Positions 1 through 64,000 of a stretch of 64,000 bases of DNA are shown in pieces (position 1 is the first letter of the stretch; every line of letters starts with the position of its first letter). The notes below the pieces were generated by a model. It was not told the DNA's origin, did not search any database, and worked only from the letters and a program-made list of their open reading frames with translations. The position numbers were made by a program, and so were the translations under genes. The stretch is taken from NCBI GenBank assembly GCA_029781115.1, contig JAKOXG010000020.1:1-64000 (forward strand). Direction: 5' to 3'. This DNA is from Candidatus Cloacimonadota bacterium (GTDB taxonomy: Bacteria > Cloacimonadota > Cloacimonadia > Cloacimonadales > Cloacimonadaceae).

Positions 1-191
1 GCGATAAATTCTTTGGTAATCTCCGCCGGATCTTGAGGCATAGAGCTCTTCAAAAGTAGCATTTGTGCGGCTTTGACCAAATCAGAAGACAGATCCATGT
101 TGCTAAAAATCTCCCTTGCCAACCGGGCAATCTGTCCAAAGATGGCATCACTTTGCTCTTTGCTCATGTTTTTAATGTCAGAGTTAATCAT
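1..191 (-). CDS. Unrecognised small protein, 3' end outside window
   Basis: Reading the minus strand from an ATG at 191 gives at least 63 uninterrupted codons to the window edge, starting MINSDIKNMSKEQSD. A purine-rich AAAGGGG Shine-Dalgarno-like sequence (199-205) sits seven bases before the ATG, which supports this start. The visible part is mostly polar and helical in character, with no signal peptide or membrane segment. It contains no motif I recognise, and the C-terminal part is missing. Downstream context lies outside the window. Upstream it faces the repeat mosaic at 281-1010, so it is probably the first gene of a leftward unit. Existence is fairly sure; function is unknown. Confidence 0.6.
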   Translation of the reverse strand, partial: MINSDIKNMSKEQSDAIFGQIARLAREIFSNMDLSSDLVKAAQMLLLKSSMPQDPAEITKEFI

Positions 192-280
192 TTGATATCC
201 CCTTTAAAATCATTCATCCACAGTGTTGAATCTAATGATGCACGAAATCTGTCAAGCAATAAATATGGATTTTTATTCTG

Positions 281-312
281 TTAGGTGTTAGGTTTTAGGT
301 GTTAGGTTTTAG
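281..312 (+). repeat. TTAGGTGTTAGG-type intergenic repeat
   Basis: Alternating heptamer-like units (TTAGGTG, TTAGGTTT) run for about 32 bases. The same sequence recurs near 665, 846, 13857 (inverted), 27158 (inverted), 27711 (inverted), 29871, 30019 and 30570. All copies are in gaps between genes. Confidence 0.8.
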
Positions 313-339
313 CGGCTGATTGCTGCCGAAACTCGCCCT

Positions 340-535
340 AATTTGTTTGCTGAAAACGGAAGAAAGCGCAAAGGTTGACTTTTCGCCCGCCTTACCCACC
401 GTCCTGACACCCATTTTCCTCCCACTTGCCTCCTGCTCCTAACCGCCTGCTTTCTTACTGCTTACTTGTTAGAGGAGCAGGAGAGCAGCAGGGAAGGAAT
501 TGGCAAGCCGCATGGAATCGGCATTTGAGGAGCGT
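340..535 (-). repeat. Interspersed ~195-bp repeat, copy 1 (inverted)
   Basis: The reverse complement of this stretch aligns by eye over its whole length with 30342-30539 and 56728-56922. Shared blocks are CTCAAATGCCGATT, CCCTGCTGCTCTCCTGCTCCT, AAGAAAGCAGGC, TTAGGAG and GCGAAAAGTCAACCTTTGC, with GCAAACAAA at the far end. The pair TGCTCTCCTGCTCCT / TTAGGAGCAGGAGG could fold into a hairpin. There is no open reading frame of note in it. It may be a small non-autonomous mobile or REP-like element; that is inference. Confidence 0.75.
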
Positions 536-664
536 CCTTGATAGGGGTTATAAGTTACTGTTTGGCATAATAAGATCAATGGTTGACTTTTGGCCTGGGT
601 TTTCCGGTGCCGGAGGTGGGTGAGGATTTCCTACTAAAATGGTAGGTGTTTGGGCCGACTGTGT

Positions 665-1010
665 CGGTTAGGTGTTAGCAGCTGACGCAGGGGCCGGCTA
701 CGCCGTCCAGTTGTCAGTCGTCAGTAGTCAGTAGTCAGTCGCTGCGCGGGTGGCGAAGATGCGCGTGCTCTTGGTGGCAATACGGATGGTTCTGAAGCTC
801 TTTGTTTTTCCCACGAATTACACGAATGGGGCGGCTTCGCCGCAGGTTTTAGGTGTTAGGTTTTAGGTGTTAGCAGTTGCGCTGGTTTCGGGGCTGCGCC
901 GAGGCCAGCAAGCTGGCAGTTGTGAGTAGTGAGTCGCTGCGCTAGTTTCGGGGATGCGCGTGCTATCTTTGTTGAGCGAGACCGTGTGAAGTTGCGGCGC
1001 TGTGGCAAGC
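665..1010 (+). repeat. Intergenic repeat mosaic upstream of ispG
   Basis: This stretch strings together several of the window's repeat families. It holds TTAGGTGTTAG units (665-676, 846-872), tandem GTCAGTAGTCAGT words (711-742), and CACGAATTACACGAATG (811-828). Two copies follow of an element reading CTGCGCTGGTTTCGGGG / CGGGGATGCGCGTGCTATC. The last copy (932-1001) continues into GAGCGAGACCGTGTGAAG, also found at about 30,085. I see no gene in 192-1090 and no clear promoter for ispG outside these repeats. Confidence 0.7.
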
Positions 1011-1090
1011 GACCATACAAGTCAGCTGGATTTGTGGGAACCCAAACGTCAATGTTGACAAATTTGGCACCTTCAATCTTTTTGGGCATT

Positions 1091-2155
1091 ATGAATAAGA
1101 TAACTCGTAAACCTACCCGTCAAATCAAGCTGGGCAAGGTGCTCATCGGGGGTGGAGCGCCGATTTCCATCCAGAGCATGCTCAGCGTGCCTACCTCGGA
1201 TATTGAGGCGTGTCTGGATCAGTTAAAGGAATTGGAGCTGGCCGGCTGTGACATTGTGCGGCTCAGCGTGACCAATCTCGAAGATGCCAAAGCGCTGAGC
1301 ATCTACAAAGAGCGCACCCGGATGCCCATCGTGGCGGACATTCATTTTGATTATAAGCTGGCTTTAGCCGCTTTGGACAATCAGGTGGATGGCTTGAGGC
1401 TGAATCCCGGCAATATCGGTGGCAGGGAAAATGTGGAAGCGGTGGTGAAAGCCGCAGCCAAGCAGGATATTCCCATCCGCATCGGCGTCAATAGTGGCTC
1501 GCTGCCTCAGGATTTGCTTGCCGAGCATGGAGTGTGTGCTTTTTCCATGGTGGAAGCGGCGCTGCGGCATGTGCGCATCCTGGAAGAGCTGGACTATCGC
1601 AATATCAAGATTTCCGTCAAGGCCTCGCATCTGCCCTTGATGGTGGAGTCTTACAGGCTGCTGTCATCCAAAGTGGATTATCCCCTGCATTTGGGGATCA
1701 CGGAGGCGGGCACACTCATTTCCGGCACCGTCAAGAGTTCCATGGCTCTGTCACTGCTATTGTATGAAGGGATTGGAGATACGCTGCGGGTTTCGCTTTC
1801 GGCAGACCCGGTGCATGAGGTGAAAGTGGCGCAAGAAATCCTGAAGGGTTTGCAGTTGCGCCAAGGCTTGAATATCATCTCCTGTCCCACCTGCGGACGC
1901 ACCAAGATCAGGCTGTTTGAGCTGGTGGACAAGGTGGAGAAGGCTCTGGCTCCCTATCGGGACAAGAACCTTACCGTGGCGGTGATGGGCTGTGCGGTGA
2001 ATGGACCCGGAGAGGCGAGGGAAGCGGATTTTGGCATTGCGGGCGGAGATGGCGAGGGACTGCTCTTTGCCAAAGGCGAGATTATCAAAAAGGTGGCGGA
2101 AGACCGGTTGGTCGAGGCGCTGCTGGACTTGGTGAAACAGCATAAGGATATATAG
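1091..2155 (+). CDS. ispG: 4-hydroxy-3-methylbut-2-en-1-yl diphosphate synthase (IspG/GcpE)
   Basis: IspG makes HMBPP from the cyclic diphosphate in the penultimate step of the MEP isoprenoid pathway, using a 4Fe-4S cluster. The 354-residue product begins MNKITRKPTRQIKLG and has the family landmarks: IGGGAPISIQSM near the start, ADIHFDYKLAL, LRLNPGNIG, the cluster cysteines in CPTCGR (265-268) and GCAVNGPGE (Cys 301). Length fits the compact bacterial form without the plant insert. The frame stays open upstream to 929, but that part is repeat mosaic, so the ATG at 1091 that begins the conserved domain is chosen; no strong ribosome site precedes it. It heads a tight run with the chromate transporter genes, only 3 bases apart. 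Confidence 0.95.
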   Translation: MNKITRKPTRQIKLGKVLIGGGAPISIQSMLSVPTSDIEACLDQLKELELAGCDIVRLSVTNLEDAKALSIYKERTRMPIVADIHFDYKLALAALDNQVDGLRLNPGNIGGRENVEAVVKAAAKQDIPIRIGVNSGSLPQDLLAEHGVCAFSMVEAALRHVRILEELDYRNIKISVKASHLPLMVESYRLLSSKVDYPLHLGITEAGTLISGTVKSSMALSLLLYEGIGDTLRVSLSADPVHEVKVAQEILKGLQLRQGLNIISCPTCGRTKIRLFELVDKVEKALAPYRDKNLTVAVMGCAVNGPGEAREADFGIAGGDGEGLLFAKGEIIKKVAEDRLVEALLDLVKQHKDI

Positions 2156-2158
2156 TAT

Positions 2159-2704
2159 ATGATTTTGTGGCAGCTATTCATCAGCTTCCTGAAGATTGGA
2201 GCGTTTACCTTGGGTGGCGGCATAGCCATGATCCCGATCATGAGACGTGAAGTGGTGGAAAAGCATGGGTGGCTTACGGATATGGACTTTCTCGATGGAG
2301 TTGCCGCGGCGCAGAGTTCGCCGGGGCCGATCGCCATCAATATGAGCGTCTACGTGGGCTACCGGATCAAAGGCGTCCCCGGCATGTTGGTCGCGGTGCT
2401 GGGATCGGTTTTGCCATCGTTTACCAGTATCATCATCATTGCCAGTTTGTTCAACCGTTATGCGCAGGAGCCGTTGGTGCGCAAGGCTTTTCACGCTTTG
2501 GAGCCGGCGGTGGTTTCGCTGATCGCCTGGCCGCTGATCCAGATCAGCCAGAAAGTGGGCTTGAATTGGCGCAATTTCTGGATTCCGCTCTCGGCGCTGA
2601 TCGCAGTGGCTTTTGTGGGCATCAGTCCCATGTATGTGATCATCGTCTGCATCGCTTTAACTCTGATCATCAGCCATATCAAACAGAAGCGGGGGAAGAA
2701 CTGA
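2159..2704 (+). CDS. Chromate transporter family, short subunit 1
   Basis: This 181-residue membrane protein is a half-size CHR (ChrA) family member. It has the family's amphipathic start with FTLGGGIAMIPIM, then WLTDMDFLDGVAAAQSSPGPIAINMS, and about five hydrophobic segments. Short CHR proteins are usually encoded as adjacent pairs that assemble into an antiparallel transporter, and the next gene is the partner. The family is known for chromate efflux, but the natural substrate of many short pairs is not established, so chromate resistance itself is not asserted. The start is 3 bases after ispG and its stop overlaps the next ATG (TGATG). Confidence 0.88.
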   Translation: MILWQLFISFLKIGAFTLGGGIAMIPIMRREVVEKHGWLTDMDFLDGVAAAQSSPGPIAINMSVYVGYRIKGVPGMLVAVLGSVLPSFTSIIIIASLFNRYAQEPLVRKAFHALEPAVVSLIAWPLIQISQKVGLNWRNFWIPLSALIAVAFVGISPMYVIIVCIALTLIISHIKQKRGKN

Positions 2705-3216
2705 TGCTTACCATGTTTCTTACCTTCGTGAAAGTGGGCTTATTCAGCTTTGGCGGCGGATATGCGGTGCTGGCGATGTTGCAGCAGGAGATTGTGGTCA
2801 AGCATGGCTGGCTGACGGCGAGCGAGTTTACAGATATTGTGGCGATTTCGCAGATGACGCCCGGGCCGATCGCCATCAATGCGGCTACCTTCATCGGCTT
2901 TAAAACTCATGGCATCTGGGGCTCTGTGCTCTGCACCTTGGGCGTCATTCTGGCGCCTTTGTGCCTGATGATGATACTCACGCATACCTACATTAAGTTG
3001 CAGCAGAAAGAATGGTTTAAAAACATGTTCAAGAGCCTGAGGCTGCTGAGTGTGGGGCTGATCGCCGCTGCCATGGTCTTGATCGGCAAAAGCGCCTTCC
3101 CGGATCTCTTCTCCGTGGGTGTGTTCGTGGTCTGCTTCCTGATCCTCTGGCGCTGGAAAGTGAATCCCATCTATATGCTGCTGGGTGTGGCTGTGTTTGG
3201 AATGGTGTTTGGATGA
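2704..3216 (+). CDS. Chromate transporter family, short subunit 2
   Basis: The ATG at 2704 overlaps the previous stop in a TGATG arrangement, a sign of translational coupling. The 170-residue product repeats the domain plan of its neighbour: VGLFSFGGGYAVLAMLQQEIV, then WLTASEFTDIVAISQMTPGPIAINAATFIG, followed by several membrane segments. The FSFGGG and PGPIAIN motifs are the two conserved CHR signatures. Because both halves are present in tandem, they likely form a heterodimeric transporter. The open frame could be extended to 2269 only by running inside the upstream gene, so that start is rejected. Confidence 0.88.
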   Translation: MLTMFLTFVKVGLFSFGGGYAVLAMLQQEIVVKHGWLTASEFTDIVAISQMTPGPIAINAATFIGFKTHGIWGSVLCTLGVILAPLCLMMILTHTYIKLQQKEWFKNMFKSLRLLSVGLIAAAMVLIGKSAFPDLFSVGVFVVCFLILWRWKVNPIYMLLGVAVFGMVFG

Positions 3217-4085
3217 GTAAGACGGTCGCCGTCCTGGAACTGGGAACCAATACCTTCAAATATGTGGTGGGGTCGGATGCGGGCATTGTCCTGGATGGAG
3301 CGCTGCCTTTGAGGTTGGGTGCGGATTTGCATGCCACGGGTGGCATCTCGTATCAGGTTGCTGTGCAGGCGATAGAGCAGATCAAGCGCACCTTGGCGGA
3401 AGTTCGGGCTTTTGAGCCTCGGGAGATAGTCTGTGTGGGAGCGATGACTCTGCGCATGGCAAATAATGCTGCGGAATTTATGAAGCGGGTGAAAGAGGAA
3501 ACCGGCCTGCGGATGAGAACCTTATCGTCTCATGAAGAAGCGGGACTGGCCTTTAAAGCAGCTAACTTGGATGGGATGGTAATAAGCGATAAAGCGGTGT
3601 TGGATGTGGGCGGCGGCTCGGCGGAATTGGCCTTCGGGTCCGATAAGCTGAAACATAGTTGCAGTCTGCCTTTGGGTGCGGTGTTGCTCACGGATAAGTT
3701 TGTGGCTGACGACCCACCTTCAGAGAGTTCGCTTCAGGCTATGGGGGCATATATCCGCGGGCTGCTGGAGCAAAACATCAGCGGCGTGGAGAGTTCCGCG
3801 CTCATCGTCATCGGTGGCACAGCCAGGAACTTAGCCGGCATCAGCGGTAAAACCACCTTGAGCAGAGGAGAGCTGCAGGAGCTATTCGACTTCCTGAGGG
3901 AGATGCCGTTAGAGGAAAGAAAGCAAGTCCGAGGCTTAGATCCCGGTAGGGCGGACATCATCATCGCCGGCAGTGTGCTGATCATGGAAGTAATGGATCT
4001 GTTGGAGTTGGCTCAGTTTTCTGCCTGTGAGAAAGGTGTGAGGCATGCGATTTTGGCTGAGGTGCTCAGCGGTCAGTGGCGGTGA
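3213..4085 (+). CDS. Ppx/GppA family exopolyphosphatase-like protein
   Basis: The 290-residue protein has the ASKHA phosphatase fold seen in Ppx/GppA: a phosphate-1 loop LELGTNTFK at residues 8-16, the phosphate-2 loop LDVGGGSAELAFG around 130-142, and an adenosine-type loop VIGGTARNLAG near 205. Members hydrolyse polyphosphate or pppGpp. It is the short form with only the N-terminal domains, lacking the HD-like C-terminal extension of the Escherichia coli enzymes. In the first loop the usual Asp is Glu (ELGTN), a conservative but notable change. Its ATG overlaps the chromate transporter stop (ATGA), making it the fourth gene of the ispG run. Confidence 0.85.
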   Translation: MSKTVAVLELGTNTFKYVVGSDAGIVLDGALPLRLGADLHATGGISYQVAVQAIEQIKRTLAEVRAFEPREIVCVGAMTLRMANNAAEFMKRVKEETGLRMRTLSSHEEAGLAFKAANLDGMVISDKAVLDVGGGSAELAFGSDKLKHSCSLPLGAVLLTDKFVADDPPSESSLQAMGAYIRGLLEQNISGVESSALIVIGGTARNLAGISGKTTLSRGELQELFDFLREMPLEERKQVRGLDPGRADIIIAGSVLIMEVMDLLELAQFSACEKGVRHAILAEVLSGQWR

Positions 4086-4167
4086 CACTTCATCCGCAGT
4101 GGTGCCAGGAGACTGGCTTGTCGCTTGGCTTCCGGAGCTGTATTTCACACCCTTTTGCAGAATTATA

Positions 4168-4196
4168 TTGACAAATCCCTTGAGTTTAAAAAGCTT
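4168..4196 (+). promoter_or_regulatory. Putative promoter of the tRNA-Val pair
   Basis: TTGACA (4168-4173), a 17-base spacer and AAGCTTG place a start near 4203, four bases before the first tRNA. The same spacing and an xxxCTTG downstream box occur before tRNA-Asn and before the ATPase operon at 30822. Confidence 0.5.
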
Positions 4197-4206
4197 GAGC
4201 CCACGT

Positions 4207-4283
<77 letters not shown>

Positions 4284-4294
4284 CCTTATTTACT

Positions 4295-4371
4295 GGGTGA
4301 TTAGCTCAGCTGGTTAGAGCGCTACGTTCACATCGTAGAGGTCACTGGTTCGAATCCAGTATCACCCACCA
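4295..4371 (+). tRNA. tRNA-Val (anticodon CAC)
   Basis: This is a near-identical copy of the tRNA 11 bases upstream, with CCA encoded. The anticodon loop reads TTCACAT, giving CAC at 4329-4331, which decodes GUG. The only other changes are C for T in the D stem and T for A in the T loop. It looks like a tandem duplication followed by an anticodon change. Confidence 0.95.
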
Positions 4372-4488
4372 TCCTGAACTCAATCCCCGCTTTGCAAGAG
4401 GTTGATTTTTAAGGATACCAAAAAAGCTGCCCACCAGGGGCTGATCTCCTTCAGGCAGCATATCAAGCTAATAAGAGAGGAACTATTA

Positions 4489-5688
4489 ATGAACATTCTG
4501 GTGTTGAACTGCGGAAGTTCTTCCATCAAGTATCAGTTATTCAATATGAAAGATGAGTCCGTTTTGGCTGAAGGCATTGTCGAGCGTATCGGAGAGGAGA
4601 TTGCACTTTTCACCTATAAGAGCCCTGCTTATACCAAGAAGAAACAAGAGATGGTGATCCAAAATCACGAGCGCGGCTTGGAGCTGGTTTTGGAGGCTCT
4701 GCAGGATAGCGAGCATGGCGTGATCGGCAGTCTGAAAGAAATAGATGCCGTGGGACACAGGCTGGTGCATGCAGGCGAGCATTATAGCGATGCTGTGGTG
4801 GTTACGCCGCATGTGAAGCAGGTGATGCAGGAATGCATTCCCCTGGCGCCTTTGCACAATCCGGCCAACCTCATAGGGATTGAGGCTGTTTCGGCCAGCA
4901 TCCCGGAGGTGCCGCAGTGTGGTGTCTTCGATACCGCTTTCCATCAAACCATGCCCGAACAGGCTTACCTCTATCCCCTGCCCTTGGAGTTTTATCTTGA
5001 GCACAAGATTCGCCGCTATGGCTTCCATGGCACTTCGCACAAGTATGTGAGCATGAAGGCTGCGGAGTATTTGGGGCGTGACATTGCCGAGCTCAAGATC
5101 ATCACCTGCCACTTGGGGAACGGCGCTTCCATCGCCGCAATAGAAAAGGGGCGCAGCGTGGATACCTCCATGGGTATGACGCCGCTGGAAGGCTTGATGA
5201 TGGGCACGCGCTGTGGTGACCTCGATCCTGCCCTGGTGATTTTCATGCAGAAAGACCTGGGTTTGGATGTGGATGAAGTCAACAGCATCATGAACAAAAA
5301 GAGCGGTATGCTGGGGCTTTCACAGCTTTCCAACGACATGCGCGTGATCGAGGATGCCATCCTCAAAGACAAAAACCAAAAGGCGATCACAGCTCTCGAC
5401 GTCTATTGCTACCGCATCAAGAAGTATATCGGTGCTTACTTTGCCGCCATGAACGGCCTTGACGTGCTGGTCTTTACCGGTGGTGCCGGCGAAAATATGC
5501 CCATCATGAGAGCTCAGGTGTGTGAGAATATGGATGCGCTGGGAATCTGTCTGGATCAGGAAAAGAACGCCCGCTTCACCGGCAATATCGAGGTGCTGAA
5601 CAGCGCCGAGAGCAAGGTGAGCGTGCTGAAGGTTCCCACCAACGAAGAGCTGATGATAGCATTGGAGACGATGCGCCTGCTAAGCTAA
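4489..5688 (+). CDS. ackA: Acetate kinase
   Basis: Acetate kinase converts acetyl phosphate and ADP to acetate and ATP, the substrate-level phosphorylation step of acetogenic fermentation. The 399-residue product has the family features in order: NCGSSSIKYQLF at the N-terminus, FDTAFH, RRYGFHGTSHKYV with the conserved His, CHLGNGASIAAI, and FTGGAGENMP near the end. The ATG at 4489 is chosen because MNILVLNCGSSS is the canonical start and AGAGAGGAAC lies just upstream. The frame is open back to 4402 without support. No phosphotransacetylase gene is adjacent. The S4 protein follows 18 bases later. Confidence 0.96.
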   Translation: MNILVLNCGSSSIKYQLFNMKDESVLAEGIVERIGEEIALFTYKSPAYTKKKQEMVIQNHERGLELVLEALQDSEHGVIGSLKEIDAVGHRLVHAGEHYSDAVVVTPHVKQVMQECIPLAPLHNPANLIGIEAVSASIPEVPQCGVFDTAFHQTMPEQAYLYPLPLEFYLEHKIRRYGFHGTSHKYVSMKAAEYLGRDIAELKIITCHLGNGASIAAIEKGRSVDTSMGMTPLEGLMMGTRCGDLDPALVIFMQKDLGLDVDEVNSIMNKKSGMLGLSQLSNDMRVIEDAILKDKNQKAITALDVYCYRIKKYIGAYFAAMNGLDVLVFTGGAGENMPIMRAQVCENMDALGICLDQEKNARFTGNIEVLNSAESKVSVLKVPTNEELMIALETMRLLS

Positions 5689-5706
5689 AGACCGCTTGAG
5701 GACGAC

Positions 5707-5967
5707 GTGAGAATCGACCTGCTTTTGAACAAGCTCTGCCTCACCAAGACGCGCAGCATCGCCAAGACCGCCTGCGATAAGGGCTTGGTAAAGCTCAACG
5801 GCAAACCGGCCAAGGCGTCGACACTCGTCAAAGAGGAAGATCAGATCGAGCTCACGCTCTATTCACACGTCCACCAGATCAAGATCCTCAAGATTCCCGA
5901 AGGCAACGTCTCCAAAAAGGATGCGGCAAACTTCTACATCCTGCAGAGTAGAGAGCCTATCGCCTGA
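5707..5967 (+). CDS. S4-domain RNA-binding protein (Hsp15/YlmH-like)
   Basis: The 86-residue protein is essentially one S4 domain: MRIDLLLNKLCLTKTRSIAKTACDKGLVKLNGK followed by a basic-to-acidic tail. S4 domains bind structured RNA, and single-domain proteins of this size (Hsp15 type) act on ribosomes or stalled 50S subunits. Translation begins at GTG (5707) with GAGG six bases upstream. There is no ATG alternative that keeps the domain intact. It lies between ackA and a secreted peptidase-like gene, all close together. The specific target is not known. Confidence 0.8.
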   Translation: MRIDLLLNKLCLTKTRSIAKTACDKGLVKLNGKPAKASTLVKEEDQIELTLYSHVHQIKILKIPEGNVSKKDAANFYILQSREPIA

Positions 5968-5997
5968 ATCCGGATGCAGCTTTGGGAGAATGAGTGT

Positions 5998-6933
5998 ATG
6001 AGGGTTTCTGTAGTTCGCTTTGCCCTTGCACTCTTGCTCATTCTGCTGATGGCTGCCTGCCTGCACGGTGAATATACCCTCATCGCCAAAAGCCGCTATG
6101 TGAGCATCTACGGCAGTAGCAGGACGGCGGAATCCACGCTCCAACTGAGGCAAGACCTGGACGCCGGCATCGATGAGATACAGATGCAGACGGGCGTCTA
6201 CCTGGATGGCGGACCGGACATCTATATCGTGGCCGATGATCAGGGTTACGATCAGCTCACGCAGACGCATGATGAGATCGTGGAGTTTAGCGATGCCTTC
6301 TATAACAGCGCACAAAGAAGGGTCTGGGTGCGGCCTTTGGAGAGCTTGAAGGGAAATTACATCAAGGTGCTCCTCCATGAATACACGCACTGGTATCTGG
6401 ATCAGCTCTTTACCGGCGCCACGCTCTGGTTTCATGAGGGAATGGCCTGCCTCTTTGCCAACCAGCTCAGCCTCGAAAGCTACGTTAATTTCACGCGGGA
6501 TTGCTTCTTTGGCCAGCGGGCAGACCTCTTCAGGATGGGTTATAGCTACCCTGAAAGTCCGGCGCAGTGGCAGAGCTACTATCTCTCAAGTCTCTTTGCG
6601 GTTAACTATCTCATGGAGAACTATCCAGAGGGCTGGAAGAACTTCTGGTTCATCACTGCCAGCGCTCACAAAGCAGGCCAAAAGACGCCCTTCGTCCCTG
6701 CCTTCAACTATAGCTTTGGCACCACGCTCTATGATTTTAACCACGAGTATCAGGCTTACCTGAAGCAAAAGGCATGGAAATACCTCTTTATCGGCATCAA
6801 TTCACTTATCTTTGCGCTATTGCCCTTTGTGCTGTTTTTCGGCTATCTGAGGAGGCGCAAACGCATGAAGCAGCTGCCCGATCTGCCCCTGCCTCAAGAT
6901 GTGGAACTTGAACCGCCGCAAGAGGATAGCTGA
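5998..6933 (+). CDS. Secreted, membrane-anchored gluzincin-type peptidase-like protein
   Basis: The 311-residue product starts with a signal peptide (MRVSVVRFALALLLILLMAA) and ends with a transmembrane segment at about 262-284 and a basic then acidic tail. It carries the zinc-peptidase motif HEYTH (127-131) with a glutamate in WFHEG (Glu 147), the HExxH...E pattern of the peptidase MA clan. The catalytic part is therefore predicted to face the periplasm, held to the inner membrane by the C-terminus. An ATG at 5974 is in frame, but GGGAG at 5984-5988 favours 5998, where the signal peptide begins. Substrate unknown. Confidence 0.75.
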   Translation: MRVSVVRFALALLLILLMAACLHGEYTLIAKSRYVSIYGSSRTAESTLQLRQDLDAGIDEIQMQTGVYLDGGPDIYIVADDQGYDQLTQTHDEIVEFSDAFYNSAQRRVWVRPLESLKGNYIKVLLHEYTHWYLDQLFTGATLWFHEGMACLFANQLSLESYVNFTRDCFFGQRADLFRMGYSYPESPAQWQSYYLSSLFAVNYLMENYPEGWKNFWFITASAHKAGQKTPFVPAFNYSFGTTLYDFNHEYQAYLKQKAWKYLFIGINSLIFALLPFVLFFGYLRRRKRMKQLPDLPLPQDVELEPPQEDS

Positions 6934-6951
6934 GCATCAATCACGAATAAC

Positions 6952-6981
6952 TTGACATTTTAGCTCATCATTATCTTATCA
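6952..6981 (+). promoter_or_regulatory. Possible promoter before the PhnE-like gene
   Basis: TTGACA at 6952-6957 is followed 17-18 bases later by CTTATC/TTATCA, only a few bases before the ATG at 6987. If used, the message would have almost no leader. The downstream box is poor and no Shine-Dalgarno sequence is visible. Confidence 0.3.
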
Positions 6982-6986
6982 CACCC

Positions 6987-7958
6987 ATGAAGAAGTTTAA
7001 AGTTTTATCCGTCGAGTATTGCCTCTGGCTCTACAATCTGGCCTGCGTCAGTTGGTTGCTGTGGCGTCTGGCCGAACGTCATGTGCCGGCAGCGGCTATC
7101 CTGTTGGTGCCCTTGCTGTTGGCTGGCTTTTTCACCTTGTTTAAAAACAACCTTGCCGCCAAGATCCTGGGGATGAGTGAAGGCAAATCCAAGCTCTGGA
7201 TCTATGAGATGGTGCTGGCTTTGGCGATCAGCTTTGTGATGGGCTGGATCATCGTGGATGTTAAACCTGTTGCCTTTTTCACGCAGGCAGCCAATACCCA
7301 AGGCATCATCAAAGGCATCTTCAACCCCAATTTCCAGAAGCTGGTGCCCATGTTGGGCGCTTTGATTGAGACCATCTATCTGGCGCTCTTGGCTACAGTC
7401 TTTGCGCTGCCCTTCTCCTTTGTGCTCAGCTTCCTGGCTGCCAAAAACCTCATGTATGGCTCCATCCCGGGACGCATCGCATATGTGATTATCCGCACCA
7501 TTTCCACCGTGTTCCGCAGCATTGAGGCCATCGTGTGGGCGATCATCTTCTGCGTGTGGGTGGGCATAGGGCCTTTTGCCGGTATGCTGGCGCTGTGGAT
7601 TCACAGTATTGCCTCACTGGTAAAGCTTTACAGCGAGCAGATAGAGAACATCGATCCCGGTCCCGTGGAAGCCATCCGCGCTACCGGAGCCTCCACACTG
7701 CAGGTCTGGCGTTACGGCGTCACACCCCAGATACTGGCTCCCTACCTGGCTTTCACCATCTACCGCTGGGACATCAACATCCGCATGGCCACCATCGTTG
7801 GTTTTGTGGGTGGCGGCGGCATCGGACTGGCTCTGTATCAGGAGCAACAAATGTTGGCTTGGAGAAACGTGGGGCTCATCATGTGGCTGATCGCATTAGT
7901 GGTGTGGGTGATGGATATGTTCAGTGCCCACTTCCGAGAGAAACTCATTGGCAATTAA
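6987..7958 (+). CDS. PhnE-like ABC transporter permease
   Basis: The 323-residue inner-membrane protein resembles PhnE, the permease of phosphonate/phosphite-type ABC importers. The permease core runs from about residue 115 (LIETIYLALLATVFALPFS) through RTISTVFRSIEAIVWAIIF, the EAA-loop GPVEAIRATGAS near 227-238, and GFVGGGGIGLALY. About 100 N-terminal residues add extra membrane segments. No PhnC ATPase or PhnD binding protein lies nearby, so the rest of the transporter must be elsewhere or before a rearrangement. Thymidine phosphorylase begins 10 bases downstream, suggesting co-transcription. The substrate cannot be told from sequence. Confidence 0.82.
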   Translation: MKKFKVLSVEYCLWLYNLACVSWLLWRLAERHVPAAAILLVPLLLAGFFTLFKNNLAAKILGMSEGKSKLWIYEMVLALAISFVMGWIIVDVKPVAFFTQAANTQGIIKGIFNPNFQKLVPMLGALIETIYLALLATVFALPFSFVLSFLAAKNLMYGSIPGRIAYVIIRTISTVFRSIEAIVWAIIFCVWVGIGPFAGMLALWIHSIASLVKLYSEQIENIDPGPVEAIRATGASTLQVWRYGVTPQILAPYLAFTIYRWDINIRMATIVGFVGGGGIGLALYQEQQMLAWRNVGLIMWLIALVVWVMDMFSAHFREKLIGN

Positions 7959-7968
7959 GGAGATATAC

Positions 7969-9279
7969 ATGGCAAGATACAACCCCGTGGAGCTGATTCT
8001 CAAGAAGAGAGACGGCTACTGTCTGGATGAAAGCGAGGTCAGCTTCTTCATCAAAGGCTTTCTGGATGGCACCATCGCAGATTACCAGATGAGTGCCCTG
8101 CTCATGAGCTGCTTCTTCCAAGGACTGAACCTGACCGAGACCAAAGCATTTACCAAAAGCTATATAGAAAGCGGCGAAAGCCTGCAATTTGACCCTTCCC
8201 TGCCCGTGGCAGACAAACACTCCACCGGAGGCGTGGGCGACAAGATCAGCATCATGCTGGCTCCCATCGCTGCGGCGCTGGGACTATATGTGCCGATGAT
8301 CTCCGGACGTGGCTTGGGTCACACCGGCGGCACCTTGGACAAGCTGGAGACCATCCCCGGTTTTCAGACCGCCTACGAGATGCAAGAACTCTACGACCTT
8401 GTGATGAAGCACGGCTATGCCTTGGTGGGACAATCCGATGCCTTGGTTCCTGCAGACAAAAGGATCTACGCCCTGCGTGACGTGACCGCCACCGTGGAAA
8501 ACCCTGGCCTCATCACCGCCTCCATCATGAGCAAAAAGATCGCAGAAGGCGCCAAATACCTGGTGATCGACCTCAAAGTAGGCAGCGGTGCCTTCATGCC
8601 CAACCTCACACGTGCCCAAGAGCTTGCCCAAAGCTTGGTGGAGACCGGACGCAGCTTTGGTCAGAAGGTGCGGGTAATCTTTACCAACATGAATTCACCC
8701 CTGGGCAGAGCGGTGGGCAACGCCATCGAAACAGCCGAGGCAATCGAATATCTCAAAGGCAATTACCTGCCTGATACCTACGCCATCACCACCAAATTGG
8801 TAAGCCAAATGCTGCTGATGGCTGGCATGTATAGCGATGAAAGCCAAGCGGTTACCGCCATCGACGAAGTGGTGGCAAACGGCAAAGCCTTAGCCAAGTT
8901 TGAAGAGATCATCATCGCCCAAAACGGCGATCCCAGGGTCTTGGATGACTATTCCCTCCTCGGAACAGCCAAGTATGAAATCCCCGTCAAAGCCCCTGCT
9001 TCCGGCTGGATAGCGCAGATCGACTCCCGCGCCATCGGCTACGCTTTGGTGCGAATCAAAGCCGGACGCATGAAGGTGACCGACAGTCTGGATGCCGGCG
9101 CCGGAGCTTACTTGGAGCGCAAGATAGGCGATGAAGTGAGAGAAGGCGAGGTGATCGGCACCATCTTGAGCAACGACGAAAGAGCCGGCCAAGCAGCCGC
9201 TTCAGCCGTCGCTGACGCCTATAAGATCAGCCCCGAGCCAGCACCCGCTCAAGAGATCATTTTAGGCATGTATCCCTAA
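7969..9279 (+). CDS. Thymidine/pyrimidine-nucleoside phosphorylase
   Basis: The 436-residue enzyme splits pyrimidine nucleosides with phosphate to give the base and (deoxy)ribose 1-phosphate in nucleoside salvage. The signature SGRGLGHTGGTLDKLE (about 112-127) is clear, preceded by DKHSTGGVGDKISI for phosphate binding, and followed by the C-terminal beta/alpha-hammerhead part. Length is that of bacterial DeoA/Pdp. A strong AAGGAGATATACAT leader fixes the ATG at 7969, 10 bases after the PhnE-like gene. The next gene follows after 7 bases, so this enzyme sits inside a transport operon. DeoA versus Pdp specificity is not resolved. Confidence 0.93.
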   Translation: MARYNPVELILKKRDGYCLDESEVSFFIKGFLDGTIADYQMSALLMSCFFQGLNLTETKAFTKSYIESGESLQFDPSLPVADKHSTGGVGDKISIMLAPIAAALGLYVPMISGRGLGHTGGTLDKLETIPGFQTAYEMQELYDLVMKHGYALVGQSDALVPADKRIYALRDVTATVENPGLITASIMSKKIAEGAKYLVIDLKVGSGAFMPNLTRAQELAQSLVETGRSFGQKVRVIFTNMNSPLGRAVGNAIETAEAIEYLKGNYLPDTYAITTKLVSQMLLMAGMYSDESQAVTAIDEVVANGKALAKFEEIIIAQNGDPRVLDDYSLLGTAKYEIPVKAPASGWIAQIDSRAIGYALVRIKAGRMKVTDSLDAGAGAYLERKIGDEVREGEVIGTILSNDERAGQAAASAVADAYKISPEPAPAQEIILGMYP

Positions 9280-9286
9280 ATAACCC

Positions 9287-11725
9287 ATGCGGAAAGCTTG
9301 TAAGGTCTGGTCTGTCATCCTGCTGCTGTGCACGCTCACTCAGCTCTCAGCAGTGGTGCTCAAGGTATTTGAGCTGCCAGACCCACGTGCCACGGATGCC
9401 GCTTCCAAAGCCAATGCCGCCGTGGTTCAGGCTTTCAAAAAGAAATTCCCCCACATCGACCTGCGCGCCTTTTCCGGCATCAAGATCGACAAGATGGACC
9501 TCGACGCAGCCCCGCTGATGGCGATCGCCGGCGGCGTAGCACCCGACATCCTCTATGTAAACTTTCGTCAAAGCGACACTTACATCCAAAACAACTTCCT
9601 TTATCCTCTGGATGAATTTATCGCCAAGGAAGACCCCGAACTGCTCAATCTGCGGGTAGAAAAGCCCGTCTGGCAGGTGATCAAGCGCAAGCAGAAAGGC
9701 CAAAGCGAGGAAAAGGTCTGGATCCTGCCCTATGAGACCTTGGTGCGTGTGCTGATGTATCGAAAGGACGTCTTCAAGCGTGCTGGCTTGGATCCCAACC
9801 GCGCCCCAAAAGATTGGGATGAATTTATGGAATACGCAGCCAAGCTCAGCGATCCCGCTACCAACAATTACGGCACCGTTTTGGCATCCGGCCCGCAAGC
9901 TGCCTACGATTGGCTACCTCTGCTCTGGGCTGCCGGCGGTGACGCTGTGGTCTGGGACGAAAAGGCTCAGCACTGGAAGGCTGCCTTCGCTTCCGAAGCA
10001 GGCGTGGATGCCGCCGAATACTACCTCAAGATCCTGAACACACCTTGGACAGACAAGCATGGCCGCCCCCAAGAGGGCTATTCCATGCGGGATGGCGACT
10101 GGGGCTACTACTGGACGGAAGGCAAGATCGCCATGCGCATGGACTACCTCTCCCAGCAAAACATGGGCGGACGCTACGACCCCAACCTCTACGGCTTTGC
10201 TCCCGCTCCCCAAGGACCCGCCGGTAAGGGAGGCAGCGAGATCAACTGCCGCATGATGGGCATCTTCAGCGGCGCAGGAGTCAGCAACAACGCCGGTTTG
10301 GGCGATCGAGACCCCGTCGAAGTGCGCCAAGCCGCCTGGGAATACATCAAGTTTTACGATAGCGAGGAAGCCCGGCAGATCCGCCTCAAGGTGATGGTGG
10401 AAAATGGTTACGGTCGCGTGCAAAACCCCGTCTTTCTCAAGCGTTACGGCTATGACGAACTGCTGCGCCACTCCCCTGAAGGCTGGCTGGAAACCTTCCA
10501 AACCGCCATGAACGAGGGCAAACCCGAACCCTTCGGCGACAACTGCCAGAAGGTCTACGAGTTCATGACCTATCCCCTGGACGAGCTGATCAAGCTGGAT
10601 CGCAGTGGTAAATTAGGTACCGATCCTCAGATCAGAAGAGCCAACATCCTCAAGGTGCTGCAAGCCGCCCAAGACCGCACCAACAAAGAGATGATCGGCA
10701 TCCTGCCCCAAGCAGAAAAGATCAAGCGTGAGCGCTTGGCTGCCGTGATCGCCGCTCTCATCCTCTTTGCCTTTGGCTTCACGCTCTGGCGCGTGTGGAA
10801 AATCCTCACTCCCGAGCAGCGCATCAAGCCAAGCAAGAGCTCCCGTCGCACCTTCTGGATAGTCATCCTCTTAGCCCCCGCTGTGATCAGCATCTTCATG
10901 TGGAAGTATGTGCCGCTGATCTCCGGCTCCGTGATGGCTGCCCAGGATTACAAGCTCGTAGGCCATAGCCCTTGGGTTGGTTTTGGCAATCTGGCCGAAG
11001 TCCTCTTCGATGCCACTTGGTGGGCCAGCGTAGGTAGAACCCTGTATTTCATGACCTTATCCATCGGGCTCGGCTTTTGGCCTTCCATCATTCTGGCCAT
11101 CATGCTGCAGGAAGTCTCGCATGGCAAACTCATCTACCGCGTGATCTTTTACCTGCCCGCCGTGATCAGTGGCGTGATCGTAATCTACCTGTGGAAACTG
11201 CTTTACAATCCCGGCGATGCCGGCGCACTCAACCAAATCCTGATGGCCCTCGGCCTCCCCAAAAGCCAGTGGATCCAAGACGAAAAGCTGGCCATGCTCT
11301 GCGTGGTTTTACCCGGGATCTGGGCAGGCATCGGCCCCGGTTCCCTCATCTATCTGGCAGCCCTAAAGAACATCCCCAACGAACTTTACGAAGCGGCAGA
11401 CATCGACGGCGCCGGCTTCTTTGCCAAGCTGCGCCACATCGTTTTCCCCAGCCTCAAAGCCCTGATCATCATCCAGCTCATCGCTGCCTTCATCGTCGCC
11501 GCCCAATCCAGCGACTTCATCTTGGTGATGACCTTCGGCGGCCCCAACGAAGCCACCCGCGTGGCCGACCTCCTCATCTTTGAAAAAGCCTATCTCTACC
11601 TCAAATTCGGCCTTGCCACCACCATGGCCTGGATCCTGAGCCTGATGCTGATGGGCTTTACCGTCATGCAGATCAAACACATCTCGCGCATGGAGTTCCG
11701 AGTGGCAAACGGAGACGAGCAATGA
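9287..11725 (+). CDS. Solute-binding protein fused to MalF-type ABC permease
   Basis: One 812-residue chain joins two usually separate parts of a CUT1-type ABC importer. Residues 1-23 look like a signal peptide and about 24-470 are an extracellular solute-binding protein (APDILYVNF, WDEFMEYAAKLSDP, YYWTEGKIAMRMD). A membrane helix follows at about 483-505. Then comes a MalF-like permease from about 520, with the EAA loop ELYEAADIDGAGFFAKLRHI near 700-719. The binding domain would sit in the periplasm tethered to its own channel. The stop overlaps the next permease start (ATGA). No ATPase gene is present in the window. The substrate may be a sugar or nucleoside, judging only from the neighbouring phosphorylase. 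Confidence 0.88.
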   Translation: MRKACKVWSVILLLCTLTQLSAVVLKVFELPDPRATDAASKANAAVVQAFKKKFPHIDLRAFSGIKIDKMDLDAAPLMAIAGGVAPDILYVNFRQSDTYIQNNFLYPLDEFIAKEDPELLNLRVEKPVWQVIKRKQKGQSEEKVWILPYETLVRVLMYRKDVFKRAGLDPNRAPKDWDEFMEYAAKLSDPATNNYGTVLASGPQAAYDWLPLLWAAGGDAVVWDEKAQHWKAAFASEAGVDAAEYYLKILNTPWTDKHGRPQEGYSMRDGDWGYYWTEGKIAMRMDYLSQQNMGGRYDPNLYGFAPAPQGPAGKGGSEINCRMMGIFSGAGVSNNAGLGDRDPVEVRQAAWEYIKFYDSEEARQIRLKVMVENGYGRVQNPVFLKRYGYDELLRHSPEGWLETFQTAMNEGKPEPFGDNCQKVYEFMTYPLDELIKLDRSGKLGTDPQIRRANILKVLQAAQDRTNKEMIGILPQAEKIKRERLAAVIAALILFAFGFTLWRVWKILTPEQRIKPSKSSRRTFWIVILLAPAVISIFMWKYVPLISGSVMAAQDYKLVGHSPWVGFGNLAEVLFDATWWASVGRTLYFMTLSIGLGFWPSIILAIMLQEVSHGKLIYRVIFYLPAVISGVIVIYLWKLLYNPGDAGALNQILMALGLPKSQWIQDEKLAMLCVVLPGIWAGIGPGSLIYLAALKNIPNELYEAADIDGAGFFAKLRHIVFPSLKALIIIQLIAAFIVAAQSSDFILVMTFGGPNEATRVADLLIFEKAYLYLKFGLATTMAWILSLMLMGFTVMQIKHISRMEFRVANGDEQ

Positions 11726-13590
11726 GCATCATCGGCAAAGTAGCGCGCAAAGACCCCAAAACGCGCCTCCTCAACCTCTGCATCCACCTGCTGCTCATCC
11801 TGGGCTCCATCACCATGATCTACCCCTTTGTGCTGATGCTCTCCTCCTCCATCAAAAGCGCGGTGGACAGCACCCGCATGGAGCTCATTCCGGCCTATCT
11901 CTACAGCGATGAAGCCCTCTACAAAAAGTATTTGGAAAGCCGCTACAACGAGGAAAGCAGCCGCCTGATGGACAACTACCCCGGTACCTGGATTTCCTTT
12001 GCCGAAGTGACTCTGCCCCAGGATGCAAACCCCGCTATCTACCAGGATTGGCAAGAGTTTATCAAGAATGCAGAATACGGTGTCTATCACTATTACGTGG
12101 CCGAACACTATGGCCGTGGCGTCTACCCTCTGGCGCAGCGTCAATACCGCAAGCTCCTGCGTGAGGAAAATGACAACTCGCTGGTGGTATTCAACCGCAA
12201 ATACGGCACCGGAGCCGTCAGTTGGGAAGAGATCAGCGTGGAAGAAAAGGAGATCATGGGACGCATCTTCACCAGTTCCACCGAGGGCTATTTGGGACGC
12301 TTCCGCCAGTTTAAAGAATCCAGACCCCTGCACCAAAAGCTCTTCATCAACCCCGATGGCTACTACGTCAACAGCGAAATCATCCCCATGGTAGGCGGTG
12401 ACTTAGACAAGCTGAACCGGCTTTTGGGAAGCTCTTACAGCTCCTTTGCCCAACTCAAATTGCCCGAAAGCTGCCCACCTCCAGGCGATCCACTCCGGGA
12501 AGCCTGGCTCCACACCGCCAGAAACGCCATCAACGTGCATCACTTGGACATCTCAGAGGACGCCTTAAGCTCCTTCAGGGCTGTCCTCCAGCAAAAGTAT
12601 GAGACCATCGCCGCCCTCAACCAGACCTACGGCAGCTCCTACACTTCCTTCGACCAAGTTCAGCTCCCATCGCAACTGCCGGATAGCGGCGCCTTGGTGG
12701 AAGACTTGGTGCTCTTCATCCAAAACAAAGCCCTGCCCCATCAGATCAAAATCAAGAACTTTGCCCAGGATTTCCGTGACTTCCTCAGGCGCAAATACGG
12801 CAGCCTCGACTCCCTCAATCTCGCCTGGAACATGGACTTGCAAGACTGGCAAGAGGTGGATTTCCCTAACAAGGAGATGGACTACTACAGCTTCAAAGAT
12901 CGCAAGGGCAGCATCAGAAAGGAATTTATCACCCGCAACTACAAAATGGCTCTGGAACAGATGCTCAGCGACGCCCACTCCCTGCGCAATACCCTGGTGT
13001 ATGTGCTGCTCTCCATCCTGTTTGCCGTCACCGTCAACCCTCTGGCTGCCTATGCACTTTCCCGCTTCAAACCACGCTTCAGCTACCAGATCATCATGCT
13101 CTTTATGCTCACCATGGCCTTCCCCGCCATGGTGATGGCCATCCCCAACTTCCTCATGCTCAAGAGACTCAATCTGCTCAATACCTTCTGGGCTCTGGTG
13201 CTGCCCGCCGCCGCAGATGGCTACTTCATCTTTTTGCTCAAAGGCTTCTTCGACAGCCTGCCCAAGGAAATCTACGAAAGCGCTATGTTAGATGGCGCAG
13301 GAGAATTCCGCCTCTTTTGGCAATTCACGCTCTGGCTCTCCAAACCCATCCTGGCCGTGATCGCCCTGGGCGCCTTCAATGCCGCCTATCGCAACTTCCT
13401 CTTTGCCTTCATCGTCTGCCAGGATCAGTCCATGTGGACCCTGATGGTGCACATCTACAACCTGATGCAAAGAGCCAGTAGCAGCGTCGGCTACGCCGCT
13501 CTGGTGATCGCCGCCATCCCCACATTAGCTGTATTTATCTTCTTCCAAAACATCATCATCAAAGGCATTGTGGTGCCGATGGAGAAGTGA
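11722..13590 (+). CDS. MalG-type ABC permease with large repeat-containing insertion
   Basis: The 622-residue protein starts with a membrane helix (about 18-42) ending in MLSSSIKSAVDS. It then carries about 370 residues of soluble sequence before the MalG-type permease core resumes near 425 (SLRNTLVYVLLSILFAVTVN). The core has the EAA loop EIYESAMLDGAGEFRLF near 515. Normal MalG proteins are about 280 residues. The insertion contains five degenerate units of the form (F/L)N..(Y/W)G...(S/D)(F/W).(E/Q)(V/L).LP at about residues 75, 157, 231, 299 and 365, similar to words seen in GH42-type glycosidases. It should be periplasmic. It pairs with the upstream fusion to make the two-permease channel. 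Confidence 0.88.
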   Translation: MSIIGKVARKDPKTRLLNLCIHLLLILGSITMIYPFVLMLSSSIKSAVDSTRMELIPAYLYSDEALYKKYLESRYNEESSRLMDNYPGTWISFAEVTLPQDANPAIYQDWQEFIKNAEYGVYHYYVAEHYGRGVYPLAQRQYRKLLREENDNSLVVFNRKYGTGAVSWEEISVEEKEIMGRIFTSSTEGYLGRFRQFKESRPLHQKLFINPDGYYVNSEIIPMVGGDLDKLNRLLGSSYSSFAQLKLPESCPPPGDPLREAWLHTARNAINVHHLDISEDALSSFRAVLQQKYETIAALNQTYGSSYTSFDQVQLPSQLPDSGALVEDLVLFIQNKALPHQIKIKNFAQDFRDFLRRKYGSLDSLNLAWNMDLQDWQEVDFPNKEMDYYSFKDRKGSIRKEFITRNYKMALEQMLSDAHSLRNTLVYVLLSILFAVTVNPLAAYALSRFKPRFSYQIIMLFMLTMAFPAMVMAIPNFLMLKRLNLLNTFWALVLPAAADGYFIFLLKGFFDSLPKEIYESAMLDGAGEFRLFWQFTLWLSKPILAVIALGAFNAAYRNFLFAFIVCQDQSMWTLMVHIYNLMQRASSSVGYAALVIAAIPTLAVFIFFQNIIIKGIVVPMEK

Positions 13591-13609
13591 GCCCACAGAA
13601 CACTCGCAG

Positions 13610-13880
13610 CGTAGCAGGTAGCCCAGTATGGTCGCTTGCCATAGCGACCCTGTAGGGGCGGTCGCCGAACCGCCGCTGTCTCAAATGGTTTCGATCCATA
13701 CCACAGACTTTTCCCAACACTGTAATGACAACCCATTATCCCCCCCCCTACCATTATCATTCGTGTAATTCGTGTTCATTCGTGGAAAAAGAAAGAGCTC
13801 CAGATCCATCCGGATTGCTACTGAAAGCATTCGCATCTTCGCCACCTGCATCAGCTCCTAACACCTAAAACCTAACACCT
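13610..13880. repeat. Repeat mosaic at left edge of accessory island
   Basis: In order the stretch holds a GGTCGCTTGCCATAGCGACC hairpin (about 13629-13648), a CGGTCGCCGAACCG variant, the ATTCGTGTAATTCGTG element with its CCATTATC lead (13727-13799), and inverted TAACACCTAAAACCTAACAC (13857-13880). Each block recurs elsewhere in the window. The part at 13727-13799 matches 27031-27100 in the same orientation. From 13881 to 14259 I see no supported gene or clear promoter. Confidence 0.75.
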
Positions 13881-14259
13881 GGCCGAAGGCACCCCTCACT
13901 ATACACACTGACGATGTTGCCGAGACCTCAAAAACTCAAAAAAATAATCTCGTAACCGTCTGACAGGGAAAGCTATACAAATCAGGCAAACATTTACCTC
14001 ATTCTGTGGAATTAGAAATACCTGGAAAAGTGCGATGAGCTTGTGTTTTGCTACTTCAAATACGCTGCATCTGAGGAATAATGCAGGTTACGATGAGAAA
14101 GTCCTTGACTCATACTGCCAGTGCAAAAAGAATGTTCGCAAATTCTTCCAACATTAGAGATCCAGCGTTGGATAGAATCGCAATAAGGTGCTCAAGTGAA
14201 TTGGTCCAGTTTAGAAACCATGCAGCATTAATATTAGAACTAGGAGAGAAATTTAAGAT

Positions 14260-17200
14260 ATGTTTCAAGTAACAAGTACAAATATTCAACAGTGGGCATC
14301 CACAAGAGCGGGCCAATCTCAGCTTCCTGACTTAGTCAGAAGATTGATACTTACTACTATTGATTATAAGGATATTGACTATATAGCTTTCCCTTGTGGA
14401 GACGACATCAGTAATCCCGGTTATGATGGAGTATTAGCAACCAAAAGCTCAAACCCATACGTCCCTGTGGGGAATTCTGTTTGGGAGATGAGTGTGCAAG
14501 AAGATACTAAAAGAAAAGCAGATTCTGATTACCAAAAAAGAGCCGCAGATAACCCGGATCATGAGACCACTTTCATCTTCGTGACGGCACGTAAATGGAG
14601 AAATAAAGACAAGTGGGCGGCCGATAAAACTGCTGAAGGAGCATGGAAAGAGGTTAAAGCATATGATGCTGCCGATCTAGAGTTATGGCTATTGTCATCA
14701 TTCTCTGCAAAACTTTGGTTTTTGGAGTTAATCGGCAGGTACGATGATAACATTGAAACACTTGAAAGCTACTCTAAGCGTTGGATGTCGTCGTTCAAAA
14801 TAGAGCTCCCCTTCGAAATAGCATCAGCCGGACGAGAGACAAGCGTTACATCAGTGCACTCCTTTCTTCAAGGCGAAAACCAAATCCTAAAAATCAGTTC
14901 AATCACAAAAGACGAGTCTGTCATATTCTTGTACGCAGCGATTCTTGCCTTGCCTGACGATAAATCAAGAAATAGATTTCTATCAAAATCAGTAGTTGTC
15001 AAAACAAGGGAATCACTCAGAAATCCTGATATTGAATTGAGTAAAGGACTGATAATTATCCCAGTGCTTAACAACATCCAAGGTTTAGAATACAAAAAAG
15101 TGTTCCGATATATCATTCCATTAGACCCCAGTAATCTATTTGATAGTAGTGCAGTTCCTTTGCCCCGTATTGGCACTCAAGCACTGAGCCAACAGCTTGA
15201 AAAGGCAGGACTGCCAAAGGGTGAAGCTAATCTACTGGCAAAGAACTCGGGAGGACGTCTCAGTATTCTAAGAAGGTTAATGGACCCTATTTGTTTACCA
15301 GAATGGGCCCAGAATGATCAAAGCATAATCAGACAAGTTATCCCCATAATGTTAGCTCAATACTGGGACACAACATACCCTGGTGATAGTGAAATGATTT
15401 CACGACTTGCAGGAATGACCTTTAATGAATACGAAAACATTCTGACACTATTATTAAACCTTCCAGATAGACCAGTGATCAAAACCGGCAGCTTATGGTG
15501 CGTAAATTCTGCTCTCGATTGCCACCTATCTTTTATTTCATATGTCAGCACTAGCGACAGGGAAAAATATCGGGAAGTAATAGTAGAAGTTCTTACTGGC
15601 AGAGATCCGGATTTAGTACCCGAGCCAGGAGGGAACAGAGCTGCTGAATTTTATAAACGAATATTGCGATTTTCCAAAGATTTAAGAAGAGGTCTCGTCC
15701 AGTCGCTGATATTAATATCAGAATATGGCAAAAACACGAGTACTTACCCACTATCGAATAACAACACCCAATATGTTGATCAGATTGTCGAGCAGGTTTT
15801 AAGCAATGCGGATGAGGAGCTTTGGCACTCATTAGGTGAATTGTTACCCCTTTTAGCAGAGGCATCTCCGGGAGTATTTATGCAAGCAGTAGAATCTTCA
15901 TTATCATCTGAAAAGAAGCATGTCATGAGTGTGTTTGCTGAATCGGGGAACATCCTTTTTATCAGCAGCAAACATCATCATTTGCTCTGGGCTTTAGAAG
16001 CCTTGGCATGGGATGCAAAATATTTTAAAAGATCAGTGAAAGCCCTATGTGTTTTATCTCGACTTGATCCTGGAGGCGAAGTGTCAAACAGACCATTTAA
16101 TAGCCTGATCAGTATCTTCAGACTATGGATGCCTCAAACCGAAGTATCTTCTGATGTCCGATTTAGGGTACTTGAAGAAATCATTTCAGTATATCCTGAT
16201 CTAGGGTGGGATTTATTGGTATCACTTCTCCCGAAATCGTACGATATGGGGTTTTATAGCTACAGATATAGGTGGAGAAAACTATCATGCCAATCAGATT
16301 CTAAGGTTACAAAATCTGAATGGTTTGACAGCATATGCAAAACTGTTAACTTGATACTGCCTATGTTAGGGACGTCCACTGATAGGTGGGTGAAACTACT
16401 TGAATCGTACACTAACTTGCCCGGACAGTGCAAGAAATCCTTAATTGAATACTTCAACAGCAGAATATCTGAAGTTGTAGACAAAGATTCCCTTATCGCA
16501 GATAAACTAAGAGACATTATATCCAGACATCGTACTTCCAAGTCCGCTGAGTGGGCTATGTCAGAGGCAGATATCAAACCTTTGGAATATCTGTATAAAC
16601 AACTTGAACCGACTTCTTTTTCTAAGCATAAGTATTTGTTTAATGAGCAATTTCCCTTTCTTATGGAAGGTAAAGACACTTCTGAGGATGGTGGCGCATA
16701 TCTCAATCAGTTAAGGAGCGCAGCGATTGAAGAAATGATCCAAGAGATTGGATTGTCGGGAATCTTTGATTTTAGTAATGCAATACTGTTTCAAAACCTA
16801 TTAGCAGACGCAGTTCCATTGAAAACCATAACAGAAAATCTGAGTCTAATTCTTGATAAAATTGACTCAAAAAGCAGTGGTGAAGTGTTTCTTAGCCAGA
16901 ATTTGCTCCGGAAAGGATATGACAATCATGGCGAGAGTTGGGCGGAAGACATTATCACAGACGCAATCAATGACAACTGGAATTCTGGCAAGTTGGTAAA
17001 CTTGCTATTAAGCTTCCCTTCAGAAAGATGGCTTTGGAACATGGTTGAAACTACTGATCAAGTATCTCAAAGAGACTATTGGCAGAATGTGCGGTTATAT
17101 CACCATGAAATGACAACTGAAGACGTTCAATATGCCATTAACAGATTACTAGATTGCAGAAGAAACTTTTCTGCTCGAATGCTGGCGCACCACGCAAAGA

Positions 17201-18000
17201 GTGTTTTGCCAGTAACAGACATCGCTCGAATCTTAGAGATAACATCAGCAAATGAGTGTTCAGAGCCTCTAAATGACATGGTTCAATACTATATAGAAAT
17301 GCTGTTAGAGCGCGTTCAGTCGTCACAAGAGATTGAGCGGGAAGTAAAAAAGAAACTGGAATGGACGTATATCTCTAATTTGACATTTTCGATCCGCGGG
17401 ATAGGTCCCAAGACACTACATGAAGACATGTCGAATGATCCCAGAATATTCTTTGAAATAATTTCAGCGGCCAATAGCACCAGATGTAATAAGCACGCAC
17501 AGAAGGATGAGGATGCTGAAAGTGCTTTTAAGCTGTTGAATTCTTGGCAGTTAATTCCCGGAAAGACCCCTGAGGGTTCGATAGATGCCTCAAAGTTAAT
17601 ACAATGGATAGACGATGTTATCAGATTAGCAAAAGAACAAGGTTTCCTTGAAGTTGCACTAAGGCAGATTGGCGAAGTTTTGTCGTACTCCACAGGTGAA
17701 GCAGATCGCCAGTGGCCATGCAATAGTGTGTGTGAAGTGCTCGAACATTACGGTGATGCTCGAATTGATCAAAACTTCATAATTGGTGTTTTTAATCAAA
17801 GAGGAGTAGTTGGAAGAGAATTGTATGAGGGAGGAGTGCAGGAAAGAACACTCGCCCAAAAATATAGGAATTATGCATCACAAGTTATATTCAATTATCC
17901 AAGAGTAAGTAAAATATTGGACCACATCGCCGCTGATTATGAACGTGTTGCAGAAAGAGAAGATCAAGAAGCTGAAAAGGATAGAATCAAATATGGATAA
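14260..18000 (+). CDS. Large defence-type protein: putative nuclease-like N-domain plus degenerate NTPase and helical repeats
   Basis: This is a 1246-residue cytoplasmic protein of a large family whose function I cannot name. The N-terminal ~150 residues (LPDLVRRLI, FPCGDD, NPGYDG at 52-57, NSVWEMS at 72-78, then TKRKADSDYQKR) resemble a restriction-endonuclease-like fold. The next section (about 195-350) has the layout of an NTPase (ILKISSIT, LIIIPVL, GIGxxx-free), but no Walker A loop is visible. The rest is long alpha-helical repeat sequence, ending in a conserved-looking tail (NQRGVVGRELYEGGVQERTLA). This architecture recalls STAND-like sensors from defence islands; that is inference. AGGAGAG precedes the ATG. 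The gene is markedly AT-richer than the core genes. Confidence 0.7.
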   Translation: MFQVTSTNIQQWASTRAGQSQLPDLVRRLILTTIDYKDIDYIAFPCGDDISNPGYDGVLATKSSNPYVPVGNSVWEMSVQEDTKRKADSDYQKRAADNPDHETTFIFVTARKWRNKDKWAADKTAEGAWKEVKAYDAADLELWLLSSFSAKLWFLELIGRYDDNIETLESYSKRWMSSFKIELPFEIASAGRETSVTSVHSFLQGENQILKISSITKDESVIFLYAAILALPDDKSRNRFLSKSVVVKTRESLRNPDIELSKGLIIIPVLNNIQGLEYKKVFRYIIPLDPSNLFDSSAVPLPRIGTQALSQQLEKAGLPKGEANLLAKNSGGRLSILRRLMDPICLPEWAQNDQSIIRQVIPIMLAQYWDTTYPGDSEMISRLAGMTFNEYENILTLLLNLPDRPVIKTGSLWCVNSALDCHLSFISYVSTSDREKYREVIVEVLTGRDPDLVPEPGGNRAAEFYKRILRFSKDLRRGLVQSLILISEYGKNTSTYPLSNNNTQYVDQIVEQVLSNADEELWHSLGELLPLLAEASPGVFMQAVESSLSSEKKHVMSVFAESGNILFISSKHHHLLWALEALAWDAKYFKRSVKALCVLSRLDPGGEVSNRPFNSLISIFRLWMPQTEVSSDVRFRVLEEIISVYPDLGWDLLVSLLPKSYDMGFYSYRYRWRKLSCQSDSKVTKSEWFDSICKTVNLILPMLGTSTDRWVKLLESYTNLPGQCKKSLIEYFNSRISEVVDKDSLIADKLRDIISRHRTSKSAEWAMSEADIKPLEYLYKQLEPTSFSKHKYLFNEQFPFLMEGKDTSEDGGAYLNQLRSAAIEEMIQEIGLSGIFDFSNAILFQNLLADAVPLKTITENLSLILDKIDSKSSGEVFLSQNLLRKGYDNHGESWAEDIITDAINDNWNSGKLVNLLLSFPSERWLWNMVETTDQVSQRDYWQNVRLYHHEMTTEDVQYAINRLLDCRRNFSARMLAHHAKSVLPVTDIARILEITSANECSEPLNDMVQYYIEMLLERVQSSQEIEREVKKKLEWTYISNLTFSIRGIGPKTLHEDMSNDPRIFFEIISAANSTRCNKHAQKDEDAESAFKLLNSWQLIPGKTPEGSIDASKLIQWIDDVIRLAKEQGFLEVALRQIGEVLSYSTGEADRQWPCNSVCEVLEHYGDARIDQNFIIGVFNQRGVVGRELYEGGVQERTLAQKYRNYASQVIFNYPRVSKILDHIAADYERVAEREDQEAEKDRIKYG

Positions 18001-18396
18001 CCTTGACTCAACAAACTGGAATGGCACAGTGCTTAAGAGCTTCAACCCCAAAATTCTAAGCTTGTAATTGCGTAGTAGGTTTAGTGATGCGATTTGGTCA
18101 AGTGTTGACCCTTCCCGGGCGAAAGAAAATGCTTGGAGAGATGGCTACCTCTTTTGGCAGACCCGTGGCTTTTCTCTATTGACAGGTTTTCAACCCGAAT
18201 AATACTTGATGACCAGTCAAAAGATGACCTGTGTGATATTGATAAGCATAACAAAGACACTGGTTTACACTTTGCAGACCGGTTTGTTAGTAACGCAAGG
18301 AGAAACAATGTTGTTAGGAAGATCTGACTACACGGAGGCAGCAAGGTGTTTTAACTGCGTGTCACAAACGAGGTTTAGCTGCGTGAGGATCATAAA
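18001..18396. other. Gap between the two giant accessory genes
   Basis: No confident gene, promoter or terminator is seen in these 396 bases. A short plus-strand frame at 18068-18202 (TTG to TAA) reads DAIWSSVDPSRAKENAWRDG and ends TGFQPE, a protein-like composition without a ribosome site. It could be a remnant of an eroded gene. Confidence 0.4.
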
Positions 18397-21300
18397 ATGA
18401 AAGATATATTATTCAAAAAACTCAGGGAAAAGAGATTGAATGCTTTTGAAGTATTCAAAGATCCTGACTATTCGGGAGTATTTGATTTCATCAAGGACCT
18501 ATACAAGAAAAAGGCCCATTTCATATATGAGTTACTTCAAAATGCCGATGACGCAAAAGCGAAAGTCGTAAAGTTTATATTGCGTAATGATAGGCTGGTT
18601 TTTATCCATAACGGCACAGAGAAGTTCTCTATCAGTGATGATGCTTCGCATAGTAATAAGAAAGGACATATTAACTCTATAACATCAATCGGAGCATCAA
18701 CAAAAAGCGGCAGTATAAGCGATGATGACCTGAAAATTGGCAAGTTTGGTATCGGGTTTAAATCGGTTTTCTCTTTCACCAATACACCGGAAATATACGA
18801 TGACGAGTTCCGTTTCAGAATAGAAAACTATATCGTTCCCGAGCTGCTGCAGCCTGATTATGATGACAGGAAACCAGGTGAGACAGTATTCGTTTTCCCC
18901 TTCAATAATGATAACAAGCCCGGAGAAGTCGCTTATGAAGAGATCAAAGGTGAATTACTATCTCTCAAGCATCCGATGTTATTTCTAAATAGTATTAACT
19001 CGATAGAGTGGCAATATCCTGGAAAGAGCGGCTCTTATTCCATCAAGTATGATCCGGACAGTACAGAACAAAGAGATGAGACTGAATACAGCTTTTTCAC
19101 CGAAACCCGGATCGCTAATGACCAGATATCCAAGCAAGGGATTAAGATTTCGCGCTATATCAGTGATGATAACAATAGATATAAATACTCGTTAGTTTTC
19201 TTCTTAAAAGACAATGCCATAGAATACAGAGATAACTTCAACGCCTATTGCTACTTCAGAACTGAAGTAAATCCCCATCTTAAGTTTATCATCCATGCTC
19301 CCTTTCTGATCACATACAATAGAGAGACCATCAAAGATGACAAATGGAACGTCCTATTGCTGTCAAAGCTTGCTGAGTTGATGGCAGATAGTCTTGAGTT
19401 CTTCAAAGATAAGGAGCTTATCAACGAATCCCTGTTTAAAGCCTTGCCTATTTATCACACAGAATACCTTGAGGCTCGGAATAACCAAGGGTCGTCGCTG
19501 TTAGATCTTGGCGTATTCCAGAGGAAACTAATTGATGTGTTATCCAATAGAGCAAAAGCCTATTTCCCCTCACATAGCGGTAGATATCTGACACTGAATC
19601 AGGCCTGTCTCGCAAGAGGCGAGAAGCTTCTGGAACTTTTATCCCCAGAAGATCTTCAAGCAACACTATCCATCCCTGGGGTAGATTGGGTTTTTGGTTC
19701 CCTGTATGAAAGTGACGACTTGTTCAAATTCATGCAAAACGATCTCAAGGTTAGGGTTTTCGCTTCAAAAGAAATTCACAATCTTCTGAGTGATGATTTA
19801 TTACGTAAACAACCAGTCGAATGGCTACATAAGCTTTATGACTACATCAATGATGCCTCAAGTATTGCAAGACATTTCAAGGAAAAACCAACCCTTAGGA
19901 TTGAAGGTGGAACCTCGAATATTGCTTTAATCCAGGACAACCGGACGAGAGCATATCTGCCATATGAAGATGACGAAATTGCCAACGATATTCTCAGATC
20001 AATGGGAGTTGCTTTTGTATCAGGAGAGCTGCTTGATAATGAAGTTACGAAACTGGTGCTTAAACAGTTTTTTGGGATGGATACACCTGACAAAGATCTT
20101 CATAACATAATCAATGAAATCAAAGACGATTTCTGGGAAGACCGAAGCATAGACTGGTTGATAAGTTTCTACGGCTTTATGATGAAGAAACCAAGCACTT
20201 TAGTTGATATTGTTAAATACAAACCGATAGTCAGAGTCAAAGGCAAAAACAAAAACTCTCCACCCATAAACTCCGACGATAACCCACTCGTATATTTCCC
20301 GGGGGACAACAGCCCTTCACAAAGTTTTTACGAAGAAGTTGGTTTTAGCTATCTGGAGCCATCGCTGTACAAGGATGAGACTGCAAACAAATTCCTCCAC
20401 CAATTTCTGCAAATTCCCACGGCTGAGGATCATGAGGTTTTTCGAAACATACTCACGCAACTATTCACGCAAGCGGGAACTGAATCCTATAGAGAGATGG
20501 TTCGTGATTCATCCGAAGCAAAGAGAGAGTATTGCGAATTTATAGATGCTTTGGCCAAGTTTGTAGGAAGGTATAACAAGCCTGAGATGCAGCCGCTTTT
20601 CGAGTTACTAAGTAGATGTCCATTTTTAGTATGCACGAGCTCCCAAGGCAAGGCTTTTGAGAAGGGAGACGACATATTCTATCCTACCGAAGATCTACAG
20701 GATTTTTTCGAAGGTACTGAAATTCTATGGCTGGATAAAGAATTCTATGATGGCTTTATTACAGACCACGATAGCTTCCAGCTACTTCTAACTGATTATG
20801 CTAAAATCCATTTTAGCCCAATTTATGACATGCAGAGACGGACAATAAGAGGGCTTCCGGAATATTTGTACCGAATTAGCAACATTGAGCAATCGGTAAG
20901 AGCTTCTAAGATACTGATTGAGCTTCTTGAAAAGAGTGTTGTTAAATCACTCCATGAGACTCAGCTTCCTGATTTGCTAAACAATGCACAATGGCTGTTC
21001 GATAACCACGGTAACCAAGTAAAAGCAATTGAAATCTCTGAGGCTGACCTTCATTCTGTTTATGATCAGTTCAAATCCAAAGATTTCGACCATATTTTAG
21101 CTGTATTGATGTTCAAAGAACATGTGATTGACGTTCAAGCCGAGCAACTTTATCAAACCCTCGCTCAAAAAGCTTCTAAGTCTGAATACATCACGTCTAT
21201 CTTGGAAGCAATGATTAATTATTCAGAGGATGACTATATCCGACTAAAGGGGTCAATGAGCCTTATCCAGAGGGGAGCAAGCACCGAAAATAGGAAGATA

Positions 21301-23439
21301 CCTGAGTATGTCGATGTCGAACTGTTTGACCAATATGCAGCATCTGATGCGATGGAGGGTTTCAACTTTGGATCATCCTATGAGGCCTTGCGAGAAAGTG
21401 CCCTAAAGCACGCCAACTATAGCTATCAGTGGTTTATTGATTTGATCAAACTCGAAATCATAAGTTCAAAAGAGAACACCAGAAGAAAGGATATCACTCT
21501 GTATTTTGACAATATAGAGCCTTACGCTAGATCTAATAAAATGGCCGTAATCACCAACGACTCAAACTACATACCTTCAGTGGTTGAAAACTTGGCAGAT
21601 TTTAAGCTAAGCCTCACGATGAAGGATAATACCAAAAGAGAACTGGACGTGGAGGCAGTTAGTAAAAGGATTGAAAATAAAGGCAGTTATCCAATACATA
21701 AACTGCTCGTAAAATTCAAACCTGATGACATTGAAAACTACCATAACACCAACCTGGACGAGGTCAGCTCAATCTCCTTGAACATCAAAGATCCTGTATT
21801 TCTGTTACAGGAGCTTCTGAATAATTTCCTGCAGTTGCCAGAGATGTCAGGTTATGAAATCAATAATGAGTTTAACTTCCAAAAGGGTATCGGCAAGATT
21901 ATCAAGAACATGTCGTTTATCTATGGGCCTCCCGGAACTGGTAAAACAACTTATATAGCCGACAAATTGATCTGCGATCTCTTGGACAAGACTTATAAAC
22001 ATCATTATGAGGTGAGTGGCATCGATGGCTTTTTGACCAAAGAAGCTTACACTGAATATATCAAAAGGGATGGCAAACTAAATATCCTTGTACTCGCACC
22101 TACCAATAAAGCTGCTGATGTGGTCACTCAGAAAGTGATGCAGATATGTGAGCAGAATGGGAATACCAATTATCGAGACTATCTGGTCAGATTTGAGACC
22201 ACAGATTCAGAAGACATTGAAAGGGAAGCGTCTCATATTATTTTAGAACGTAACGATAACAAGAAGTTTTCCCAGAAGAAGGGCGTTGTTGTTATTACTA
22301 CGATTCATAGATTCCCTTACGATGGATTTAAGAGCGTTGATCATGGCAATATGTTCAAAAACAAGATGTGGGATATTGTGATTTTTGACGAAGCCTCAAT
22401 GATACCGATTGCTTCAATCGTCAATGCCTTATTTCAGATAAGGTATGCTAACCCCAAATGTCAGCTTATCATTACAGGCGATCCACACCAGATTCCGCCA
22501 GTCCAATTGGTTGATTTATGGAGTAACGAGAACATTTATAGCATGTTTGGATTACAGTCTTTTGATCCAGATGAGCAAGAAAAAGAAATGTATGATACAA
22601 TCAAGATGGTTTATCCTGTGAAAAACCTCAAGATACAATACAGAAGCACGCCATCGATTGGAGAACTCTTTAGCCAATTTAGTTATGATGCTCAGCTTAC
22701 ACATTACAGACAAAACGACCGACTATCCATACCAGAGCTGGGGTTTAAAATCGACGATTTCACGATCATACGATTCCCTGTAAACAGCAATAACCTACTG
22801 TTTAAGGCCAGCAGACTGAAGAAATCGCCTTATCACCCGTACTCGGTTTTGTTTACAGTGATGTTGATAGAGCACTTCCTGAAAAAGCTTGGGGATTTAG
22901 AACAAGAGGTTTCAATAGGGATAGTATGCCCCTACAGAGTTCAGGCAGACTTGGTTGGAAAGATATTGGCAAACAAATTCCCTTTAAATGAGAAAGTTAA
23001 AGTGACAACCGCTACAGTGCATGGTTTTCAAGGAGACGAGTGCGACATCGTTATTTGTCTGCTTAATGCTCCAGCAGGCTTGTACCAAACGACTTCCCAC
23101 AAACTGTACGTTAACAATCAGAACCTGTTAAATGTGGCAATTAGTAGAGCCAGAGATTATCTGATTCTGTTGATCCCAGACGAAGACACTCGAGGAATCC
23201 ATAACCTGACAAATGTCAATAAAATACTCGAGCTTATTGGCGGGATTAAAAAGCCTAAAGTGTATTCATCAAAGGATATCGAGATGCACTTGATGAAGGA
23301 TACTGACCACATTGCTAAGCGTACATTTACTACAAGCCATCAACTGGTAAATGTTTATTCAATCAATTTTGATAGTGAGTACGAGTTTCGTATAAGTGAT
23401 GATGCGGTGGACGTCCAAATAAACGAGCTTTATGATTAG
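18397..23439 (+). CDS. Hsp90-type (sacsin-like) ATPase fused to superfamily 1 helicase
   Basis: The 1680-residue protein has two recognisable ends. Residues about 20-330 are a GHKL/Hsp90-type ATPase with the N box ELLQNADDAKA (45-55) and the lid glycine motif GKFGIGFKSVF (115-125), close to the sacsin N-terminal type. The C-terminal ~520 residues are an SF1 Upf1/Dna2-like helicase: Walker A GPPGTGKTT at 1177, Walker B FDEASMIPIA near 1328, ATVHGFQGDECDIVI and LNVAISRARDYLILL near 1577. The middle 700 residues show no motif I recognise. Such ATPase-helicase fusions are found in defence islands and likely act on nucleic acid. The start follows a long gap from the preceding large gene on the same strand. 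Confidence 0.85.
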   Translation: MKDILFKKLREKRLNAFEVFKDPDYSGVFDFIKDLYKKKAHFIYELLQNADDAKAKVVKFILRNDRLVFIHNGTEKFSISDDASHSNKKGHINSITSIGASTKSGSISDDDLKIGKFGIGFKSVFSFTNTPEIYDDEFRFRIENYIVPELLQPDYDDRKPGETVFVFPFNNDNKPGEVAYEEIKGELLSLKHPMLFLNSINSIEWQYPGKSGSYSIKYDPDSTEQRDETEYSFFTETRIANDQISKQGIKISRYISDDNNRYKYSLVFFLKDNAIEYRDNFNAYCYFRTEVNPHLKFIIHAPFLITYNRETIKDDKWNVLLLSKLAELMADSLEFFKDKELINESLFKALPIYHTEYLEARNNQGSSLLDLGVFQRKLIDVLSNRAKAYFPSHSGRYLTLNQACLARGEKLLELLSPEDLQATLSIPGVDWVFGSLYESDDLFKFMQNDLKVRVFASKEIHNLLSDDLLRKQPVEWLHKLYDYINDASSIARHFKEKPTLRIEGGTSNIALIQDNRTRAYLPYEDDEIANDILRSMGVAFVSGELLDNEVTKLVLKQFFGMDTPDKDLHNIINEIKDDFWEDRSIDWLISFYGFMMKKPSTLVDIVKYKPIVRVKGKNKNSPPINSDDNPLVYFPGDNSPSQSFYEEVGFSYLEPSLYKDETANKFLHQFLQIPTAEDHEVFRNILTQLFTQAGTESYREMVRDSSEAKREYCEFIDALAKFVGRYNKPEMQPLFELLSRCPFLVCTSSQGKAFEKGDDIFYPTEDLQDFFEGTEILWLDKEFYDGFITDHDSFQLLLTDYAKIHFSPIYDMQRRTIRGLPEYLYRISNIEQSVRASKILIELLEKSVVKSLHETQLPDLLNNAQWLFDNHGNQVKAIEISEADLHSVYDQFKSKDFDHILAVLMFKEHVIDVQAEQLYQTLAQKASKSEYITSILEAMINYSEDDYIRLKGSMSLIQRGASTENRKIPEYVDVELFDQYAASDAMEGFNFGSSYEALRESALKHANYSYQWFIDLIKLEIISSKENTRRKDITLYFDNIEPYARSNKMAVITNDSNYIPSVVENLADFKLSLTMKDNTKRELDVEAVSKRIENKGSYPIHKLLVKFKPDDIENYHNTNLDEVSSISLNIKDPVFLLQELLNNFLQLPEMSGYEINNEFNFQKGIGKIIKNMSFIYGPPGTGKTTYIADKLICDLLDKTYKHHYEVSGIDGFLTKEAYTEYIKRDGKLNILVLAPTNKAADVVTQKVMQICEQNGNTNYRDYLVRFETTDSEDIEREASHIILERNDNKKFSQKKGVVVITTIHRFPYDGFKSVDHGNMFKNKMWDIVIFDEASMIPIASIVNALFQIRYANPKCQLIITGDPHQIPPVQLVDLWSNENIYSMFGLQSFDPDEQEKEMYDTIKMVYPVKNLKIQYRSTPSIGELFSQFSYDAQLTHYRQNDRLSIPELGFKIDDFTIIRFPVNSNNLLFKASRLKKSPYHPYSVLFTVMLIEHFLKKLGDLEQEVSIGIVCPYRVQADLVGKILANKFPLNEKVKVTTATVHGFQGDECDIVICLLNAPAGLYQTTSHKLYVNNQNLLNVAISRARDYLILLIPDEDTRGIHNLTNVNKILELIGGIKKPKVYSSKDIEMHLMKDTDHIAKRTFTTSHQLVNVYSINFDSEYEFRISDDAVDVQINELYD

Positions 23440-23766
23440 TGATATTGAGTCTATGGTGCTTGGATGTCCTAGCCACTGTCTTTCACGGTTCTTGGAGGCC
23501 GTTATCTCTCCCCTCGGCTTATCCATGGCTGCCCATAACTTCCTTGGGAAAGCCGATGTTGAGGTCATATTTTGACATTTGCCCCTGCTTCGCCACTTCT
23601 TGCGCCCTCGCTGCTTGTCAGTCTGGCGATTAGGAGACTAAAGAGAAAAATCGCAAGAGTGAGGGCTTTCTGAAAGCAGGGAACCAAGCTGCCTGTAGGG
23701 TCGGTCACTATGGGCAAGCGACCATACCCGGGCGCAGCCCCCGACTAACCCACTTGATAGCAGCTT
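23440..23766. other. Gap with a GGTCxCT-type hairpin repeat
   Basis: The convergent genes at 23439 and 23767 end on each side. Near 23698-23730 lies a diverged member of the GGTCGCT...AGCGACC hairpin family (GGTCACTATGGGCAAGCGACC). No coding signal or U-rich terminator is evident. Confidence 0.5.
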
Positions 23767-24846
23767 TTACTCATCTTGGTCTCTGTCTGTGCCCGTATCT
23801 TGTCGTTCTATCTTATCTGTTGAGGAGGGAATTGCTTCTGCATTCTGGACTAATTTATCAAAATCACTTTGGTATAAGCCATCCTGGATCACTCTATATT
23901 TTTCAAACTCGCTTTCAGCAAAACTCTTTGCAATCGCAGCAGAAATTCTTCCTTTGTCTTTCAAAATATCTTCTTCGTTGAATTCCAAAAAAACATCCAA
24001 GCGTTTTGCCCAGTCTTCCATAGTCATAGGAATTCTGCGCCTCGCCTGTCTTTCAGCATAATCCAAGTACATCGTGACAATCTGATTCAATTCTTTTATT
24101 TCCGCTTTAGAAAGGTAGTTTTTAGCAATACCAACATCGGCTTTCACGATTTTCCCATTAGGTGCATTCTTCCAGGTAGTAAGTCCCATATGCTCTTTTT
24201 TATGGTCTGCCCGTTGATAAATCAGTTCCGCAGCAGTGTGATGGTGTGTTGCATAGTGAAGCTTGTTTTGAACGGTAGCGAAAAAAACTTGCGATGTTTT
24301 TGCTGTCGGAGAATAATCCACTGCCGTAGAGTAAATATCTGTGATTTTCTGATAGAATCTTCTTTCACTTGCCCTGATTTCTCTGATTTCATCAAGCAAA
24401 TGCTCAAAGTAAGCTTCATCAAATATTTGACCGTTTTCTAAGCGCTGTTTATCTAAAACATATCCCTGGATCGTAAAAGTTCTCAATACTTTTGTGGCCC
24501 ATTGGCGAAATTGAGTGGCCCTAATTGAATTCACTCGATAACCCACAGAAATAATGGCGTCCAAGTTGTAAAACTTCATTTTATACCTTTTCCCATCCGA
24601 AGCAGTTGCCGAGGATTCCTCGGTAACTGAATCCTCTTGTAATTCCCCAGATGCAAAAATGTTTTTCAAATGCAGGCTTATATTGTCCGTAGAGCAGTCA
24701 AACAATTCTGCCATACCTTTTTGAGTAAGCCATATATTCTCATCATGTACCCTAACCTCTATTCCGTCTTCACCCGCTTGTTTTGTGAACACGATGAAGT
24801 CAGTTGTACTGTTTCTAATCTGAATGCCTTTTTTATTATCTTTCAT
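23767..24846 (-). CDS. RhuM family protein
   Basis: The 359-residue product matches the RhuM layout: an N-terminal DNA-binding-like part with VHDENIWLTQKGMAELF and TDNISLHLKNIFASGEL, then YNLDAIISVGYRVNSIRATQFRQWAT, and a long helical C-terminal region. RhuM proteins were first noted in Salmonella pathogenicity island 3. In many genomes they accompany type I restriction loci and mobile islands; their biochemical role is not settled. The ATG at 24846 is preceded by AAAGGAGAG, so the longer frame up to 25110 is rejected. It is transcribed against the helicase gene and away from the DUF3298-like gene. The tail is rich in Asp, Thr and Gln. Confidence 0.85.
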   Translation of the reverse strand: MKDNKKGIQIRNSTTDFIVFTKQAGEDGIEVRVHDENIWLTQKGMAELFDCSTDNISLHLKNIFASGELQEDSVTEESSATASDGKRYKMKFYNLDAIISVGYRVNSIRATQFRQWATKVLRTFTIQGYVLDKQRLENGQIFDEAYFEHLLDEIREIRASERRFYQKITDIYSTAVDYSPTAKTSQVFFATVQNKLHYATHHHTAAELIYQRADHKKEHMGLTTWKNAPNGKIVKADVGIAKNYLSKAEIKELNQIVTMYLDYAERQARRRIPMTMEDWAKRLDVFLEFNEEDILKDKGRISAAIAKSFAESEFEKYRVIQDGLYQSDFDKLVQNAEAIPSSTDKIERQDTGTDRDQDE

Positions 24847-25430
24847 ATACTCTCCTTTTTCATGTGTTGAGTCTCTAATGTTGGTGCAAATTCCAAACGT
24901 TATCCTTCCGCTTCTTTGAGGGCATCTATAATCCCCACTATTCACATCTATGTTCAGTCGATCGACTAGCTGCATAGTCTCTACACTGCTGATAAAAGTC
25001 AAGTGTTTTCTCATTTCAAGCAACCTTGCTACGCTGGGATAAAGTACTTTAAGCGAGACGCGGTCCCTGGAACAGTAGTCCTTGTTATCCAATAGGATGC
25101 CTTGATGCACATAACCTGCTGTGTCAAATACGCTGCCAAGCGGGAAAGTATGAGCGATGGGGAGCTGGCAGCGAGCAGGTAAGTCGCAAATTTATACCCG
25201 CCACCTTGGATAAATTGATGTAACCTCATCATATCCACGTTTTTACTCTTGACACTTTTCCCTCACATATAATCCTTAGCACCGCCTTGTGGATAGCCTA
25301 TTACAGTGCAACATCACAGGCTTACACTCAGCACACATCATCTATCACAAGGAAGCACCATGTTTTTCACACTCTTTACCCAGTCGGCGCAGGTCGACTT
25401 CTTTCAGACCATTACAAAGGAGATCGTAAG
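24847..25430. other. Divergent intergenic region between RhuM and the DUF3298-like gene
   Basis: The 584 bases contain TTGACA (25249) and TATAAT (25268) on the plus strand, but they are only 13 bases apart, so promoter identity is doubtful. Open frames here lack ribosome sites and are not called. No repeat family of the island edges is seen. Confidence 0.4.
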
Positions 25431-26321
25431 ATGAATAAAAAAGCCAAATTGATGATCATCGTCATCGGGGCAATTGTGATTGCCTTTGCGGGAGGATATC
25501 TGGTTTCATTGTCAGTCTCAAACAGAGCAAACCGAGAGGCCAAGGCGCTGCTGACCTATCTACAGCCACCCCCACTGACCTATCCACCCTTTAAGGATAC
25601 ACGGTATCCCCTTCCCGACTCGCTCCAGTATTTCTACGTAACGCTTGATTACCGGGGTGATGCTCTTTCTTCCGGCGAGTTTTTTGCCTGGCTGAAGTAT
25701 CCGGTTTTTCGCCTTCCTGATGAAGCTGCCAAAAGATACGAAACCTGGATTCTGGACAATATCTTCAGCATATTCACCAATGATGAACGGGAGGTGGTAG
25801 AGAAATATATACAAGCGAGAAACATTCACGGTTACGCACAGAGCTGCCTCAATAACCGGCTGATAGTAGATGAGACACAATACATGGGCAGCATCATAGA
25901 TAGTACGATTGTGGAAGTGGCTTTAAATGCCAAGATTATCACAATGAGCGTAAACTGGGGCGGCTACTGGGGTGGCGCTCACGGCGATGGATCCGTGCAG
26001 CATTACATGTTCGATACTGAATTCAACCCCATTGAACCCTATTCCGTATTCGAGCCCAGTCAGGTTGACGATTTCCAAAAGCTGCTGATCTCCGAGTATG
26101 AGCGGCAGGTTAAGCCTTTCAGGGAGTATGATGATGATTACAAGCTGAATCCAGATTCCTTTGCATTGGTCCCGGAGGGTATCATCGCCCACTACTACGG
26201 CTGGAGCTACGCGGAGGGAAAACCGGTGGTGACCATCGAGACCAGCAAGTTCCTCAAATATCTCAAGCCGGAATATCGTGAGATGTATGCCGAATTGAGC
26301 AAAAGGGGGATACAGGAGTAA
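25431..26321 (+). CDS. Membrane-anchored DUF3298-like extracytoplasmic protein
   Basis: The 296-residue product starts with a short basic stretch and one membrane helix (about 6-30, MIIVIGAIVIAFAGGYLVSL), leaving the rest outside the cytoplasm. The C-terminal half carries a DUF3298/RsiV-type core: GGYWGGAHGDG followed by VQHYMFD, then a helix and FALVPEGIIAHYYGWSYAEG. Proteins with this core occur in anti-sigma factor RsiV, which binds lysozyme, but here there is no sigma factor gene. AAAGGAG precedes the ATG at 25431 by 8 bases. The nuclease-like gene starts 3 bases after its stop, so the two are surely co-expressed and may work together. Confidence 0.72.
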   Translation: MNKKAKLMIIVIGAIVIAFAGGYLVSLSVSNRANREAKALLTYLQPPPLTYPPFKDTRYPLPDSLQYFYVTLDYRGDALSSGEFFAWLKYPVFRLPDEAAKRYETWILDNIFSIFTNDEREVVEKYIQARNIHGYAQSCLNNRLIVDETQYMGSIIDSTIVEVALNAKIITMSVNWGGYWGGAHGDGSVQHYMFDTEFNPIEPYSVFEPSQVDDFQKLLISEYERQVKPFREYDDDYKLNPDSFALVPEGIIAHYYGWSYAEGKPVVTIETSKFLKYLKPEYREMYAELSKRGIQE

Positions 26322-26324
26322 CTG

Positions 26325-26987
26325 ATGCATAGCCAAGAAGTTCAGACACTCAAAGGTATAGCTAAAAGAGCGTCAAAAAGATTAAAGAATATGTATAAAA
26401 AACGCAGTAACCCGCCTGCCGGCTTGATGTTTCCCTTATATAGATCAAAAGTAGATGATGACGAACAAAAGTATCGTTTCAGCGAACAGGAAGCACGGGT
26501 TATGTTCATTATTGAGCTGGAAAAAGAAATCCAAGACAAGAATTGTTGTTTTACACACTACTCCATAGAGACACCAACTTTAAACCGCTACTCGGGCTTC
26601 GCACGTAGAAACAACAAGTATGTGGATCCAGAGTATCATGACTGCAACACCGCGGATGGACGCTCCGGATCAATAGATTTGTCTATATATAAATATAAAT
26701 CAGATTCCAAACGTCCATACATCAATGTTGAGTTTAAGCACGGGACATCAGTTCTGCATGAGTTTGAGAAAGACCTTTTAAAGTTATATGCTGAAACCGG
26801 GATTGGAGTTTGGTTCCACATGTTTGCTGGAGATGAGAACACCCGCAAAACGATAAAAGACCGATTGGTACAAGCCAAAGACAATATATTGGAGAGATAT
26901 CCGTTCGATAAAGAGATTCTGGTTTTGATCGTTTCACTGGATCCCTGTAAGTCTAAATCGCGCACCATTGAGAGCTATTTTATATGA
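26325..26987 (+). CDS. Putative PD-(D/E)XK nuclease-fold protein
   Basis: I do not recognise a named family for this 220-residue soluble protein. It shows the spacing expected of a PD-(D/E)XK nuclease core: an N-terminal helix FSEQEARVMFIIELEKEI with an acidic residue, then SIDLSIY with Asp 118, and the strand INVEFKHG with Glu 136 and Lys 138. A following helix (EFEKDLLKLYAETG) and a GVWFHMF strand complete the fold. The N-terminus is very basic. It sits 3 bases behind the membrane-anchored DUF3298-like gene, with GGAG before its ATG. The nuclease call rests on motif spacing only. Confidence 0.55.
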   Translation: MHSQEVQTLKGIAKRASKRLKNMYKKRSNPPAGLMFPLYRSKVDDDEQKYRFSEQEARVMFIIELEKEIQDKNCCFTHYSIETPTLNRYSGFARRNNKYVDPEYHDCNTADGRSGSIDLSIYKYKSDSKRPYINVEFKHGTSVLHEFEKDLLKLYAETGIGVWFHMFAGDENTRKTIKDRLVQAKDNILERYPFDKEILVLIVSLDPCKSKSRTIESYFI

Positions 26988-27030
26988 TACTATATGGCCA
27001 ACAACATAGACTACCGCCCCGCCCTTCAAC

Positions 27031-27500
27031 GACACCCCATTATCCCCCTTCCCATTATCATTCGTGTAATTCGTGAAATTCGTGGAAAGAAGAAAGAGCT
27101 GTAGAACCAGGTGGATCTTAGCCAAGAGTATGCGTATCCCCGAAACAAGCGCAGCGGCTAACACCTAAAATCTACACCTGGCCGACCTCGTCGGCACCCT
27201 GTATGGTCGCTTGCCATAGCGACCCTGTACGGTCGGTCGCTGAACCGACCAGGCCGACGCAGTCGGCTGAGGCTTTGCCGCACAGGTAGCCGGCGGCTAC
27301 CAAGCTGCGCTTTGCTTGGTAATACGCGTACTCTTTACTTGGTTCTTTATGGTTTTGGAGCTTATGAGCAGGCTTGCGCCTGCTGCGGCGGTATGGCAAC
27401 CTCCGGCTACAAGGCCGGCTGCGCCGTCCAGTTGTGAGTGGCTGCGCTTTGTTTAGAGATGTGCGTGGTCTGCACGGTCGCTCGCCGCGCACCGTAAGGT
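27031..27500. repeat. Repeat mosaic at right edge of accessory island, part 1
   Basis: The first 70 bases (27031-27100) repeat 13727-13799 directly, including CCATTATCATTCGTGTAATT and GAAAGAGCT. Then follow an inverted TATCCCCGAAACAAGCGCAGC element (27133-27155), inverted TAACACCTAAAATCTACACC (27158-27179), and GGTCGCTTGCCATAGCGACC (about 27204). Next come GGTCGGTCGCTGAACCGACC and a GCTGCGCTTTGTTTAGAGATG element near 27443. Nothing coding is supported. Confidence 0.75.
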
Positions 27501-27763
27501 ACCGGCGTAAGCTGCACCGACCTTAACAGTACTCGTTCGAGTGCCGATGAAATGATCCGTTGCTCCAGTAAGCAACGGTAAAGAGGTCGCTATGGCAAGC
27601 GACCATACATCCCATAATTCGTGTTAATTCGTGGAATTCGTGGAAAAACCCTTTCTGTAGCTGGTCTCGCTTTTGCTCAGAGCACACGCATCCCCGAAAC
27701 CAGCGCAGCTCCTAACACCTAAAACCTAACACCTAACACCTGGCAGACGCAGTCGGCCACACC
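27501..27763. repeat. Repeat mosaic at right edge of accessory island, part 2
   Basis: A second full set follows: GGTCGCTATGGCAAGCGACC (about 27587-27606), ATTCGTGTTAATTCGTGGAA (about 27616), GCATCCCCGAAACCAGCGCAGC (about 27689) and inverted TAACACC units (27711-27741). The order of blocks is the same as at 13610-13880 and in part 1. It ends 20 bases before the Sel1 gene's stop. Confidence 0.75.
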
Positions 27764-29839
27764 TCAAGGGAAATCGGGCGTAAAATCAGTGATGTATTCC
27801 AGTTGATCCTCAGTCCAAAGCCGGCGTGGTTGGGGTTTGTAGTGTTTCTTTTTCCACCACTCGACTCTCACGTCGATCTTGTCTATTTGCTCTGGGGACA
27901 GTTCTTTGGCGATTTCGTCTTTTTTCGCTATCGCATCTTCAAATTCATTGTCCGCAGCGATGGAAAACCAGAAATATGCCTTTTCCTTGTTTGCCTTGGT
28001 GCCCAAACCGGCCGCGTACATCAGAGCTGTCTGATATTGTGCTTCTACATGATCCGCCCTTGCGGCACCATTAATGTATTCAAATGCTTCTTCATAATCC
28101 TGCTCCACACCCTTGCCATCAAAATACATCATGCCCAGCGCAAACTGCGATTTTTCATCGCTCCAATGATAATAGCCCTGATCAAACCAGTAAAAAGCCG
28201 TGTGATAATTCTGTATCACGCCCTGTCCGTGATAATACATTACTCCCAGCATGTATAGTCCATCTATATAGCGCCGATCTGCGAGTTTCCGATACCATTT
28301 TGCCGCCGTCTTATAATCCTGCTCCACACCATCGCCATAGTAATAGATATTGGCCAGACTGAGCCATGGGCTCGGGTTTCTACTCTCTGCCACCTCAAGA
28401 TAGTATCCTATTGCTTTGGGGACGTCTCTCTCCACGCCCTCACCACGCAAATAGATGTCGCCCAAACGCTGCTTTATAGCTGGATATCCGGCGTTTGCTG
28501 CCTTGGAATAGAGGCTCACACCCTTGGCACCATCCTTCTCCACGCCCAAGCCGTGAAGATACAAATAGCCCAATTTGCACATTCCTAACTCATCTCCCTG
28601 CTCGGCAGCTTTGCGATACCATTTTGCCGCCATCTCATAATCCTGCTCAAAATCCTCGCCATAAAAATACAAATCGCCCAAACTGTTCTGCCCCTCTGCA
28701 TTCCCGGATTCAGCGGCTTTCTCAAACCATTTGGCGGCTTTTTGATAATCCCGAGCCACACTATAGCCATCCAGATACATGCGTGCAATTCTAAGCTGTG
28801 CTTTCACATAGCCGTGCTCAGCAGACATTGTAAACCACTTCATCACTACGGAATCTTCCCTGGACGTGTGGCTCCTAACATTGAGGGAATCGCCCAAAAG
28901 AAACATCGCTTGAGCGTCTCCGGCTTGTGCATCCTTGAAGTATTTTGCCTCATATTCATCAAGTTTCCAGATCTCATCTGTGGCCTCTGGCTCATCTTTA
29001 TACAGTTTTTCCAATTCATGCTTGATATAAGGATCTTTTTCCATGGCCAAGCGATACCACTTTTCTGCCTCAGCAAGATCCTTTGGCACACCCTCTCCAT
29101 TACGATACATTGTGCCCAGCAAGAACTGTGCACCGGCGTTTCCTGCTTCCGCAGCTGTGCGATACCATTTGAGAGTCACATCATAGTCCCGTTCCACATC
29201 TATGCCATCATAATACATCTTGGCCAATTTATCCATCGCATCCTCATCTCCTTGCTCAGCAGCTTTGGTGAGCCATTTTACCGCCTCAGAGGGGTTCTTG
29301 TCCACCAAATATCCTGTTTGATGATTCCAGCCCAAGTGATATTGGGCTTCAGCGACTCCGGCCTCTGCGGCTCTGCGCAGCCAATACATTGCTTCATAGT
29401 CATCCCACTCTCCGCAAAGATGTTTTTCATACAAGGAACTCAAATCCAACATGGCTTTGACATGACCCTGCGCCGCCGCCCGAAGCAACATTTTCTCTGC
29501 TACAGCATAATCCTGGTCTACACCTATGCCCACATAATACATTTTGCCCAAGAGATACTGCCCGTCTGCATTGCCCTGAAGAGTAGCCAAACGTGCCCAC
29601 TTGAGTGCCCCGGAATCACTCTTGACCCCTGCCAAACCACTAAAATAAAACTTTGCCAACATGGCTTGGGCAGTTGCGTTTCCCCTGTTCGCAGCTTTGC
29701 GATACCATTTTGCCGCTTCCTTATAATCCGGCTCTTCCTGACCGTCATCGCAATAGATGGAAGCCAATTCAACCTGAGCCTCCACATCCCCGGCTTTTGC
29801 CTTGGGTAAAAGCTCTGCAATGCGTTGTTCATTTTTCAT
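27764..29839 (-). CDS. Sel1-repeat (TPR-like) protein, about 17 repeats
   Basis: The 691-residue product is almost entirely Sel1-like repeats of about 36 residues (A.WYRKAAEQG.A.AQ..LG.MY..G.GV..D), of which I count about 17, some degenerate such as numbers 4, 8 and 15. Sel1 repeats form curved alpha-solenoids that scaffold protein-protein contacts. There is no signal peptide, so the protein is predicted cytoplasmic. AAGGAGG at 29846-29852 fixes the ATG at 29839. The gene stands alone between two repeat mosaics, next to the ATPase/nuclease operon. Partner unknown; an adaptor role is inference. Confidence 0.88.
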   Translation of the reverse strand: MKNEQRIAELLPKAKAGDVEAQVELASIYCDDGQEEPDYKEAAKWYRKAANRGNATAQAMLAKFYFSGLAGVKSDSGALKWARLATLQGNADGQYLLGKMYYVGIGVDQDYAVAEKMLLRAAAQGHVKAMLDLSSLYEKHLCGEWDDYEAMYWLRRAAEAGVAEAQYHLGWNHQTGYLVDKNPSEAVKWLTKAAEQGDEDAMDKLAKMYYDGIDVERDYDVTLKWYRTAAEAGNAGAQFLLGTMYRNGEGVPKDLAEAEKWYRLAMEKDPYIKHELEKLYKDEPEATDEIWKLDEYEAKYFKDAQAGDAQAMFLLGDSLNVRSHTSREDSVVMKWFTMSAEHGYVKAQLRIARMYLDGYSVARDYQKAAKWFEKAAESGNAEGQNSLGDLYFYGEDFEQDYEMAAKWYRKAAEQGDELGMCKLGYLYLHGLGVEKDGAKGVSLYSKAANAGYPAIKQRLGDIYLRGEGVERDVPKAIGYYLEVAESRNPSPWLSLANIYYYGDGVEQDYKTAAKWYRKLADRRYIDGLYMLGVMYYHGQGVIQNYHTAFYWFDQGYYHWSDEKSQFALGMMYFDGKGVEQDYEEAFEYINGAARADHVEAQYQTALMYAAGLGTKANKEKAYFWFSIAADNEFEDAIAKKDEIAKELSPEQIDKIDVRVEWWKKKHYKPQPRRLWTEDQLEYITDFTPDFP

Positions 29840-29870
29840 AATCTTAACCTCCTTTTGGCCGGTGTGTTTG

Positions 29871-30210
29871 GTTTTAGGTGTTAGGTGTTAGGTGTTAGTC
29901 GCTGCGCTGATTTCGGGAATGAGCGTGATCTTGCTGTTCATGGGTCGCCAATGTTTGTATGCAAGAAAGGAGAGGTTGGGGTTTTTGTCAATAAGGAAGT
30001 AGGGAGTGCCTTCGGCAAGGTGTTAGGTTTTAGGGGTTAGGTGTTAGCGCTGCGCTTTGTTTAGAGATGCGCTTGCTATCTTCGTTGTGCGAGACCGTGT
30101 GAAGCAGCGGCGGTTAGACGACCGCCCGTACAGGGCCGGCGAGCGCCTGCTACCAGGCAGTTGTTAGATGTTAGTCGCTGCGCTTTGTTTAGAGATGCGC
30201 GTGTTATTTG
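29871..30210 (+). repeat. Repeat mosaic between Sel1 gene and ATPase operon, part 1
   Basis: TTAGGTGTTAGG units (29871-29898 and 30019-30047) are each followed by a GTCGCTGCGCTGATTTCGGG or GCGCTTTGTTTAGAGATGCG element. The copy at 30048-30110 continues with GTGCGAGACCGTGTGAAG, as it does upstream of ispG. A third element copy begins at about 30175. No gene is supported here. Confidence 0.75.
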
Positions 30211-30341
30211 ACGGGGATTGGTCGTTAGATCACCTACTGTTTTAACGGGTATTTATTCTTGTGGTTTGCATCGGGAAAAGGAGAGTGAAAATCAATATTT
30301 CACCCGAGAATGTGTTTTTATCACGGGAAACTGCATCTTTT

Positions 30342-30539
30342 GACCCCTCTCAAATCCCGATTTCATGCTGACTCCCAACCCCTTCCCTGCTGCCCTCCTG
30401 CTCCTCGAGTAGCTAAGGAGTAAGAAAGCAGGCAGTTAGGAGGCAGAGCCAAGGGGAGAAAAAAGCACCTTTCGGAGGGTAGTCAATCGGGGCGAAAAGT
30501 CAACCTTTGCACAAACTTCCGTTTTCGGCAAACAAATTA
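30342..30539 (+). repeat. Interspersed ~195-bp repeat, copy 2
   Basis: The stretch aligns with 56728-56922 in the same orientation and with 340-535 inverted. It begins GACCCCTCTCAAATCCCGAT and ends at GGCAAACAAATTA. Between lie the CCCTGCTGCCCTCCTGCTCC and AGGAGTAAGAAAGCAGGC blocks. Copies differ by scattered substitutions and small indels. Confidence 0.8.
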
Positions 30540-30569
30540 TGGTGTAGTTGGGTGTTGTGCCTTTGGCGA

Positions 30570-30730
30570 GGTGTTAGGTTTTGTGCCTGCGGCAAGGTGT
30601 TAGGTTTTAGGGGTTAGGTGTTAGCGCTGACGCTGATGGCTGATATGCGCGTGCTCTGAGCGAAAGCGAGACCAAGGACAACAATAAGAAAGTCCATGGA
30701 TACACACGGATGTGCACGGATGAAAGATGA
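30570..30730 (+). repeat. Repeat mosaic between Sel1 gene and ATPase operon, part 2
   Basis: GGTGTTAGGTTTT units (30570-30624) lead into GCGCTGACGCTGATGGCTG, then ATGCGCGTGCTCTGAGCGAA and a CACACGGATGTGCACGGATG word. The block order is the mirror of that at 27610-27741. Confidence 0.7.
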
Positions 30731-30821
30731 GAATAAAAAGCAGTGGCAAACAACAGGACATCGACGCCTCAACATTGAACTTGGCCGCGATGCCCTCAAA
30801 AGGGAGTTCTCGAATTGGGAC

Positions 30822-30850
30822 TTGACATAATATGTATCCTAAATTATCTT
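30822..30850 (+). promoter_or_regulatory. Promoter of the ATPase/nuclease operon
   Basis: TTGACA (30822-30827), a 17-base spacer and TATCTT (30845-30850), followed by GAG, form the best promoter in the window. Transcription would begin near 30857, leaving a leader of about 43 bases before the ATG at 30900. Confidence 0.6.
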
Positions 30851-30899
30851 GAGCGCTCAAAAGGAAAATAAATATGCACCTTGTAAAAGGGGAGATAAT

Positions 30900-32273
30900 A
30901 TGAAAATCAAAGTCTCTAACCTCGGCCATGTTCAAAGTGCTGAACTCACTTTGGCTAACTTCACCATTGTGTGCGGTGGTAACAATACCGGAAAAACGAA
31001 CCTGTCCTATACGATTGGAGAGTTTTTTAGCTATTGGTGGGAAGATTATGAGCTGGATCTATTTGACATTATTGTTGATCCACTGTTGGAGGTGGGCAAT
31101 GTCTCTATTACTCTCAAAAGTCTCTTAGATAAAAGCCAGGATTTTGTAAATGATGCATGCAAAAGTTACAGCAAGAGGATCAAAAAAGTGCTGTCAACTG
31201 AACAAAACTCCATGGCAGAAATGACGCTGGAAATAGAAATAGAAAAGAAAGACCTGCAGCCCAAGGAAACTTTTAATGTAATTATCGGAAATAAGTGGAA
31301 CACTATTTCAATAGATAAGGATAGCGGTTCAGACAGCATCTCTATCTTTCTTTTGGTTGATAGGAGTTCTGTAGATGATTTTCCCAGGAGCGTGCTTGCA
31401 CATTCTATCAGCGATGCTATCAAGGAAATTATCTTTACCAATACTTTCCCCGAGTCCGCTATGTTACCTGCGGAGCGCACCGGTATAGAGATGTTTCAAA
31501 CGGAGCTTGATTTTGCCAGAAGCAAAGTCTTAGACACACTGAAAGAAGAGGAGGGTGTGGTGGACCCTTTCCTAATTCTGGAGAGAGTGAATAAAGACTA
31601 CGCAATGCCCATTAACAGAGCTGTAGATGCAGTGAGACGAATCGGTAGTACGGTCAAAAATCTGAGTTACATTGCAAAGGAGCATCCCCACATCATTGAG
31701 TCGATGAACCATATCATCGGGGGTGAAGTGCTCTATTCCAATAGAGTGCTTTACTTTATACCCGAAGGCGATGAGCAGGTTAAGCTAACAATCAAGGAAA
31801 GCTCCAGCTCTGTTCGCTCTTTAGTGGATCTCGTCATTTATCTGAGACACCGTGCCCAGAAAGGTGACTTGCTGATGATTGATGAGCCGGAGATAAATCT
31901 ACACCCCGAAAACCAAAGACGATTGACGAGGCTCTTTGCCCAGCTGGTAAACGCCGGAATTAAGGTATATATCACCACCCACAGCGATTATATTGTGAAA
32001 GAGCTAAACAATCTTACTCTGATAGAGTCTTTATCAAACAGAGATAAGGCTAAGATGTTCAAGGAATACGGCTATGCTGAAACGGAGCTAATTTCCAGAA
32101 ATAAATGTGCGGTCTATATTGCTTCAGAGATACTCACAGAAGATAATCGCCGCACGCACCGCTATACCTTCAAAAATGCGAAATATGGGGAGGCTGGTTT
32201 TGAATTAGACAGCTTTGATGATTCTATCAATGAAATGAATGAAATACAAGACTATCTGTTTTATGGTGATTGA
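30900..32273 (+). CDS. ABC-type (OLD/RecF-like) AAA ATPase
   Basis: The 457-residue protein is a RecF/SMC-like ABC ATPase of the kind found in OLD, PtuA and AriA defence proteins. Walker A is GGNNTGKT (26-33), a serine-rich signature SSSSVRSL lies near 305, Walker B LLMIDEPEINLHPE near 323, and the switch histidine ITTHSDYI near 358. There is no C-terminal TOPRIM domain, unlike OLD nucleases, so the nuclease function is probably supplied by the next gene. GGGGAG precedes the ATG at 30900; the frame extends to 30849 without a good site. The gene is AT-rich relative to core genes and driven by the promoter at 30822. Confidence 0.85.
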   Translation: MKIKVSNLGHVQSAELTLANFTIVCGGNNTGKTNLSYTIGEFFSYWWEDYELDLFDIIVDPLLEVGNVSITLKSLLDKSQDFVNDACKSYSKRIKKVLSTEQNSMAEMTLEIEIEKKDLQPKETFNVIIGNKWNTISIDKDSGSDSISIFLLVDRSSVDDFPRSVLAHSISDAIKEIIFTNTFPESAMLPAERTGIEMFQTELDFARSKVLDTLKEEEGVVDPFLILERVNKDYAMPINRAVDAVRRIGSTVKNLSYIAKEHPHIIESMNHIIGGEVLYSNRVLYFIPEGDEQVKLTIKESSSSVRSLVDLVIYLRHRAQKGDLLMIDEPEINLHPENQRRLTRLFAQLVNAGIKVYITTHSDYIVKELNNLTLIESLSNRDKAKMFKEYGYAETELISRNKCAVYIASEILTEDNRRTHRYTFKNAKYGEAGFELDSFDDSINEMNEIQDYLFYGD

Positions 32274-32275
32274 TA

Positions 32276-32905
32276 ATGGAGTATTTACCCATAGTATCTA
32301 AGCTTTTTTCAGATAAAGCAATTGTGGAACCAGAGAAAGGCAAGAGAACATATAAAATCGTTCTGGAAGAAGAAAATGAGAATGCAAGCCTTAAACAGGT
32401 TACAATTGAAGAAATTCCCGAAACGTGCAGGGCTATTAAATTAGATAAATCTAGACCAAGCGGTGGATTTCTAAAGGGAAAAGAGGGTGAGCTAAAAAGA
32501 TGTGACTTTGTGCTGTATATTAATCTTGGGAAAGAGTTATACAGGTATTACATTGAACTAAAATCTAGCAGGCCTAAAAAACAGAAAAAACGGGAGGTTC
32601 AAAAGCAACTTAAGGCTTCTGTCTCCCTGATGAAATACTGTGAGATCTTAGCTGATGATTTCCACCAAGATGAATCTTTGAGAATAGATCGAAGAAACGA
32701 GCGCTTTGTCCTGTACAGAAAGGGAAACATCAAAAGAGCTACCGCTTTTAAGCCATATGATTGGAAGAATAATTCTTACGATGAATATTATGAAATTATA
32801 GTGGCAGATGAATTTGCAACAACTAATTTAGCAAAACTTCTCGCTGATAAACAACAAGGGCCACTTACGCAGGCTCATGAGCGAGAGAGAGAAGAGGAGT
32901 TATAG
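32276..32905 (+). CDS. Putative PD-(D/E)XK nuclease partner of the ATPase
   Basis: This 209-residue protein starts two bases after the ATPase stop. I do not recognise a named family, but it has a clear PD-(D/E)XK-like core: KRCDFVLYINLG with Asp 77, then YYIELKSSRP with Glu 94 and Lys 96, followed by a lysine/glutamine-rich helix (EVQKQLKAS) and a long helical region. The C-terminal half (FVLYRKGNIKRATAF) is basic, and the tail is rich in Glu and Arg. A TTG at 32270 is in frame but inside the ATPase gene, so ATG 32276 is chosen. The nuclease role is inferred from motif spacing and from the pairing with an OLD-like ATPase. Confidence 0.68.
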   Translation: MEYLPIVSKLFSDKAIVEPEKGKRTYKIVLEEENENASLKQVTIEEIPETCRAIKLDKSRPSGGFLKGKEGELKRCDFVLYINLGKELYRYYIELKSSRPKKQKKREVQKQLKASVSLMKYCEILADDFHQDESLRIDRRNERFVLYRKGNIKRATAFKPYDWKNNSYDEYYEIIVADEFATTNLAKLLADKQQGPLTQAHEREREEEL

Positions 32906-33112
32906 AGAGCGTCAGCAATCCTGTTGTAGTGAGCATCGCCAGGTAGTCTGCTTTCAGCGGGAAATAGAAGGGATCTTCCCTCGAATTACACGGACGGTCA
33001 CGGATGAAAGAGGGGAGCAAGGAACACTCGCAATTCCGAAAAAGCCCTGCCCCGATTTCCCACCCGCTTCGCAGCTAAAACCCTCATTCTTGCACCCTTG
33101 GTGATATTTTGG

Positions 33113-33141
33113 TTGACAAAAACAGCGCCCTGTGGGAGTGT
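33113..33141 (+). promoter_or_regulatory. Possible promoter of the rpmF-fab operon
   Basis: TTGACA at 33113-33118 is followed after 17 bases by GAGTGT. The downstream box is weak. If used, the leader would be about 140 bases long and would include the palindrome at 33184. Confidence 0.3.
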
Positions 33142-33183
33142 GATACGTCAAGTGGGTATTTTGCCGTTTCTTGGCAAAAGGAA

Positions 33184-33197
33184 GCCTGCATGCAGGC
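33184..33197. promoter_or_regulatory. 14-bp perfect palindrome GCCTGCATGCAGGC
   Basis: This is a perfect inverted repeat with no loop, about 90 bases before rpmF. It could be a repressor site for the ribosomal-protein and fatty-acid operon. No regulator is known to me for this sequence. Confidence 0.35.
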
Positions 33198-33288
33198 ACA
33201 TAGTTCCTTGCAGGTCAAGAGATAGCAAGCGCATTACGAATGCCGCTCACTTGGTTAACTAAACTTTATAATATTCAAGGAGAATACA

Positions 33289-33468
33289 ATGGCCGTTCCA
33301 AAGAGAAAGACCTCAAAGACCAGACGTGATAAACGTCGCACTCATGATGCTTTAACGCCTCCCAGCGTGAGCACGTGTTCCAAATGTGGTGAGCCCAAGC
33401 GTCCTCATCATGTTTGTGAGAAGTGTGGAACTTACAACGGAAGACAGATCCTGACAGTCAAGGAGTGA
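33289..33468 (+). CDS. rpmF: Ribosomal protein L32
   Basis: The 59-residue product begins MAVPKRKTSKTRRDKRRTHD and ends RQILTVKE, typical of bL32 of the large ribosomal subunit. Two cysteine pairs, CSKC and CEKC, form a zinc ribbon. CAAGGAG lies 6-12 bases before the ATG. As in many bacteria, rpmF leads directly into plsX, here with only one base between the stop and the next start, linking ribosome supply to membrane lipid synthesis. Confidence 0.96.
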   Translation: MAVPKRKTSKTRRDKRRTHDALTPPSVSTCSKCGEPKRPHHVCEKCGTYNGRQILTVKE

Positions 33469-33469
33469 T

Positions 33470-34465
33470 GTGCGCATAGCCTTGGATGCCTTTGGCAGCG
33501 ATCGGGCTCCCTTTCCCGAAGTCGAAGGTGCCGTGATGGCCATCAAGGAAGAACTCTGCCAGGAAGTGATCCTGGTGGGTGACGAGTCCATCCTTTCCGC
33601 TGAATTGTCCAAATACTTTCACGATCCGGATCGGATCAAGATACATCATGCCAGTCAGCGGATTGGCATGGGTGACGATGCGGCAGCGGGAGTGCGTTCC
33701 AAGAAGGATTCTTCCATGCTGCGCACGGTGGAATTGCACCGTGACGGCCAGGCGGATGCGGCGGTGAGTGCCGGGAATACCGGTGCTTTTATGGCTGCAT
33801 CTTTGATGACTTACGGGCGCATCAAGGGAGTTTCACGTCCCGCCATCGCCATCATTTTCCCCTCGCAGGTAAACAACGAGATCATCCTCGATGTGGGGGC
33901 AAATGTGGATTGCAACGCCCGCAATTTACTGGAGTTTGCGCATTTGGGGCGCATCTATTACAAATACTTTTTTGGCACACAGGAGCCCCGTGTTTCGCTG
34001 CTCAATATCGGTGAAGAAAGCGCCAAGGGCAACAGCCTGAGCCGTGAGGCTTACAAGCTGCTTTCTGAATCTGAGGAGCTCAATTTCATCGGCAATATCG
34101 AGGGTGAAGATGTGCTCCGGGGCGTCACGGATGTGATTGTCTGCGATGGCTTTGTGGGCAATGTGGTGCTGAAGACCGTTGAGGGTGCGCTGATCTCCAT
34201 TTTCGACATCCTCAAGGAGCAGTTCGATAAGGACTGGATCGCCAAGATTGGTGCCCTGCTGTCTTACCCCGTGTATAGCTATCTGCGTAAGAAGTTTGAT
34301 CACACGGAATATGGAGGAGCGCTGCTGGTGGGTCTGAATGGCAGCAGTATCGTGTCGCATGGCCGTTCCAATGCCAAGGCCATCAAAAATGCCATTCGGG
34401 CAGCGGCGAAGATTGCCGAGAGCGGGTTTGTAAAACACTGCACAGATTATTTTGAGAGGTTTTAA
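33470..34465 (+). CDS. plsX: Phosphate acyltransferase PlsX
   Basis: PlsX turns acyl-ACP and phosphate into acyl phosphate, the donor for PlsY in phosphatidic acid synthesis at the inner membrane. The 331-residue product has MRIALDAFGSDRAP at the start, AVSAGNTGAFMA in the middle, IGEESAKGN, and VCDGFVGNVVLKTVEG, all family marks. Translation begins at GTG 33470, with AAGGAG inside the end of rpmF serving as the ribosome site, so the two are likely coupled. The length is normal for the family. Confidence 0.96.
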   Translation: MRIALDAFGSDRAPFPEVEGAVMAIKEELCQEVILVGDESILSAELSKYFHDPDRIKIHHASQRIGMGDDAAAGVRSKKDSSMLRTVELHRDGQADAAVSAGNTGAFMAASLMTYGRIKGVSRPAIAIIFPSQVNNEIILDVGANVDCNARNLLEFAHLGRIYYKYFFGTQEPRVSLLNIGEESAKGNSLSREAYKLLSESEELNFIGNIEGEDVLRGVTDVIVCDGFVGNVVLKTVEGALISIFDILKEQFDKDWIAKIGALLSYPVYSYLRKKFDHTEYGGALLVGLNGSSIVSHGRSNAKAIKNAIRAAAKIAESGFVKHCTDYFERF

Positions 34466-34468
34466 GAA

Positions 34469-35461
34469 ATGTCACAATATAAAGCCAAGTTTGCCAGTTT
34501 TGGGATGCACGTTCCCAAGAAGATCGTCAACAACTTTGATCTGGAAAAGATCGTCGATACCACCGATGAGTGGATTCGCACCCGCACGGGGATGTTTGAG
34601 CGGCATCATTGCACCAAAGATGAAGCCGCCACCGATATAGCCGTTCACGCAGCCACCAAAGCTATTGAAAACTCACAAGTTAAGTATAAAGATATCGACC
34701 TCATCATCACGGCGACCGTCACCGGCGACTACAACTTTCCCTCTGCATCCTGCATTTTGCAAAAGAGACTGGGGCTGGGACGCATTCCCGCCTTTGATAT
34801 TTCTGCAGGTTGCACCGGCTTTGTCTATGCACTCGATATGGCCAAGCAATACGTGGAAAACGGCACCAAGCAAAATGTGTTGGTGACGGGTGTGGATATA
34901 CTTACCAAGATCACAAACTGGAATGACCGCGGCACCTGTGTCCTGTTTGGTGATGGAGCTGGATCTACCATTGTGACCAGGGCTGATCGCTCGGATATAT
35001 CGGAGATAATGGATTCGATCACCTTTGCGGATGGTTCTTTGGGCGAGCTGCTGATCCAGGAAGCTGGAGGTTCGCGCAATCCCGCATCCCACGAAACCGT
35101 GGACAAAAACCTGCACACCATCTATATGGAAGGCAACAAGATCTACAGACACGCCATCAAATCCATGCAAGCATCCACGGAAGAGCTGCTGAAGCGTAAT
35201 AAGATGACTGCCAGAGACGTGGATTGGGTCATCCCGCACCAGGCGAACCTGCGCATCATCGAAGGTTTGGCGGACAAGCTGAAGGTGCCCATGGATAAGG
35301 TGATCGTAAACATCGAAAAATATGGAAATACCTCCAGCGCAACCATCCCCATGGCTATGGCTGAGGCTATCGAAAGCGGTAAGATACACCGCGGTGACAT
35401 CATCCTGCTCACTTCCTTTGGAGCGGGACTCACCTGGGGCTCGATTTTAGCAAGATACTAA
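34469..35461 (+). CDS. fabH: 3-oxoacyl-ACP synthase III (FabH)
   Basis: FabH condenses acetyl-CoA (or a branched starter) with malonyl-ACP to start type II fatty acid synthesis. The 330-residue enzyme shows the catalytic triad: Cys 115 in SAGCTGFVYAL, His 257 in IPHQANLRI and Asn 287 in KYGNTSSATIP. The ending SFGAGLTWGS is also typical. The start lies three bases after plsX with a GAGAGG site in the plsX tail. The gene order rpmF-plsX-fabH-fabD-fabG-acpP-fabF is the classical fab cluster. Confidence 0.97.
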   Translation: MSQYKAKFASFGMHVPKKIVNNFDLEKIVDTTDEWIRTRTGMFERHHCTKDEAATDIAVHAATKAIENSQVKYKDIDLIITATVTGDYNFPSASCILQKRLGLGRIPAFDISAGCTGFVYALDMAKQYVENGTKQNVLVTGVDILTKITNWNDRGTCVLFGDGAGSTIVTRADRSDISEIMDSITFADGSLGELLIQEAGGSRNPASHETVDKNLHTIYMEGNKIYRHAIKSMQASTEELLKRNKMTARDVDWVIPHQANLRIIEGLADKLKVPMDKVIVNIEKYGNTSSATIPMAMAEAIESGKIHRGDIILLTSFGAGLTWGSILARY

Positions 35462-35472
35462 GGAGATTGTAA

Positions 35473-36408
35473 ATGAAAACTGCCTTTGTTTTTCCCGGTC
35501 AGGGCGCTCAATATGTAGGTATGGCAATGGACTATCTGGCGGCCAATGAAGAGTATAGCCGCTTTTTGGATGAGTTTGACGCTCAACATGGCACGCAGCT
35601 CAGGCAGATCATGGAGCAAGGTCCGGAAGATGAGCTCAAAGAGACGCGTATCACGCAACCGGCCATCCTTTTCCATAGCATCTGCGCTCTGAAAAGCTTC
35701 CAAGCCAAGAGTGAGATCAAGCCGGATTTTGTGGCGGGACACTCCTTGGGCGAGTTTACCGCACTGGTGGCGGCTGGGATTTTGAGCTGGAAAGACGCCA
35801 TGCACCTCGTGCACAAACGTGGCGAATTTATGATCAAAGCAAATACGGATACACCCTTTGCCATGGCGGCTTCCATCGGTTTGCCGGCGGAAGAGGTGAT
35901 CGCCGCTTGCCAGGATGCAGAAAGTGCGGGTTTGGTGAGAGCGGTCAATTTCAATACGCCCATCCAGACCGTGATTTCGGGCACCAAAGAAGGGGTGGCC
36001 AGAGCCTCTGAAATCCTTAAAGAACGTGGAGCAAAGAGGGTTTTGCCCCTGGTGGTGGGTGGGCCATTCCACACGCCGCTGATCAACGACGCCTCCCTGT
36101 GGTTGGCCGAAGAGATGGAGAAGGTGAGCTGGAGCGATGCCTCCATCCCCGTGGTCTCAAACGTGGATGCGCTTCCCTATACTCAGGGCAGCGTCGCCAA
36201 AGCCAAACTCACGCAGCAAATCATCTCGCCCGTGCAGTGGGTGAAAAGTATCCGCTATATGCTGGATGCAGGTGTGGAGCGCTTTATCGAGTTTGGGCCA
36301 CAAAAAGTTTTGAGTGGCATGGTCAAGAACATTGACAAAGAAGCCCAGATTTTTAACCTTGACAAGTTATGCGATCTTGACGCTCTTCTGAGTGAGATCG
36401 AACAATAA
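35473..36408 (+). CDS. fabD: Malonyl-CoA:ACP transacylase (FabD)
   Basis: FabD loads malonyl groups onto ACP for chain elongation. The 311-residue protein has VFPGQGAQYVGM at the N-terminus, the active-site GHSLGEFTALVAAG with Ser 91, and GGPFHTPLI with the catalytic His. AAGGAG stands before the ATG at 35473. The first part of the following fabG message overlaps only if an upstream fabG start were used; the preferred fabG ATG leaves a 16-base gap. Confidence 0.97.
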   Translation: MKTAFVFPGQGAQYVGMAMDYLAANEEYSRFLDEFDAQHGTQLRQIMEQGPEDELKETRITQPAILFHSICALKSFQAKSEIKPDFVAGHSLGEFTALVAAGILSWKDAMHLVHKRGEFMIKANTDTPFAMAASIGLPAEEVIAACQDAESAGLVRAVNFNTPIQTVISGTKEGVARASEILKERGAKRVLPLVVGGPFHTPLINDASLWLAEEMEKVSWSDASIPVVSNVDALPYTQGSVAKAKLTQQIISPVQWVKSIRYMLDAGVERFIEFGPQKVLSGMVKNIDKEAQIFNLDKLCDLDALLSEIEQ

Positions 36409-36424
36409 ATCAGGAGAACAGAAC

Positions 36425-37174
36425 ATGACATATCGCCTTGAAAATAAAGTGGTTGCCATCACCGGCTCAGCCAGAGGTATCGGCTATTCCATCGCCGAAG
36501 CTTTTGGAGAACACAAAGCCAACGTGATGATCATAGACCTCGCCCAAGAAGCGGTGGATGCAGCCGTAAAATCCATGCACGAAAAAGGATACAAGGCATC
36601 CGGTTACGTGGGAAACGTGACGGATTCCGCCGGCATGGAAGCCCTTTTTGCCCAGATCGTGAAGGATCATGGCGCACTCGACGTGTTGATCAACAACGCA
36701 GGTGTGACGCGTGACAACCTCATGCTGCGCATGAAGGAAGAGGACTGGAGATTGGTGATTGATATCAACCTCACCGGTAGCTTTATCTGCACGCAGAAAG
36801 CCTTTAAACACATGATGAAAGCCCGCAGCGGCAGCATCGTAAATATCGCCAGCGTGATCGGCCTCATGGGCAACGCAGGTCAGGCAAACTACGCAGCTTC
36901 CAAGGGTGGATTGATCGCCCTCACCAAAAGCTCTGCCAAAGAATTTGCCGCCCGCGGCGTGCGCGTAAATGCCGTGGCACCTGGCTTTATCGAAACCGAA
37001 ATGACCGCCGTCCTTCCGGAAAATGTGGTGGCGGAATATGCAAAAGCAATCCCCTTGGCCAAGATGGGTAAACCTGCCGACATAGCCAAGGTCTGCCTCT
37101 TTTTAGCATCCGATGAAAGCTCCTACATCACCGGCCAAACGATCGCCGTGGATGGCGGACTCACCATGCACTAA
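36425..37174 (+). CDS. fabG: 3-oxoacyl-ACP reductase (FabG)
   Basis: FabG is the NADPH-dependent ketoacyl-ACP reductase of fatty acid elongation. The 249-residue short-chain dehydrogenase has [12 protein letters not shown] for cofactor binding, [10 protein letters not shown], the active-site Ser in [11 protein letters not shown] and the YAASKGG Tyr/Lys pair, and ends with [19 protein letters not shown] precedes the ATG at 36425; an in-frame extension to 36392 overlaps fabD and lacks a ribosome site. A short AAACCC/GGGTTT hairpin (37173-37188) follows the stop before acpP. Confidence 0.96.
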
Positions 37175-37239
37175 ACCCAACTGGGTTTACAAAACCCAAA
37201 AAAATACAACAAAACACTTCAGTAACTATAGGAGGAACA

Positions 37240-37473
37240 ATGGATATTGAAGCCAAAGTCAAACAGATCGTGAAGGAAAAACTTAACGTTGAAGAATCAC
37301 AGATCGTGCCCGAAGCCAATTTCATCGACGACCTCAGAGCCGACTCTCTGGACACTGTGGAACTCGTGATGGCTTTTGAAGATGAATTCGAAATCAGCAT
37401 CCCTGATGAAGATCAAGAAAAACTCCGCACCGTCGGACAAGCCATTGAATACCTAAAGGAAAAACTGGGGTAA
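37240..37473 (+). CDS. acpP: Acyl carrier protein
   Basis: The 77-residue acidic protein carries growing acyl chains on a phosphopantetheine arm attached to Ser 36 in the motif [11 protein letters not shown]. The rest ([21 protein letters not shown]) follows the standard four-helix ACP. GGAGGAAC lies seven bases from the ATG, one of the strongest ribosome sites in the window, fitting a very abundant protein. Hairpins lie on both sides of the gene, which may isolate its message from the rest of the operon. Confidence 0.97.
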
Positions 37474-37489
37474 AACCCAAAGGTGGATC

Positions 37490-37517
37490 AATCCTGATGG
37501 CCTTATCCATCAGGATT
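37490..37517 (+). promoter_or_regulatory. Perfect 11-bp stem-loop between acpP and fabF
   Basis: AATCCTGATGG (37490-37500), a six-base loop CCTTAT, and CCATCAGGATT (37507-37517) form a perfect hairpin 17 bases after the acpP stop. No U-run follows, so it is more likely an mRNA stabilising or processing element, or a leaky terminator, than a full terminator. Confidence 0.6.
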
Positions 37518-37622
37518 GGCCCCCGTTTAAAGAGTGTGTTCTCATCTGAAATATGGACTCCATAGTTCAGATGAAAACAGACCCCCCAAGGGTAAAACAC
37601 AAGTATTTTGAGGTAACGATAC

Positions 37623-38864
37623 ATGAAGAAAAGAGTGGTTATCACCGGAATGGGAGCCCTGTCTCCCGTAGGCAACAATGTAGAAGAAACCTGGCAAAGC
37701 CTGATAGATGGCAAAGGTGGAATCGGATTGATCACGCGCTTTGACGCATCCGATCTTCCCGCAAAGATCGCAGCAGAAGTGAAAGACTTCAATCCTGAAG
37801 AGCATTTTGAGCCCAACCAAATCCGTAAATTGGACCTTTATACCCAGTTTGCGCTCGTAGCTGCCAGAGAGGCAGTGAAAGATGCCAAGATACTGGAAGA
37901 TGAAAAGATAGATAAAGACCGCGTGGGTGTGATCACGGGAGTGGGCATCGGCGGCATCCTCACTTTTGAAGAAGAATGCATCAAGTCTTATACCAGAGGC
38001 CCGCGCCGCATCAGCCCCTTCTTTATCCCCAAAATGATCGGCAATATCGCCGCGGCACATATCGCCATCGAAAATGGCTTTAAAGGGCCAAATTTCAACG
38101 TGATGAGTGCCTGCGCCAGCGCAAACCACGCACTGGGAACCGCTCTGCGCACCATCCAATATGGAGATGCAGACATCGTCATCAGCGGCGGAACCGAAGC
38201 TGCGGTCACCGCTTTGGCCGTGGGAGGCTTTTGCGCCATGCGTGCGCTTTCCACCCGCAACGATGACCCGGAGACCGCTTCCAGACCCTTTGATACCGAT
38301 AGAGACGGCTTTGTGATGAGTGAAGGCGCTGCCTATCTGGTGCTGGAAGATCTGGAACACGCCCTGGCCCGAGGAGCACATATCTACGCCGAAGTAGCCG
38401 GATATGGAGCTACAGACGATGCTTTCCACATCACCGCCCCCACAGATGACGGCGAAGGAAGCTCCAGAGCCATGCTTGCTGCCATTCACGATGCAGGCAT
38501 GAAGCCCGAAGATGTGCAATATATCAACGCTCACGGCACCTCTACGCCTCTGAACGATAAAGGCGAAACCCAGTCCATCAAAGCAGTGTTTGGCGATTAC
38601 GCCTACAAGCTTAAGATAAACTCCTCCAAATCCATGGTAGGACACATGTTGGGTGCCGCAGCGGGCATCGAGGCCATCGTCTGCGTAAAGACCATCGAGA
38701 CCGGTATCGTCCATCCCACCATCAACCTCATCAACCCCGATCCGCTCTGCGATCTGGACTATACACCCCATAAAGCGGTGGAAGCAAAGGTGGATGTGGC
38801 GCTCTCCAACTCCCTGGGATTTGGCGGACACAACGCCGCATTGATCATCAAACGCTACGTGTAA
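37623..38864 (+). CDS. fabF: 3-oxoacyl-ACP synthase II (FabF)
   Basis: FabF performs the elongation condensation of fatty acid synthesis. The 413-residue enzyme has VVITGMGALSPVGNN at the start, the nucleophile Cys 164 in MSACASANHALG, and the two catalytic histidines in NAHGTSTPLND and KSMVGHMLGAAAG. The end GFGGHNAALI is typical. The ATG at 37623 lies 149 bases after acpP, a longer spacing than elsewhere in this operon, with AGG eight bases upstream. rnc follows after 16 bases. Confidence 0.97.
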   Translation: MKKRVVITGMGALSPVGNNVEETWQSLIDGKGGIGLITRFDASDLPAKIAAEVKDFNPEEHFEPNQIRKLDLYTQFALVAAREAVKDAKILEDEKIDKDRVGVITGVGIGGILTFEEECIKSYTRGPRRISPFFIPKMIGNIAAAHIAIENGFKGPNFNVMSACASANHALGTALRTIQYGDADIVISGGTEAAVTALAVGGFCAMRALSTRNDDPETASRPFDTDRDGFVMSEGAAYLVLEDLEHALARGAHIYAEVAGYGATDDAFHITAPTDDGEGSSRAMLAAIHDAGMKPEDVQYINAHGTSTPLNDKGETQSIKAVFGDYAYKLKINSSKSMVGHMLGAAAGIEAIVCVKTIETGIVHPTINLINPDPLCDLDYTPHKAVEAKVDVALSNSLGFGGHNAALIIKRYV

Positions 38865-38880
38865 GCTCGAATCAGGCAAG

Positions 38881-39699
38881 ATGAACAGCTCTAAAAGCCG
38901 GAAAACCTCTGGTGCTGGGGATGCTGGCGGCATAAAAGGCATCATCAGGCGCATAGTCGACTACATCGGTGGCAAACGCATCGGTGAGCAGTATCCCAAA
39001 TGGGAAAGAAGCTTGCAACAGCTGCAAAAGCGCATCGATTACAGCTTTCATGACATCAATCTCCTGCATGCTGCGCTCACGCACAAGTCCTATCTAAGGC
39101 GTCGTTTCGACGATCACCAAAATCCCTCTCCCTTTGAGCGGATGGAGTTTTTGGGAGATTCCATTCTGGGCTTTGTGGTGTCCAAGGAGCTGTTTGCCCG
39201 CCATCCCGAAGAACAGGAAGGCAAGCTGAGCAAGCTCAAATCCAAGATTGTATCCGAAACCTATCTCACACTCAAGGCCAATACCTTGGAGCTGGGTAAA
39301 TATCTGCTGCTCAGTCCGGAGGAACAGGCCTCCGGAGGGGCGAAAAAGCCGTCTATCCTCAGCGATAGCATGGAAGCACTCATCTGCGCCATTTTTCTGG
39401 ATAGCGGCATCGCCAGTGCGACCAGGTTTGTGAGAAACCACATCCTCAAAGATTATGAGAGCACCGTCACGCGCAACGAGCTGGTGAACTATAAAAGCTT
39501 GCTGCAAGAGTATATGCAGAGCCAAAATCAAGACCCACCAACCTACGTGACGGTGGGCGAGTTTGGGCCGGAACACAATAAGACCTTCAGCGTGGAAGCG
39601 AGGCAGGGCGATATAATCCTGGGTACCGGCAAAGGTAACACCAAAAAGAATGCTCAGCAGGATGCCGCACATCAGGCATGTCAAAAGCTGGGCGTCTAA
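38881..39699 (+). CDS. rnc: Ribonuclease III
   Basis: RNase III cuts double-stranded RNA in rRNA maturation and mRNA turnover. The 272-residue product has an N-terminal extension of about 45 residues rich in Lys, Gly and Ser, then the RNase III domain with the signature ERMEFLGDSILGF (87-99). The second acidic cluster is SDSMEALICAIFLD. A C-terminal dsRNA-binding domain follows (YKSLLQEYMQ ... GTGKGNTKKNAQQDAA). The fabF-rnc or acpP-rnc neighbourhood is common in bacteria. The start could be slightly downstream within the extension, which is poorly conserved. Confidence 0.95.
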   Translation: MNSSKSRKTSGAGDAGGIKGIIRRIVDYIGGKRIGEQYPKWERSLQQLQKRIDYSFHDINLLHAALTHKSYLRRRFDDHQNPSPFERMEFLGDSILGFVVSKELFARHPEEQEGKLSKLKSKIVSETYLTLKANTLELGKYLLLSPEEQASGGAKKPSILSDSMEALICAIFLDSGIASATRFVRNHILKDYESTVTRNELVNYKSLLQEYMQSQNQDPPTYVTVGEFGPEHNKTFSVEARQGDIILGTGKGNTKKNAQQDAAHQACQKLGV

Positions 39700-39718
39700 C
39701 TTATAGAGACACAGGGCA

Positions 39719-41116
39719 TTGAAATCCGCTAAGCTGCATAAAGATCATGTAGTCAGGCGTGGCATGCGCCTTTCCATCATTGAAGGTATTTACGCCCGCA
39801 TCTATGCCGGTCTCTGCATGATAGGCAGCGGCTTTGTCACCAAGTTTATGGTGCTCTTGGGGGCTACTCCCCTGCAGTTTTCCCTGCTCAGTGCCTTGGG
39901 GCAGGTGTCTACACTTTCAGAGCCTCTGGGCGTGGCTTTCACACACAGGCTGCCCAGACGGAAGTGGGCCTGCGTCTGGATCACGGCGGCGGGGCGCTTT
40001 CTCACCTTGTTTCTCGGAGCTGCGCTCTTCTTCACCCTCAAGCAAGCGGGCATCTGGTTTGTTCTGGCGCTCCTGTTCCTTGCTTCATCGCTGCAAGCGG
40101 TGGGAGGGAACATCTGGATCGCCTGGATGAGCGACCTCATTCCCCTGAAAATCAGAGGCCGGTTCTTCTCCAGACGCAATCAGATCCTCTTGTTGGCCGG
40201 CATGGTGGTGAGCTATGTGGTGAGCATCTATGTGGACATGTTTGAGTCCACAGGTGGTTTCTTCCGGCGGGTATTGGTGGAAAGTGTGGGCTTGGGGAAA
40301 TGGTTTGTGCCGGCCAATCAGGCTACCTTCCTGGCTTGGATGTTTGTGGGAGCAACGCTGATCGGGCTCTATGGCCTCACCATCCTGGCCAAACAGCCTG
40401 AACGTCCCCTGAAGAAGGTAACCAAAGGCCGTCTCAGAGACGAATACAGCCAACCCTTTACGGATGCCAACTTCCGCAGATTGCTGCTCTTTGGCATCTG
40501 GTGGATGTTGGCCACGGGCGTGGGCTCTGCCTTCTGGGGTCCATTCATGCTAAAAAACCTGGGGATGGGGATGTTCAGGATGCAGATCTATGCTACCCTG
40601 CACGGTGTTGCGTCGCTGCTTAGCTGGCTGTATTGGGGCAAGTTCGTCGACCGTTTTGGCAATAAAACCACCATGACTATCTGCATCTTATTGGGCGGAT
40701 TGAATCCCATGTTCTGGCTCTTTGCCACGCCGGAAAACTACAATATCATCTGGCTGGAGGGCGTCGTTTCCGGAACCATGTGGGCGGGGACTACGCTGGT
40801 GACCACCAACTTCGTGCTCAGCATCGCGCCGCAAGGCAAACAGCAGATCTACAGCGGACTCTACAACGCCATCGCCGGAGTGAGCATGATGTGCAGCACG
40901 CTGCTTTCCGGCATCTTCTTCCCGGCGCCGCTGGATATCCTGGGCAAGCATCTGCAAAGTGAGCAGGTGATCTTTGGCATTGGCGGCTTATTGCGCTGGT
41001 CTACCCTTATCCCTTTGGTCTTTGTGGTGGAGAAAAACCATGTGCCGCTGCGCGATGTGTTAGCCGGCGGCGTGAGATACTTCTGGGAATATTGGCAGGC
41101 TAAGTTTAAGAGGTAG
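39719..41116 (+). CDS. Major facilitator superfamily-type transporter
   Basis: This 465-residue inner-membrane protein has about 12 hydrophobic segments in two halves and MFS-like loops (MSDLIPLKIRGRFFSRRNQ after TM4, WGKFVDRFGNKTTMT in the second half). The substrate is not evident. A TTG at 39719 is the first start after rnc, with AGGG just upstream. An ATG at 39764 (MRLSIIEGIYAR) is an equally possible start and would remove 15 residues. It is the last gene of the fab/rnc strand, and its 3' end overlaps the convergent gene at 41106 by 11 bases. Confidence 0.8.
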   Translation: MKSAKLHKDHVVRRGMRLSIIEGIYARIYAGLCMIGSGFVTKFMVLLGATPLQFSLLSALGQVSTLSEPLGVAFTHRLPRRKWACVWITAAGRFLTLFLGAALFFTLKQAGIWFVLALLFLASSLQAVGGNIWIAWMSDLIPLKIRGRFFSRRNQILLLAGMVVSYVVSIYVDMFESTGGFFRRVLVESVGLGKWFVPANQATFLAWMFVGATLIGLYGLTILAKQPERPLKKVTKGRLRDEYSQPFTDANFRRLLLFGIWWMLATGVGSAFWGPFMLKNLGMGMFRMQIYATLHGVASLLSWLYWGKFVDRFGNKTTMTICILLGGLNPMFWLFATPENYNIIWLEGVVSGTMWAGTTLVTTNFVLSIAPQGKQQIYSGLYNAIAGVSMMCSTLLSGIFFPAPLDILGKHLQSEQVIFGIGGLLRWSTLIPLVFVVEKNHVPLRDVLAGGVRYFWEYWQAKFKR

Positions 41117-41900
41117 AGGGCGTTAGCCACTGCATCACGGCGTCATAAAAGAGCTGTTGCAGTTGCTTCCAGAGGTCGTGATCGAGCTCGCCTGTGTGCT
41201 CATCCATAAAGATTTTCTTAAATTCAATCGCCAGGCAAATCACCTTCTCCGGGTAGCGTGAATTGAGATAGCGACTGAAGTTGCCGCCGGGGAATTTGAC
41301 GTCGCAGCGACAGTCTATCTTGATGTTTCCCAAAGGCTTTCCATCCAGCAGCTGACGCAGCTTTTCTGCCTTGTCGTAGTGGATGGGGTTTAGGTTGTTG
41401 CGTCCGATGATGATATCCGGGTTTTCCGCTTGGGGAGCCGGTTCTGCGTCTGCGCCGCCGCGGCGGTGATTGTAGCTGTGCAGATCCAGGATCATCAGCG
41501 GTTCGGAGATCCCGCCCAAGTCCCTCAAGTAAAACAGCCGCCCCAGAAACTCATCCACCAGGTGGTAAAACTCATCGTATTCAGCATATAGGCGCTCCAA
41601 GATCTGGGCGTCGAGGTGTTCTCTATTGACTGGCAAACCCCAGCAGTCTTCCGGTTTGAGATACACGCAGCTTTCCCGTCTGCGGTTGAGGTCCACCAGA
41701 AAGCGGCTGCTCTGCACGGTGATGTGATTTGGAAAGAGCCTCGCCATCTGATCCGTGTAGGGGTCTTCCTCCATCAAGCGGATGGCAGGGCTCAGGGTGC
41801 AGTCTTTGGCTATTTCGGGGCAGAGCTCATGACCGGCATGGATAGCCGTGGTGACCAAGGAGAGACGGGAGTCCAGCTTGGCAAAGCTGGCTTGGATCAT
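41106..41900 (-). CDS. N-formylglutamate amidohydrolase-like protein
   Basis: The 264-residue protein belongs to the N-formylglutamate amidohydrolase superfamily, zinc-dependent amidases: AIHAGHELCPEI near the start supplies metal-binding His/Glu, then DRNRR-like VDLNRRRESCVYLK, and ILDLHSYNHRRGG with the second His. The true substrate of such stand-alone homologues is often unknown. It is the last gene of the recJ-lnt-glyQ run, with a 4-base overlap to the gene before it (41897-41900). Its end overlaps the convergent MFS gene. Confidence 0.78.
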   Translation of the reverse strand: MIQASFAKLDSRLSLVTTAIHAGHELCPEIAKDCTLSPAIRLMEEDPYTDQMARLFPNHITVQSSRFLVDLNRRRESCVYLKPEDCWGLPVNREHLDAQILERLYAEYDEFYHLVDEFLGRLFYLRDLGGISEPLMILDLHSYNHRRGGADAEPAPQAENPDIIIGRNNLNPIHYDKAEKLRQLLDGKPLGNIKIDCRCDVKFPGGNFSRYLNSRYPEKVICLAIEFKKIFMDEHTGELDHDLWKQLQQLFYDAVMQWLTPSTS

Positions 41901-42550
41901 AGCGTCAGTCTCTGCACAAAGTGGATCAGCTTCTTGAGGGTATCCAGGTATCTGGTCGCTTGCGGCATGCCGGCTATCAGCTCTGACAGCGGGCTGAGGT
42001 CGATCTTGCAGATCTCTCCGGCTTGCTGGATCGCTTCCTCCAAGGTGTTGGGAACAGCCTGATCGTGCACGTGCAGCAAGCCTTTGAGCACGGGATAGAC
42101 AGCGGCTCGGGAGATCACTATCGTATTGCGCACGGATGCGGGCTTGTAGGGGTTATCCAGCAGTGCCTGACGCGTGAGCAACCACTTGCCGCGCAGCTCG
42201 CGCTCCATCTGCAGGCGCAGGTCTGTCTTGTCAAACTTCAATCCTTTGAGGATGTCGGAATTGCAGATCAGGTTGCTATAGGCGGTGCAGATGTCCAAAA
42301 ACTCCAGTGGATAGGCATCCAGCGATTCTTCCACAAACTTGCGGGTGAAGATCCAGGGCGGGATGAGCCGTTTCTTGCGCACAAATTGCACCAAGGGTTG
42401 CAGCGTTTCAAAGATATTGGGCGGATCATCTTCAAAGATGAGCACGGCGCGCACATCCTTGCTGTAGGCAGTGTGGACGGCAAGCTGTAAAAGCTGATCC
42501 TGCACATCTTTAAGGACGTGGGGGAGATCTTCATAAACTTTGGTTTTCAT
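41897..42550 (-). CDS. Unrecognised 217-residue protein between glyQ and the amidohydrolase gene
   Basis: I do not recognise this family. The sequence starts [19 protein letters not shown] and has one strand-like stretch ([21 protein letters not shown]). The rest is mainly helical with LELD-type leucine spacing and a run of conserved-looking polar residues ([32 protein letters not shown]). It has no signal peptide, cysteine cluster or P-loop. The layout weakly resembles a nucleotidyltransferase-like fold, but the metal-binding aspartates are not convincing. Its start lies 20 bases inside glyQ and its stop overlaps the next gene by 4 bases, so it is translated with both. Confidence 0.7.
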
Positions 42551-43397
42551 CTTTTTCCTCGTATTTCTTTAAGTAGACGGTGGCGCAGTTTTTCGCCAGA
42601 TCACGGATTCTGCCGATGTAGGCTGCTCTTTCGGTGACGCTAATCACGCCGCGGGCATCCAGAAGATTGAAGTAGTGGGAGCACTTGAGCAGCTCATCAT
42701 AGGCGGGGTAGACCAGGCCTTTGGCGTTGAGGGCTTCAGACTCTGCCTCGTGCGCACCGAAGAGCTTGAAGAGCAAGCCGGTATCCGCCGCATTGAAGCT
42801 GTAATCCGAGCATTCCTTCTCGCGGGTGTAGAAGAGATCGCCGTAATTGATGCTGGAACTGTAGCGCAGGTCGCGGTAGTCGTCCACGTTTTGGATATAC
42901 ATGGCCAAACGTTCCAAGCCGTAGGTCAGTTCCACGCTCACGGGAAAGAGGTCGCGCCCGGCAATCTGTTGAAAGTAAGTAAATTGGCTGATCTCCATGC
43001 CATCCAGCCACACCTCCCAACCCAAGCCCCAGGCACCCAGGGTGGGGGATTCCCAGTCATCTTCCACAAAGCGGATGTCGTGATCTTCGATCTTCACTCC
43101 AATCGCTTCCAGGCTTTGCAGATAGAGGTTTTGGATGTTGGCGGGAGTGGGCTTGATGATCACCTGGAATTGGTAGTAATGGCCAAAGCGGTTGGGGTTT
43201 TCGCCATAGCGCCCGTCTTTGGGCCTGCGACAGGCTTGGGGATAGGCAATGGCGGTGGGTTTGCTTCCAAGTGCACCGAAGAAGGTGGCCGGGTGGAAGG
43301 TTCCGGCGCCCATTTCCATATCATAGGGCTGGATAAGCAGACAACCTGCATCCGCCCAGAACTTTTGCAGCGTGAGGATCATATCTTGAAAAGTCAT
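42531..43397 (-). CDS. glyQ: Glycyl-tRNA synthetase alpha subunit
   Basis: GlyQ is the catalytic subunit of the bacterial alpha2beta2 glycyl-tRNA synthetase. The 288-residue product carries the class II core: [29 protein letters not shown] (motif 2 region), [20 protein letters not shown] and [17 protein letters not shown] (motif 3 region). The length is normal. The beta-subunit gene glyS, which usually follows directly, is not here; the next gene is an unrelated 217-residue protein, so glyS must lie outside the window. The start overlaps the merR stop by four bases. Confidence 0.97.
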
Positions 43398-43750
43398 TTA
43401 TCTTCCTTGTTTATCGCTTCGCAGAGCGAGATTATTTGCTTTATTTTACCCCTCAGTTCCAGCATCTCACCTCGCAGTTCATCAGCGCTGAAGAGTTGCT
43501 TTTTGAGTGGCTGCTTAGCCTTGGCTTCGGCCTTGAGCTTGGCTCTTGCTCCGGCGATGGTATAGCGCTGGTTGTGCAGCATGTCCTGTATCTTTTTGAG
43601 CAAGAGGATGTTTTCTTTGGTGTATCTGCGGTTGCGTCCTCCGTCACGTCTGGGGCGCAACATGCTGAATTCACTCTCCCAATAGCGGATCACGTGCGGC
43701 TTGACGCCCAGCAGGTTGCTCACTTCACCGATGGTGTAATAATACTTCAT
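43394..43750 (-). CDS. MerR family transcriptional regulator
   Basis: The 118-residue product has a MerR winged helix: [22 protein letters not shown] followed by [21 protein letters not shown], then a long helix ([22 protein letters not shown]) and a lysine/glutamate-rich coiled-coil tail. There is no cysteine cluster, so it is not a metal sensor of the classical type; it resembles short MerR proteins found beside tRNA synthetase or IHF genes. It overlaps lnt and glyQ by four bases on each side, so it is expressed with them. Confidence 0.85.
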
Positions 43751-45273
43751 CTGATCACCTCCTTGGCTTTGCTCATGAAAATGCTCTTGAATGAGCTGAT
43801 GAGAGCCAGAATGACACTGATAACCACAAAGATAGCCGGATAAAAGTAGATGTATCTCAGGATGGGCACCTGCGGGCAGGTGTAGAGCGGCGCACCCAGA
43901 TTGGTAACCTCAAAGAGGGGAGCCTGCCTCAGCTCGCTTCCCATGGGGTCGATGATCACGGAAATGCCGGTATTGGCGCTTCGATAGATCTGGATGCGGT
44001 TTTCGATGGCACGGAAGCGGCTCATCACCATATGCAGCCAAGGCCCGTAAGATGTGCCAAACCAAGCGTCGTTGGTGAGGTTGACCAGAAAGTCCATCTT
44101 GTCAAAACCACCCTGCTTGCTCTTGGGTAAGGCCATGCGGTGATGGATGTTATCGAAAGCCAGCTCATAGCAGATCGAGGGACTGAAACGGTAGCCGTGG
44201 CTGTCGTAATAGGCCAATTCTTTGCCATATTCCCAGTTTGCCTGCCCAAAATTGAGCTTCGCCAGGAAGGGAAAGACGTCCATCCAGAGCATCCTTTCGC
44301 CCACCGGGACCAGGATGTTCTTGTAGTAAATGCTGCTGGGAGAACCATCCGGCTTGAAGAGTGATGCCGCATTGTAGTAATAGGCATCGTCGAAATGCTC
44401 CGCGGGTGCACGCTCAAAATCCGGAAAGCCGGTGAAGATATCCAGTCCCGTATCGCTGACGGTGCGGCGCAGTTTATACATCGCCTGTGCGTCATAGCGC
44501 AGATATTTGGGAATGGCAGCTTCCGGCCACACAATGAGTTGCGCATTATCTTTGGCTGCTTCGTGACTGAGCGAATCAAAGACAGCCATCATTGCATCAA
44601 ACGCTTCTTCATCCCACTTTTCACCCTGAGGGATGCTGGGTTGCATCACCTGCACCGCCAATGGCTTAGCCTCCAATTTGATGCGATAATAGCTGTAATA
44701 TCCATAGCCCAGCCAGAGCGCAAAGATCAGCACCACGCCACCCAGAGCCAGCCATTTGCGCTGCCTCAGCTTATCTATCAGATAGTTGATCAGCAGGATG
44801 AGCACTGCGATCAGGCTCATGCCACCGAGGTCCAAGACCTGCAGCAGCAGGTTGTAATCCGCCAGGCAGTAGGCCATATTCCACCACGGGAAGCGTGTCT
44901 CGCCAAATTGCTGTAGATACTCAAAGCTGATCATGAGGCAGCTGAAGCCCAGCCAGCCCCAGTTGGGCAGCTTTTGCCAGATCAGATGCGCAAAGTAAAA
45001 GAAGATGCTGAGCACCACGGTGTAAAAGAGCATGATGCCGAAGAGTCCGCCCACCGTGACCAAGGCTATCCAATTGAGCACGATGGCGGTGTAGGTGATG
45101 GCCCAAATGGCTGCCATGAGGATGATATGCTTGAGCTTGAGGTCTTTGATTTGCAGTGCATTAGCCACCGGTATCCAGCCGATGAAGACCATCCAACCCA
45201 TATGTATGGGCAGCCTGGCCAAGCTCAGCAGCAGCGCCGAGGCAAAGGTGAGGATAAATGCTTTATACTTCAT
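43747..45273 (-). CDS. lnt: Apolipoprotein N-acyltransferase
   Basis: Lnt adds the third acyl chain to lipoproteins in the inner membrane of Gram-negative bacteria. The 508-residue protein has about six N-terminal membrane helices, a periplasmic nitrilase domain and a C-terminal helix. The catalytic triad is visible as Glu 251 (VWPEAAIP), Lys 318 (YYKNILVPVGE) and Cys 368 (SICYELAF). FGETRFPWWNMAY in the membrane part is the usual Lnt signature region. A lipoprotein gene sits directly upstream with a 4-base overlap. Confidence 0.95.
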   Translation of the reverse strand: MKYKAFILTFASALLLSLARLPIHMGWMVFIGWIPVANALQIKDLKLKHIILMAAIWAITYTAIVLNWIALVTVGGLFGIMLFYTVVLSIFFYFAHLIWQKLPNWGWLGFSCLMISFEYLQQFGETRFPWWNMAYCLADYNLLLQVLDLGGMSLIAVLILLINYLIDKLRQRKWLALGGVVLIFALWLGYGYYSYYRIKLEAKPLAVQVMQPSIPQGEKWDEEAFDAMMAVFDSLSHEAAKDNAQLIVWPEAAIPKYLRYDAQAMYKLRRTVSDTGLDIFTGFPDFERAPAEHFDDAYYYNAASLFKPDGSPSSIYYKNILVPVGERMLWMDVFPFLAKLNFGQANWEYGKELAYYDSHGYRFSPSICYELAFDNIHHRMALPKSKQGGFDKMDFLVNLTNDAWFGTSYGPWLHMVMSRFRAIENRIQIYRSANTGISVIIDPMGSELRQAPLFEVTNLGAPLYTCPQVPILRYIYFYPAIFVVISVILALISSFKSIFMSKAKEVIR

Positions 45274-46121
45274 TGCTCAGCCGTTTTATACTTGATTTTA
45301 AAGATGTTTACGCCCCAAGCACCGCTGTGGGTGAGCACATCGTGAAAGAGGCTCACTTCCCCTGCCTCCAGGATGGGCAAAAGCTGCGTCGCTTGCTGCT
45401 CATCAGCCTTTTGCCAGCCGGAATAGGGGAGGGAACTGATCTGCTTATCCACCAGCAGCAGGTTGCCATGCACGTCCGGCAGCACCTGTCCAGCACGCTC
45501 CTGAATGAACTGACCGAAGCTGTCAAAGACCTTGCTCTTATTTTCGCTTGCGCTGTAAACGCTGATCAGCTCACGATTGCAGCAGAGCGCAGTGGGGTTT
45601 TGAAACTGGAAGCGGCCAAAGCGATTGATCTCCTTGCCATCCAGCAGGGAAACATTCACGATCTCGCCGGGTGCCGCATCGTAGATAAACATTTCTCCAT
45701 CGATGTTCAGGCACAAAAGCTCCGGCTGAATCAGCCCTTCGAGTTCAAAGGCCGTGACGTAGCGTCCGCCGGAGGTGAACTTCTTAACCCTGAGCGCCAT
45801 CTGATCCAGCGCCAATAGGTTACCATCGCTGTCCAGGGCAATATCCGCGAGCCTTTGAAAGTTGTAGCTCATGCTGCCCAAGCCACCGATGGTATTTACC
45901 AGCTCCTTATCCCGGTAGATAAAGACCTGCTGCTGCGCTTTGGAGAGTGCGTAGACCGTTCCGGAAGCGGGATCGGTGATAGCCTTATCCACCTTTGTTT
46001 CCAAGGGGATAAAGCTGTCCAGCATCAGGGAGTCCACCTCCCGCCTGACTTGGAACTTGATGCCGCTACAGGCAGCAAGCAAGAGCGTTATCATGCACAG
46101 GGCTACGATCCGGTGTTTCAT
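45270..46121 (-). CDS. Lipoprotein with beta-propeller-like (NHL-type) repeats
   Basis: The 283-residue product has a lipoprotein signal peptide with lipobox LLAAC (Cys 18), followed by repeated short strands resembling a 6-bladed propeller: ITDPASGTVYALSK, IALDSDGNLLALD, LCLNIDGEMFIYD, LPDVHGNLLLVDK. It is expected in the cell envelope, anchored by lipid, with Lnt encoded right behind it to finish the acylation. I cannot name a function. It overlaps recJ and lnt by four bases each. Confidence 0.78.
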   Translation of the reverse strand: MKHRIVALCMITLLLAACSGIKFQVRREVDSLMLDSFIPLETKVDKAITDPASGTVYALSKAQQQVFIYRDKELVNTIGGLGSMSYNFQRLADIALDSDGNLLALDQMALRVKKFTSGGRYVTAFELEGLIQPELLCLNIDGEMFIYDAAPGEIVNVSLLDGKEINRFGRFQFQNPTALCCNRELISVYSASENKSKVFDSFGQFIQERAGQVLPDVHGNLLLVDKQISSLPYSGWQKADEQQATQLLPILEAGEVSLFHDVLTHSGAWGVNIFKIKYKTAEQ

Positions 46122-47836
46122 GGCTGCAAATGCAAGTCCTTCAGCTTTCCCTGGATGCTGTTTTGTGCACCAAAGCGGTTGTATTCCAGCGTGTAAACGA
46201 TGTCCAAGAGGCTGTCTTTCTTCACCAAACTCACATAATCACCCAGGTTATAGCCGATGAGGTCGAGGGTCACTCCGTCCTTTATCACTTTGAGTTTGAG
46301 GTGGTTACGTCCCACGGTGTAGGGGTAGCTGCACACGCAGACATCCTTGGTGATGAAGATGGGGCGGCTATTTCCCGGGCCAAATGGCGCAAAGCGCTCT
46401 ATCCACTCCATCAGCTTGTCGTCGATGTCGTAGAGCTGCAATTCATGATCCACCTTCACGGGTGGCTTGATCTCATCCAGATCCAGATGTTGGCTCACAT
46501 AGCGGTTGAGCTCGTTTTCAAACCTATCGATATATTCCTGATAGATAGTGAATCCCACGGCGTATTTGTGCCCGCCAAAGCTGTGCAGATTGTGCTCCGT
46601 ATGCTTGAGCGCATCGAAGAGGTCAAACACCCCGGGGCTGCGTCCGGACCCGCTGCCAAAGCCTTCTTTGAAGGAGATCATTATCACCGGCCGGTAATAC
46701 TTTTCCACCAGTTTGGAGGCCACAATCCCGATCACGCCGGGATGCCAGTCGTCTGAGGAAATCACCATGCATGACGTCTTGCTGAGGTCTTTATACTTCT
46801 TTTCGATGATCTCACAAGCCTCATAAAAGGTGCGCTGATCCAGCTGTTGCCTCAATGAATTTTGTCTCTCAATCACCTCAGCCAGCACTTCGCTTTCCTT
46901 TTCTTCTCGGGAAATGAGCAGGTTCACAGCGATAGCAGCGGAGCCCATCCGACCGGCCGCATTGATGCGCGGTGCGATGCCAAAGACGATGTCGTTGCTA
47001 TCCAGATTCTTCTGATTCAAGCCCGAAATCTGGATCAGGGCGTTGAGCCCCAGGTTTTTCATATTGATCAGATGTTGCAGGCCAATGTGTGCAAAGATGC
47101 GGTTTTCATCCGTGAGCGGTACGATGTCTGCGATGGTACCCACGGCTACCAGATCGAGGTATTTGAGCGTGTTTTCCTCGCTGGTGATGCCCAAACGCTC
47201 ATATACGGCCATCAGCAGCTTGAAAGCCACTCCCACACCCGCCAGATGCGGGAAGGGGTAGCCGGAATCCTCCAACTTGGGATTGATGATCGCCAAAGCG
47301 TGCGGCAGCTCATCCTTGGGGTTGTGATGATCCGTGATGATGATCTCCATGCCCATCTCGTTGATGGCGGCGATCTCCTCCAACGCATTCACACCGCAAT
47401 CCACACTGATGATCAGCTTGCTGCCGCTGTCCTTGAGGTAATCCAAACTGCTCAAAGAGAGACCATAACCGTCTATCATCCGATGCGGAATATAAAAATC
47501 CACGATCGCACCCACTCTGGTGAGTCCCAACAGCAGCAACGCTGTAGCCGTGGCTCCATCGACGTCATAGTCCCCGTAGATGGTAATCTTTTCCTTGTTT
47601 TCTATGGCGCGGATGATGCGTGCCACCGCTATCTCCATATCCTTAAATAGGAAAGGACTATGCTGCTGAGCCAAATCCGGTGCGAAAAAGCTTTCAACTT
47701 CAGCTTCAGTCCGCAGACCTCGGCGAATCAAGAGCTCCGAGATCATGGGCGGACACTTGAGCAACTCCGTAAACGAAGCTGCCAGAAGCTTTTCGTCCTC
47801 ACTCAGAGGCGAAATGCTAATCCATTCTTTCTCCAT
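46118..47836 (-). CDS. recJ: Single-stranded-DNA-specific exonuclease RecJ
   Basis: RecJ degrades single-stranded DNA 5' to 3' in recombination and mismatch repair. The 572-residue protein has the DHH phosphoesterase motifs: IYGDYDVDGATATALLL (Asp 89, 91, 93), SVDCGVNALEE, TDHHNPKDELP (169-171), and the DHHA1 part GSGRSPGVFDLF with SFGGHKYAVGF. A C-terminal OB-fold-like region follows. A modest AAGGAA precedes the ATG at 47836. It is the first gene of a seven-gene leftward run with nearly continuous 4-base overlaps. Confidence 0.96.
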   Translation of the reverse strand: MEKEWISISPLSEDEKLLAASFTELLKCPPMISELLIRRGLRTEAEVESFFAPDLAQQHSPFLFKDMEIAVARIIRAIENKEKITIYGDYDVDGATATALLLLGLTRVGAIVDFYIPHRMIDGYGLSLSSLDYLKDSGSKLIISVDCGVNALEEIAAINEMGMEIIITDHHNPKDELPHALAIINPKLEDSGYPFPHLAGVGVAFKLLMAVYERLGITSEENTLKYLDLVAVGTIADIVPLTDENRIFAHIGLQHLINMKNLGLNALIQISGLNQKNLDSNDIVFGIAPRINAAGRMGSAAIAVNLLISREEKESEVLAEVIERQNSLRQQLDQRTFYEACEIIEKKYKDLSKTSCMVISSDDWHPGVIGIVASKLVEKYYRPVIMISFKEGFGSGSGRSPGVFDLFDALKHTEHNLHSFGGHKYAVGFTIYQEYIDRFENELNRYVSQHLDLDEIKPPVKVDHELQLYDIDDKLMEWIERFAPFGPGNSRPIFITKDVCVCSYPYTVGRNHLKLKVIKDGVTLDLIGYNLGDYVSLVKKDSLLDIVYTLEYNRFGAQNSIQGKLKDLHLQP

Positions 47837-48231
47837 TTTTTTCCTTTTATATCTTATTATTTTAAAATCAAAGCAAACATGCCGGAAATGCCTTAAAGCA
47901 GTGTTTTAACTTCCAGTTTTTAACAGCTTGCAAAAGCGCAGATTAAGGCAATCTCAAGCACGGTGGCAAGAATATCAAAAGGGCTATTGGTGTAAAGTCT
48001 TTTTTTCAGACTGTTGAGACAAACCGAGAATCACAGCCCCAAACAGCTCCGTTTCAAAGCGATTCAACTATCAGATATACGTGATAGTTACGGTCTATGA
48101 TGACCAAGCATGTTATAATGCAGAACCAATCCCAACATCGCAGCAAAGAGCACGCGCATCTCCGAAACCAGCGCAGCGACTGACGACTGACGACTGACAA
48201 CTGACAACTGACGACTCGCCGGCGCAGTCGG
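47837..48231. other. Gap between recJ and the lamin-tail gene, with repeats
   Basis: The region includes a small AACTATC/GATAGTT stem (48066-48089), an inverted GCGCATCTCCGAAACCAGCGC element (about 48155-48175) and tandem GACTGACGACTGAC words (48177-48215). These match the repeat families at 700-1010. No gene or clear recJ promoter is seen. Confidence 0.5.
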
Positions 48232-49845
48232 CTAACGCACCGCCACGCTAAACTGTCTTTCATGATGCTTGCCGGAAGCGGAAAGAGAATGCCAGGCAAT
48301 GAAATACAAGCCCCTGCGCACAAACTTCCCCCGGGAATCCCGCCCATCCCAAATCAGCTGCCCTGTGGCTTCCGTGCTGATGTTTCCTGCCAGGACACGC
48401 ACCAATTCACCAGACCTCGACCACACCTTGCAGCTCACCTTGCTTTGCGCTTCGGCAAACTTGAAAGACACGGTGATCCACTCACCCGCCTTCAATTTGG
48501 CGGGACTGCCAAACACCTCCACCGCACGCTTTTGCGTGTCTGGAACCTGATGCGGCTTACTGTTTTCACGTCCGGGCGTGGCTCCGGTCTCATCCAGCGA
48601 AGGACGCCATTTCACCTCGCCACCCTGCTCATAGCGTTCCAAGGATTGATCCACCTTGGTAGCCCCGCTCACATAGCTCAGTGAGTCTATCATTGCCTCA
48701 TCCGCATCCAGAAGATAGACGTCGTCACCATCGTTGTTAAGCGCCGTCCAGCGCTTCGTTTCGATGATGCAACCCAGATCGCAATCCGGATAGCGCGCCA
48801 ACAGTTGCGCCGCCGAGGTGCAGAGCACGTAATAACCTTTACCATTGGGCGTTTCAAAGTCAAAACCACCTCCGGAGCGGTCCTGAATGCGGTAGCTGCC
48901 ACCCAGAGAGCCCCTTTGCCACACTTCAATCCATTCCTGCTCGCCTACCGCCGGCCGATACATGATCTCGTTGAGCACGATCCCGCCTTCTTCCACGGAG
49001 CCGCCCACACTCAAGGTCAGCTGATTGTTGCTCTGATCGGGGTCTGATGGGTGAACCAGCGCAATGCGGATCAGATGGTCCTCTTCGTCGGTGATGGGCA
49101 GCCAGGATTGCATCAGCAGCGAGTCATAGGCTGCGATACTGGCCAAGCTGATGCTTTCCACGTTCACTTCATCCAGCCAAAATTCCAGCGTCACCTCACA
49201 GGAACTGGGAGCGGGTGAGAGGTTTTTCACCCAGACCTCACAGAGCCAAGAACCAGCTTCCGGCCATACTTTCGCCCTCTCCAAGGCCAGGTCTGTGCGG
49301 TGCGGATTGGGGTAAGCGGGTGTGGGCTCGGTTTCCACCACCCAATCCACAGCACAATCATCTGTATCAAAACCATTTACGATCCTTGCCAAGGATGTGC
49401 CCGCCGGTCCTCGGGGTGCAAAAGAGGTGGCGATATTTCCCGTATCATCCGGGAGTTCATTGAGGTTGGGAGCGTCGTAAAGCACGGTATCCGTATAGCT
49501 TTCGTCTGCGGATACAAAGCGCACCGCATCCGTAGCTCCACCGCCATTTTGAAAGGCCAAACTGGCATAGAAATGCGCATTTGGCACCTTGTTTTCCGCC
49601 AGCAGCAGATACCTGCCCGCCCGCAGGATAAAGCGCGGAAATTCAAACACTTCCACAAAGCTGCTGCCCGCTTTAAGGATGCGCGCCCCCTCCAGATTCA
49701 CGTCATGTGCGCCGGCGTTGTAAAGCTCGATCCACTCGTAGCCCGTATCCACGCCGGGGTGATCGTAGTAGAGCTCATTGATCACGATCTGTGCACTCAA
49801 GGCACTGAAGCACAACAAGATGAACAGCGCAAGATGGAGCTTCAT
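48232..49845 (-). CDS. Secreted protein with two lamin-tail domains and a FlgD-like C-terminal domain
   Basis: The 537-residue protein has a signal peptide (MKLHLALFILLCFSALSA) followed by a lamin-tail domain (IVINELYYDHPGVDTGYEWIE). A CARDB-like linker follows, then a second lamin-tail domain (IVLNEIMYRPAVGEQEWIEV), and a FlgD-type Ig-like end (GQLIWDGRDSRGKFVRRGLY). Lamin-tail domains in bacteria occur in exported surface proteins, often with nuclease or adhesion parts, none of which is seen here. It lies 16 bases behind glgP on the same strand. Confidence 0.8.
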   Translation of the reverse strand: MKLHLALFILLCFSALSAQIVINELYYDHPGVDTGYEWIELYNAGAHDVNLEGARILKAGSSFVEVFEFPRFILRAGRYLLLAENKVPNAHFYASLAFQNGGGATDAVRFVSADESYTDTVLYDAPNLNELPDDTGNIATSFAPRGPAGTSLARIVNGFDTDDCAVDWVVETEPTPAYPNPHRTDLALERAKVWPEAGSWLCEVWVKNLSPAPSSCEVTLEFWLDEVNVESISLASIAAYDSLLMQSWLPITDEEDHLIRIALVHPSDPDQSNNQLTLSVGGSVEEGGIVLNEIMYRPAVGEQEWIEVWQRGSLGGSYRIQDRSGGGFDFETPNGKGYYVLCTSAAQLLARYPDCDLGCIIETKRWTALNNDGDDVYLLDADEAMIDSLSYVSGATKVDQSLERYEQGGEVKWRPSLDETGATPGRENSKPHQVPDTQKRAVEVFGSPAKLKAGEWITVSFKFAEAQSKVSCKVWSRSGELVRVLAGNISTEATGQLIWDGRDSRGKFVRRGLYFIAWHSLSASGKHHERQFSVAVR

Positions 49846-49861
49846 GACAGCGAAGCTTGGC

Positions 49862-52384
49862 CTACTCCTGATTTGAGGAATTTGTCATGGCGTTGGATAC
49901 GTCCACGGGCTCGATTTTCCAGATGTCACGCGCATATTCGGCGATCGACCTGTCTGCAGAAAACTTGCCGCTGCGGGCGATATTGAGCACCACCCTGGCA
50001 TCCCATTCATTTGGCTTCAGATACAGCTCATCCGCTTGGAAGGAGGTGCTTACGTAGTCTTCAAAATCCGCCAACATCAGGTAGGGATCGCCATTTTCCA
50101 GCAGCGACTGCGCAATGGGCACAAAGAGTCCGGGCTCATCCGGGCAGAAGGTATCCTTGCGGATGGAATCCACCACCTGACGCAGCATCGGGTCGGCATG
50201 ATAATATTTCCAGGGGTCGTAACCCTTGCTCTTGATTTCAGTTACCTCATCCGCCCTCAGCCCGAAGATAAACATATTTTCCTCGCCTATCTCCTGTGCC
50301 ATTTCCACCGTTGCACCATCCAAAGTGCCGATGGTGAGCGCTCCATTGAGCGCAAACTTCATATTTCCTGTGCCGCTGGCTTCAAATCCCGCCGTGGAGA
50401 TCTGCTCAGACAGATCCGCCGCAGGGATGATCTTTTCCGCCAGAGAAACGTTGTAATTTGGCAAAAACACCACCTTCAGGGCGTCGTTGATCTCGGCGTC
50501 GTTGTTGATCACATCGGCGATGGAATTGATCAGCTTGATCACGCGCTTGGCCATGAAGTAGCCCGGCGCCGCCTTGCCGGCCAGGATCACCACCCGCGGC
50601 ACATAGTTGCCTTGCGGGTTTTGCTTGATCTGATAGTAGCGCGCCAAGGTGCCCAAGACGTTCAAAAGCTGACGCTTATACTCGTGCAAACGCTTGATCT
50701 GCACATCAAAGACCGCCTCGGGATTCACGCGCACACCCACGCTCTGATAGATGTGTTTGCTCAGCGCTTTCTTGTTGATCAGCTTCACTTCCCGCAGCGC
50801 TTCCAGGAAGTCCGCATCCTGCGCAAAGGGCTCCAAAGCACGGATTTGGCTCAAGTCACTAACCCAGGCATCGCCGATATGTTCGGTGATGAGGCTCGCC
50901 AGTTGCGGGTTGCAAGAGCGCAGCCACAACCGCGGCGTGATGCCGTTTGTCTTGTTTTGAAACATTTCCGGCCGCATCTGATAGAAATCTGCAAATACAC
51001 GCTCTTTCAGGATCTCAGAGTGGATCTCCGCCACGCCATTGACCGTGTGCGAACCGTGCATGCAGAGCTGAGCCATGCGCACCGATTTCTCCGGCGATTC
51101 CTCGATGATGGACATATTGCGCATGCGCACAAAGTTGCCGGGATAGGCGCGGGAAATCTCTCCCATCACGTGGTTGTTGATCTGATAGATCAGCATCAGA
51201 TGCCGCGGCAGCAGCTCTTCAAAGAGGCGGATGTTCCACTTTTCCAGCGCTTCCGGCAGGATGGTGTGGTTGGTGTAGGAAAACACCTTTTTGGTGATCT
51301 TCCAAGCGTCCAGGAAGGATAAGCCCTCTTCATCGATGAAGATGCGCAGCATTTCCGGGATGGCCAGGGCGGGATGCGTGTCGTTCAATTGGATGGCGTT
51401 TTTGTCCGCAAAGCCTTCAAAATCATCATGATCCTGCTTCCAGGCAGCAAAGATATCCTGCAAAGTGGCGCTCACAAAGAAGTATTCCTGCTTCAGCCTC
51501 AGGGTGCGCCCCAAGTGGAAGTTGTCGTTGGGATACAGCACTTTGGAGATGTTTTCGCTGATGTTCTTCTTCTCCACGGCTTTCACGTAGTCGCCGCTAT
51601 TGAAATAATCAAAGTCAAATTCATCCGTAGCGGTAGCCTGCCAAAGGCGTAAGTTATTTACATTGTCAACCTTATAGCCGGGGATAGGGACGTCCCAAGC
51701 CACCGCCATCACGTCCTCGGTATCCACCCAATCGAAGATGGGCAGGCCGTCGGCATCCTTCTTCTCCAGCACCCTTCCGCCAAAGCGCACCCGATAGGTG
51801 ATCTCCGGACGCCTGATCTCCCAGGGACAGCCGTTTTTGAGCCAGTGATCCGGCTCTTCCACCTGATAACCCTGCACGATTGACTGCTTGAAGATGCCAA
51901 ATTCATAGCGAATCCCGTAGCCATAGGCGGGATAGGAGCCCGTGGCTAATGAATCCATAAAGCAGGCAGCCAGGCGCCCCAAACCACCATTTCCCAAGCC
52001 CATATCCGGCTCTTGCTCCACGATGTCTTCCAGGTCGTAGCCCATCTGCTTGAGCATGTCGTAGGCCTTGTCAAAAGCATCCAGATTGATCAGCGCATTC
52101 TTCAAAAGACGCCCCATCAAAAACTCCATCGAGAGATAACAAACCTTCTTCACGTCACGCTTGCGATACTCATACTGCGTGCGCAGCCAACGCTCGATCA
52201 GCTTGTCCCTCAGCGTGAGCGAGAGCGCATAATAGATGTCCCAAGGCTGCACCGTGGTGGTATCCTTCACCAGGGAATACTCCAGATGGCTCAGGAAGCG
52301 GGAATGTATATCCCTGCCATTTGTGGGTGCCGCATCCGTGAAAAAGATGGAGTGCACGCCGTTGTTGTTATATTCGTTTGTCAT
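49862..52384 (-). CDS. glgP: Glycogen/alpha-glucan phosphorylase
   Basis: The 840-residue enzyme releases glucose 1-phosphate from glycogen-type glucans. It is a full-length GT35 phosphorylase: VCYLSMEFLMGRLLKNAL near residue 80, GNGGLGRLAACF, NDTHPALAIPEM, RLHEYKRQLLN, and the pyridoxal-phosphate lysine in EASGTGNMKFALNG. The ATG at 52384 is preceded by GAAGGAT; an in-frame extension to 52528 lacks a ribosome site and conserved sequence. A TTGACA at 52451-52456 (minus strand) may belong to its promoter, but the downstream box is poor. It heads the pair with the lamin-tail gene. Confidence 0.96.
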   Translation of the reverse strand: MTNEYNNNGVHSIFFTDAAPTNGRDIHSRFLSHLEYSLVKDTTTVQPWDIYYALSLTLRDKLIERWLRTQYEYRKRDVKKVCYLSMEFLMGRLLKNALINLDAFDKAYDMLKQMGYDLEDIVEQEPDMGLGNGGLGRLAACFMDSLATGSYPAYGYGIRYEFGIFKQSIVQGYQVEEPDHWLKNGCPWEIRRPEITYRVRFGGRVLEKKDADGLPIFDWVDTEDVMAVAWDVPIPGYKVDNVNNLRLWQATATDEFDFDYFNSGDYVKAVEKKNISENISKVLYPNDNFHLGRTLRLKQEYFFVSATLQDIFAAWKQDHDDFEGFADKNAIQLNDTHPALAIPEMLRIFIDEEGLSFLDAWKITKKVFSYTNHTILPEALEKWNIRLFEELLPRHLMLIYQINNHVMGEISRAYPGNFVRMRNMSIIEESPEKSVRMAQLCMHGSHTVNGVAEIHSEILKERVFADFYQMRPEMFQNKTNGITPRLWLRSCNPQLASLITEHIGDAWVSDLSQIRALEPFAQDADFLEALREVKLINKKALSKHIYQSVGVRVNPEAVFDVQIKRLHEYKRQLLNVLGTLARYYQIKQNPQGNYVPRVVILAGKAAPGYFMAKRVIKLINSIADVINNDAEINDALKVVFLPNYNVSLAEKIIPAADLSEQISTAGFEASGTGNMKFALNGALTIGTLDGATVEMAQEIGEENMFIFGLRADEVTEIKSKGYDPWKYYHADPMLRQVVDSIRKDTFCPDEPGLFVPIAQSLLENGDPYLMLADFEDYVSTSFQADELYLKPNEWDARVVLNIARSGKFSADRSIAEYARDIWKIEPVDVSNAMTNSSNQE

Positions 52385-52536
52385 TGATTTATCCTTCAAA
52401 TTGAGTGTGAAATAGTATCTGAAAGGACAGAAAAAGACCCAAGGGTTATTTGTCAAGTTCAGAGATATTAGCCCAGCCTTGACAGTGCAGCAGAGGGGAG
52501 ATTTGGGTTTTATTTGCTGGCCGGGCATTATTTTCC

Positions 52537-52563
52537 TTGACAGAATATTTCAAATGGTATATT
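52537..52563 (+). promoter_or_regulatory. Possible promoter of the beta-propeller gene
   Basis: TTGACA (52537-52542) is followed 15 bases later by TATATTG, or by TATTGT with a 17-base spacer. The start would fall about 30 bases before the ATG at 52601. Confidence 0.45.
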
Positions 52564-52600
52564 GTGCATCCGACAATAAAAAAAGGATGTGGAGGAACAA

Positions 52601-54268
52601 ATGAAGACGTTCAAAATCGTGTTTTTGTGTATTTACCTGCTCTGCGGAGCAGCGGTTTTAATGGCGCAGGCACCCTCATGGCAGTGGGCGACCGCTGTGG
52701 GAGGGACAGACAATGAGTTTAACGTGGGCTGGTCTATAAAGATAGACAACCAAGGCAACCAATATGTGGCTGGCTGGTTTACAGGAACCTTGACTTTCGG
52801 TAGCCATACGCTGACAGCAACCGCAGGCGAGCCTGGAGAACCTCCACGCGACATCTTCGTCGCCAAGCGGGATGCAGGGGGCGATTGGCTCTGGGCTGTC
52901 GGAGCGCATGTGTCGAACAATAAAATAATGTTTGGCTTCGCCTTGGATGCAGAGGGGAATACCTACCTTGCCGGAACCTTTTATGAAACAATCTCCTTTG
53001 GCAGCCACTCTCTGACGTCAAGCGGAGCAGAAGATGTCTTCGTAGCCAAGATTAATGCGGACGGCAACTGGCTCTGGGCTGTCAGGGCGGGAGGGCCTGA
53101 ACAGGATGAAGGATACGACCTTGCCCTGGATAGTGAGGGGAACGCCTACATTACCGGGCGATTTGGAGGCACTGTTACCTTCGGTAATCATTCCCTGACC
53201 TCAAGCGGAGAAGGAGATGTCTTCGTAGCCAAGCTTAATGCAGCCGGCAACTGGCTCTGGGCCGTCAAGGCGGGAGGTTCACTTAAAGATGAAGGATATT
53301 GCATCACCTCGGACGGGGCGGGTAATACCTATGTGACTGGGGAATTTTCAGGCACAGCCACTTTCGGCAGTCATACCCTGACGGCAAGCGGAGAAGACAA
53401 TATCTTCGTAGCCAAGCTGAACCCCGGCGGGAGCTGGCTCTGGGCTGCCAAAGCGGCGGGATCAAATGGTCTGGATTTGGCTGACATAGCCTCGGATAGC
53501 CTGGGTAACGCCTACGTGACTGGGGCTTTTCTATTCACAGTCACCTTCGGCGAAGATACCCTGACCACAAATGTGAACGATGAAGTCTTCGTAGCCAAGC
53601 TGTCCCCGGATGGCAACTGGCTTTGGGCTGTCCAATCGGAAGGAGAACTTCATAACCGGGGATTTGAAATCGTCCTGGATAATGCAGATAATATCTACAC
53701 TACGGGTTTCTGTTATGACTCAGTTACCTTCGGTGATCACACCCTGACGTCAAGCGGAGAACATGATGTTTTCGTCGCCAAGCTAAGCCCCGAAGGAAGT
53801 TGGCTTTGGGTCGCCCAAGCGGGAGGCCCGGGTATTGACGCGGGATGCGGTATAGCCCTGGATAGGGCGGGTAACGCCTATGTGACCGGTGTGTTTAGTA
53901 ATGCTGCCACTTTCGGTGATCATACCCTGACGGCAGGTGGCATGCTTGCTATCTTTGTCGCCAAGCTGGGGGACCACACACCTGTGGACGATTATTTGGC
54001 ACCGCAGATCGCATCCAGACTGCATGATGCCTGGCCCAATCCCTTTGGCAGGGGTGCGAGCGCAACGATCAAAGCAGAAGTCCCGGAGCGCTCAACCGGC
54101 ACCTTGAGCATCTATAACCTGCGTGGACAGCGTGTCGCCAGTTACGAGCTGAATTCAGGTTCGCACGAGCTAAACTTTTCCGGGGAAAACCTCCCCGCAG
54201 GCATCTACTTTTACAGCCTGCAATGCGGGACTTTCCGGGAAACCAAGAAACTGGTGCTGCTAAAGTAG
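52601..54268 (+). CDS. Secreted SBBP-type beta-propeller protein with C-terminal sorting domain
   Basis: The 555-residue protein has a signal peptide ending LMAQA and about seven repeats of 55-60 residues. Each runs from GNWLWAVKAGG, through D.GYDIALDSEGNAYVTG, to F.GTVTFG.HTLTSSG and DVFVAKL. These are SBBP-type propeller blades. The C-terminal 75 residues (PNPFGRGASATIKAEV ... GIYFYSLQ ... KKLVLLK) are a FlgD-like sorting domain of the type IX-like class, so the protein is expected on the cell surface or outside. GGAGGAAC fixes the ATG at 52601 rather than a GTG 12 bases earlier. Function unknown. Confidence 0.85.
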   Translation: MKTFKIVFLCIYLLCGAAVLMAQAPSWQWATAVGGTDNEFNVGWSIKIDNQGNQYVAGWFTGTLTFGSHTLTATAGEPGEPPRDIFVAKRDAGGDWLWAVGAHVSNNKIMFGFALDAEGNTYLAGTFYETISFGSHSLTSSGAEDVFVAKINADGNWLWAVRAGGPEQDEGYDLALDSEGNAYITGRFGGTVTFGNHSLTSSGEGDVFVAKLNAAGNWLWAVKAGGSLKDEGYCITSDGAGNTYVTGEFSGTATFGSHTLTASGEDNIFVAKLNPGGSWLWAAKAAGSNGLDLADIASDSLGNAYVTGAFLFTVTFGEDTLTTNVNDEVFVAKLSPDGNWLWAVQSEGELHNRGFEIVLDNADNIYTTGFCYDSVTFGDHTLTSSGEHDVFVAKLSPEGSWLWVAQAGGPGIDAGCGIALDRAGNAYVTGVFSNAATFGDHTLTAGGMLAIFVAKLGDHTPVDDYLAPQIASRLHDAWPNPFGRGASATIKAEVPERSTGTLSIYNLRGQRVASYELNSGSHELNFSGENLPAGIYFYSLQCGTFRETKKLVLLK

Positions 54269-54290
54269 GGTCTGTCGCTGAACCGACCTG

Positions 54291-54379
54291 TATGGTCGCT
54301 CGCCGTAGCGACCCAAGAGGTAGCCGGCGTTAGCTGTAGCGCCGCAATCAAGCGCAGCCTGCAGATATAACCGGGCAGC
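54291..54379 (+). repeat. 89-bp direct repeat, copy 1
   Basis: The unit starts TATGGTCGCTCGCCGTAGCG, contains GGTAGCCGGCGTTAGC and CCGCAATCAAGCGCAG, and ends AACCGGGCAGC. It recurs 148 bases downstream with about six mismatches. The first 20 bases are a GGTCGCT/AGCGACC hairpin of the family seen at 13629 and 27204. Confidence 0.85.
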
Positions 54380-54438
54380 GCCACAGCACATAGGATAATT
54401 TCACAGTATAGGCGGCCACTGAGCCGCCTTTCTTATTG

Positions 54439-54527
54439 TATGGTCGCTCGCCGTAGCGACCCAAAAGGTAGCCGGCGTTAGCTGTAGCGCCGCAATCAAG
54501 CGCAGTATGCAGATATAACCGGGCAGC
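54439..54527 (+). repeat. 89-bp direct repeat, copy 2
   Basis: Second copy of the unit at 54291, in the same orientation. A further GGTCGCTTCGGCAAGCGACC hairpin follows at about 54566-54585. No gene is supported between the propeller gene and tRNA-Asn. Confidence 0.85.
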
Positions 54528-54597
54528 TTCACTACAGCCCGCAAGCATCCAGCTTCGCGTGTCAGGGTCGCTTCGGCAAGCGACCATACTTCGGCAT

Positions 54598-54634
54598 AAA
54601 AAAACAAGCTTGGCAAATGACGTGCCAAGCTTGT
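54598..54634 (-). terminator. Strong intrinsic terminator after tRNA-Asn
   Basis: On the minus strand a perfect 12-bp stem, ACAAGCTTGGCA pairing with TGCCAAGCTTGT around a 7-base loop, is followed by seven T. It lies about 30 bases after the tRNA 3' end. Confidence 0.85.
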
Positions 54635-54663
54635 ATTTCCTTCAAGTCTTGTGAGCAAAAGAA

Positions 54664-54738
54664 TGGCTCCGGAAGAGGGATTTGAACCCCCGGCCTAGTG
54701 GTTAACAGCCACCCGCTCTACCGCTGAGCTATTCCGGA
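54664..54738 (-). tRNA. tRNA-Asn (anticodon GTT)
   Basis: The 75-base minus-strand sequence pairs TCCGGAA with TTCCGGA as acceptor. It has D arm GCTC...GAGC, anticodon loop CTGTTAA with GTT (complement of 54704-54706), T loop TTCAAAT, and an encoded CCA. A terminator follows and a promoter-like TTGACA precedes it. Confidence 0.95.
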
Positions 54739-54754
54739 ACGCATTGGTGAGGAC

Positions 54755-54783
54755 AAGTTCCTGACATGGCCGGATTTTGTCAA
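54755..54783 (-). promoter_or_regulatory. Putative promoter of tRNA-Asn
   Basis: On the minus strand TTGACA (54783-54778) is followed by a 17-base spacer and GAACTTG (from 54760), putting the start about 10 bases before the tRNA. The layout matches the tRNA-Val promoter at 4168. Confidence 0.5.
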
Positions 54784-54880
54784 TATCTTTTTTCAAAATC
54801 CAAATTAGCAGACGTCCGCAGCCGCGTCTGAATAGCAGATTGGCTCCACTGGGAACCTATCTCTTCAAGACGCCAAAAAC

Positions 54881-55459
54881 TTATTCCTCTTCTGCCTCTA
54901 CTGCAGGCGTTGCTCCTTTGATGTTTTCGTAAAAAGCAGCGTGGGAAGTAGTAATATATGGCCACAACCACAGGTAGCCCAAGCCGAAGGTCAGAGGACA
55001 CAAGAGTGCCCAGCCTATGAAGGAGAGGTAGAGCAGGAATAGCTTACCTTTGTAACCCTTCATCATTTCCTTACTGGCGGTAATAGCTTGGCTGGCAGTC
55101 ATATTGGGGTTGTCTGCAAGAATGTAATAGGTCATGGAATATGAGAGCGCAGCGATGATGCCAGGAATGATTAACAACATTGACCAGAGTGAAACAAAGA
55201 TACCGATTAAAAGATTGGCCAAAAAGCTCCGGCCAAAATCGCTGAAGCCACCGAAAATCATCCCGGCACTTACGTCCTGTTTGCGCATTACACGCAGGGT
55301 TATCGTAAAGTATCCCAAGAGCAGGGGGCCAATTGTCAGGATGCTGAAAGGTACCAGGACAAACTGAACGATAGAGAAAAACAGCCAGATGAGGGCCATT
55401 GAGCCCCACTTACCTTTAAGCGACGCTCTGGCCTGTGCACGAATAGAAGTGAGTTCCAT
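54881..55459 (-). CDS. DUF975 family membrane protein, paralogue 1
   Basis: The 192-residue protein has the DUF975 pattern: a short N-terminal helix MELTSIRAQARASLKGKW, then about five membrane segments, and the loop ALSYSMTYYILADNPNMTASQAITASKEMMKGYK. The family is of unknown function. It shares sequence and gene length with the next upstream gene (55810-56388), so the two are a tandem duplication. AAGGAG precedes the ATG at 55459. The two genes are separated by 350 bases, including a hairpin with a T-run, so they may be transcribed independently. Confidence 0.88.
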   Translation of the reverse strand: MELTSIRAQARASLKGKWGSMALIWLFFSIVQFVLVPFSILTIGPLLLGYFTITLRVMRKQDVSAGMIFGGFSDFGRSFLANLLIGIFVSLWSMLLIIPGIIAALSYSMTYYILADNPNMTASQAITASKEMMKGYKGKLFLLYLSFIGWALLCPLTFGLGYLWLWPYITTSHAAFYENIKGATPAVEAEEE

Positions 55460-55600
55460 AATTAAATCTCCTTACTATGGTTGTTATTTTTGAGCCATGA
55501 TTTTTGATGCAAACACGACTCTTTGGCTTTTCAAAAACCTGAAGACGCTGCCTGCGTCCCCATTTGGTACACTCTATACACGTTTGCGATATCTGGGGGT

Positions 55601-55629
55601 ATGCTTACTCAAGCGCACTTATTTGTCAA
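55601..55629 (-). promoter_or_regulatory. Possible promoter of DUF975 paralogue 1
   Basis: On the minus strand TTGACA (55629-55624), 17 bases and AAGCAT. The start would be about 135 bases before the gene. The downstream box is poor but resembles the tRNA-Val AAGCTT. Confidence 0.35.
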
Positions 55630-55668
55630 CCAATATTTAAGAAAACTTAACACAATATTAACGTAACT

Positions 55669-55710
55669 AAGCCATAAAAAAATACATCCATTGCGATGTC
55701 CATATGGCTT
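55669..55710 (-). terminator. Hairpin with T-run after DUF975 paralogue 2
   Basis: On the minus strand an outer AAGCCATA/TATGGCTT stem encloses an inner ACATC/GATGT stem followed by seven T. It lies about 100 bases after the stop at 55810. Confidence 0.55.
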
Positions 55711-55809
55711 GATAGCCCGAAAAACCGCAGATAAAGCCCATCTACGGATGATGAGTAACACTCACATGTTGCTACAGCTAAAACTTCGGGTAGCTTAAAA
55801 CTCCTTTAA

Positions 55810-56388
55810 TCAGATGTCGATAACCTCTTCGTTCCCTTTGATCTTGTGATAAAATACGGCTGTGGATGTGTGAATGTAGGGCAGCAACCAGAGGAAACCT
55901 ATTCCAGCGGTGAAAAGGCACAAAATTGCCCAACCGATAAAGGAGAGATAGAGCCAAAAAAGCTCAGCCTTGTGCCCAAACATCATTATTTTGCTCTTGG
56001 CGATGGCTTCGCTGGCGGTCAAATCCGGATTATCCGCCAGGATGTAAAAGGTCATTGAGTAAGAAAGAGCAGCGATGATGCCGGGAATGATCAGGAGCAA
56101 AGACCAGAGAACCACATAGACGATCATCAACAAACTGGCCACCAAACTCCGGAAGAAATCCCGAAATCCCTCAAAAAGCATCTCCACGGTGATGTCCTGT
56201 CGGCGAACCACCCGCAGTGAGATCAAGGCGAGACCCAAAGCAAAAGGCCCCGTAATGATGAGGCTGCTCCCCGGAATAGAAGTTGTGGCACTCTCAATGA
56301 GAATGTAAATCAGCCAGATGAGGGCGTAGATGTTCCATCTGCCGGCAAGCAGAGCTCTGGCCTCGGTGCGAATAGCAGTCAGGTCCAT
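55810..56388 (-). CDS. DUF975 family membrane protein, paralogue 2
   Basis: This 192-residue protein is a close paralogue of the downstream gene, with the same length and shared segments: MDLTAIRTEARALLAGRW at the start, SLLLIIPGIIAALSYSMTFYILADN, and LSFIGWAILCLFTAGIGFLW. About five membrane helices are predicted. AAGGAGA precedes the ATG at 56388; the frame is open to 56442 without a ribosome site. Conserved blocks are the polar loops rather than the membrane segments. Function unknown; DUF975 proteins are often stress or membrane-associated, which I cannot confirm here. Confidence 0.88.
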   Translation of the reverse strand: MDLTAIRTEARALLAGRWNIYALIWLIYILIESATTSIPGSSLIITGPFALGLALISLRVVRRQDITVEMLFEGFRDFFRSLVASLLMIVYVVLWSLLLIIPGIIAALSYSMTFYILADNPDLTASEAIAKSKIMMFGHKAELFWLYLSFIGWAILCLFTAGIGFLWLLPYIHTSTAVFYHKIKGNEEVIDI

Positions 56389-56424
56389 AATAAATCTCCT
56401 TTTATTTATAAAGTATGACGGAGC

Positions 56425-56453
56425 ATTATTTGGTAACTGCATTTGACTGTCAA
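56425..56453 (-). promoter_or_regulatory. Promoter of DUF975 paralogue 2
   Basis: On the minus strand TTGACA (56453-56448), a 17-base spacer and AATAAT (56430-56425) form a good sigma-70-type promoter about 30 bases before the ATG. Confidence 0.55.
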
Positions 56454-56727
56454 CACTTTATTTAAATCTCAAAAAAGCTACAAGAGCTCTCAACTCATTC
56501 ATCACGCATCAGTTATCAGTGAATATTGTCCACGTGTGGCATCTTTTTATCAATGAAAATTAATACTTTCTTTTCCTCAACCGATCACCCAAATCAAGGT
56601 CGTTTTTCGGCAACTTACCACCCCTGATATTACCACCATTTTCCCGAATACTGGAGCCCCCAAAAACAGGATATTTTGAAATATTTGATCTCATCCTGCG
56701 AAAAGGTAAAGCATAACCGCCCGTTTC

Positions 56728-56922
56728 GACCCCTCTCAAATGCCGATTTCATGCCGCCTCCCAACCCCGCCCCTGCTGCTCTCCTGCTCCTCAAGCAAGT
56801 AACGAGTAGGAAAGCAGTAGCTTAGGAGGCAGAGCCAAGGGGAGGAAAAAGCACCTTGCGGAGGGTGGCTAACCAGGGTGGAAAGGCAATATTTGCGCAA
56901 ACGGCAGGTTGGGGCAAACAAA
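56728..56922 (+). repeat. Interspersed ~195-bp repeat, copy 3
   Basis: It aligns with 30342-30539 directly, starting GACCCCTCTCAAATGCCGAT and ending GGCAAACAAAAT, with the GAGGCAGAGCCAAGGGGAG block near the middle. It lies 54 bases beyond the stop of the frameshifted sorting-domain gene. The rest of the gap from 56454 to 56727 shows nothing recognisable. Confidence 0.8.
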
Positions 56923-56976
56923 ATAACACCCAGTAGAACAGTATGATATTCTGTGCCCCTGCGCAGTCTGCCCACG

Positions 56977-58096
56977 CTATTGCATCAGGATCATCTTAGC
57001 CGTCTTGCGATACCCCGGTGCACTCATCCGAATCAGATACACGCCGCTGGAGATGGGTTGTCCCCGGTTGTCTTTTGAGTTGAATACTTGCTTATAGTGT
57101 CCGGTTGCATGGTCAGAATCCACCAGAGTCCTTATCAGCTGGCCTCTGATGTTGTAAATCTCCAGCTTCACGCGTCCCGGTTCTTTCACACTGTAGCTGA
57201 TCGTAGTCTCGGGATTGAAGGGGTTGGGGTAGTTGCCGCTCAGGGAGGTGGCCAGCACGGGGATTTGGGGGGTCGTCGATGGGTGTATTAATATCCAGCG
57301 AGAAGTTTAGGGTGAAGAACTGGTTGTAGTAGACTGCCACATCCTCAATCGTTTGGCTGTAAAATCCCCTTTTGGCTGCGGTCACGTCGTGATTTCCCTC
57401 GATGAGTTCGAGGAAGTAAAACCCGATGGCGTTGGTGGTGGCGGTGTGTGTGCCCACGCTGACGGTTGCACCGCTGATGGGACTGCCGTCTTTACTGCTG
57501 CTCACTGTTCCCACCAGGGTTCCGAGCATGGGGCCTTTGGTCAGCACGTTGGAGAAGCAGGGGTAGGAGAGGATATCGCCATTGTAAACCGCTCTGACCA
57601 CCCAGCGGTAGTAGCCAAGGGGCAGATTGTCCCAGCCGGTATCGGTATAACTGTAGGCAATGGTTGCTTCCGGGGTCAAAGCAGTCCAGTTATGCTCGTT
57701 TTCTTCCTGGCCTGCTTTCAAGCGGTAGACCAAATATCCGCTAAAATTTGGTTGTCGCTTATCGGATTCTGTCCAAGTAAGTTCCACAGCCGTCTCGTCA
57801 TCATTGAGCGTGGCGACAACTTCTGTCACTCCGCCCGGGTAGACGTTTCTGACGTGCATGGTGATTTCCGGCTCTTCGCCAAATAGTGGCGAGGTATTCC
57901 CGCTGATGATTGCCGCTGCGATATCACCTTCCTTGCCGGTGCCGTTCTGATCAGGATATAGCAACACGGGCGTCATGGGTGGGTCGTAGACGTTGAACTC
58001 CGGTTCCCTGCCGTCAGGAAAACCGCTCATGTCAGAGCCAGCCCAAAGGCCAAGCACGAGCGTGAGCAAGGCTATTAAAATTGTCAGGCGTTTCAT
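56977..58096 (-). pseudogene. Frameshifted secreted protein with sorting domain
   Basis: Read from the ATG at 58096, the frame gives a signal peptide (MKRLTILIALLTLVLGLWAG), an Fn3-like part, a carboxypeptidase-regulatory-like domain (GTLVGTVSSSKDGSPISGAT), then TPIDDPP. There it leaves the expected sequence and stops at 57113. The sorting domain (NYPNPFNPETTISYSVKEPG ... KMILMQ) continues in the next frame to 56977. The cause is a run of six C (complement of 57267-57272). The homologous site in the neighbouring gene (58871-58875) has five, and with five C the frames join as DDPQIPVLATSLSGNYPNP. It is either a true frameshift or a sequencing error in a homopolymer. If intact, it would be a surface-exported protein of about 373 residues. 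Confidence 0.75.
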
Positions 58097-58580
58097 GGTT
58101 CTCTCCTATTCTGCTTGTATATACGATACACTCTCGCAGGGCTATTTAAAGCTCCGCATTAATTCTAACAGCACCCAGCCAGGCCGGGATGGTAAGTCAA
58201 TTGCACATAAGATATGGACATATAGAGTTACGTGCACAATCCATTCCAAAAGCAGGATAAAAATAGGAGAGATCCTGTCGATGGAAACTTCAAAAACCGG
58301 TTGGCGGTTCCTTGGGCGAAGTTTGATGGTTCGATACCCGCTTGGTCCTTACTCACCCGCCCGGAGATACCGTGGAGATACTCGGGTTTTTCCCGAGAGG
58401 CTCCGAGGGATCACCGGGAGGCTAAGCAGGGAAGAAGTGGGTGAGCGGCATGTTTTGGCAGGGTCTCGCCTGCGACCCATCCTGTATCCTACCTTCTTAA
58501 ACAAAGGAGGAATCAAGCTGGCGTGCAAGAAGCCGGCCTGTGATAGACCGGCTTCCCATATCGTGGTGCAGAGTGGTAGC
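58097..58580. other. Gap between the two sorting-domain genes
   Basis: Apart from the hairpin at 58530 and a short CGGGTTTTTCCCG inverted repeat (about 58383-58395), nothing recognisable is present. No promoter for the leftward gene at 58096 is clear. Confidence 0.4.
58530..58554 (-). terminator. Possible terminator of the large sorting-domain gene
   Basis: AAGCCGG (58530-58536) and CCGGCTT (58548-58554) form a 7-bp stem with an 11-base loop 27 bases after the stop at 58581. The T-run on the minus strand is short (TTCTTG), so strength is uncertain. Confidence 0.45.
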
Positions 58581-61500
58581 CTACTGCATCAGTATCATCT
58601 TGGAGGTTTTGTGATAGCCGGGTGCCGTCATTCGGATCAGATACACGCCACTGCTGATGCGGCGTCCCCGATTGTCTCTGGCATTAAAGACCTGCTTGTA
58701 ATGGCCGCTAACGTGGTCAGAATCCACCAAAGTGCGCACCAGTTGACCTTTGATGTTGTAGATATCCAGTTTCACACGTCCGGGCTCCTTGACGCTGTAG
58801 CTGATGGTGGTCTCAGGGTTGAAGGGGTTGGGGTAGTTGCCGTTGAGAGCGGTCGCCACTACGGGGATTTGGGGGTCGTCGCTGGCTGTACCTTCCTCCA
58901 ACACAAAGTCTACTGTGGTGGGAAGGTTCAGGTTAACCACCACGTTTTCTATGGTTTGTCTCTTGTATCCGGGTGCGGAGGCTGTTACCGTGTGCGTGCC
59001 TACCGGCACCGGTAAGGCGTAGATACCTGCGGGGTTGGAGGTGGTGCGCACAGCTCCGTTGGTGATGGTCGCACCGGCGATGGGGGCATTATCTGTGTTT
59101 CTGACCCTGCCCATGATGGTGCCGCTGGGGACATCCCTTTGCAGAACGTTTGACATACCGGCCACGGAGGTTACGCCATTGGTGTATATAGATTTCACCG
59201 CCCAGCGGTAGTGTCCACTGGGAAGCAGTGTCCAGCGGGAATCTTGGAGGCTGAGCTCGCTTATTGGCTCCGGGCTCAGAAGTTCCCAAGCATCCTGATT
59301 TTGTTCGTAACGCGTTTCCAGCCGGTAAACCATATAGCCGATAAAGGCTTTGGAGCCTCCTGATGCAGGCCGACTCCGTGAGAATCCAGGCTTGCTGTCC
59401 GGAGCAGGCGCTTTCTGCAGCTTTTCCACGCCAAGCTTCTGATCCTTACGCTCGGGAGCCGTCCAGGTAATACCGACTGAATCATCATCCGGGTTCAACA
59501 CAGCGGTCACATTCAAGGGGGCGTAAGTGGACTCCGTCAGGACAATCTCGCCCAGATCGCAGTCATTGTCAATCGGGTTGATCTGTCCCACTATGGTGCT
59601 GTAGCCGGCTGCACTGATCTCGTATTGGTAGGTGTGATGGCCATAGACAGCAAGCGTGAAGCAGCCTTGCTCATCCGTGTTGGTGGCGTGCGTGCCATAA
59701 CCGCTCAGGTTGATGGCAGCACCGGAGATCGGAGCCAAGATATCGCTGCCCAAGATGGTGCCGCTCACGCTCACCTGTGGCAGGGGTTGCAGGCTGACAT
59801 TGAGGTTGAGCTGTTGATCTGCAGCCAGCTCAAAGCTTTGGGTGTGGTCAAAATAGCCATAGGCAGTGATGCTGAGCGTGTAAGTCTCGGGCAGGATCAA
59901 GACGTGCGGAAACTGGTATTGTCCGGCGTCGTCGGTGACGGTGTGGAAGAGGCCATCATTGATGCTCAGCTCTGCATTGGCGATGGGCTGTCCGTTCGCA
60001 GCGGTCACGGTTCCGGCCACCTGTCCCACTTCACCCGGAGTCACGATGAAGGTGGCTTGCGGGAACTGAGCAGAGGGGTCTCCCTGAGGCGGCGAGGCAG
60101 GGTCAATGTTATTTGAGGCTGTCGCATTGCTGGAGCGGCTACGGTTTGTCCCTTCGGTCTGACATCTGAAGAAGTTCATGGAATCATAACTGATGGCCAT
60201 TGATTTATAGACCATCATCACCAGATTGCTTCCATCCAGATACATAAAAGGCCGGTTCAGGCTGATATCGATGACGTTTTGTCCGCCGGGTAAAGCCACT
60301 GCGCCATTAAACACCAAAGTGAGCTGGTCGGAAGGTATATATCCATCGCTGAGATCGTTTTGGGTGGTGGTTCCCAGCCAGATGGAGATGGGAACATTGG
60401 GAAAATCATCCTGGAAGACATTGTAAAACTTGAGATCGGTGACAGTTCCCACAACCCCTTCCAATTCATCCGGATAGTAAAGGGTTTGGAAAAGTGAGAC
60501 CTGCGAGCTCATATCCACAGGATGTATGCCATCCTGGTGCCCGGTTCCGGCGGTGATGGCAAACACACCTTCCGGATAAACCGTCAGGCCAAAGTTTCCC
60601 GTGCGGTTGTTTGCTGCGTGCTGATCGCCGTTCATTTCCACTTTGCCATAGATGGAATAATCTCCAGCGATGGTGGGCGTCCAAGGCAGCACCACATCCA
60701 AGCTTTGCATGCTGTCGATGGGAGTTCCCGCCACACTGGCCAGCACCACGTCGCCCGGGCCCATCAGCTTCACGGTATAATCGGTTTGAGTATCAATGCC
60801 GTAATTGTGCAAGCGGACGGTGTAGGGATAGCTCAAGCCCACGCTGGGTGTCAGATTGCCATCGATTTCACAGGCCGCCAGGTCGTTTTCAATCAAAAGG
60901 GGATTGTGGTGGAAAGTGATCTGAGGGTAGATATCGGTGAATCCTTCGACATCAGGTGTATCAGGAGTAAAATTGTAGTCTCTGTAAGCATAAAAGGCAC
61001 GGTTTCTTCCTCCTGACTGACACTTGAACATATAAACATTGGGCAGGTGAGGAAAACCCAGAGGACGCTGGAACGTAATCAACAAGTTCCCGCCTGTATG
61101 CAGGTAGGGTGTCTGGAGGTGAATCATGATGGTGTTTACACCGCCCGGAAAATTCACGATTCCCTCAAAGACCAAAGTCTGCTCGGAAGTGGGAACATAG
61201 CCTGGGCTCATGTCGGATCTGTCTGTGCTGCTCAGGTAGACCTTGATGACCTCATCGTTCCGACTCTCCCAGAAATCGTTATGAAGAGCCAACGAGGTGA
61301 TGGTTCCGTTCATAAAGCCCAATTCATGGAATTTGTAAATGGTCTGGTAGACGGATTGTGTCTTGGAGAAATCGATGGGGAAGGGTAAAGCTTGATCACC
61401 CGCACCGATGGTGACAGATTCCACACTCTCGGGGTAGACGTGTTGCTGCAAAGCTTTCGTCTGGTTGTTGGGCGCAAATTCATCGCCAGCCATTTCCAAT

Positions 61501-64000
61501 TTGCCATAGATTGTGATTGGGCCTGCAGCGGTGGGCGTCCAGGGGATCACCGTCTCCAAAACCTGCATACTGCCGATGGGTGCCCCCTCCACACTGGCCA
61601 GTTCTACGCCGCTGGCGTTCATAAGCTTCACGGTATAGGCACTCTGAGCTGCAGAACCATGGTTACGCACGTTGACCGTATAGTTTGAGACGCTTCCCAC
61701 CGTGGGTGCGCCATCGCCGGTGATACACAAAGCGGCCAGGTCGTTTGTCAGCGATCCCGGATGGTAGAGGAAGGTGGTTTGAGGGAATTGTCCCGTGAGC
61801 GTTCCTGCGGGAGGGTTGAATGGGTCCAGTTCACCTGTTTCACTGACATAGCGGGCACGGTTATTGCCGATAGTCTGACACTTGAAATAGTTACAATCCA
61901 TATAGTAGCCTGCATATCTGGGGTAGAAAAACGTCACCACCAAGTTGCCACCCGGGTGGACGTAGGGTGTCTGGAAGTGGATGGGGATAGCGTTATCACC
62001 TATTGGGTAAATGATTACCCCATCAAAAACCAGGTTCAATTGGGAAGCGGGAATGAAGCCTGCACTCAGGTTAACCTGGTCTGTGCTGCCCAAGTAGATC
62101 TTGGTTGGTATATCAGGGTTAAAGACATCAAAATGGTTATAGAGCACCAGGGAGTTGATGATGCCGCTGTCGAAGCCCAGTTCACCGGCCAAGTAAAGCG
62201 ACTGATAGATATGAGTTTGATGCCCAACAACCATGGGGTGGACTGCAAGTTCGTCACCCGCACCGATGGTGACAGCTTGCGTTCCGGCGGGCTGCACTTC
62301 CACTTGCATTGTGCTGCTACGATTGTTTTGAATCAATTCGTCGCTTCCCAATTGCACCTTGGCATAGATGGTGAGAGACCCCAGCGTGGAAGGCGTCCAG
62401 GGAACCGTTACATCCAAACTCTGCAAACTGCTGATGGGCGGGCCATTCACAACCGCCAGCTCGGTATGGTCTTCACTCATCAGCTTTACCAGATAGTTGC
62501 TCTGGAGGTTGCTGCCGTGGTTGCGCAAGCGCACCGTGTAGCCGGAAGTTTCTCCCAGTGTGGGTGTGAAGTTGCCGCTGAGCCCGGTGGCACTAAGATC
62601 GTTTGCCAAGCCCGTGCTGATGTGCATCATGATGTCGGGAACTTGGCCGTCTACAGTTCCATATGACGTGGATTCAGGGAGCGAACCCATCCAAGACTGA
62701 GACCTTGAGTTGACATAGGTATAGTCAAACATCTGTCCGCTTCCGCCCATAGTGGAGCCGTAGTTGGTTTCCACGACCACGACCAGATTCCCACCCGTAT
62801 AGGCAAAAGGGGTGTCCAACTGGAAGACATGCCACCCCAGATAGTTGGGAGCAAAAGTGCCTTCTTTGAGCAAGGTCGTACCCGTCATCATTTCCTGCCA
62901 ACGCATCCCGGGCAGGGTGGTGGCAGTGGTGTTTTTGGCCCAAATCCTGTAAGGAATGGATATATTGGAAGCCTCGGAGCAGTTCCAGGCCAGCATATAG
63001 ATATTGCCGGTGGCATTTATCTGGTCCGCAGTATAGAGGGCGGCAGAAGCAAACCACGGCGTACCTGTGTAAAAAGGACTCCCCTGATTGTAATCGCTAA
63101 ATCCGATGGTAACAGTATTTGTTGACAACACTTCTGCATGCAGCTCCACATCGTGGTTTTGTCCCTGCCAGACAATGCGCAGAGTGGCGGAAAGCTCACC
63201 TACGGTAGTGCCGGTCATGCTCACGGGAATGATCACAGACTGTCCACTACCCAAAGAGGCAGGGAGGTTGGTTGCATCAATAGAGAAGTTGGCTGCATCG
63301 GTGCCGATGATGCTGACGTTGCTCGCACTGAGGTTCAAGGTTCCCGCACCGGCATTGGTGGCCAGCACCAGTAGTGGGCCGGCAGAGCCACCGTTGGCAA
63401 CCACACCAAAATCCAAAGAGGGTGGTGTGACCAACAAAGCAGGGACATCTGGCGCCTCTGTAAACCACATCAGGATATTGGCGTATCCCTCCTCAAGGTA
63501 TCCCCACCAAGGTGGATTGGGCCCCGGTGAGTAATAGGAAGTATTGCGAAGGCTGCGGTTTTGGCCGGGGGTGGCGGTGCAATAGAAAAAACGTTGAGGG
63601 ATATTGTTCATTTCACTCAAGTCGGCAACTTCATAGACACCAATCACCAGGTTATCGGTGTTGTTGTATACAAAAGGGATGTCCAAATCTATCTCAATCC
63701 AGCCCGGGACGGCGGGGAGATCCAAATAACCATCGAAGACCTTCACCATCTGATTCAAGGGAATCCAATCTGTTTCGCTGGTAAATTCCGTTCTATCGGT
63801 GTGTGTCATAAAGATGATCCATTCATTGCTGTGTATCGCTGCTTCAACTCCATTCCAATAGTAGGCTATCTTCTCAATGCCACAGGCGCCTTGGATACCG
63901 GATGCGATTTCGGAGGGCAGATAGATGCTCTGAGATTGGCTTCGATGAAAATCGGGACTGATGGGAAGCTCGAAGTTGAGATTGCCATTACCGATCACCG
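58581..64000 (-). CDS. Very large secreted multidomain protein with C-terminal sorting domain, 5' end outside window
   Basis: At least 1806 residues are open on the minus strand to the window edge, with the true start beyond it. From the N-terminal side one sees a choice-of-anchor-like segment and an ASPM/SPD-2/Hydin-like domain (LDFGVVANGGSAGP). Then come four copies of a ~150-residue module (VTIGAGDE..HP ... GELGFDSGIINSL), three of them preceded by CARDB-type adhesion domains (YTVRLRNHGS ... VPWTPS). Three carboxypeptidase-regulatory-like domains and an Fn3-like domain follow. The last 85 residues are the FlgD-like sorting domain (PNPFNPETTISYSV ... KMILMQ). It should be exported and surface-attached or released. 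Such proteins in related bacteria are thought to be adhesins or scaffolds; binding partner unknown. Confidence 0.85.
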   Translation of the reverse strand, partial: VIGNGNLNFELPISPDFHRSQSQSIYLPSEIASGIQGACGIEKIAYYWNGVEAAIHSNEWIIFMTHTDRTEFTSETDWIPLNQMVKVFDGYLDLPAVPGWIEIDLDIPFVYNNTDNLVIGVYEVADLSEMNNIPQRFFYCTATPGQNRSLRNTSYYSPGPNPPWWGYLEEGYANILMWFTEAPDVPALLVTPPSLDFGVVANGGSAGPLLVLATNAGAGTLNLSASNVSIIGTDAANFSIDATNLPASLGSGQSVIIPVSMTGTTVGELSATLRIVWQGQNHDVELHAEVLSTNTVTIGFSDYNQGSPFYTGTPWFASAALYTADQINATGNIYMLAWNCSEASNISIPYRIWAKNTTATTLPGMRWQEMMTGTTLLKEGTFAPNYLGWHVFQLDTPFAYTGGNLVVVVETNYGSTMGGSGQMFDYTYVNSRSQSWMGSLPESTSYGTVDGQVPDIMMHISTGLANDLSATGLSGNFTPTLGETSGYTVRLRNHGSNLQSNYLVKLMSEDHTELAVVNGPPISSLQSLDVTVPWTPSTLGSLTIYAKVQLGSDELIQNNRSSTMQVEVQPAGTQAVTIGAGDELAVHPMVVGHQTHIYQSLYLAGELGFDSGIINSLVLYNHFDVFNPDIPTKIYLGSTDQVNLSAGFIPASQLNLVFDGVIIYPIGDNAIPIHFQTPYVHPGGNLVVTFFYPRYAGYYMDCNYFKCQTIGNNRARYVSETGELDPFNPPAGTLTGQFPQTTFLYHPGSLTNDLAALCITGDGAPTVGSVSNYTVNVRNHGSAAQSAYTVKLMNASGVELASVEGAPIGSMQVLETVIPWTPTAAGPITIYGKLEMAGDEFAPNNQTKALQQHVYPESVESVTIGAGDQALPFPIDFSKTQSVYQTIYKFHELGFMNGTITSLALHNDFWESRNDEVIKVYLSSTDRSDMSPGYVPTSEQTLVFEGIVNFPGGVNTIMIHLQTPYLHTGGNLLITFQRPLGFPHLPNVYMFKCQSGGRNRAFYAYRDYNFTPDTPDVEGFTDIYPQITFHHNPLLIENDLAACEIDGNLTPSVGLSYPYTVRLHNYGIDTQTDYTVKLMGPGDVVLASVAGTPIDSMQSLDVVLPWTPTIAGDYSIYGKVEMNGDQHAANNRTGNFGLTVYPEGVFAITAGTGHQDGIHPVDMSSQVSLFQTLYYPDELEGVVGTVTDLKFYNVFQDDFPNVPISIWLGTTTQNDLSDGYIPSDQLTLVFNGAVALPGGQNVIDISLNRPFMYLDGSNLVMMVYKSMAISYDSMNFFRCQTEGTNRSRSSNATASNNIDPASPPQGDPSAQFPQATFIVTPGEVGQVAGTVTAANGQPIANAELSINDGLFHTVTDDAGQYQFPHVLILPETYTLSITAYGYFDHTQSFELAADQQLNLNVSLQPLPQVSVSGTILGSDILAPISGAAINLSGYGTHATNTDEQGCFTLAVYGHHTYQYEISAAGYSTIVGQINPIDNDCDLGEIVLTESTYAPLNVTAVLNPDDDSVGITWTAPERKDQKLGVEKLQKAPAPDSKPGFSRSRPASGGSKAFIGYMVYRLETRYEQNQDAWELLSPEPISELSLQDSRWTLLPSGHYRWAVKSIYTNGVTSVAGMSNVLQRDVPSGTIMGRVRNTDNAPIAGATITNGAVRTTSNPAGIYALPVPVGTHTVTASAPGYKRQTIENVVVNLNLPTTVDFVLEEGTASDDPQIPVVATALNGNYPNPFNPETTISYSVKEPGRVKLDIYNIKGQLVRTLVDSDHVSGHYKQVFNARDNRGRRISSGVYLIRMTAPGYHKTSKMILMQ

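Follow-up and report, generated by a model that had tools for sequence, protein, structure and literature searches.

A two-gene ABC-type ATPase and PD-(D/E)XK-type nuclease operon of the PDC-M47 family, a predicted phage-defence system, in a Cloacimonadota genome

The window analyzed here is a stretch of 64,000 nucleotides from a Candidatus Cloacimonadota bacterium (assembly GCA_029781115.1, contig JAKOXG010000020.1, positions 1 to 64,000), and features are on its forward strand unless stated otherwise. Near its middle lie two adjacent genes. Gene A (30900–32273; ATG at 30900, TGA at 32271–32273) encodes a 457-aa OLD/PtuA-type ABC ATPase of the PDC-M47A family, and gene B (32276–32905; ATG at 32276, TAG at 32903–32905) encodes a 209-aa PD-(D/E)XK-type nuclease of the PDC-M47B family. 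The stop codon of gene A and the start codon of gene B are separated by two bases. The gene boundaries, this gap, and the length of B agree with those given in an earlier note on this DNA, which had also proposed that the pair is an AT-rich operon with its own promoter. The promoter (30822–30850) has the arrangement TTGACA-17 nt-TATCTT, scores 10/12 in a consensus scan, and is located 50 nt 5' of the first ATG. Promoter-like sites as a class are not enriched in this region (three found, six expected by shuffling). A second species of the genus has both hexamers unchanged at its orthologous locus, amid diverged flanking non-coding DNA, which makes this site a credible promoter. A Shine-Dalgarno-like AGGGGAG (30888–30894) was recognized in the sequence ahead of gene A, and its GGGAG is kept in the second species. 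The pair is AT-rich, as the earlier note had it, and its composition appears foreign: the GC content is 41.6% in gene A and 37.3% in gene B, whereas the window as a whole has 49.8%. At third codon positions it is 47% and 33%, respectively, compared to 64% for plsX.

Gene A matches the Pfam families AAA_15 (3e-24) and AAA_21, and no match to a TOPRIM domain was found in the products of gene A or gene B by Pfam, PADLOC, and NCBIfam profile searches; the description of A as an OLD/PtuA/AriA-like ATPase without TOPRIM holds. The AlphaFold2 model of A (pLDDT 85.1) has its best fold matches in PtuA of retron I-A/Septu, the heads of Rad50 and SMC, and AriA. The ATPase motifs are intact, with conservation judged over 33 homologues. 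The Walker A motif G26-G-N-N-T-G-K32-T33 (30975–30998) consists mostly of invariant or near-invariant positions. In the ABC-signature-like ESSSSVRS (E300–S307; 31797–31820), S302, S303, and S307 are near-invariant. The Walker B motif and its following residues, LLMIDEPE (31869–31892), include the catalytic E329, which is invariant together with P330 and E331, and the near-invariant D328. The H-loop T359-T360-H361 (31974–31982) has an invariant T360 and a near-invariant H361. In addition, an E192-R193-T-G motif (31473–31484), in which E192, R193, and G195 are invariant, is a candidate counterpart of R182 in WonA, a residue that is essential in that protein (PMC12137116).

For gene B, residues were counted in 74 aligned homologues from other genomes, and 15 viral copies were scored separately. 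D77 (32504–32506), the metal ligand of the PD motif (which reads CD here), is present in 74/74 genome and 15/15 viral homologues. The (D/E)XK motif E94-x-K96 (32555–32563) has E94 in 73 of the 74 genome homologues and K96 in all 74 as well as in all 15 viral copies, of which 12 have Asp and three have Glu at position 94. Two further positions, the acidic E32 (32369–32371; 74/74 genome homologues) and Q111 (32606–32608; 74/74 genome and 15/15 viral), are likewise conserved. Because D77, E94, and K96 are conserved across phyla, their occurrence is not a matter of chance. The AlphaFold2 model of B, built from 68 sequences (plasmid and phage rows were left out of the sequence sets for both structure models), has a pLDDT of 89.7 and a pTM of 0.85. 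In this model, D77 is just ahead of strand 78–84, E94 and K96 close strand 87–96, and helix 102–130, which contains Q111, is followed by strand 142–149. This predicted order of strands and helix is the core topology established for the PD-(D/E)XK superfamily. Conservation and model together back the earlier placement of the three catalytic residues and the assignment of B as a PD-(D/E)XK-type partner.

By sequence, B is a divergent branch, since it has no significant Pfam family in the profile search (PDDEXK_9 has an E-value of 0.24). A PDB sequence search found no homologue, and a fold search of the viral library gave no significant match. Foldseek places mostly PD-(D/E)XK proteins at the top ranks, namely FokI, MUS81-EME1, BamHI, and HamA of Hachiman, none of them at E<=0.001; the best match, FokI (E 0.03, probability 0.63–0.66), is individually not significant. 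The D-x16-(D/E)-x-K spacing of B is shared by FokI. These matches bear on the main rival interpretation of the pair, namely that B is a DNA endonuclease that cuts the phage DNA itself, in the manner of classical restriction, and A is a DNA-scanning ATPase, rather than B being an abortive RNase. That FokI, BamHI, and MUS81 are DNA nucleases, that the spacing is shared with FokI, and that A resembles the DNA-acting heads of Rad50 and SMC all count in its favor.

Regarding family membership, both proteins match PDC-M47 of PADLOC-DB 2.0.0 in the same gene order and at full or near full length. Gene A matches PDC-M47A at 4.1e-140 (residues 1–456 on profile positions 1–459 of 461) and gene B matches PDC-M47B at 3.7e-22 (residues 1–179 on positions 1–176 of 186). 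The matches to PD-T4-4_A (2e-128) and PD-T4-4_B (7.9e-9) are both weaker, and NCBIfam gave no match above its curated cut-offs. In a tree of 48 A proteins, the window protein falls inside a clade of 38 (SH-aLRT 98) with cyanobacterial, proteobacterial, archaeal, and other members, including a cyanobacterial plasmid copy that matches PDC-M47A at 1.5e-231. Within this clade it belongs to a four-row branch (SH-aLRT 99) with two Cloacimonadota proteins and one from a MAG labelled Bacteroidota beside it. This small, Cloacimonadota-centred branch has only about 36–43% A identity to other members. PDC-M47 is a PADLOC candidate family, and the anti-phage role of the window pair is accordingly a predicted one; our literature search found no paper naming PDC-M47.

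PD-T4-4, like the window pair, combines an AAA_15 ATPase with a PD-(D/E)XK nuclease in two genes. It was obtained by functional selection for T4 resistance in E. coli (Vassallo 2022; PMC9519451), and its nuclease has been annotated as PD(D/E)XK (PMC10952713). Enterobacterial plasmid members that match PD-T4-4 (L019/L020) form a separate branch of the A tree and are only about 25–28% (A) and 20% (B) identical to the window proteins. Identification of the window pair as PD-T4-4 itself was rejected on this ground, and the pair is instead filed as a sister of PD-T4-4. The wider group around PDC-M47 takes in PD-T4-4 and, by published comparison, WonAB, an OLD-ABC ATPase and PD-(D/E)xK nuclease pair from the V. 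cholerae WASA-1 prophage that has been dissected experimentally (published in 2025; PMC12137116). The link from the window pair to WonAB runs through PD-T4-4, since the WonAB authors relate their system to it, as well as to an "OLD-ABC ATPase + Novel REase" operon present in 0.96% of bacterial genomes (PMC12137116). The latter operon comes from the ABC-ATPase survey of Krishnan et al., as cited in PMC12137116 and PMC12409358. WonAB has the same architecture and requires its ATPase residues and its nuclease Lys (PMC12137116). Likened by description rather than by sequence alignment, the Lys, Arg, Glu, and His of its ATPase have apparent counterparts in K32, R193, E329, and H361 of A, and the nuclease Lys in K96 of B; WonB (16.1 kDa) is shorter than the 209-aa B.

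Other systems share the ATPase and differ in the partner. Septu and retron I-A PtuAB have the nearest solved ATPase folds to A, but PtuB is an HNH nuclease, whereas the partner in the window is of the PD-(D/E)XK type. PARIS (AriAB), OLD, and Gabija have the AAA_15/OLD-type ATPase domain in common with A, together with a separate or fused TOPRIM nuclease, which was not found in the window pair. A Septu subtype was rejected because there is no HNH match and a PD-(D/E)XK active site is present instead, and a PARIS subtype because there is no TOPRIM partner. The earlier note had presented the PD-(D/E)XK partner as a new effector choice for this class of ATPase and had named mapping to a characterized system as grounds against its proposal. 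The central novelty does not survive, as PD-T4-4 (PMC10952713) and WonAB (PMC12137116) precede it with the same pairing. The pair maps to PDC-M47, with a weaker match to PD-T4-4, and although it is neither a Septu nor a PARIS subtype, the grounds named in the earlier note essentially apply.

The two genes are conserved as a unit well beyond Cloacimonadota. Relatives were gathered through A, since tblastn of B alone against plasmids gave no match. Among 80 genome loci with an A alignment, 79 include the 3' end of A, and in 76 of these B starts between -38 and +23 bases relative to the A stop. A second ORF follows A in all 15 viral loci examined. The same gene pair, which the earlier note had suggested looking for, thus recurs in other genomes. 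Within the phylum, A and B are both present in the same five of 125 genomes, and the PDC-M47A profile matches none of 14 control genomes. In one of these five (G037, C287; L006/L017), A is open and B is interrupted with the D...ExK motif still visible, which suggests a decaying or misassembled copy. A chance pairing, within a degenerate region, of an AAA_15 ATPase with a small ORF unrelated to it could be imagined from the absence of a significant Pfam match for B and from the non-coding repeats in the flanks. However, this explanation has a negligible probability and is already refuted by the conserved adjacency of A and B: the unit including its promoter is kept in two species, and the gene pair occurs across many phyla.

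Copies of the pair occur on plasmids in other organisms, and a copy in a Vibrio P2-like prophage has the repressor gene on one side and the integrase gene on the other. Position 94 of B, a Glu in the window, is Asp in most phage-borne copies. Phyla are intermixed in the A tree, which points to horizontal transfer. The mobility of the pair is marked by its patchy distribution, by the plasmid and prophage copies, and by Ssp neighbours in two relatives, described below. The arrangement of two genes in one operon, the small toxic-type nuclease, the patchy spread, and the plasmid and prophage copies would also suit a plain toxin-antitoxin module that stabilizes a mobile element without phage sensing. 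This possibility appears unlikely, given that A is a large conserved ATPase and that PD-T4-4 was isolated by its T4 resistance (PMC9519451). Furthermore, WonB is toxic only alongside active WonA and not on its own, so that simple sequestration is ruled out for that relative (PMC12137116).

The pair sits between a Sel1-repeat gene and plsX-fabH-fabD-fabG, a housekeeping fatty-acid operon. In the nearest species (G005), the pair occupies the same site, with the locus spanning a contig break, and the unit alignable with the window starts at 30812, just ahead of the promoter, and stops at 32905. Amino acid sequence identity between the two species is 76% for A and 96% for PlsX. Gene B (32276–32905 versus L014 221–823) diverges far faster, at 55% identity, and this low value at the same locus suggests rapid evolution or replacement. 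The pair is absent at plsX in three other species of the genus. Large Sel1-repeat proteins adjoin the pair in both species (window 27764–29839, reverse strand; L128 4849–8025), and several are in tandem in G005. The earlier note was correct that repeat mosaics flank the pair, at 29850–30750 and 32977–33033, and within the window CACGGATGAAAGA is found only at its two sides. These repeats are members of genome-wide intergenic families, with 166 genome matches for GGTGTTAGGTTTTAGG at no more than one mismatch and 63 for ACACGGATGnnCACGGATG at no more than two, compared to none for a reversed control pattern. Their interpretation as cassette borders was ruled out by these copy numbers, and for the same reason they say nothing specific about a cassette or its mobility.

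Defence genes near the pair were also compared. Only one other strong PADLOC match was found near the pair in the window, a 447-aa ORF 6 kb away (23767–25110, reverse strand), residues 94–426 of which match PDC-S05 (2.7e-155) and which appears to encode a RhuM-family protein. This sparse setting, with a housekeeping operon next door, speaks against the defence reading. A 220-aa orphan ORF (26325–26987) with a D-x17-E-x-K pattern (GSIDL...NVEFK) has no match in 49 other family genomes and no Pfam match; judged by this pattern, it could encode another PD-(D/E)XK nuclease. Across the loci, the 105 nearest neighbours of pair copies match 154 PADLOC profiles, compared to 36 for 74 control proteins; these are counts of profiles rather than proteins, many neighbours are housekeeping genes, and the control is one complete related genome, such that the enrichment beside defence genes anticipated by the earlier note is only suggestive.

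In two Cloacimonadota relatives (G007 and G035), the pair is divergent to SspB, SspC, SspD, and SspA, a complete SspBCDA phosphorothioation module. The Ssp families were scored for G007, whose gene order recurs in G035 with near-identical proteins. No large SspE-like ORF was found in the surrounding stretches of these two loci (L126 7199–15920 and L127 6480–15199). On the other side of the pair, G035 has a Mu-type transposase and a TniB-like ATPase. The presence of a DNA-modification module next to the pair adds to the case for direct restriction. In the window genome, however, there is no SspD match, and the pair has no modification gene next to it. One may also speculate that in the Cloacimonadota branch the pair is an exchangeable effector, serving as the restriction arm of SspBCDA in the two relatives and standing alone in the window. 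We regard this as improbable; if true, the effector would be stand-alone as well as modification-guided.

With its ATPase motifs and nuclease active site intact, its predicted folds, its conservation as a unit, and its family membership, the pair is likely a complete anti-phage operon, probably functional and belonging to the PDC-M47 subfamily, in which A senses infection and licenses the nuclease B, and infection is aborted. The plasmid and prophage copies, the SspBCDA module beside the pair in two relatives, and the fast divergence of A and B relative to PlsX also favor this reading. The phage-defence role and operon structure proposed earlier are in this respect supported. The individual steps are carried over from WonAB by analogy. 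A would dimerize through its ATP sites, and the dimer would sense an infection signal while B is held in complex with A. A phage trigger may then drive an ATP cycle in A that, through binding or hydrolysis, activates B, and B would cut nucleic acid such that the infected cell is shut down through translation arrest. In WonAB (AWB73975.1 and AWB73976.1), WonB is predicted to bind the C-terminal region of WonA. Translation stops and chromosomal DNA stays intact in that system, and its authors propose tRNA or rRNA as the WonB target (PMC12137116). This outcome runs against direct DNA restriction, which we consider possible but doubtful, and host RNA (tRNA or rRNA) is a more likely substrate of B than DNA.

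Taken together, the effector pairing is already catalogued, and close kin of the pair are proven phage-defence systems. The findings extend a catalogued, little-studied, and widespread defence family to Cloacimonadota and define a conserved active site in B (E32, D77, E94, K96, and Q111) that is open to mutational tests. The question for the group as a whole concerns the target of the nuclease and the signal sensed by the ATPase, and the window pair provides one more test case.
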